Positions 1-21,851 of a DNA stretch of 21,851 nucleotides are shown piece after piece. The notes beneath the pieces were generated by a model. The model was given only the letters and a program-made list of their open reading frames with translations. It did not search any database and was not told the origin of the DNA. How positions within the stretch are numbered: the first letter of the stretch is position 1; every line of letters starts with the position of its first letter. The DNA is taken from IMG/VR virus record IMGVR_UViG_3300020438_000317, positions 1-21,851 of that record; one strand, 5' to 3'. The translations under genes and the position numbers were made by a program. The stretch is from a virus.

Positions 1-17
1 TTTTCCACAAACCGCAT
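1..17 (-). CDS. Start of a gene cut by the left window edge
   Basis: An ATG lies at 17-15 on the minus strand and the frame reads M-R-F-V-E before the window ends. A perfect Shine-Dalgarno, AGGAGG, lies at 30-25 with a 7-base spacer, which is the strongest ribosome binding site in the window and the main reason for calling a gene. It follows the previous stop codon by about 34 bases, as expected for the next gene in the same operon. Nothing can be said about its function. Confidence 0.6.
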
Positions 18-50
18 TATATATCCTCCTAACATACTATCAACACAAAA

Positions 51-536
51 TTAACACAATTTATCTAACCAATCTATCTGCGTATCCTCTACAAACTCTA
101 AAAAGTCTATTTGGTTATCGTCTAGTGCATCGAATTGATTCTTAAACCAACCACCTGATTCCTCAATCTGTTTATCGTTAACATACACACCACAAAAGTT
201 TAAAAATTCATCTTCATATTGCATACTTAATACAGTATCTGGATCTGTATTTCTTAGATGTTCTAATAAACCTGTGAAGAATACATGGGGAGATATCCAA
301 GAAGATTTAACTTCTACCTCTGTACCCATAAATTTTGTAACGACTGCTGACAAAGGACCAACCCAATCTTTCATAAACTCTTCGTCTACGATTTCCTGAT
401 TAGTAAGATAAAAGTCTGCAAACTCTAAACCTTTCTCATCAAAAGTTTCAATGAATTCAAAGATTCTTACGAATTCTCTTTCTGCATCATTGTTTCCTTT
501 TTCAAATTGTATAGTAGAATATACATTATTTGCCAT
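51..536 (-). CDS. Acidic conserved-looking phage protein, unknown function
   Basis: A 161-residue, strongly acidic protein beginning M-A-N-N-V-Y-S-T-I-Q-F. The ATG at 536 is chosen over the upstream in-frame start because GGGAG stands 7 bases before it. The upstream gene ends at 526, so the two overlap by 11 bases. The N-terminal pattern, a short polar lead followed by a strand-like Y-S-T-I-Q-F-E, resembles small phage proteins with a ferredoxin-like fold (the DUF1281/Api92-like group), but this is only a resemblance. The C-terminal half is rich in Asp, Glu and aromatic residues. There is no signal peptide, membrane segment or catalytic motif that I recognise. Its acidity could suit a DNA-mimic or binding partner, but nothing here demonstrates that. 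Confidence 0.8.
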   Translation of the reverse strand: MANNVYSTIQFEKGNNDAEREFVRIFEFIETFDEKGLEFADFYLTNQEIVDEEFMKDWVGPLSAVVTKFMGTEVEVKSSWISPHVFFTGLLEHLRNTDPDTVLSMQYEDEFLNFCGVYVNDKQIEESGGWFKNQFDALDDNQIDFLEFVEDTQIDWLDKLC

Positions 537-729
537 GTAGTTGCTCCCTTTGTCTAACGAATGTCTTTGCTGTGTCAACAGCTAAATTTCTATCACCTAA
601 ATATTCTGTAAAGACCAAATCGTCCTTACTAAAAAACTCTACTTTGAACATTCCGTCTGGCACCTCCATGGGTGAGATCTCTGCTCTAAAAAATTCGTTA
701 CCAAAGGTAGCTTTTTGTAGATTATTCAA
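526..729 (-). CDS. Small protein of unknown function with a TTG start
   Basis: A 67-residue protein running from a TTG codon at 729 to a stop at 526. The TTG overlaps the end of the preceding gene (stop at 724-722) and follows GGGAG at a spacer of about 11 bases, so reinitiation after the upstream gene is likely. The sequence looks like an alternating strand/helix fold (strands around F-K-V-E-F-F and L-V-F-T-E-Y, then a C-terminal basic helix). I do not recognise the family. An alternative is a later internal ATG (M-E-V-P-D-G), which would leave about 47 residues. Confidence 0.6.
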   Translation of the reverse strand: MNNLQKATFGNEFFRAEISPMEVPDGMFKVEFFSKDDLVFTEYLGDRNLAVDTAKTFVRQREQLHGK

Positions 730-967
730 CAGGAAAATTACTCCCTGAAAAATTAAATCTACGGCTATTGAGAATGTCTAATTTCTCTTGGTTGTCTGCT
801 ATAATTTGGATCTGACTGTCAATAGATTGAATTATGTCTGGGTGTTCACCTATCCCTGCTGGATTTTCTAAATACACTCTTACATTAGCTCTTGCAGCTT
901 GTATGTTGCCACGATATTGATTGCTTAATGCTTCAATTAATTCTCTTGATAAATCTATTTTTTCCAT
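722..967 (-). CDS. Small helical phage protein with a GIGEHPD motif
   Basis: An 81-residue protein, mostly helical, with the central motif N-P-A-G-I-G-E-H-P-D at about residues 35-44 followed by a long amphipathic helix. My recollection is that this G-I-G-E-H-P-D pattern recurs in small uncharacterised proteins of T4-like marine phages, so I treat it as conserved, with no known function. The ATG at 967 follows AGGA by 6 bases. A T4-type late promoter box lies about 105 bases upstream (1077-1070), suggesting late expression together with the two or three genes downstream. Confidence 0.8.
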   Translation of the reverse strand: MEKIDLSRELIEALSNQYRGNIQAARANVRVYLENPAGIGEHPDIIQSIDSQIQIIADNQEKLDILNSRRFNFSGSNFPVE

Positions 968-1069
968 GTCTTATCCTTTTTTTAATTGTCTGGTGGATAA
1001 GTTTTATATCATTATCCAGGATATATGTTTTTGTATTGGCCGTTTAACGAGTCTACCTAGCTCTCTCCT

Positions 1070-1077
1070 TATTTATA
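1070..1077 (-). promoter_or_regulatory. T4-type late promoter box
   Basis: TATAAATA on the minus strand, an exact match to the T4 late promoter box recognised by the gp55/gp33/gp45 late transcription machinery. It lies upstream of the gene at 967-722 and contains the stop codon of the 28-codon ORF (TAA at 1075-1073). The exact octamer occurs only a few times in the window, mostly just upstream of genes. Confidence 0.6.
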
Positions 1078-1159
1078 ATTGGTCTTTTGATCTCGGACGA
1101 CCTCGGTGTACCAAACCTCTTTGAAAATGTAATGGAGCCACAGGGTTCTTATGTTTCAT
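1073..1159 (-). CDS. Candidate 28-residue basic microprotein
   Basis: A 28-residue ORF starting M-K-H-K-N-P-V-A-P-L and ending R-G-R-P-R-S-K-D-Q-L. GGAG lies 6 bases before the ATG, an ideal ribosome binding site. The peptide is basic, and its opening N-P-V-A pattern resembles tiny basic proteins I recall from other phages, although that is only a recollection. The Shine-Dalgarno lies inside the 5' arm of a 10-bp hairpin whose 3' arm is inside the coding region, so translation could be controlled by RNA folding. The stop codon lies inside the late promoter box. Alternatively this is non-coding and the hairpin is a transcription terminator of the upstream gene. Confidence 0.4.
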   Translation of the reverse strand: MKHKNPVAPLHFQRGLVHRGRPRSKDQL

Positions 1160-1172
1160 ATATGGCTCCATT
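1131..1172 (-). promoter_or_regulatory. 10-bp hairpin enclosing a ribosome binding site and ATG
   Basis: AATGGAGCCA pairs perfectly with TGGCTCCATT across a 22-base loop. On the transcript (minus strand) the 5' arm carries the GGAG ribosome binding site and the loop holds the ATG of the 28-codon ORF. It starts 10 bases after the stop of the gene at 1434-1183, so it could also act as an intrinsic terminator. However, the following bases (TACATTTTC) give only a weak U-run. Confidence 0.55.
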
Positions 1173-1182
1173 TAAGACTAGC

Positions 1183-1434
1183 TTAACTGAATGATACGCC
1201 AGCTGCGTGTGCTGCTGCTACCATAGCTCTGCTAGGTGTACCAAGTCTGTAAGTCGGGTTGCCTACATTGTTGGTATTTGTGTAGATAGAATATCCTTTA
1301 GATCTTAAAACATTGATCTTTGCAGGTAGTCTATTTACTTTGAGTTTATGTGTTGCCACAGCGTTACTCAACGCTTTGCCTTGATTCAAAAAGTTTAGAA
1401 CTTTTTGCTCTTGGCTCACTTTACGATTAGCCAT
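1183..1434 (-). CDS. Small helix-turn-helix DNA-binding protein
   Basis: An 83-residue protein starting M-A-N-R-K-V-S. Residues about 10-50 form a winged or simple helix-turn-helix: a helix ending F-L-N-Q-G, a turn with A-L-S-N-A-V-A, a recognition helix K-V-N-R-L-P-A-K-I-N-V-L-R, then G-Y-S-I-Y-T. This is the layout of the small phage HTH domain in which an R-I/L-x-x-L-R-x-x-G-Y-x-I stretch closes the domain. The ATG at 1434 has GGAG 7 bases upstream. The gene begins 2 bases inside the overlap with the previous gene's end (1436). A role in phage transcription control is likely for the fold but its target is unknown. A terminator-like hairpin follows the stop. Confidence 0.75.
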   Translation of the reverse strand: MANRKVSQEQKVLNFLNQGKALSNAVATHKLKVNRLPAKINVLRSKGYSIYTNTNNVGNPTYRLGTPSRAMVAAAHAAGVSFS

Positions 1435-1435
1435 A

Positions 1436-1792
1436 TTAGCTCTCCATGTTGTTGGCATAATTGCCAGGTTGTGTACCTTCATTTACAGTCACAGTAGTAG
1501 AAACAGTATTACCTGCTGTTACCGTTCTTGTAGACTTAGGTACATTACGATACACGACTTTCTGTAAAGCATCTCTTACATCAAAGTTAGACTTAATGTC
1601 ATCCCTTTCAAGCAAATAATTAGATGCTTCCTTCTTAGTCATGGCTTGCGGCAATTCAGCAAACCAAGTATCTTGGTTACCCTTAGCCGTAAGTTTCTTA
1701 ATGCGAGATACCATGTCATTACCGAATCTAGCCTTAGTTTGGCCTGTTTCAGTTACGCTATAGCCTGCATAATTAAATAGTTGTTCAGTCAT
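1436..1792 (-). CDS. Conserved-looking phage protein, unknown function
   Basis: A 118-residue protein starting M-T-E-Q-L-F-N-Y-A-G-Y. The N-terminal two thirds looks globular, with a basic segment (S-R-I-K-K-L-T-A-K-G) and a helix with K-K-E-A-S-N-Y-L-L. The last 40 residues are Thr/Val/Asn-rich and low in complexity, probably a flexible tail. AAGGTG lies 5 bases before the ATG. It is the first gene after a strong early-type promoter (1852-1824), and the HTH gene follows directly, so the two are probably an early operon. I do not recognise the family. Early expression ahead of a DNA-binding protein suggests a takeover function, which is inference. Confidence 0.8.
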   Translation of the reverse strand: MTEQLFNYAGYSVTETGQTKARFGNDMVSRIKKLTAKGNQDTWFAELPQAMTKKEASNYLLERDDIKSNFDVRDALQKVVYRNVPKSTRTVTAGNTVSTTVTVNEGTQPGNYANNMES

Positions 1793-1823
1793 ATTATCAC
1801 CTTTTTTCTCATTTACAAGTTAC

Positions 1824-1852
1824 ATTATGCACTCTATTGTACCTAATGTCAA
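1824..1852 (-). promoter_or_regulatory. Sigma70-like promoter with conserved GAGTGCATAAT core
   Basis: Minus strand TTGACA (1852-1847), 17-base spacer, CATAAT (1829-1824). The spacer ends AGAGTG, identical to the three sister promoters near 2.3, 10.8 and 20.8 kb. It is nearly identical over 30 bases to the polymerase promoter (10838-10810). It sits 32 bases upstream of the ATG at 1792, so it drives the gene at 1792-1436. Confidence 0.75.
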
Positions 1853-1876
1853 CCACTTTGTGGACCAAAAGAGCTA

Positions 1877-2254
1877 TTAAGCTGCTAATCTTTCTAGCAC
1901 TCTTTCCTTAGAGTAAGGAATGTTTTTGTGGTAACAGTAGAACCCAAAGTCCCATGATTCCACATCTTCAGCTTCCATATCCCAAGCAAGAGCTTGCCTA
2001 AAGTCTTTTGCTCCCATATCAACTAAATTGGCATAATGACTTTTCAAAGCCTTCCAAGCTCGAGTCTCGATATTATGTATGCGATCTGCTTCCTCAGAAG
2101 CTGCCTCATAAAGTCTATCAAGCTCAACTTTAAGCTCTTGGACAGACATACCATTGTAAAGGCCTCTAGGTCTAAACCCGTAAGCGTCTTTGTGAGTATC
2201 ACTAATATAAGTTAAAAGTTGATCTCTTTCTGATAAGTCTTCCCAATTTGTCAT
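1877..2254 (-). CDS. Conserved-looking phage protein with a DAYGFRPRG motif
   Basis: A 125-residue protein. The segment H-K-D-A-Y-G-F-R-P-R-G at about residues 21-31 is a pattern I recall from many small uncharacterised phage proteins. It is followed by a long charged helix (about 38-75) and an aromatic-rich region (W-D-F-G-F-Y-C-Y). The ATG at 2254 has only a weak AAGG signal 10 or more bases upstream, and no better start is available. It is the first gene behind the promoter at 2315-2287 and lies between two promoters, so it is an early monocistronic or short-operon gene. No catalytic motif is recognisable. Confidence 0.8.
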   Translation of the reverse strand: MTNWEDLSERDQLLTYISDTHKDAYGFRPRGLYNGMSVQELKVELDRLYEAASEEADRIHNIETRAWKALKSHYANLVDMGAKDFRQALAWDMEAEDVESWDFGFYCYHKNIPYSKERVLERLAA

Positions 2255-2270
2255 AATCTTTATACCTTTT

Positions 2271-2346
2271 TATTTAATATACATACATTATGCACTCTGG
2301 CGGACCATAAGTCAAGCACTTTTTGTACTTTTTTTGAAATCTTTTT
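2271..2346 (-). repeat. Promoter cassette, copy 1 of 2
   Basis: This 76-base segment matches 20805-20880 at 64 positions by hand count, without gaps. The match covers the upstream A-rich block, -35, -10 and about 16 bases of leader. The conserved parts are the promoter elements; the 13 bases between the -35 and the A-block have diverged most, which suggests selection on the elements. Confidence 0.7.
2287..2315 (-). promoter_or_regulatory. Sigma70-like promoter, twin of the cobS promoter
   Basis: Minus strand TTGACT (2315-2310), a 17-base spacer ending CGCCAGAGTG, CATAAT (2292-2287). An A-rich block AAAAAGATTTCAAAA (2346-2332) lies 17 bases upstream of the -35, like an UP element. The same block, spacing and core recur in front of the CobS-like gene. 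Confidence 0.75.
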
Positions 2347-2364
2347 TGGTGAGATATCAGTAAG

Positions 2365-3015
2365 TTAGGCGTAATGTAGGTAGGTTTGCATATTATATTT
2401 ACTGCCTTCTTCGGGCATATTCTCAATAATAGGGTACTCCCAGCTAGGTGGGTATATAACTACTCTGCCTTTGATAGATTCTACGCCAACACCCTGTCTA
2501 GGGAAATTAGTCATTTTATTGTTATCTGATAGGTAAAATAGGAATCCTATGGCACGAATAGCACTTTCATGATTAACCACATCTATATGTGGGTTTGCTA
2601 TTGGTTCCTCATCAGGATCGTATTTTCTTATTTTTAGAGATTCAAGGCCTTTATGTGCAATCATATTAGGAAGATTCAAATCCTCTAAATAATGCTCATA
2701 TAGTTTCATTATATGATCTTTTAGTTGTTCATGTACATCTTCACCTTCGTGATTTTTACTGTAAGAATATTGAACACATTTAATTTGTTCTTCGTCGATG
2801 TTATCATGTAGGTCTGTATTCGTATTGAATACTTCTATTAAATCATCACAAAACCCAGGATCTAATGCGCCATCATAGATTCTAATAGCACCTATTTGTT
2901 TGGCTTTTAATTCTTTTTCTAGTTTTAAAGAATTCTCTTTTAACTGTTCAATAGTTAACCCTTCCTTTTTAGGTGCAGGTTCTATTGTTCCGATATCGTT
3001 TCTGGTGTCTTCCAT
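2365..3015 (-). CDS. 2OG-Fe(II) oxygenase-like (prolyl 4-hydroxylase type) protein
   Basis: A 216-residue protein with the double-stranded beta-helix layout of the phage 2-oxoglutarate/iron oxygenases. There is a helical N-terminal region, the iron-binding H-x-D motif in N-P-H-I-D (His143, Asp145), the strand A-I-G-F-L-F-Y-L-S-D, and the closing segment E-E-G-S-K-Y-N-M-Q-T-Y-L with Lys206 in the place usually taken by the residue binding 2-oxoglutarate. Family members normally have a second iron-binding His about 8 residues before the G-x-K-Y segment. Here the position reads Ile (S-W-E-Y-P-I-I-E-N), so the third ligand appears to be missing and activity is uncertain. GGAG precedes the ATG at 3015 by about 10 bases. 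It overlaps the end of the previous gene by 34 bases. Phage relatives are proposed to hydroxylate proteins; the target is unknown. Confidence 0.75.
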   Translation of the reverse strand: MEDTRNDIGTIEPAPKKEGLTIEQLKENSLKLEKELKAKQIGAIRIYDGALDPGFCDDLIEVFNTNTDLHDNIDEEQIKCVQYSYSKNHEGEDVHEQLKDHIMKLYEHYLEDLNLPNMIAHKGLESLKIRKYDPDEEPIANPHIDVVNHESAIRAIGFLFYLSDNNKMTNFPRQGVGVESIKGRVVIYPPSWEYPIIENMPEEGSKYNMQTYLHYA

Positions 3016-3212
3016 ACTAATTTTACTCCACGTCTTGTTAATTCATTAATAAATTTATTTTTATGTTTTTTCTTACCATTATTTATGGCGTCAATTAAAT
3101 CTTCGGTTGAAACTTGCCCCACATAATAGTGCTTCATTCTAGTTCTTTTCGTTGGTCTGCCATCTGGACCTTTAATATATTCTTTGTGGCTGGGTTTAAA
3201 TTTTGGGGGCAT
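2982..3212 (-). CDS. Small basic phage protein (KEYIKGPDGRPTKR type)
   Basis: A 76-residue very basic protein starting M-P-P-K-F-K-P-S-H-K-E-Y-I-K-G. The ATG at 3212 has AGGAG just upstream (spacer 3-4 bases), and the longer in-frame extension would run far into the preceding gene. The sequence pattern K-P-S-x-K-E-Y-I-K, then a D-G-R motif, K-H-Y, and a C-terminal E-L-T-R-R-G-V-K-L-V is one I recall in small conserved proteins of T4-like cyanophages, with no known function. The basic charge would suit nucleic acid binding, which is inference. Confidence 0.75.
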   Translation of the reverse strand: MPPKFKPSHKEYIKGPDGRPTKRTRMKHYYVGQVSTEDLIDAINNGKKKHKNKFINELTRRGVKLVWKTPETISEQ

Positions 3213-3231
3213 TCTCTCTCCTATTATATAA

Positions 3232-3555
3232 TTATTTTTCCTTTTGTTTACTTGAACCTGTGTAAAGACCAAACCAGGCAGCTCCAGCGCCAACTACGAC
3301 ACTAACCAACCCACTCTGTTCCATTGTAGGAGCATTTAACTCCATATACCAAATTACTACTTTGTAGAGTAAGTAAATGTATGTAGATATAAAGATACGA
3401 GGAAATATTCTCCATTGATCAAATGCTCTTGCAAGGTCAATTAAACCTTGATATCTGTTTTTACTTGAATCTTTTAGATTTGTATCTATCTCTAATTCTA
3501 AATTTACTTTTCTTGTTTGTGGTTCTTCAGACCAATCATTTTTTGAATCTACCAT
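3232..3555 (-). CDS. Two-helix membrane protein, possibly holin-like
   Basis: A 107-residue protein with a charged N-terminal 45 residues, a first membrane segment at about 50-71 (aromatic, F-P-R-I-F-I-S-T-Y-I-Y-L-L-Y), a short loop and a second segment at about 81-101 (G-L-V-S-V-V-V-G-A-G-A-A-W-F-G-L-Y), then a basic tail. Size, two helices and a lysine-rich end fit a class II holin-like shape, but no lysozyme gene is nearby and holin function is not demonstrated. AGGAG stands 5 bases before the ATG. A late promoter octamer (3642-3635) inside the upstream gene lies about 80 bases away, which would suit a late lysis gene. Confidence 0.75.
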   Translation of the reverse strand: MVDSKNDWSEEPQTRKVNLELEIDTNLKDSSKNRYQGLIDLARAFDQWRIFPRIFISTYIYLLYKVVIWYMELNAPTMEQSGLVSVVVGAGAAWFGLYTGSSKQKEK

Positions 3556-3557
3556 TT

Positions 3558-4313
3558 TTACTCCTGTGGAAATAGTTCCATATAATTCGTATTCTTGCCT
3601 TTCACTTTAAGTAAGTGATTAACAAGTTCACTATTATTTATATCCATTTTTAACTTAGCAAAAGGAATATATCCTACTCTTAACGCTGGATCTCCTTTTT
3701 CAGGTAGTTCTAATCTTTCTTGTAACATTTGTCTTGCATTTTCTACTCTAACTTTAAATGCTCTTATATCTGTTTCCTCTAAATCATCACCCAACCAACA
3801 CATGAAACTAGGGCGTGCATATTCTTGTGGACGATATTGTTCTTTCTTTATATCATAATCATTAGAAAAAACAACCTCAGCAAAATGTTTACCTACATGA
3901 GAGTAATTAATATACAATGTTCCAAACTCTCTTGTAAGAGTAAAATGTTCATAGTCTTCTTCGGTTAATTCCATCTTAGCATTATCATCACCAAACATAT
4001 AGCCCCATCGAGGCGGAAATCCATGTTCAACTAATTCATGGTAATGAATAAGATTATTTAATCTACTTAATTCCTTGGTAGGTGTTTTATGATCTGCAAA
4101 TATGTCATGTAATTTGTTCATATCATCAGAAGGTTCAAGTCCTAACATGTAAAGTGATTTATCTATTTCATCTTTTATTTGTATATCTGTTTCACCCATA
4201 AAAAATATTTGTTTAGAAGTGCTTTCATGTTTCTCAAAAAAACTGGCAAATCTTTTTGCCACAGGTGTATCCATTACTTCCCATTCTATATCATTAAAAT
4301 TTAAAGTCGTCAT
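3558..4313 (-). CDS. Phage protein of unknown function downstream of gene 41
   Basis: A 251-residue protein starting M-T-T-L-N-F-N-D-I-E-W. The ATG at 4313 overlaps the end of the helicase gene by 20 bases; there is only a weak ribosome binding site, so coupling to the helicase is likely. Visible traits are a His/Tyr-rich segment L-N-N-L-I-H-Y-H-E-L-V-E-H near the middle, many aromatic and acidic residues, a Y-R-P-Q-E-Y-A-R-P-S-F segment, and a basic helix near R-A-F-K-V-R-V-E-N-A-R. I see no known catalytic motif, membrane segment or nucleotide-binding loop and do not recognise the family. Confidence 0.8.
   Translation of the reverse strand: MTTLNFNDIEWEVMDTPVAKRFASFFEKHESTSKQIFFMGETDIQIKDEIDKSLYMLGLEPSDDMNKLHDIFADHKTPTKELSRLNNLIHYHELVEHGFPPRWGYMFGDDNAKMELTEEDYEHFTLTREFGTLYINYSHVGKHFAEVVFSNDYDIKKEQYRPQEYARPSFMCWLGDDLEETDIRAFKVRVENARQMLQERLELPEKGDPALRVGYIPFAKLKMDINNSELVNHLLKVKGKNTNYMELFPQE
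3635..3642 (-). promoter_or_regulatory. T4-type late promoter box inside a gene
   Basis: TATAAATA on the minus strand, within the 3' end of the gene at 4313-3558 and 80 bases upstream of the membrane-protein start at 3555. The octamer is exact, but in AT-rich coding sequence it can occur by chance. Confidence 0.4.
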
Positions 4314-5670
4314 ACTTATTTTCCGTTTGTCCGCTATCAAATACAGGAATATCTATATTCGCATCAGTAAGTTGAGTTTGTGCTGAAGGATCTAGATCAA
4401 ATAATTTCATTCTAGCTCTATCAACTCCTATCATAAATCTTTTGTTCCTTGTAGGATCAGCATATCTGTTTTTCAACTGTTTAATCATAAATTGTCCCAT
4501 CTGTTCTAGTTCTTCTGTACTAATAATAGCAAACATTAAGTCTGCTGTAGCAGGAAGACCAAAACTCTCAGAAGTATCTGTTAATGAAACATCACTATTG
4601 TCATAACCACCTCTTGTTGTTTGTGTAGCACTTACAATAGGAACATCTTGTTCAACAGCCAACCCTCTAAGTTCTTCTGCTATACTCTTAATAATTGTAT
4701 AAGAGTTAGCGCTACTCCCAGGCCTAAATCTACTACTAGAGCATATATTCAAATAGTCAATAAAGATAATGTCTGGGAAAAAACTTCTTTTCAATTTCAA
4801 TTCATTAATTAATGCCTTAAAGTGTCCACTATGTGCAGACGCTGTAGGATATTCTTTAACAATAAGTCTACCTTCAATCTTATCGTTTATCTTTTTAATT
4901 CTATCATCATACATTGCCTTAGATAAATCACTTAGTTCCTGTATAGGGATATTCATTAGGTTAGCATCTATTCTCTCTGCGATGCGTTCTTCTGACATTT
5001 CTAGGGTAATATACAATACATTTTTACCCTTAGAGATTGCTGCCGACGCCATATGACACATAAACAGGGATTTACCTACACCAGTACCCGCCAATGCTAT
5101 ATTAAGAGTCTTATTAGATAAACCACCTTCTGTTATTTTATTAAACATGTCCAGATCAAACTCTACCTTTTCTTCTAACCTATGATAAAAGTCATATCGT
5201 TTCTCGGCATCTTCTATAAAATCATGTCCTATGTTTGTATCAAATCCTACACTCAATGCCTCAGATAAAATACTAGGCAAAGCATCTGTAGATTTCTCTT
5301 TATTCTTACCATCTATAATTTGTATAGATTCCATTACTCCTAAATATAGAGCTTTATCCTTACAAAATTTTTCTGTTTCGTCTACTAACCAATCTCTATT
5401 AACCTCATCTCCATTTAGAGTGTTAATAACTTCCATACACTTAGCATGACTATCTTCATTTAAAGATGTGTCTTCATTAACTGCTAGAATAATTGCTTGT
5501 TTACTAGGAGGATTGTTATATTTTTCTACAAAGCTATGAATAATATCAAATACTTTTTTATCTTCATACTGCATAAAGTATTCAGGTTTTAGAAAAGGAA
5601 TTACTTTCCTAACATAAGCATCATCTTTTATAAGATTTTCTAATATAACTTGTTCAATTCTATTCTTCAA
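4294..5670 (-). CDS. 41: Replicative DNA helicase (T4 gp41 type)
   Basis: A 458-residue DnaB/RecA-fold helicase, the counterpart of T4 gp41 (475 residues), which unwinds DNA 5'-to-3' at the fork and carries the primase. The N-terminal domain (to about 150) matches the gp41 pattern E-Y-F-x-x-x-x-x-K. Walker A is A-G-T-G-V-G-K-S at 194-201, and the Walker B strand is I-I-F-I-D-Y-L-N-I-C. Downstream are E-E-L-R-G-L-A-V-E, the glutamine motif S-A-T-Q-T-T-R, and G-L-P-A-T-A-D, all near-identical in T4 gp41. The start is TTG at 5670, overlapping the stop of the preceding small gene. No ATG is available before the conserved N-terminus, so a non-ATG, coupled start is the best reading. It follows uvsX as in other T4-like marine phages. 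Confidence 0.95.
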   Translation of the reverse strand: MKNRIEQVILENLIKDDAYVRKVIPFLKPEYFMQYEDKKVFDIIHSFVEKYNNPPSKQAIILAVNEDTSLNEDSHAKCMEVINTLNGDEVNRDWLVDETEKFCKDKALYLGVMESIQIIDGKNKEKSTDALPSILSEALSVGFDTNIGHDFIEDAEKRYDFYHRLEEKVEFDLDMFNKITEGGLSNKTLNIALAGTGVGKSLFMCHMASAAISKGKNVLYITLEMSEERIAERIDANLMNIPIQELSDLSKAMYDDRIKKINDKIEGRLIVKEYPTASAHSGHFKALINELKLKRSFFPDIIFIDYLNICSSSRFRPGSSANSYTIIKSIAEELRGLAVEQDVPIVSATQTTRGGYDNSDVSLTDTSESFGLPATADLMFAIISTEELEQMGQFMIKQLKNRYADPTRNKRFMIGVDRARMKLFDLDPSAQTQLTDANIDIPVFDSGQTENKYDDFKF

Positions 5671-5866
5671 TTGGATTATCCATTTCTTTTAATATTCCGT
5701 CACCATTAAACTTTACATACTCATTATAGACATCACGAACACAAGGCATGCAAATATAAATTTCTTCTTCTGTGTTGTGAAAACAATAAGATTTATCGTT
5801 TTTCTTTATTATGTCTCCACAACGATCGCATTTAGACTTTTTCGTATTCTTGTTGAATATCTTCAT
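5660..5866 (-). CDS. Small zinc-ribbon-like protein between uvsX and 41
   Basis: A 68-residue protein (72 if the ATG at 5878 is used) with two Cys pairs, C-D-R-C and C-M-P-C, 22 residues apart. This is a typical zinc knuckle or ribbon, with an extra Cys/His (C-F-H) between. The gene starts inside the end of uvsX (35- or 47-base overlap) and its stop overlaps the helicase start, so the three are translated as a coupled unit. I favour the ATG at 5866: GGGAG lies 12 bases ahead of it but directly abuts the 5878 ATG. Being locked between recombinase and helicase suggests a role in replication or recombination, but no function is known to me. Confidence 0.75.
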   Translation of the reverse strand: MKIFNKNTKKSKCDRCGDIIKKNDKSYCFHNTEEEIYICMPCVRDVYNEYVKFNGDGILKEMDNPIEE

Positions 5867-6902
5867 CTGAAACTTCATCTCCCATCATCTCTACTGAGCC
5901 GATTGTATATCTTTGTTGTACCCAGTCTGAAAATCTTTTGTCTGATAATATGGGAAGCCAAAACTCTTTACCGAGATCTTTAGCTCTATGTTTAACATCT
6001 GCTACTTCTCCTGTATCAGGATCTATTGCTTGGTACCAACCTACAGTAGGTTTTATTACAAATCCAGATTCTATTCCCATTTCCAATAGACCAGACCATT
6101 TGCTAATACCGTTCTCCCATGTAACTTCTACAGGGATCTTAGACTTCTCTCTTACAAACCTAGACTTCTCGACATTAATTACAAATTCATAACCTGTAAC
6201 TTCTGTTCCTGTCTTTTGTTGTCGTCTACCAATAATAAAAATATTATCTGCTGAGTAATAAATTCCTGTACCACCACTAACAACATCTTTAGGAAACAAT
6301 CCTATCTCTTTATATGTATGGTTAACTACAATAGCTGGAATATCTTTAATAGTTAGGTGAGGAGTTACCATTCTAAATAAAGATTTCATTTGTTTAGCTC
6401 TTGTCATGTCAGCAACACTTTTACCTTCTAAAGCATCTTCTACTTCTTTCTTAGAAGCTAAGTTACCAACAGAGTCAACAACAATCATTAGATGATCGTC
6501 TCTTTCAACACCATTTAACTGTTGCATTATATCATGTTTAAGTTGTTCAATATCTGAGATAGGTGTATGTATTACTTTGCCTGTATCAATATCAAATGTT
6601 TCAAAGTAAGATTGAGGTGCTCCAAACTCTGAGTCATAAAACAATACAACACCATCTTCATATTTCTCTTGGAATGCTTTTATTAATAGCATAGCGAATG
6701 CTGTTTTAAAATGTTTACTAGGACCTGCAAATACTGTTAGTCCAGGTGTTAGTCCACCATCTAATTTTCCACTCAATGCAACATTAACTGCTGGTACCGA
6801 GGTTTGTATTAAATCCTTTTCTCCAAAGAATTTACTTTCTGTTAGGATATTTGTTTCTCGTATTGAGGAATTCTTTTTTATCCTTTCTAATAATTTACTC
6901 AT
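5832..6902 (-). CDS. uvsX: UvsX, RecA-like recombinase
   Basis: A 356-residue RecA-family strand-exchange protein, slightly shorter than T4 UvsX (391). Walker A is the UvsX-type G-P-S-K-H-F-K-T at 60-67 (T4 has G-P-S-K-S-F-K). Walker B is the strand L-M-I-V-V-D-S-V-G-N. The segments V-V-S-G-G-T-G-I-Y-Y-S-A-D and K-S-R-F-V-R-E-K-S match the DNA-binding loop region and the phage-type core. The ATG at 6902 has AGGAG with a 5-base spacer, so the extra N-terminal codons in frame are not used. It overlaps the previous gene by 8 bases. A TTGACT/TATAAT promoter with an 18-base spacer (6984-6955) lies just upstream inside that gene. UvsX loads on ssDNA and starts recombination-dependent replication together with gp41 and gp43. 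Confidence 0.95.
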   Translation of the reverse strand: MSKLLERIKKNSSIRETNILTESKFFGEKDLIQTSVPAVNVALSGKLDGGLTPGLTVFAGPSKHFKTAFAMLLIKAFQEKYEDGVVLFYDSEFGAPQSYFETFDIDTGKVIHTPISDIEQLKHDIMQQLNGVERDDHLMIVVDSVGNLASKKEVEDALEGKSVADMTRAKQMKSLFRMVTPHLTIKDIPAIVVNHTYKEIGLFPKDVVSGGTGIYYSADNIFIIGRRQQKTGTEVTGYEFVINVEKSRFVREKSKIPVEVTWENGISKWSGLLEMGIESGFVIKPTVGWYQAIDPDTGEVADVKHRAKDLGKEFWLPILSDKRFSDWVQQRYTIGSVEMMGDEVSDEDIQQEYEKV

Positions 6903-7650
6903 TATTTCTCCTATCTTTATTCGCCTCAAGGGCTGTATTCATTATGTTATGCGTATTATATGATAAAGCAGAAGCATGAGTCAAGTCCTTAGGGAGACAT
7001 GTTCCACCAAAACCTACCTTTTCATCTGGTCCTGGAACAGCCCAATGGGTTCCTCCTAGGTTTTCATCAGATTCTAAAAACTCTTGTAGTACTTTATAAT
7101 CAATATCCATTGACTTACATATATCATTAAACTCATTTGCTAGACCTACCTTAACTGCTAGTGCAGCGTTTCGCATCATTTTCATCATAGACGCTTCCAT
7201 AGGAGTTACATGTTTTACCATCTTTCCTATAGTGTTGTTAGACATTAGATCTACAAAATTATCATTCCACCAGGCTCCTACAATTAAATCTATATTAGGA
7301 TTCATTACATCTTCTTTCCAATGTCTTTCTCTCAAAAATTCTGGCATCATAATACAACCTCGTCTAGCTAAGTTCAGAGCTTGTTCAGGTCCTACCGTAC
7401 TTCTAATTATAGGATGTACATTAGGATCTAAATCGTCTAGTATATTATCTATAATAGATGCGTCTAATTTATCTTCTTTTAGGTTAGTTGGAACACATAT
7501 AAATGCGTATTCAATACCTTTCCATTCTATATCATTATAACCTTTGGCAGGATCAAGTATTTGAATATCAAATGTTTCTTTGAAACCGTTTATTAAAAAA
7601 TACTCTGTAGCAGTTCCTACAAATCCATATCCAATTATTGCAACTTTCAT
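6895..7650 (-). CDS. Short UDP-glucose/GDP-mannose dehydrogenase family protein
   Basis: A 251-residue nucleotide-sugar 6-dehydrogenase homologue. The NAD-binding Rossmann motif is I-G-Y-G-F-V-G at the N-terminus. The substrate and catalytic blocks S-T-V-G-P-E, M-P-E-F-L-R-E, and N-A-A-L-A-V-K-V with Lys157 upstream, plus the active-site F-G-G-T-C-L-P-K-D with Cys218, are all present. Normal family members are about 390-450 residues and end in a nucleotide-binding domain. Here the chain stops about 30 residues after the catalytic Cys, at the uvsX start, so that domain is absent. It may use another partner or a smaller substrate, or be a reduced phage form. GAGG lies 8 bases before the ATG at 7650. 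It may supply sugar acids for surface or DNA modification; this is inference. Confidence 0.85.
   Translation of the reverse strand: MKVAIIGYGFVGTATEYFLINGFKETFDIQILDPAKGYNDIEWKGIEYAFICVPTNLKEDKLDASIIDNILDDLDPNVHPIIRSTVGPEQALNLARRGCIMMPEFLRERHWKEDVMNPNIDLIVGAWWNDNFVDLMSNNTIGKMVKHVTPMEASMMKMMRNAALAVKVGLANEFNDICKSMDIDYKVLQEFLESDENLGGTHWAVPGPDEKVGFGGTCLPKDLTHASALSYNTHNIMNTALEANKDRRNNE
6955..6984 (-). promoter_or_regulatory. Promoter for uvsX inside the upstream gene
   Basis: Minus strand TTGACT (6984-6979), 18-base spacer, perfect TATAAT (6960-6955), 53 bases before the uvsX ATG. It lies in the last codons of the sugar dehydrogenase gene. It lacks the AGAGTG core of the other four promoters. Confidence 0.6.
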
Positions 7651-7651
7651 T

Positions 7652-7834
7652 TTACTGACCTCTGATTCTAGACTCGAGAATCTCGATTTGTTCTTCCTTC
7701 TTCTTTGTCCAGTTCTTTTCATTCCTTTCCTTACCATTAATAGTTTTAGGTGTGAATTTAGAAACTATAAGTCTTTCCAAGGCTCCTTGCCTTCTAAAGT
7801 TAACTCCTTTTTTGTACCAAGCTCTTGTGCCCAT
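7652..7834 (-). CDS. Small basic phage protein
   Basis: A 60-residue strongly basic protein starting M-G-T-R-A-W-Y-K-K-G-V-N-F-R-R. GGAGGAG stands directly before the ATG, which overlaps the stop of mazG (TAATG). Its own stop is 1 base before the next ATG, so it is tightly packed and translated as part of the mazG-uvsX operon. The pattern W-Y-x-x-G-V-N-F-R-x-x-G-A-x-x-R-L, then a K-T-I-N-G-K motif and a C-terminal charged coiled helix (K-K-E-E-Q-I-E-I-L-E), is one I recall from T4-like marine phages without an assigned function. Confidence 0.75.
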   Translation of the reverse strand: MGTRAWYKKGVNFRRQGALERLIVSKFTPKTINGKERNEKNWTKKKEEQIEILESRIRGQ

Positions 7835-8142
7835 TACTCCTCCTTTATGAATACTCCGTCTACCATTTTGCCTTTACGATCTTTTATGTCGTCATAAGCA
7901 ACCTGTAGACATTCTTCAAGTGTTATATTATTTCGTACGCAAATGTTAATTAGTACAACCATTATATCTCCAACATCATCTCTAAGATCTTTACCTTTAC
8001 AGATGTTATCAGATAGTTCTCCACATTCTTGTATCAATTTACAAAATTGATCTTTATCATTTGCACCTTCAATTAAATTTCTATCCTTGTGCCATTTACC
8101 TACATAGTAAATAAGATCATCTAATTCTAATAGTTCATTCAT
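7834..8142 (-). CDS. mazG: MazG-like nucleotide pyrophosphohydrolase
   Basis: A 102-residue single-domain MazG-type protein. The metal-binding helices are visible as Q-E-C-G-E-L (Glu39, Glu42) and D-D-V-G-D-I (Asp56, Asp59), the E-x-x-E plus E/D-x-x-D signature of all-alpha NTP pyrophosphatases. The T-L-E-E-C-L and K-D-R-K-G-K-M-V-D-G-V-F-I-K end is also typical. Such phage enzymes split (d)NTPs to monophosphates; cyanophage MazG is reported to prefer dGTP and dCTP, which would feed nucleotides back to phage DNA synthesis. It sits two genes after the polymerase, with TAATG overlap to the preceding small membrane protein, consistent with that role. Confidence 0.9.
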   Translation of the reverse strand: MNELLELDDLIYYVGKWHKDRNLIEGANDKDQFCKLIQECGELSDNICKGKDLRDDVGDIMVVLINICVRNNITLEECLQVAYDDIKDRKGKMVDGVFIKEE

Positions 8143-8291
8143 TAAACCATTTCCTCTAATACTCCGAGCAGTTCTGCTGCTATCAATAAACCGCCTGCCA
8201 TTACAAGATCGCCTCCTATTAAGAAACCTCCTGCTGCCACTCTGATTAAACTTTTAATCATACTTACTATAAAATGTCCATCTATTATCAT
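8142..8291 (-). CDS. Small glycine-rich membrane protein after gene 43
   Basis: A 49-residue protein. The ATG at 8291 overlaps the polymerase stop as ATGA, the usual coupled junction. Residues 18-44 are hydrophobic and glycine/alanine-rich (A-A-G-G-F-L-I-G-G and M-A-G-G-L-L-I-A-A), enough for one membrane helix or a tight hairpin, preceded by a basic helix (M-I-K-S-L-I-R) that would stay in the cytoplasm. The chain ends with acidic residues. A second possible start is the ATG at 8261. Function unknown; its coupling to gene 43 raises the possibility of a membrane anchor for replication proteins, which is speculation. Confidence 0.65.
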   Translation of the reverse strand: MIIDGHFIVSMIKSLIRVAAGGFLIGGDLVMAGGLLIAAELLGVLEEMV

Positions 8292-10783
8292 GCGAATAAA
8301 TCCTCTAATGTTGCTTGAGGTTCTGTATTCCACCCCAAAGGTTTTAAAATATTTTCTAAAGGATCAGTAAATGCCTTCTGAAAAATTAAATCATAATCTA
8401 CATATTTGCTTATATCAAACTCCTTAGGAAGTTTAGTTACAAAGGCAATAGTATTTTCATGTAGACTATTAGGTTCTTTCAAGTATAAGAATTTAATCTT
8501 ATCACCATCTTGTATTGCCTCATACTTTAAATGTAATTTATTATCTTTCAATAATTTGTTATACAGTAAAGATCCTCGAACATGTATAGGAGTGCCTTTC
8601 TGATAAATGTCTGCTGTAGATGAATATTTTTGTAAATTATTACATCCTCGAGGGAAAGCAATATCTTCTACAGGCAATGTATTAAATTGTTTTTGTGCCT
8701 CTGCAATATATGTTTGTAAATGTTCTTCATCACTTGTAAGAATAAGACGAACTGCCTCTTTCAAACTATCTCGAATAGGAGCAGGTGTCGAGGACCTCAC
8801 AATTTCTAAACCCATAACTTTTAACTTAGGTTCTTTTAGTCTTAGTCCTTCGTCATCTAGTACATTTAAGGCATATCTTTTCTTAGCCACAAACACACCT
8901 TTGTCTGCAATAACCTCACGCTTAAAGTCTATTTTGTGTTCAAAGGCATTAGTATAATTACCTAACTTTGTCATTGCCTGAGCAATAGCAGGTTCTATTT
9001 TGTCTGTAGCAATTTTATCTAATAATCCTACAACCTTATCTGTGTCTTTGTCAGGGAAGAAGTTTTCTACCAATGTCTTACATGTAACATAGCAAGAGTC
9101 TGTATCACTATAAAAAGAATACATTTCGTCATCTGTGCCACATACTTTGTTCATGTATGTATCGAGAGCCTTAGCAGTATCACGAATAATTAACTGTCCT
9201 GACATTGTAATGCCTTCTGCAATTCTATCATCATAGAATCTAAAATACTGATTAGCCATGGCACCATATAAACTGTTTAATTGAATCTTACGAGCCATCT
9301 GAAAATTATTGTATTTACTTATCTCATTCTTGTGATGTAAGGCACCAGTTTCCTGGAAATCTTTCTGTGCCTTCTGCATAAGTTTCTTGTATTTAATTCT
9401 ATCATTAAAGAACTTTTGTACTATCTCAGGAAAGTGTCCTTTCTTTTCACGAGTATAACAAGAACCATTACCAGCCATTGTATAGTTCTTTTCTTTAAGT
9501 TTATCTAACTTGTATCTATCAAGTTGATCGTCAACTGAAACCTCATACTGATAACCTGGAACAATAGTCTCAGGACTCATATTGTGTTGCATTAGTATAC
9601 TAGGATATAGACTTGTAGCATCGAAACTAGCCACCCATTCATAACTGCCAGGGACAGGCTCTTGTACAAAAGCACCTTCTATCTGTGTATCTTTTCTACC
9701 ACCACCTTGGCCAATAACAATCTTTTTATTCCAAAGATGATTATACATCAAACTATCCCAGGTTCTAACAGCTGAGAATACATCTCCAAAGTTACATTTA
9801 GCATCGTATGCCATTGTAATAGCCAGTTCAATAAGTTTCATTTTATCTTCTAACTCATCAACAAGAACTGTATCTATAATATTATATTCAACAAACCTAT
9901 TCCAGTCACCTTCATAAAACTCTTTAAATGTCTCAAACCCAGATTCTAGTTTTTTATGTCCTAGTTCTGTTTGTGTAATAAAGTCTAGTTTATAGGACTC
10001 ACGAGTCACATAAGTAAACTTCTTATATAAGTCTAGATAATCTAATTGTGCAACGCCTGTAATTTCGTATGCTGTCATCTCACGATTAGCAAATCGAATA
10101 GGACGCTTGTTAACTAAACCAAAAGGAGATAATCTTTTATGTTCTCCCTCACCTAGAATTCTTTCTATCCTACCTATCATATAAGGAATGTCAAACAAAT
10201 TAGAGTTCCAACCTGTAATAACATCAGGAGTATTTTTCTCCCACCACTCAACAAAAGTTTTTAATAAAGTATATTCATCCTTACAACCTATCCAGTCTAC
10301 ATCATATTTAGATGTTTCATGGGTAGGTGTGAACTCCCCCAATCCGAAGGTTGTTATCTTCTTGGTGTTGTTGTTTTGAAGTGTGATAACGAGTACCTTT
10401 TCGGCAGGGGAGTCCACATTTGGAAATCCACCTTCTGATGTTGTTTCAATATCAATAGAGTAGATAGCCAACTTGGAAGCATTCCATTCTATATCACCAG
10501 GAAACTTCTCGGTAATATATTGGTATGCGTAATAGTTTTGTCCAAATATTGGAAAATTGGATACATCTTTGTATCTGTCAAAGAAAGCGGTTGCCTCCTT
10601 GTTGTCCTCAAACTGTATAGGTGCTACGGGTTCACCGTAAATACTTTTATAGTCTGAAGGTTTGTCTGTCTTAACAAACAATGTAGGTCTGAAGTCTTGC
10701 TTCTCTGTGTACCTTTCACCGTTTCTTACACCACGGACAAGTATTTTATTGCCGTAATGTCTCGCATAAGTATAAAAATTCAT
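8288..10783 (-). CDS. 43: Family B DNA polymerase (T4 gp43 type)
   Basis: An 831-residue replicative polymerase, close to T4 gp43 (898). The 3'-5' proofreading exonuclease Exo I motif is S-I-D-I-E-T-T with Asp111 and Glu113, and Exo II is W-N-S-N-L-F-D-I-P. The polymerase motifs are D-A-T-S-L-Y-P-S-I (motif A), K-I-Q-L-N-S-L-Y-G-A (motif B) and Y-S-D-T-D-S (motif C); the catalytic aspartates are intact. The last residues (L-E-D-L-F-A) form the short C-terminal peptide that in this family binds the sliding clamp. AAGGTG precedes the ATG at 10783 by 5 bases. It has its own early-type promoter at 10838-10810, placed 27 bases upstream. RegA, encoded 3 kb upstream, is a translational repressor of replication genes in T4. 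Confidence 0.97.
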   Translation of the reverse strand: MNFYTYARHYGNKILVRGVRNGERYTEKQDFRPTLFVKTDKPSDYKSIYGEPVAPIQFEDNKEATAFFDRYKDVSNFPIFGQNYYAYQYITEKFPGDIEWNASKLAIYSIDIETTSEGGFPNVDSPAEKVLVITLQNNNTKKITTFGLGEFTPTHETSKYDVDWIGCKDEYTLLKTFVEWWEKNTPDVITGWNSNLFDIPYMIGRIERILGEGEHKRLSPFGLVNKRPIRFANREMTAYEITGVAQLDYLDLYKKFTYVTRESYKLDFITQTELGHKKLESGFETFKEFYEGDWNRFVEYNIIDTVLVDELEDKMKLIELAITMAYDAKCNFGDVFSAVRTWDSLMYNHLWNKKIVIGQGGGRKDTQIEGAFVQEPVPGSYEWVASFDATSLYPSILMQHNMSPETIVPGYQYEVSVDDQLDRYKLDKLKEKNYTMAGNGSCYTREKKGHFPEIVQKFFNDRIKYKKLMQKAQKDFQETGALHHKNEISKYNNFQMARKIQLNSLYGAMANQYFRFYDDRIAEGITMSGQLIIRDTAKALDTYMNKVCGTDDEMYSFYSDTDSCYVTCKTLVENFFPDKDTDKVVGLLDKIATDKIEPAIAQAMTKLGNYTNAFEHKIDFKREVIADKGVFVAKKRYALNVLDDEGLRLKEPKLKVMGLEIVRSSTPAPIRDSLKEAVRLILTSDEEHLQTYIAEAQKQFNTLPVEDIAFPRGCNNLQKYSSTADIYQKGTPIHVRGSLLYNKLLKDNKLHLKYEAIQDGDKIKFLYLKEPNSLHENTIAFVTKLPKEFDISKYVDYDLIFQKAFTDPLENILKPLGWNTEPQATLEDLFA

Positions 10784-10809
10784 AACAACACCTTAAACAT
10801 AATATAGAC

Positions 10810-10838
10810 ATTATGCACTCTTTTGTACTTAATGTCAA
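10810..10838 (-). promoter_or_regulatory. Promoter for DNA polymerase gene 43
   Basis: Minus strand TTGACA (10838-10833), 17-base spacer ending AGAGTG, CATAAT (10815-10810). The -35 begins at the base after the stop codon of the nuclease gene. Only 2 differences in 30 bases separate it from the promoter at 1852-1824. Confidence 0.75.
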
Positions 10839-11240
10839 TTAAATTTCTTTAACTCTGGTCCTATTTTTCAAGTGTCCTTCAGCAATATCTGCTTTACTTG
10901 CACCGTGATAGGAAACGGCATGATGTTTGTGGATCATTAATTCGTTAATATTAGTTTCACCATCTAAAGTAAGAAATTCACCAAGTATCCTTCCATACTT
11001 TCCTTTTTTATCGAGCCTTGTTTTGAGTATAGCTCCATCTTGTATCTGTTCTGTGAGATATTTCTTCGCCATGAGTCCATATCGTTTTTCGTCAAGATCA
11101 CGGGTTCTACTTTCCGGTGTGTCAATTCCGTATAACCTAATCCTTTGTTTCTTAAGCCATACACCGAAGCCCAAGTCGATATCCACATCTACTGTATCTC
11201 CGTCTACAATTTTTACTACTGTTATTCTATATTGATACAT
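10839..11240 (-). CDS. Thermonuclease-like (SNase family) nuclease
   Basis: A 133-residue staphylococcal nuclease-fold protein without a signal peptide. The calcium and catalytic residues are all visible: V-D-G-D-T-V-D-V-D (Asp13, Asp15), R-I-R-L-Y-G-I-D-T-P-E (Arg35, Asp40, Glu43) and K-Y-G-R-I-L-G (Arg84), matching the nuclease residues Asp21, Arg35, Asp40, Glu43 and Arg87. The missing signal peptide suggests it acts inside the cell, for example on host DNA or RNA to recycle nucleotides. The start at 11240 overlaps the previous stop as TAATG, and a late promoter octamer lies 35 bases upstream. The polymerase promoter begins right after its stop. Confidence 0.9.
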   Translation of the reverse strand: MYQYRITVVKIVDGDTVDVDIDLGFGVWLKKQRIRLYGIDTPESRTRDLDEKRYGLMAKKYLTEQIQDGAILKTRLDKKGKYGRILGEFLTLDGETNINELMIHKHHAVSYHGASKADIAEGHLKNRTRVKEI

Positions 11241-11584
11241 TATTTTCCCTTTATAGTTTCGTTCAACACCTTTTTATTTATAAAATCAGGCGTAACAATT
11301 CCAGAACCATATTTTTCATTATATGCGTTTAAAATATCATTGCCTGGATCATAAACTGAAACGACATGTTGTGGGAATACCGGCACCTTATGATCTTTGC
11401 TGAATGGAGCGTAAGGAGCAAGTCCCACGCCAAAATCAGTATCACTTCCAGGTTTAGGCATCATCATAATAATAGCGGGTTTATTAATTAGTAAAAAACC
11501 TTCTTTTCCATCTACTTCTGTAGATGTTACATCACCCATAATATCTTCACCTGTTGTAAGTTTTACGATTTGAATGTTTGACAT
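11240..11584 (-). CDS. Small conserved-looking phage protein, possibly LSM-like fold
   Basis: A 114-residue protein starting M-S-N-I-Q-I-V-K-L-T-T-G-E-D-I-M-G-D-V. The opening V-K-L-x-T-G-E-D-I-x-G-x-V, then short strands (F-L-L-I-N-K-P, I-I-M-M-M), resembles the five-stranded SM/LSM-like proteins I recall in marine phages. The rest (D-P-G-N-D-I-L-N-A-Y-N-E-K-Y-G-S-G-I) looks like a C-terminal helix. AGGAG sits 9 bases before the ATG. It lies between Hsp20 and the nuclease in the stretch inserted between regA and gene 43. RNA binding would be the natural guess from the fold, but this is inference. Confidence 0.7.
   Translation of the reverse strand: MSNIQIVKLTTGEDIMGDVTSTEVDGKEGFLLINKPAIIMMMPKPGSDTDFGVGLAPYAPFSKDHKVPVFPQHVVSVYDPGNDILNAYNEKYGSGIVTPDFINKKVLNETIKGK
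11275..11282 (-). promoter_or_regulatory. T4-type late promoter box before the nuclease
   Basis: TATAAATA on the minus strand, inside the last codons of the gene at 11584-11240 and 35 bases before the nuclease ATG. Its position so close to a start favours a real late promoter, but the box is the only evidence. Confidence 0.45.
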
Positions 11585-11602
11585 GCTCCTTATCTCCTTT
11601 AA

Positions 11603-12040
11603 TTATTTAATTTTAATTGACTGAGGTTTTAATTCATCTGGAATTTTGTTTACCAAATTAATTGTTAATACTCCGTCCTTCAATTCAGAACCTGACACTT
11701 TAACAGTATCTGCTAAAGACCATGTTCTTGTGAAATTGCGTTCTGCAATTCCTTTGTGCAAATATTCTGATTTAGAAGTCTCTGCTTGTTCACCTTTGAC
11801 GATTAGATTGCCGTCTTCCACAGTAATATCTAGTTCAGACTTTGAAAAGCCTGCAAGAGCAATTTGAATTTCATAATTCTCGTCGTCTATTTTCTTAATA
11901 TTATAAGGTGGGAAATTAGCCTCACTGGTATTGACTCTTTGAACAGCGTCAAAGACTCTGTCAAATCCAATTAGTCTACTTTCTATTTGTGGGAATGCTG
12001 AAACGAAATCGTTCCAATTTGTCGTGTTTATGCTTACCAT
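11603..12040 (-). CDS. hsp20: Hsp20-type small heat shock protein
   Basis: A 145-residue alpha-crystallin-domain chaperone of the IbpA type. The N-terminal region (1-43) precedes F-P-P-Y-N-I-K-K, the alpha-crystallin core follows (Y-E-I-Q-I-A-L-A-G-F, E-R-N-F-T-R-T-W-S-L), and the signature D-G-V-L-T-I-N-L is at 122-129. The C-terminal I-x-I tail (I-K-I, 142-144) that mediates oligomerisation is present. T4-like cyanophages commonly carry such a gene; it is thought to protect or help fold proteins during infection. AGGAG precedes the ATG at 12040. A late promoter box at 12106-12099 and a hairpin in the leader indicate late, possibly structure-regulated, expression. Confidence 0.92.
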   Translation of the reverse strand: MVSINTTNWNDFVSAFPQIESRLIGFDRVFDAVQRVNTSEANFPPYNIKKIDDENYEIQIALAGFSKSELDITVEDGNLIVKGEQAETSKSEYLHKGIAERNFTRTWSLADTVKVSGSELKDGVLTINLVNKIPDELKPQSIKIK

Positions 12041-12072
12041 TGTTTTCTCCTATTATTTAGCAAGATTAAATT

Positions 12073-12095
12073 ATGATACCCTTCCGGCGTATCAT
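12073..12095 (-). promoter_or_regulatory. Hairpin at the start of the hsp20 late transcript
   Basis: ATGATAC pairs with GTATCAT, extended by C-C/G-G around a GGAA tetraloop with one bulged G. It begins a few bases after the late box (12106-12099), so a transcript from that box would start at or next to this stem. No U-run follows, so it is a poor terminator; a 5' stabilising stem or translational control element is more likely. Confidence 0.5.
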
Positions 12096-12098
12096 TAT

Positions 12099-12106
12099 TA
12101 TTTATA
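12099..12106 (-). promoter_or_regulatory. T4-type late promoter box for hsp20
   Basis: TATAAATA on the minus strand, 7 bases after the stop of the radical SAM gene and 59 bases before the hsp20 ATG. It lies in a non-coding gap, which makes it one of the most credible late boxes here. The flank CTCTTATAAATAATAA is nearly the same as at the late box near 19.29 kb. Confidence 0.7.
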
Positions 12107-12112
12107 AGAGTT

Positions 12113-13399
12113 TTAGTTAAAATCATCAATTATTTCATCACCTAGTATACCAAAGGAATCTGTAAAACTTGTATTCCTTCTCTTATCATGCTCTCTAACA
12201 AATGACACAAAATCATTTCTATGTCTTTGGAGTTTTTCACCTGTAAAACGATTATTCTTTATCCACTCTACGGTTCGTCTATATTTCTGATATTCGCCTT
12301 CCGTAAACTGTTCATAACCTTTCATGGTTTGTAAACTTTTATCCATAATATTTATAAGTTTATCATTAGCAATTTGTGCTGAAAGGTGTTCAGGACTTGT
12401 CATATGGGGAGAGTCCCAATGTAGTTGACCTGGGTATTGAGTTTTTAGTTCTGCTACTTTAAAAATAAATTCATCTATATTAGGTATTGACAAAAGGTTG
12501 TAAGTAATCATCAAACCTACTTGCAATCCATTACCTAAGACTGTATGTAAATTTTCTTCAAAATGAGACATATCTAATCCGTGTCTAATATATTCTGCTT
12601 GTTTTCCCCACGAGTCTATACTGACATAAAGTTTGGATTCAGGTATATTCTTAGCTAACAATGTGTATCTTTTTACTCTACTCTTAGAAACCATAAGATT
12701 AGAATTACAATGAAACGAAACACCTTCTCTTGGATTTTCTGATACATATTCTAATAACTTATATGTATTCTTATCTAATAAAGGTTCACCACCTGTAACT
12801 CTAAGCACAAATAAATGTTTATATGCTTCTGGAAACCATTTCCAAAATCTTTTTATATACGGAGAATTTGTTTCTTTATATTCACTTCCATTATGATACT
12901 CAGGTTGCGATAGAGGATACTCTCCAAACTCATCCATTTCTTTTTGCCAACTACTACTAAAACTAGGTCCACAATAGCTACACTTCATTTGGCATTTATT
13001 TGTAAAACTAAGTTCCAAATATTTTGGATAAACATCATTCAATCCTGCTTCTGTTGCTTTTGCTATTATATTAGGATCGTGTTTAAAAAATTGTACTGCA
13101 AGTGTCTGTCTATCTGAAATTAAATCTAGATCCTCTACTTGCCAACAATAAGAGCACTCGTCAGGTTGTCCACCTTGCAACATAATTGCTCTCTGTTCCT
13201 TCTTATGAGGTGTGTTATGTAAATCTGAATTTGTAGGAATTTTATGTGTAGGACAATGATAACAAGAATGATTAAGTCCTGAGCCTAAGTGCATTTCTTG
13301 GTGAAACCATTTCAATACACAAAAACCAGGACCTACTTTATCCTGCTCTTCTTTGATCTTGTTTAGATAATAAAGATCGCTATTTAACTTTTTTTCCAA
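12113..13399 (-). CDS. Radical SAM protein (twitch-type) of unknown substrate
   Basis: A 428-residue radical SAM enzyme. The Fe-S cluster motif C-x3-C-x2-C is C-Q-M-K-C-S-Y-C (Cys136, 140, 143), the SAM-binding G-G-E-P is at 203-206, and the S-I-D strand follows in Y-V-S-I-D-S-W. Two further Cys pairs, C-Y-H-C (46-49) and C-S-Y-C (82-85), stand in the N-terminal region together with His residues, as if holding a second metal site. Short 'twitch' radical SAM proteins of this kind occur in marine phages; the substrate is unknown to me. The start is TTG at 13399, overlapping the end of regA by 20 bases with no clear Shine-Dalgarno, so coupling to RegA translation is likely. There is no helper-protein gene beside it in the window. 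Confidence 0.9.
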   Translation of the reverse strand: MEKKLNSDLYYLNKIKEEQDKVGPGFCVLKWFHQEMHLGSGLNHSCYHCPTHKIPTNSDLHNTPHKKEQRAIMLQGGQPDECSYCWQVEDLDLISDRQTLAVQFFKHDPNIIAKATEAGLNDVYPKYLELSFTNKCQMKCSYCGPSFSSSWQKEMDEFGEYPLSQPEYHNGSEYKETNSPYIKRFWKWFPEAYKHLFVLRVTGGEPLLDKNTYKLLEYVSENPREGVSFHCNSNLMVSKSRVKRYTLLAKNIPESKLYVSIDSWGKQAEYIRHGLDMSHFEENLHTVLGNGLQVGLMITYNLLSIPNIDEFIFKVAELKTQYPGQLHWDSPHMTSPEHLSAQIANDKLINIMDKSLQTMKGYEQFTEGEYQKYRRTVEWIKNNRFTGEKLQRHRNDFVSFVREHDKRRNTSFTDSFGILGDEIIDDFN

Positions 13400-13800
13400 T
13401 ATTGTACTTAGGAATTAGTTCCCACTCACTCTTCTCTTTAAATGATATAATTTTTATCTGACTTAAAGGGGAACATTCTCCTACCTCACCTACTATATCT
13501 ACTAAACCCCAATCTGATAGAAGTTTTGCAATAGTGTTTCGTCTTTGTAAATCATTGTCTTGGAAATCTGCCTCTTTGCCATCTAATGCAAAAAGTTCTT
13601 TGAAGTGTGTTATGAAGTATCTGCCTTTCTTGTGAAGAATATGACAGGACTGATAAAGAACCTGTTCCTTTTTAGAAGCAACACCTATTCGAGATAGGGT
13701 TTCCCTTACTTTTAAAAAGTCTTCTGGGTCCTTTAAAGTGACTTCTAATGGGCTATAGCCTGGGTAGTCAATATTAAAGTAATTCTCTTGATCACTCATT
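13380..13800 (-). CDS. regA: RegA translational repressor
   Basis: A 139-residue protein matching T4 RegA (122 residues) through most of its length. Shared segments include P-E-D-F-L-K-V, L-Y-Q-S-C-H-I-L, K-K-G-R-Y-F-I, H-F-K-E, L-L-S-D-W-G-L and E-W-E-L-I-P-K-Y-N-I-G. RegA binds the ribosome-binding regions of early phage mRNAs and blocks translation, including its own and those of the clamp and clamp loader in T4. I take the ATG at 13800, with AAGG about 9 bases upstream, because the longer in-frame reading from a GTG would overlap gene 62 and has no homology. A late box with the stop codon of gene 62 inside it lies 43 bases upstream. Confidence 0.95.
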
Positions 13801-13842
13801 TCAATACGCCTTGTTGTTGTATAATATACTAGGTTATATTGA

Positions 13843-13850
13843 TATTTATA
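13843..13850 (-). promoter_or_regulatory. T4-type late promoter box before regA
   Basis: TATAAATA on the minus strand. The TAA stop of gene 62 (13848-13846) is contained in it. It is 43 bases upstream of the regA ATG. T4 regA also has a promoter of its own beyond the clamp-loader operon, which gives weak support. Confidence 0.5.
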
Positions 13851-14307
13851 CCTTTCCACCTTTAGAGGTGTTAAGATGCAACTTAATGAGATCTATTTCT
13901 GTTTCCGTTAATATTGATAAAGCTTCTTTTGCTTTAATAAAACTGTATCCAAAAAACTCTTGAATTGCCTCAATATTTTCTTCTTCAGCCTTTAGCCATT
14001 TATTGTAACGCTTCGCTTTCCTTACAACGCTTCTTAAAAAATCATATTGTAATTTATTGTCTAAATGAGGTCTGGCATTCATTTCATTACCTGCAATAAT
14101 TGTATCTTTGCCAAATCCCATTGCACGATTTACGATAAAAGGATTGTATTCTTTTTCTGTCCTTTCATCTACTATTAAATCTTCTTTTGTATGGTTAATA
14201 CTATTAGCAAAATCGAAAGGTGAGATCTTTTTAAGTTTTTGTTCAAACTCTTTCTCATCTACCTCTACAACAGGATCTCCAAATCCTTCTAATATTGAAT
14301 CTACCAA
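13846..14307 (-). CDS. 62: Clamp-loader small subunit (gp62 type)
   Basis: A 153-residue protein resembling the cyanophage form of gp62, shorter than T4 gp62 (187). Shared features are S-P-F-D-F-A-N-S-I-N, the acidic E-R-T-E-K-E-Y-N-P-F-I-V-N-R-A, N-K-L-Q-Y-D-F-L, and K-R-Y-N-K-W. With four gp44 subunits it forms the ATPase that loads gp45 onto primed DNA. Its place between gene 44 and regA fits the T4 order. The start is probably TTG at 14307, overlapping the stop of the 43-residue gene; AGGAG lies 10 bases upstream. Extending to the upstream in-frame TTG at 14340 adds residues with no homology. The stop codon lies in the late box before regA. Confidence 0.85.
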   Translation of the reverse strand: MVDSILEGFGDPVVEVDEKEFEQKLKKISPFDFANSINHTKEDLIVDERTEKEYNPFIVNRAMGFGKDTIIAGNEMNARPHLDNKLQYDFLRSVVRKAKRYNKWLKAEEENIEAIQEFFGYSFIKAKEALSILTETEIDLIKLHLNTSKGGKV

Positions 14308-14432
14308 TGTCTTAATACTCCTGATATAATAAAGAAGCAAGTAAAGAAATTAACAAGAACTACAATAGTTCTCATAACTGCAACTGCATCTGCTTCCCTA
14401 GAATCGTCGCTAGCTTTTTCTCCTAACGACAT
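14301..14432 (-). CDS. 43-residue single-helix membrane protein
   Basis: A 43-residue ORF starting M-S-L-G-E-K-A-S-D-D. The first 19 residues are polar and acidic, then Arg21, a hydrophobic segment of about 20 residues (I-V-V-L-V-N-F-F-T-C-F-F-I-I-S-G-V-L, 23-40) and a final R-H-W. This is a clear single membrane helix with positive ends. The stop overlaps the TTG start of gene 62, so the two are coupled. The ribosome binding site is poor. The gene lies inside the clamp-loader operon, between the RHH gene and 62. It is too short for length filters and would be missed in many annotations. Function unknown. Confidence 0.65.
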   Translation of the reverse strand: MSLGEKASDDSREADAVAVMRTIVVLVNFFTCFFIISGVLRHW

Positions 14433-14436
14433 ACAC

Positions 14437-14465
14437 CATAATTTCCATAATTTACCTAATGTCAA
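14437..14465 (-). promoter_or_regulatory. Weak candidate promoter before the 43-residue gene and 62
   Basis: TTGACATTAGGTA on the minus strand is identical for 13 bases to the -35 and spacer start of the promoter at 1852-1824, but the -10 region reads ATTATG at 17 bases or TATGGT at 19, both poor. It overlaps the end of the RHH gene. It could be a degraded or chance match. Confidence 0.25.
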
Positions 14466-14616
14466 CATCTTTCAACATCCTATAACTTTCTAATAATAGT
14501 TCAGTAACAGTAATGCCCCTCTCTTTAGCCTCCTGTGTAATTTCCTGCTTAATCTCAGATGGCACTCTAATGTCAATTCGAGCATCTGCTGTTTTTGCTT
14601 TGTTGTAATCTTTCAT
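14452..14616 (-). CDS. Ribbon-helix-helix DNA-binding protein
   Basis: A 54-residue protein with the Arc/CopG-type fold written plainly in sequence: a strand A-R-I-D-I-R-V-P (12-19), helix 1 S-E-I-K-Q-E-I-T-Q-E-A-K-E-R (20-33), the turn G-I-T-V-T, and helix 2 E-L-L-L-E-S-Y-R-M-L-K (39-49). Proteins of this fold dimerise and bind the DNA major groove with the paired strands; the alternating R-x-D-x-R residues are the likely contacts. The ATG overlaps the gene 44 stop (TAATG), so it is translated with the clamp loader. It has no place in the T4 gene order. A role as a repressor acting on the repeated promoters is possible but speculative. Confidence 0.8.
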   Translation of the reverse strand: MKDYNKAKTADARIDIRVPSEIKQEITQEAKERGITVTELLLESYRMLKDVDIR

Positions 14617-15554
14617 TACTTAAACTCCACATTAGCCATAATTTCAGTTAAGCAAGCTGTAAGGTTAATCTCTTGATCTGCTACAAAAGCTGCTTTGTAC
14701 TGATAATCTGCTATTAATAGAACCACTTGGGGTACTGACTTAACCTCAGGGAGCAGTATATCGTATATCTGTCTAAATATACCCTGTGGATCTGTGTCCA
14801 CATTGTTAGCTACCCATTGTCTCATCTTCTTCCAGTCTTTCTCTCTAAGGCTCTCTAACAGCTGCTTAGCGTTTATTTCTTGGAAGTTACTTAGTATACC
14901 CTCATCTATAACACCACTTACAGAGTACCGCTGTAGCTCATTTAGCACCCTTCTATAGTCAGGAAAGTGCTTCATTAGGAGCTCAGCGAGCACCTTTTCG
15001 TTGTATTGTACGCCTTCTGTATTAAGGATATACTTCATCCTTTCCATAAACTTAGAAGCTAATACAGGGCGATCTGAGGGTGCTATTTTAAAGTCTATAA
15101 CAGTAGTCCTGCTATGTAACGGGTCTATTAACCTATTAGCATAGTTACATGTAAATATAAACCTACAGTTCTCAGAGAATGTCTCTATGAACCCTCTAAG
15201 GGCTGGTTGTACACTATCTCTGTTCATATAGTCTGCCTCATCAAGAATAACAACCTTAGTTTTACCCTCAAAAGAAACAGCTGAGGCAAACTGCCTAATT
15301 TTAGTTCTGAGGGTATCTATCTGTCTACCTTCATCACTACCATTAATAACAATATAGTCACAGCCTAAGGATTCACATAACGCACGCGCGAGAGTAGTTT
15401 TACCTGTACCTGCTGTCCCACTTAATAATAAGTTAGGCACTTCACCCTTCTTAATGAATGTAGCAAATTGCTTTTTTACACTCTCAGGGAGGACACAATC
15501 TTCCACCGTGCGTGGACGATATTTCTCAACCCATAAAAATTGTCCTGGTTCCAT
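14616..15554 (-). CDS. 44: Clamp-loader large subunit ATPase (gp44 type)
   Basis: A 312-residue AAA+ ATPase, close to T4 gp44 (319). The opening W-V-E-K-Y-R-P and Walker A G-T-A-G-T-G-K-T (46-53), Walker B V-V-I-L-D-E-A-D (101-108), sensor 1 F-T-C-N-Y-A-N and the arginine-finger motif H-S-R-T are all present. With gp62 it opens and closes the clamp gp45 around DNA using ATP. The ATG at 15554 has a perfect AAGGAG 5 bases upstream; the further in-frame extension would start from GTG with no ribosome site. The 72 bases between this start and the peroxiredoxin stop hold nothing else I can see. Confidence 0.95.
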   Translation of the reverse strand: MEPGQFLWVEKYRPRTVEDCVLPESVKKQFATFIKKGEVPNLLLSGTAGTGKTTLARALCESLGCDYIVINGSDEGRQIDTLRTKIRQFASAVSFEGKTKVVILDEADYMNRDSVQPALRGFIETFSENCRFIFTCNYANRLIDPLHSRTTVIDFKIAPSDRPVLASKFMERMKYILNTEGVQYNEKVLAELLMKHFPDYRRVLNELQRYSVSGVIDEGILSNFQEINAKQLLESLREKDWKKMRQWVANNVDTDPQGIFRQIYDILLPEVKSVPQVVLLIADYQYKAAFVADQEINLTACLTEIMANVEFK

Positions 15555-15626
15555 AATCACTCCTTCATAATATAATTTACTTTTTTGGCCATTTTTTCCG
15601 GCCACATTTTTCGAGGGTAAAAAGGT

Positions 15627-16220
15627 CTACGAAAAATTCTCCTTGATATCTGTCGTATCTGAGAATTCTAAGTTTATGTGCTTACCTTCACTACTCCAGC
15701 CAAATGCTTTCACATTATCTAAAACAAACTCTGGTTTGGATAGTTCATAAGGATCTCCCTCAATATCATCACCAAATCCTTCTTCAACGAAAGATTGTAC
15801 CACTTGTCTGTCATCAACTATTGCTGCGTATCTCCAAGATCTAACACCGAAACCAATGTTATCTTTTCTCACATCCATACCTAGCTTAATAGTTAATTGT
15901 GCTGAGCCATCAGGAATAATTTTTACATTTACTAGCCCTTGGTTCATTGCCCACTCATTACAGACGAATGTATCGTTAACTGTAATACAATAGACATCAT
16001 CAATACCAGCTTGTCTAAAGTCATTATATAACTCCTCGAACCCTGGTAATTGTTGTCCTGAACATGTAGGTGTAAAAGCTCCTGGTAATCCAAAGACTAC
16101 AATTCTTTTACCTTCAAAAAGATCTACATCATTCATTTCAACAAATTTAGAAACACCATCTGTTGTGGTTACCTGTTTGGTAATTTTAAATGGTGGTATT
16201 TGTGCTGTTAACTCGCTCAT
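15627..16220 (-). CDS. Peroxiredoxin, Prx5-like
   Basis: A 197-residue peroxiredoxin. The active-site motif P-G-A-F-T-P-T-C-S (46-54) has the peroxidatic Cys53, and the supporting Arg is Arg127 in G-V-R-S-W-R-Y-A. The V-N-D-T-F-V block is typical of the Prx5/AhpE-related subfamily. Cys78 and Cys87 could act as resolving partners, though neither position is diagnostic. It reduces peroxides using a thiol donor; a phage copy could protect the infected cell from oxidative stress. The ATG at 16220 overlaps the preceding gene by 3 bases (ATGA) and has GGAGG ahead of it. The gene is inserted between 45 and 44, which are near neighbours in T4. Confidence 0.9.
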   Translation of the reverse strand: MSELTAQIPPFKITKQVTTTDGVSKFVEMNDVDLFEGKRIVVFGLPGAFTPTCSGQQLPGFEELYNDFRQAGIDDVYCITVNDTFVCNEWAMNQGLVNVKIIPDGSAQLTIKLGMDVRKDNIGFGVRSWRYAAIVDDRQVVQSFVEEGFGDDIEGDPYELSKPEFVLDNVKAFGWSSEGKHINLEFSDTTDIKENFS

Positions 16221-16390
16221 TCTTCCTCCTGGAAAGGATCTACTTCACCCTTCATTACTTTTCTAACGATATTAATTGCTGGATTAGGCCTAGTAAAAAT
16301 ATATTCTACTGTTTCGCCTTCCTTGTTAAATTCTACTACCCAGCCATTCTGTGCTTCACGGATAGTTACTTCTAGTTTATCATCACCCAT
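16217..16390 (-). CDS. 57-residue protein between gene 45 and the peroxiredoxin
   Basis: A 57-residue protein starting M-G-D-D-K-L-E-V-T-I-R. The ATG at 16390 overlaps the gene 45 stop by 8 bases and GGAG stands 6 bases upstream; its own stop overlaps the peroxiredoxin ATG. The sequence suggests two or three beta strands (L-E-V-T-I-R, W-V-V-E-F, V-E-Y-I-F) then a helix (I-N-I-V-R-K-V-M) and an acidic end. I do not recognise a function. The tight packing makes it a genuine gene despite its length. Confidence 0.75.
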   Translation of the reverse strand: MGDDKLEVTIREAQNGWVVEFNKEGETVEYIFTRPNPAINIVRKVMKGEVDPFQEEE

Positions 16391-17054
16391 TGTTAGCTCC
16401 TATTACTGAAGAACGCTCTAGTGCCAGCCAATATTTTGTATCGCCTTTACTGCTTTCTAAGAACATAAACTTTTTCTCAGAAAGAATAACTGTATAACTA
16501 CCAGGGATAACCTTAAAGTTTTCCACTGCTAGTTTAGCATCAAACTGTTTGTCTGTTGTACCTATAACTTGTCTAAATGAATTAGACTTAGGTGTACTAG
16601 GATCGCCTACTTGCATTGTAACTTCGTTGCCGTCACCTACGATGCTTAACATGGGAGCTGCTGTAATAGCTGCTGCTTTCATAATCATGTCAATGTCATC
16701 TTTAGTTAAGTCAAACTGGAAGAAGTTATCTACATCAATACTTTTGTCAGGAGCACTAACAATAATGTTAGGGTCTGCATAAAAATATTCAAATACGGAA
16801 GAACCTTTTGTGACTTTAAGACTCTCATCTCCAAAGTCAACATCTGTATCTTCCATTAAAGTTAAGAGAGGGAGCAAGCCATTTAAATCATAGATTGCAA
16901 ACTCTCTAGGAAAGGACTCAGTCACCTCAGCTCTAGCAAAAATGTTTTTGCCTGTGCTAATAGTAGAAAGTGTACTACCCTCACGAATAAGAATATTCGT
17001 GTTAATTGTTGCGAAGTTCTTGAGAGTATCAAGAGTGCCTTTGCTTAGTTTCAT
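16383..17054 (-). CDS. 45: Sliding clamp (gp45 type)
   Basis: A 223-residue homologue of T4 gp45 (228). The start M-K-L-S-K and L-K-N-F-A-T-I-N is almost identical to T4, followed by the conserved A-I-Y-D-L-N-G-L-L and a C-terminal strand region Y-W-L-A-L-E. Three copies form a ring that tethers the polymerase, and in T4 the same ring activates late transcription with gp33 and gp55, linking replication to the late boxes found here. GGAG lies 7 bases before the ATG at 17054. Two promoters stand upstream: TTGACT/TATAAT at 17116-17088, whose -10 is embedded in a palindrome, and a late box at 17173-17166. Confidence 0.95.
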   Translation of the reverse strand: MKLSKGTLDTLKNFATINTNILIREGSTLSTISTGKNIFARAEVTESFPREFAIYDLNGLLPLLTLMEDTDVDFGDESLKVTKGSSVFEYFYADPNIIVSAPDKSIDVDNFFQFDLTKDDIDMIMKAAAITAAPMLSIVGDGNEVTMQVGDPSTPKSNSFRQVIGTTDKQFDAKLAVENFKVIPGSYTVILSEKKFMFLESSKGDTKYWLALERSSVIGANNG

Positions 17055-17077
17055 AATATATCTCCAAATTTATATTT

Positions 17078-17107
17078 ACTATATCGTATTATACGATCTT
17101 ATATAGT
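17078..17107 (-). promoter_or_regulatory. Palindrome over the -10 of gene 45 promoter
   Basis: ATCGTAT-T-ATACGAT is a perfect 7-bp inverted repeat with one central base (17083-17097). A second, slightly offset pair ACTATA/TATAGT flanks it (17078-17083 and 17102-17107). The centre falls inside the -10 hexamer, the position expected for an operator bound by a dimeric repressor. Confidence 0.5.
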
Positions 17108-17116
17108 AAGAGTCAA
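17088..17116 (-). promoter_or_regulatory. Promoter for gene 45
   Basis: Minus strand TTGACT (17116-17111), 17-base spacer, perfect TATAAT (17093-17088), 34 bases upstream of the ATG. The spacer does not carry the AGAGTG core of the four repeated promoters, so it may be regulated separately. Confidence 0.75.
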
Positions 17117-17165
17117 TGTATTGTAGGACCAATTAGTGTATTCTTTTTGTTCCTTCATACAATAC

Positions 17166-17173
17166 TATTTATA
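17166..17173 (-). promoter_or_regulatory. T4-type late promoter box upstream of gene 45
   Basis: TATAAATA on the minus strand, in the non-coding gap between the SGNH-like gene (stop 17189) and gene 45, about 112 bases from its ATG. It would give gene 45 a second, late transcript. Confidence 0.55.
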
Positions 17174-17188
17174 CACACAGGTGCAATT

Positions 17189-18148
17189 TTAGTAACAAGA
17201 AAGGTTAAAGTGGTTTGCTATATTCTGTGCAAATAATTGATGTGTTTTAATTGATGGGTGAATTAGATCTCTACCTACATCCTCTCGTTCGTACCCTTTA
17301 GGTGGTTGGCATGTTATTATAGGTGTAAAGATTCTTTCCTTACATATCTGTTGACGCTGTTCAAATGTATCATCTTTATGATATGCTCCTACTGAACCTC
17401 CTACTACTTCCATAGAAAAAATATCTACATCATTTTTGAATTGATGTGCTGAAGATATTTCTGTAGTTTCTTCTAATGAGTTTCCTCCTAGATTCATAAA
17501 TGTTAATTCTATATCTAATTTCTCACATAATTTTATGATAGTACGATAAAGAATTGTATGTTGGGAAGTAGGAATAGTTGTTGATTCATACTCTCTAAAG
17601 AAGGCATAATCAGGTTCATTAGGATACAATAAAGAACCTGCATAGTCTATATTGTGTATTGTGTTATGATCTGTAATTTTAAATGTTCCTGTAGGATTTT
17701 CTGCTACTGCTAACATAATTCTACTAGGTGGTTTGTGCCATCTTTTAGACAGTTCCAAAAGATTATGTGCAGCATATTCTGGCCTGTTGCCAAATAAACT
17801 TGTATCATATACACCAAAGTCTCCTATATCAGATAAAACAGATGCACAAGTATCAAACCTATTAACACCTGGTCCTAATGTAGGACATCCTGCATCTAAT
17901 AACCACCATTCGTTTTGACTAATCTCTTCTAACTCTTTATGATTTCTAAATCCAAAAGAGTCAAAAACATATTCAACATCTATGTGAGGATCGTTCCAAT
18001 ACCAATCTGAACCTTGAATCTTTTTTGCCTTATCAAACCACTCTTGTGATTCGTGCATCATCCATTTATATTTCTTTCCTGGGATAACATCAAAGGCAAT
18101 GAAACCTTTGTCGTTTATTTGAAGTTTTTTAACTGAGTCATTACTCAT
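17189..18148 (-). CDS. SGNH/GDSL hydrolase-like protein with Cys in place of the nucleophile Ser
   Basis: A 319-residue protein with the plan of a phage or bacterial SGNH hydrolase. F-D-S-F-G-F-R-N at about 62-69 is the typical N-S-x-G-F-R lead. The nucleophile block follows as D-A-G-C-P-T-L-G-P-G-V (85-95), which aligns with L-G-D-S-F-T-F-G-Y-G-V, so the nucleophile Ser is Cys88 and the preceding Asp is Gly. A G-G-N block (M-N-L-G-G-N) and the catalytic D-x-x-H (Asp294, His297 in D-L-I-H-P-S) are retained. A thiol nucleophile or loss of esterase activity are both possible. The start at 18148 overlaps the crotonase stop (ATGAGTAA); the longer in-frame reading would overlap it by 74 bases. Substrates of phage SGNH proteins are often cell-surface esters. 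Confidence 0.75.
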   Translation of the reverse strand: MSNDSVKKLQINDKGFIAFDVIPGKKYKWMMHESQEWFDKAKKIQGSDWYWNDPHIDVEYVFDSFGFRNHKELEEISQNEWWLLDAGCPTLGPGVNRFDTCASVLSDIGDFGVYDTSLFGNRPEYAAHNLLELSKRWHKPPSRIMLAVAENPTGTFKITDHNTIHNIDYAGSLLYPNEPDYAFFREYESTTIPTSQHTILYRTIIKLCEKLDIELTFMNLGGNSLEETTEISSAHQFKNDVDIFSMEVVGGSVGAYHKDDTFEQRQQICKERIFTPIITCQPPKGYEREDVGRDLIHPSIKTHQLFAQNIANHFNLSCY

Positions 18149-18923
18149 TTTTGAACACTGCTGGACGGCCTTCTTGCCAGGATGTAAGAGCCTCTTGTAG
18201 ATCTTTAGAGTCAATACATAAATCCTTAGCCCAAAGTGCTTTTGTTATTGCCTCATCTAAATGTCCATTTACAGTTTCCCATGCACCTGCTTTTGTTCCA
18301 TGTACTGCTATTGGTGCACATATTTCTGTTATTCTTTTAGCATATTCAAATGCTACCTGTCTAACATCTTCTCCTGGAGCTATAACTTTATTAACAAGTC
18401 CTACCTTCTCTCCCCATGCAGTAGTCTCAGGATCTCCTGGAATCATAAAGCCCATTGCTCTATTGTAACCAATTTTTTGTGTTAGTTTTACCTGCATTGT
18501 CACAGGATTTAATCCCCTCTGGGATTCGTTCATCCAAAACTTAGTATTGGAATCTGCTATTACAATATCACACCCTAACATAAAACTAAACCCTTCTCCA
18601 ATAGTCCAACCATGAACAGCACAAATAATAGGTTTAGGTGTTGTCATATCATTTTCAAGATATGTACCTAAGCCTTGCTTAGTAGCGTCCATAAAGTTTT
18701 CTGTATTGGATAAGTCTGCACCCACACAAAAGTCTGTTTTGCCTGGGGCTGATTGCATTACTACTGCCCAGACGTCATCATCGTCTCTGACTCTAAGTAA
18801 TGCTTCGTTGATTGCTGGGTATGAATGAATATCACATCGGTTATTGTCGCCAACCATATTTAAACTTATGATTCCAACTCGCCCTATCTTTTCGTAGAGC
18901 ACACGATCCATAATATTTTCCAT
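18141..18923 (-). CDS. Crotonase-fold protein (enoyl-CoA hydratase/isomerase family)
   Basis: A 260-residue crotonase-superfamily protein. The oxyanion-hole blocks are F-C-V-G-A-D-L (65-71) and A-V-H-G-W-T-I-G-E-G (102-111), followed by C-D-I-V-I-A-D. Aligned to rat enoyl-CoA hydratase without gaps from the second block, the catalytic Glu144 position is Ser113, while the Glu164 position is kept as Glu133 (M-N-E). With only one of the two hydratase glutamates it is probably not a classic hydratase; isomerase, hydrolase or decarboxylase chemistry on an acyl-CoA-like substrate remains possible. AGGA lies 7 bases before the ATG at 18923. This family is unusual in phages. The SGNH-like gene follows with overlap, so the two may act in the same acyl or surface-ester pathway. 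Confidence 0.88.
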   Translation of the reverse strand: MENIMDRVLYEKIGRVGIISLNMVGDNNRCDIHSYPAINEALLRVRDDDDVWAVVMQSAPGKTDFCVGADLSNTENFMDATKQGLGTYLENDMTTPKPIICAVHGWTIGEGFSFMLGCDIVIADSNTKFWMNESQRGLNPVTMQVKLTQKIGYNRAMGFMIPGDPETTAWGEKVGLVNKVIAPGEDVRQVAFEYAKRITEICAPIAVHGTKAGAWETVNGHLDEAITKALWAKDLCIDSKDLQEALTSWQEGRPAVFKNE

Positions 18924-18940
18924 AATGTAGTCCTAGTTAA

Positions 18941-19264
18941 TTAAAATTCTGCTATTGTAGTTCCTAAATCGTCTTCAATTTTACAGGTTATGTTTGCATC
19001 TATTAGTGCTTGTTTATATGCTGTTCTAACAGTAGATTCATCTGTTATTGTTCCCAGAATATCTAAAGAATCATGTGTATCTTTATCAGGAAAAACATAT
19101 ACAATCCTGGTAACTAGACCGTCTGTCTCGAAACCTTTTGTTGCACCTGCGTTAGCTAAAGCTGTAGCGCTTTCTGTTTTATTAGCTTCTGAAATACTAG
19201 CTACTGTTGGTAATGCTGTGCCCTCATCAGGTCTTGTAAGTGTCATTGTTACGGTATACGCCAT
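18941..19264 (-). CDS. Small late-promoter protein, unknown function
   Basis: A 107-residue protein, threonine- and alanine-rich, starting M-A-Y-T-V-T-M-T-L-T-R. The pattern of short strands (V-T-M-T-L-T; V-T-R-I-V-Y-V-F) with a Ser/Thr/Ala-rich middle looks like a small beta-rich virion or decoration protein. I do not recognise it with certainty. GGAG precedes the ATG at 19264 by 7 bases, and an exact late promoter box is 24 bases upstream, so it is most likely expressed late, which agrees with a structural role. No membrane segment or cysteine-rich motif apart from one Cys near the end. Confidence 0.75.
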   Translation of the reverse strand: MAYTVTMTLTRPDEGTALPTVASISEANKTESATALANAGATKGFETDGLVTRIVYVFPDKDTHDSLDILGTITDESTVRTAYKQALIDANITCKIEDDLGTTIAEF

Positions 19265-19287
19265 TAGTTGTCTCCAATTTGTCTTAT

Positions 19288-19295
19288 TATTTATA
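19288..19295 (-). promoter_or_regulatory. T4-type late promoter box
   Basis: TATAAATA on the minus strand, 24 bases upstream of the ATG at 19264 and just after the stop of the DUF3310-like gene. Its flanks (CTCTTATAAATAATAA) are nearly the same as those of the hsp20 late box, supporting a common phage late promoter consensus. Confidence 0.65.
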
Positions 19296-19300
19296 AGAGT

Positions 19301-19615
19301 TTAATCGTCTAGATAATGTTTTACGGTATTTTTATCGTGTTCTGAGAGAGCAATAATGCCGTAGTGTAATACCTTCATAAGATCCTTTCTATGGTCCTCT
19401 GTGGTACCTTTTCTGCCGTATCGTTGTGCGTATTTCAGAATGTTTCCTATTGTAAATCCTATTCCATGTCCACAATCACTAATGAATTCTGTGGATTGAA
19501 ATTTGTTTCTGCTGTAATGTCCAGAGTATGTCTTGTCGATATACGATTGGAGCTCCCTAATGAGAGCTCCTTCGTTGAACTTATACTCTGGCGTTTTATT
19601 CTTCGCCATCTTCAT
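19301..19615 (-). CDS. DUF3310-like phage protein
   Basis: A 104-residue protein. The block F-I-S-D-C-G-H-G-I-G-F-T-I-G-N-I-L-K-Y-A-Q-R-Y with the following G-R-K-G-T-T-E-D-H-R-K-D-L-x-K-V-L-H-Y matches the layout of the DUF3310 family (G-N-x-x-K-Y-x-x-R, then D-L-x-K-x-x-x-Y), common in phages and sometimes called nucleotide-kinase-like. I take the ATG at 19615 because AGGAG ends 4 bases before it; the ATG at 19609, two codons later, is possible. The start overlaps the CobS-like gene by 20 bases. Its function is not established; neighbours suggest early or middle expression with the CobS-like ATPase. Confidence 0.8.
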   Translation of the reverse strand: MKMAKNKTPEYKFNEGALIRELQSYIDKTYSGHYSRNKFQSTEFISDCGHGIGFTIGNILKYAQRYGRKGTTEDHRKDLMKVLHYGIIALSEHDKNTVKHYLDD

Positions 19616-20783
19616 GTATCTCCTGTTCTGCATTTTCTTCCATTTGTTGTTCTAGTTCAACACTTGGATCAACCTTGGCATACAAATCAATGAATGCCTC
19701 TTTTGTGTCTTCGTCGAACCTATTAACACAAAGTTGAACAGCCTTTTGCTTGTCACCAAACACGGCAAAAGCGTTAACAATGTGCTCCAACCTACGAGTT
19801 GAAATAAGTTCGTCGATGGCACCTTCGTAATATGTTTTACGAATAACATCACTCCAAGTAACAAGGTGTGTCGCGAAGTCTTGGTCTACATTGTTGACCT
19901 TTTCCATCTTCTTGATCACTATCTTTTTCTCGGTAGCTAGTGTAGGGTACTCCTGCTCAACTGTGATTGCAAACCTTTCTAGGAATGCCTCGTCGAGTAT
20001 GTTGGCTGAAATAAATTTGCCATCATCTGAACCTCGACCCTTAGTATTGGCCGTAGCCACTAAGTTAAATCCAGGAGCAGGAGTAACGGTTTCGCCTGTC
20101 TTCTTGTTGAAATAAGGCTTCCCCTCAAGGATGGCTTGTAAGCACATCAACTTGTTTGAACCCCTATCGACTTCATCAAGAATGAGAACAGCGCCCCGCT
20201 TCATCGCGGTGAGGACGGGCCCTTCTCGGTAGACGACATTACCGTCAACTAATGTATTTCCACCGATTAAATCATCTTCATCAGTTTCAATACTAATATT
20301 TACTCTAATAGCCTCACGCTTTAGGTTTGCACATACTTGTTCAACCATTGTAGTCTTACCATTACCTGAAAGTCCTGATATGAATATTGGGTAGAACATG
20401 CTAGTACTAAGAACTGTTTTCAAGTCCTTGTAAAATCCAAATGGTACAAAAGTAGCATCTTTTCCTGGGATAAGATCGTCTACTTCTACAGCTAATTTAG
20501 CTTGTACCAACACCTGTGGAGCTTGGGTTTCAACCACTGCTAAAGGTGCTTGTTGAGCCTGTTCAATGGGCTGTGCCTGAGCAACCTGTCCACCAAACAT
20601 ACTGGTTAAATTATAAACGCCTCTGTCAACTTTGACTTCTGGCTTGCCGTTCACCAACCATGCTGGGAAACCTAAGCCTATTGAGCTAGCTGTTTCGATG
20701 ATTTGTTTACGGGTAAAAACTCCAGTACCGTTGTCCTGTGACTGTAGGGTTTGGATTAAGTTTTCTCTATCTATTGCTTTCAT
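19596..20783 (-). CDS. cobS: CobS/MoxR-like AAA ATPase
   Basis: A 395-residue AAA+ ATPase of the CobS/MoxR group. There is an N-terminal domain (1-65), a Gln/Ala/Pro-rich linker (67-95), Walker A G-L-S-G-N-G-K-T (137-144), Walker B V-L-I-L-D-E-V-D (199-206) and sensor region V-A-T-A-N-T. The C-terminus is acidic (E-E-N-A-E-Q-E-I). T4-like cyanophages carry a related gene named cobS because of its likeness to cobaltochelatase subunit CobS. However, MoxR-vWA pairs generally act as chaperones or remodelling factors, and the neighbour upstream is a vWA protein. The ATG at 20783 has GAGG 7 to 8 bases upstream and is preferred to the in-frame GTG at 20798. A strong promoter lies 38 bases upstream. 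Confidence 0.9.
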   Translation of the reverse strand: MKAIDRENLIQTLQSQDNGTGVFTRKQIIETASSIGLGFPAWLVNGKPEVKVDRGVYNLTSMFGGQVAQAQPIEQAQQAPLAVVETQAPQVLVQAKLAVEVDDLIPGKDATFVPFGFYKDLKTVLSTSMFYPIFISGLSGNGKTTMVEQVCANLKREAIRVNISIETDEDDLIGGNTLVDGNVVYREGPVLTAMKRGAVLILDEVDRGSNKLMCLQAILEGKPYFNKKTGETVTPAPGFNLVATANTKGRGSDDGKFISANILDEAFLERFAITVEQEYPTLATEKKIVIKKMEKVNNVDQDFATHLVTWSDVIRKTYYEGAIDELISTRRLEHIVNAFAVFGDKQKAVQLCVNRFDEDTKEAFIDLYAKVDPSVELEQQMEENAEQEIHEDGEE

Positions 20784-20994
20784 TATATAAGTCCTCACTT
20801 TTATTATTTAATATACATGTATTATGCACTCTGGCGAACCAAGAGTCAAGCATTTTATTACATTCTTTTGAAATCTTTTTCTCCCTTAGAGGGGCTATGG
20901 CAGGGGCTAAATCCAGGGTACCTAGTGTATTACCTGGTACTAGGCCACCCCTTAGAGGGGTGCTAGTAGAGCCGTTTTCTAGTAGTTCTATCAT
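20767..20994 (-). CDS. Doubtful 75-residue ORF across the structured spacer
   Basis: An ORF starting directly after the vWA stop (TAGATG) with M-I-E-L-L-E-N-G and two related P-L-R segments (T-P-L-R-G-G and A-P-L-R-E-K). The ATG placement suggests coupling to the upstream gene, and the segment before residue 45 has unusual, C-rich codon choice for this window. The second half runs straight through the promoter cassette and into the CobS-like gene, which makes at least that part unlikely to be protein-coding by design. It is listed because the spacer otherwise has no gene; the RNA-structure reading is as good. Confidence 0.25.
   Translation of the reverse strand: MIELLENGSTSTPLRGGLVPGNTLGTLDLAPAIAPLREKKISKECNKMLDSWFARVHNTCILNNKSEDLYNESNR
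20805..20880 (-). repeat. Promoter cassette, copy 2 of 2
   Basis: Matches 2271-2346 at 64 of 76 positions by hand count, over the A-rich block, -35, -10 and leader start. The two copies drive unrelated genes at opposite ends of the window. Confidence 0.7.
20821..20849 (-). promoter_or_regulatory. Promoter for the CobS-like gene
   Basis: Minus strand TTGACT (20849-20844), 17-base spacer ending CGCCAGAGTG, CATAAT (20826-20821). The upstream A-rich block AAAAAGATTTCAAAA (20880-20866) is exactly 17 bases from the -35, as at the promoter near 2.3 kb. Confidence 0.75.
20883..20962 (-). ncRNA. Structured spacer with stacked hairpins
   Basis: Three small hairpins follow each other on the transcript. 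CACCCCT-CTA-AGGGGTG is perfect over 7 bp (20962-20946), CCTAGT/ACTAGG is 6 bp (20944-20921), and a second CCCT-CTA-AGGG lies at 20893-20883. The two CCCCTCTAAGGG units are direct repeats that are each self-complementary. G+C content is well above the surroundings. No clean U-run follows. It could be a leader RNA, an attenuator, an RNA-processing site or a non-canonical terminator between the vWA gene and the cobS promoter. Confidence 0.4.
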
Positions 20995-21851
20995 CTAAGC
21001 TACCATATCGATGATTTGGTTAAGGAATGTTCTAGAAGTCTTCTTGCCTTTGTTGAAGTTTCTGAAACCTCTAAGTAAGTCTCCTTTCTTATTAGACTTA
21101 ACAGTTAACTCTTTGTTCTCAATCTTAAGATCATCTCTGCCTTTAAGAAGGAACCTAGCGTCGTATCCAAATTTAGGAGTAGTAACTGCAAACTTCTTGG
21201 CAAGTACATCTTTCCATACATTCTCAATCCAATCGCTGGACATATAGTAATCTGCTTCTTTACCTTCATCCATCCAAACATCTGCTTGATGTTCTGAGTG
21301 GAAGGCATCTCTTTTACCGTCAACAATGTGGAAGTTGATTAGTGTAGAGCCAGTAACTCTTTTGTAATGTTCTAAGAGTGTCTGTGTAGTAACATTATCT
21401 CTTCTGGAGTAACCATCTTTCTGTGGAAGTCTAGTTACTATTGGACCGTCTTTAATAGCAATCTGATCTGAGTATACACTATCAGTTCCTACTCTGTCCT
21501 CAGAGTCTCTTTCTGCTTTTCTGTATGTAACACCGTCTGTAGCACCACCGTCTGTTAAGAATATTGTAGTAAGTAATTCTACATTGTATTTCTTTTGGAA
21601 AGTCTTAGCCACTTCAGTTGCTAGTATCACTGCTGAATTAAGAGGTGTGCCTCCTAGTCTAAAGTATTCGTTACTGATATGTCCGTAGTAAGGTTTATCA
21701 TTATTATAAACATCTGAGAAATATCTACCTCTACCATAACCTATTTTCATAAGTAATAAGTATGACATTGCGTTGATGAAATCTGTTTTCTTACATGTTG
21801 AGCTTAACATATGAACAAGTGCAAACTGCTCATCCGTCATTAGGATTTCGC
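20995..21851 (-). CDS. vWA-domain protein (CobT-like partner of the AAA ATPase), 5' end outside the window
   Basis: At least 284 residues; the frame is open through the right edge, with an internal Met at 21840. The visible part includes G-G-T-P-L-N-S-A (Thr65 counted from that Met), the threonine of a metal-ion-dependent adhesion site, and I-F-L-T-D-G-G-A-T-D-G (Asp97), the closing vWA strand. The first D-x-S-x-S part of the metal site must lie upstream, outside the window. The C-terminus is basic with F-R-N-F-N-K-G-K-K-T-S-R-T-F. In T4-like cyanophages a similar protein next to the CobS-like ATPase is often called a CobT-like or peptidase protein; the pair looks like a MoxR-vWA module. The substrate of this pair in phages is unknown. 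Confidence 0.85.
   Translation of the reverse strand, partial: EILMTDEQFALVHMLSSTCKKTDFINAMSYLLLMKIGYGRGRYFSDVYNNDKPYYGHISNEYFRLGGTPLNSAVILATEVAKTFQKKYNVELLTTIFLTDGGATDGVTYRKAERDSEDRVGTDSVYSDQIAIKDGPIVTRLPQKDGYSRRDNVTTQTLLEHYKRVTGSTLINFHIVDGKRDAFHSEHQADVWMDEGKEADYYMSSDWIENVWKDVLAKKFAVTTPKFGYDARFLLKGRDDLKIENKELTVKSNKKGDLLRGFRNFNKGKKTSRTFLNQIIDMVA

Follow-up and report, generated by a model that had tools for sequence, protein, structure and literature searches.

A viral protein of predicted SGNH fold with an invariant cysteine in the place of the catalytic serine, encoded downstream of a crotonase gene

Introduction

SGNH enzymes are named for their catalytic serine. Among the described systems closest to the protein reported here, TesA of E. 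coli possesses the catalytic triad Ser10-Asp154-His157 (PMC5053343, in excerpt), and CgnD uses Ser79 as nucleophile together with the triad partners Asp325 and His328 (PMC10070186, in excerpt). A cysteine in the place of the serine has precedents in the NRPS thioesterase domains of SulM and ObiF, which are involved in beta-lactam or lactone formation, and the SulM variant C2818S was found to cause rapid hydrolysis of the product (PMC11298585, in excerpt). In a review on SGNH enzymes, the word “cysteine” occurs twice, both times in connection with disulfides (PMC9487903). Among the papers listed by searches of a literature collection of partial coverage, which leaves absence unproven, there was no report of a natural cysteine nucleophile in SGNH/GDSL proteins.

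Here, we describe a gene, named sgnhC in this work, in a 21,851-base stretch of viral DNA (IMGVR_UViG_3300020438_000317, positions 1 to 21,851), which was analyzed as a whole and is termed the window. A sequence-only reading of the window had proposed that the encoded protein is SGNH-like and carries a cysteine at the place of the nucleophilic serine, with the aspartate and histidine of the triad retained. This proposal is confirmed by the open reading frame, by the register with TesA and by all 26 distinct homologues that cover the site.

Results

The sgnhC gene and its homologues

The window contains T4-like replication genes coding for UvsX, a DnaB-like helicase, a family B polymerase, a clamp-loader subunit and a sliding clamp, and the best matches listed for the latter in the phage collection are clamps of cyanophages and marine viruses (45%). 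The features of sgnhC and of the preceding gene are given in Table 1. The lead F62-D-S-F-G-F-R-N69, the block D85-A-G-C88-P-T-L-G-P-G-V95 and the motif D294-L-I-H297 are present in the translation, as had been claimed from the sequence alone.

Table 1. Positions in the window of sgnhC, its candidate active-site codons and the overlapping upstream gene
Feature	Coordinates	Strand	Basis
sgnhC, CDS of the Cys-SGNH-fold protein, 319 aa	17189..18148	-	ORF, ATG at 18148; homologues; model
Cys88 codon (TGT), place of the SGNH nucleophile Ser	17885..17887	-	Cys 26/26; register with TesA Ser10
Asp294 codon, block V acid	17267..17269	-	Asp 26/26; register with TesA Asp154 and CgnD Asp325
His297 codon, block V base	17258..17260	-	His 26/26; register with TesA His157 and CgnD His328
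Gly120 codon, block II, oxyanion-hole place	17789..17791	-	Gly 26/27, Thr in L011; GDSL alignment
Asn151 codon, block III place	17696..17698	-	Asn 25/27, His in 2; alignment with GDSL block III Asn
Lead F-D-S-F-G-F-R-N, residues 62-69	17942..17965	-	Gly66 and Arg68 26/26; Asp63 25/26
Crotonase/enoyl-CoA hydratase-like gene, upstream of sgnhC	18141..18923	-	PF00378, E 4.1e-27; 35/39 loci
Overlap of crotonase end and sgnhC start, 8 nt	18141..18148	-	8 nt in 33/35 loci as scored

Four relatives, at 87-89%, came from a scan of viral contigs with the single protein. The scan also returned a tail fragment (L005), which was left out of further analysis, and a search based on the upstream crotonase added three loci with a diverged sgnhC homologue as the next gene. 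Profile scans and one genome contig (L036) enlarged the homologue set to 39 loci (L001-L004 and L008-L042); a final scan for more sgnhC loci yielded no additional contig. As L010 and L032 belong to one and the same contig and a number of the sgnhC proteins are identical, 27 distinct proteins remain, that of the window included; one of them lacks the Cys88 region so that 26 cover the site. The minimum pairwise identity among the homologues is about 25%, and they form nine clusters at 70%.

The sgnhC protein of the window (P0001) had no match by sequence in Pfam, PHROGs, PDB sequences or NCBIfam, the latter containing no GDSL/SGNH model that matched it. Scans of 26 members against Pfam and PHROGs gave scattered weak matches, and no curated GDSL/SGNH family was among the matches listed, many PHROGs families being nameless. 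A match of four members to phrog_4 (“transcriptional repressor”; best E 6.8e-4) was judged spurious because the model shows an SGNH fold, and the sole match of the family profile among PDB sequences, a ribosomal protein at E 2.2, was attributed to chance. In the annotated phage collection, tblastn with P0001 or L009 identified no sgnhC relative, and L010 produced noise alone: its five matches had E values of 4-8, and four fell in major tail proteins. A sister family bearing serine was not found in the profile scans of viral contigs, which returned the sgnhC family alone and in which candidates were kept if tblastn against one sequence supported them, a filter that could lose a distant sister. 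PF13472 had no match in nine virus records, and was found in 11 of 14 genomes used as a control.

A profile scan of genome contigs returned only L036 (PCBP01000083.1), from a Flavobacteriales MAG, and the profile matched this one genome only among 198 genomes of the same class. The contig carries the window's genes at 100% (rounded best-segment identities); its placement in the MAG may be a hint at the host or a binning error.

Predicted structure and active-site register

A first AlphaFold2 model, built from eight sequences, reached a mean pLDDT of 77.7 and already matched SGNH proteins, and a second model of P0001 based on 26 sequences reached a mean pLDDT of 90.2 and a pTM of 0.90. The top match of a Foldseek search against the PDB was TesA (E 4.0e-05). 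The matches listed were mostly TesA, GDSL/SGNH proteins, acetylxylan and other carbohydrate esterases, PatB, SsfX3 and CgnD, and also included one designed scaffold. In a viral fold library, unnamed proteins of uncultured phages were the closest among the matches listed, with several named SGNH hydrolases ranking lower. In the VIA-align ranking, CgnD leads with Z 15.6 (216 residues at 3.7 A), ahead of TesA with Z 12.0 (161 residues at 3.0 A).

The alignment with TesA (5tic_B) extends from model residue 79 to 316 and from chain residue 1 to 176. Provided that no gap lies between these ends and the residues in question, the offsets equate Cys88 with Ser10, Asp294 with Asp154 and His297 with His157. 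Likewise, the end of the CgnD alignment (314 to 345) equates Asp294 with Asp325 and His297 with His328 if it is gap-free, and its other end leaves the relation of Cys88 to Ser79 unfixed. The comparison with a structure model that had been suggested for the three residues thus has Cys88 (in TesA) and both Asp294 and His297 (in TesA and CgnD) falling on the places of catalytic residues, as judged by register. When ten GDSL proteins of bacteria were compared by hhalign, the alignment began at residue 90; counting back places Cys88 at the Ser of GDS, and Gly120 and Asn151 are aligned with blocks II and III, respectively. Looser settings aligned Cys88, Asp294 and His297 directly and in the same register. 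These GDSL alignments are statistically weak, with probabilities of 6-10% and E values of 0.003-0.006.

The features that mark SGNH membership are found in the fold, in the Gly of block II, in the Asn of block III and in the D-x-x-H of block V; the Ser of G-D-S is absent. As judged from the model and the alignments, the sgnhC protein is SGNH-related by fold and by blocks II, III and V, and is not an SGNH serine hydrolase, the defining serine being missing.

Conservation and selection

Random residues at site 88, which had been named as a sign against the proposal, are not found, as Cys88, Asp294 and His297 are each present in 26 of the 26 distinct homologues covering the sites. Further conserved sites are Gly120 (26/27), Asn151 (25/27), Glu124 (27/27) as well as His32 and Glu33 (both 25/25). 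When the three partial rows are excluded, 24 of the 319 columns are invariant in the 24 full-length rows, and Cys88 is the sole cysteine among them; the second most common Cys column, 208, carries cysteine in 18 of these rows. The surroundings of Cys88 are more variable: residue 87 is S, G, E or A, the G-D of G-D-S thus not being kept, and residue 89 is P, F, I, S, L, M or V. The triad codons show silent changes, that of Cys88 varying between TGT (22 cases) and TGC (4 cases).

A “G-G-N block” at residues 221-223 had also been described as kept. This did not hold, as the motif is GAN in the four close relatives and is not retained in distant ones; it was therefore rejected as SGNH block III for lack of conservation, and blocks II and III correspond to Gly120 and Asn151. 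In one locus, L011, the triad is retained alongside four departures at other sites (Gly120 to Thr, Arg122 to Ser, Gly154 to Gln and His197 to Asn), which is a single case.

The sgnhC frames are long and open throughout the homologues. For ten pairs, dN/dS ranged from 0.09 to 0.26, values that exceed those of the clamp and the crotonase (nine pairs each), yet are far below 1. The invariance of the cysteine, the silent variation of its codon, its position as the sole invariant Cys and the low dN/dS indicate that Cys88 is a selected site and not a product of decay. The presence of Cys for Ser in every relative found suggests a thiol chemistry that is unusual for the SGNH fold.

Neighboring genes and the crotonase

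As far as the loci extend, the genes recur in the order MAYT protein, crotonase, sgnhC, clamp, peroxiredoxin and gp44. In these T4-like marine viruses, the crotonase gene precedes sgnhC in 35 of the 39 loci; three of the others (L017, L023 and L042) begin too near sgnhC to reveal it, and in L011 it is absent from this place, sgnhC starting 16 bases past the MAYT gene. In L030 and L031, an upstream ATG was scored as the sgnhC start, and the ATG at codon 10 would restore the 8-nt overlap seen in the other crotonase-bearing loci. From this arrangement, translational coupling of crotonase and sgnhC is likely.

The window crotonase scores 95.6 bits against PF00378, compared with a curated cut-off of 27. 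Among 21 distinct sequences, the first of two catalytic Glu places, which we take from the positions in rat enoyl-CoA hydratase, is occupied by S, G or N, and the second Glu is kept in all 21. On these presumed places, the upstream gene would belong to the crotonase family and, with one of the two glutamates replaced, would not be an enoyl-CoA hydratase proper. Its tblastn matches listed from the phage collection show about 23-32% identity. A viral enoyl-CoA hydratase has been described as one among highly expressed virus genes (PMC11078923, in excerpt).

Several further genes of these viruses were noted. The MAYT protein (107 aa; window 18941-19264, minus strand) lies before the crotonase in all 35 loci that show the latter, and Pfam gave no match for it. 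The peroxiredoxin (window 15627-16220, minus strand; PF08534, phrog_2281) stays between the clamp and gp44, and its gene is located two genes downstream of sgnhC in 37 of the 39 loci. The window also encodes a twitch-domain radical SAM protein (12113-13399, minus strand; NF033640, 295.6 bits vs. a cut-off of 170) and a UDP-glucose/GDP-mannose dehydrogenase-like protein of 280 aa (6895-7737, minus strand), whose NAD-domain match is below the cut-off. In a 170-kb relative, seven of the 107 proteins scanned have Radical_SAM matches. The first 35 kb (1-35 kb) of the L014 contig, from a T4-like virus, contain genes for a GNAT protein, a carbamoyltransferase and two fatty-acid desaturases. The presence of two fatty-acid desaturases and a GNAT protein in the 170-kb relative is compatible with acyl chemistry without proving it.

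Exchange of sgnhC alleles

Compared with its neighbors, sgnhC is highly diverged. Median protein identities, taken from pairwise comparisons of 19 representative loci (18 in the case of the crotonase), reached 37% in sgnhC as against 49% in the MAYT protein, 68% in the crotonase, 69% in the peroxiredoxin, 84% in the clamp and 85% in gp44. The proteins of L038 and L039 are 99% (clamp), 97% (peroxiredoxin) and 93% (crotonase) identical, whereas their sgnhC proteins share 46%; the L038 sgnhC shares 94% with its L021 counterpart. When the DNA of L038 and L039 is compared in segments of 100 columns, identity ranges over 0.78-0.96 ahead of sgnhC, falls to 0.48-0.72 within the gene, is 0.84 for the segment that covers the end of the gene and rises to 0.94-1.00 beyond. 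L008 combines a crotonase nearest to the type found in the window of this study with an sgnhC nearest to that of L020. These comparisons show that sgnhC is swapped among related viruses as diverged alleles in which the triad is constant. Less sharp replacements with borders at the gene ends were observed between L015 and L020 and between the window and L011.

Diversifying selection was considered as the source of this diversity and set aside: since identity drops sharply at the gene borders of L038 and L039 and dN/dS is at most 0.26 in ten pairs, allele exchange fits better. A strictly co-adapted pair of crotonase and sgnhC was likewise rejected because of the reassortment in L008 and the missing crotonase before sgnhC in L011. 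A fixed active site in varying alleles suggests a target that differs between hosts or between competing phages, and the exchange might reflect an arms race.

Discussion

We favor, with a probability of roughly 0.6, the interpretation that the sgnhC product is a thiol enzyme of the SGNH fold, in which Cys88 would act as the nucleophile, activated by His297 and Asp294, and in which an acyl-S-Cys88 intermediate would serve crotonase-fed acyl transfer or hydrolysis. Following the SGNH mechanism, Asp294 would polarize His297, which would deprotonate Cys88. The thiolate would then attack the carbonyl of an acyl thioester or ester, which Gly120, Asn151 and main-chain NH groups would stabilize, to form acyl-S-Cys88. 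The intermediate would finally be resolved by an acceptor, as in an acyltransferase, or by water. The crotonase might supply or tailor an acyl-CoA-type donor, and it is the presence of this neighbor that makes a CoA-type donor plausible. Compared with hydrolysis, thioester intermediates are relatively more efficient in passing their acyl group to nucleophiles. The sgnhC protein is probably an acyltransferase or a thioesterase supplied by the crotonase, the acyltransferase being our first choice; by analogy to CgnD, a peptide would be the main alternative substrate. Several observations weigh against a thiol enzyme acting on acyl groups, namely the loss of the G-D of G-D-S, the weak significance of the GDSL profile alignments, the failure of the scans to reveal a serine-bearing sister family from which a change of Ser to Cys could be reconstructed, the combination in L011 of an intact triad with Thr at position 120 and no crotonase before sgnhC, and the reassortment of crotonase and sgnhC in L008.

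The alternative that deserves most attention is a hydrolase, i.e., a thioesterase or peptidase in which the cysteine merely replaces the serine and water resolves acyl-S-Cys88 without any transfer. We regard it as unlikely, though worth serious consideration, as both of the best structural matches, the leader-peptide protease CgnD and the acyl-CoA thioesterase TesA, are themselves hydrolases. Peptide-modifying pathways often employ radical SAM or 2OG-Fe(II) oxygenase enzymes, and genes for both are present in sgnhC-bearing viruses, which would agree with a peptidase. However, a cysteine in 26 of 26 homologues and never a serine is hard to explain with water as the acceptor, and the known cysteine precedents SulM and ObiF carry out ring closure (PMC11298585, in excerpt). 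It is rather improbable that the protein binds ligands or senses redox state on an SGNH scaffold, with Cys88 meeting an oxidant or ligand, perhaps in connection with the peroxiredoxin. The proximity of the peroxiredoxin gene in 37 of 39 loci and the loss of the Gly and Asp of GDS would fit such a role, but neither the invariance of His297 and Asp294 alongside Cys88 nor the retention of blocks II (26/27) and III (25/27) would be expected from it, and the 24 full-length rows contain no second invariant cysteine for a disulfide.

Two further explanations appear highly improbable. A serine codon can be turned into a cysteine codon by one base change and the median identity of sgnhC is low, so drift in a decayed SGNH hydrolase might be imagined; yet the constancy of Cys88, the silent changes of its codon, the dN/dS values and the long open frames all oppose it. 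The sequence-only reading had argued for changed chemistry, perhaps that of a transferase, rather than simple decay. Its dismissal of decay is borne out, its argument from the G-G-N block was wrong, and changed chemistry stands as a proposal. Equally slight is the chance of a register error. Some viral SGNH proteins carry G-C-S at block I, and Cys88 might accordingly represent the second place of a motif of this kind, the nucleophile itself being missing. The block I motif is GDSxTxGxG, which is partly visible in the GDSL proteins compared here, and the spacing from Cys88 to Gly92 and Gly94 equals that of its Ser. Furthermore, the TesA end offset and the weak hhalign comparison both put Cys88 at the place of the serine, and position 89, the alternative site, is variable.

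A wider and distinctly tentative extension of this interpretation holds that the sgnhC proteins are viral thiol acyltransferases, which would pass a CoA-type acyl group from the partner crotonase via Cys88 to a host or phage target, and whose alleles would be swapped in the manner of an arms race around a fixed active site. The near-constant pairing with a crotonase and the allele swapping may indicate that these viruses direct an acyl chemistry not described so far against a variable target. If true, a fixed cysteine with His and Asp kept would represent a natural test of how the change from serine to cysteine affects the balance of hydrolysis and transfer in the SGNH fold.

Among viral proteins, BFVD A0A6J5P3N2 and others from uncultured Caudovirales phages are the closest folds listed (E 9.5e-09; TM 0.56/0.66), with A0A6J5L8Q9 and A0A6J5R010 also among the nearest; the identity to the sgnhC protein is 15%. 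The best structural match overall is the crocagin leader-peptide protease CgnD (PDB 8a2n), which aligns from model residue 4 to 314 and from chain residue 20 to 345. It differs in its nucleophile (Ser79 instead of Cys88), shares 15% identity and belongs to a bacterial RiPP pathway (PMC10070186, in excerpt). A CgnD-like peptidase combines a Ser nucleophile with Asp and His, whereas the sgnhC protein carries Cys88 at this place. E. coli TesA, also known as thioesterase I, protease I or lysophospholipase L1, has the SGNH core in common with the sgnhC protein and agrees with its triad in register at both ends of the alignment, but uses Ser10, shares 17% identity and is aligned only from sgnhC residue 79 onward. 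SulM and ObiF resemble sgnhC in that a cysteine takes the place of serine in a hydrolase triad and serves ring closing (PMC11298585, in excerpt); they belong, however, to the alpha/beta hydrolase superfamily and not to SGNH. The peptidoglycan O-acetyltransferase PatB employs a Ser nucleophile, Ser337 in BcPatB1 (PMC9487903, in excerpt), and both PatB and the salicylyl-acyltransferase SsfX3 (Z 9.7) act on other substrates. These two enzymes share the fold of the sgnhC protein and provide a precedent for transfer chemistry.
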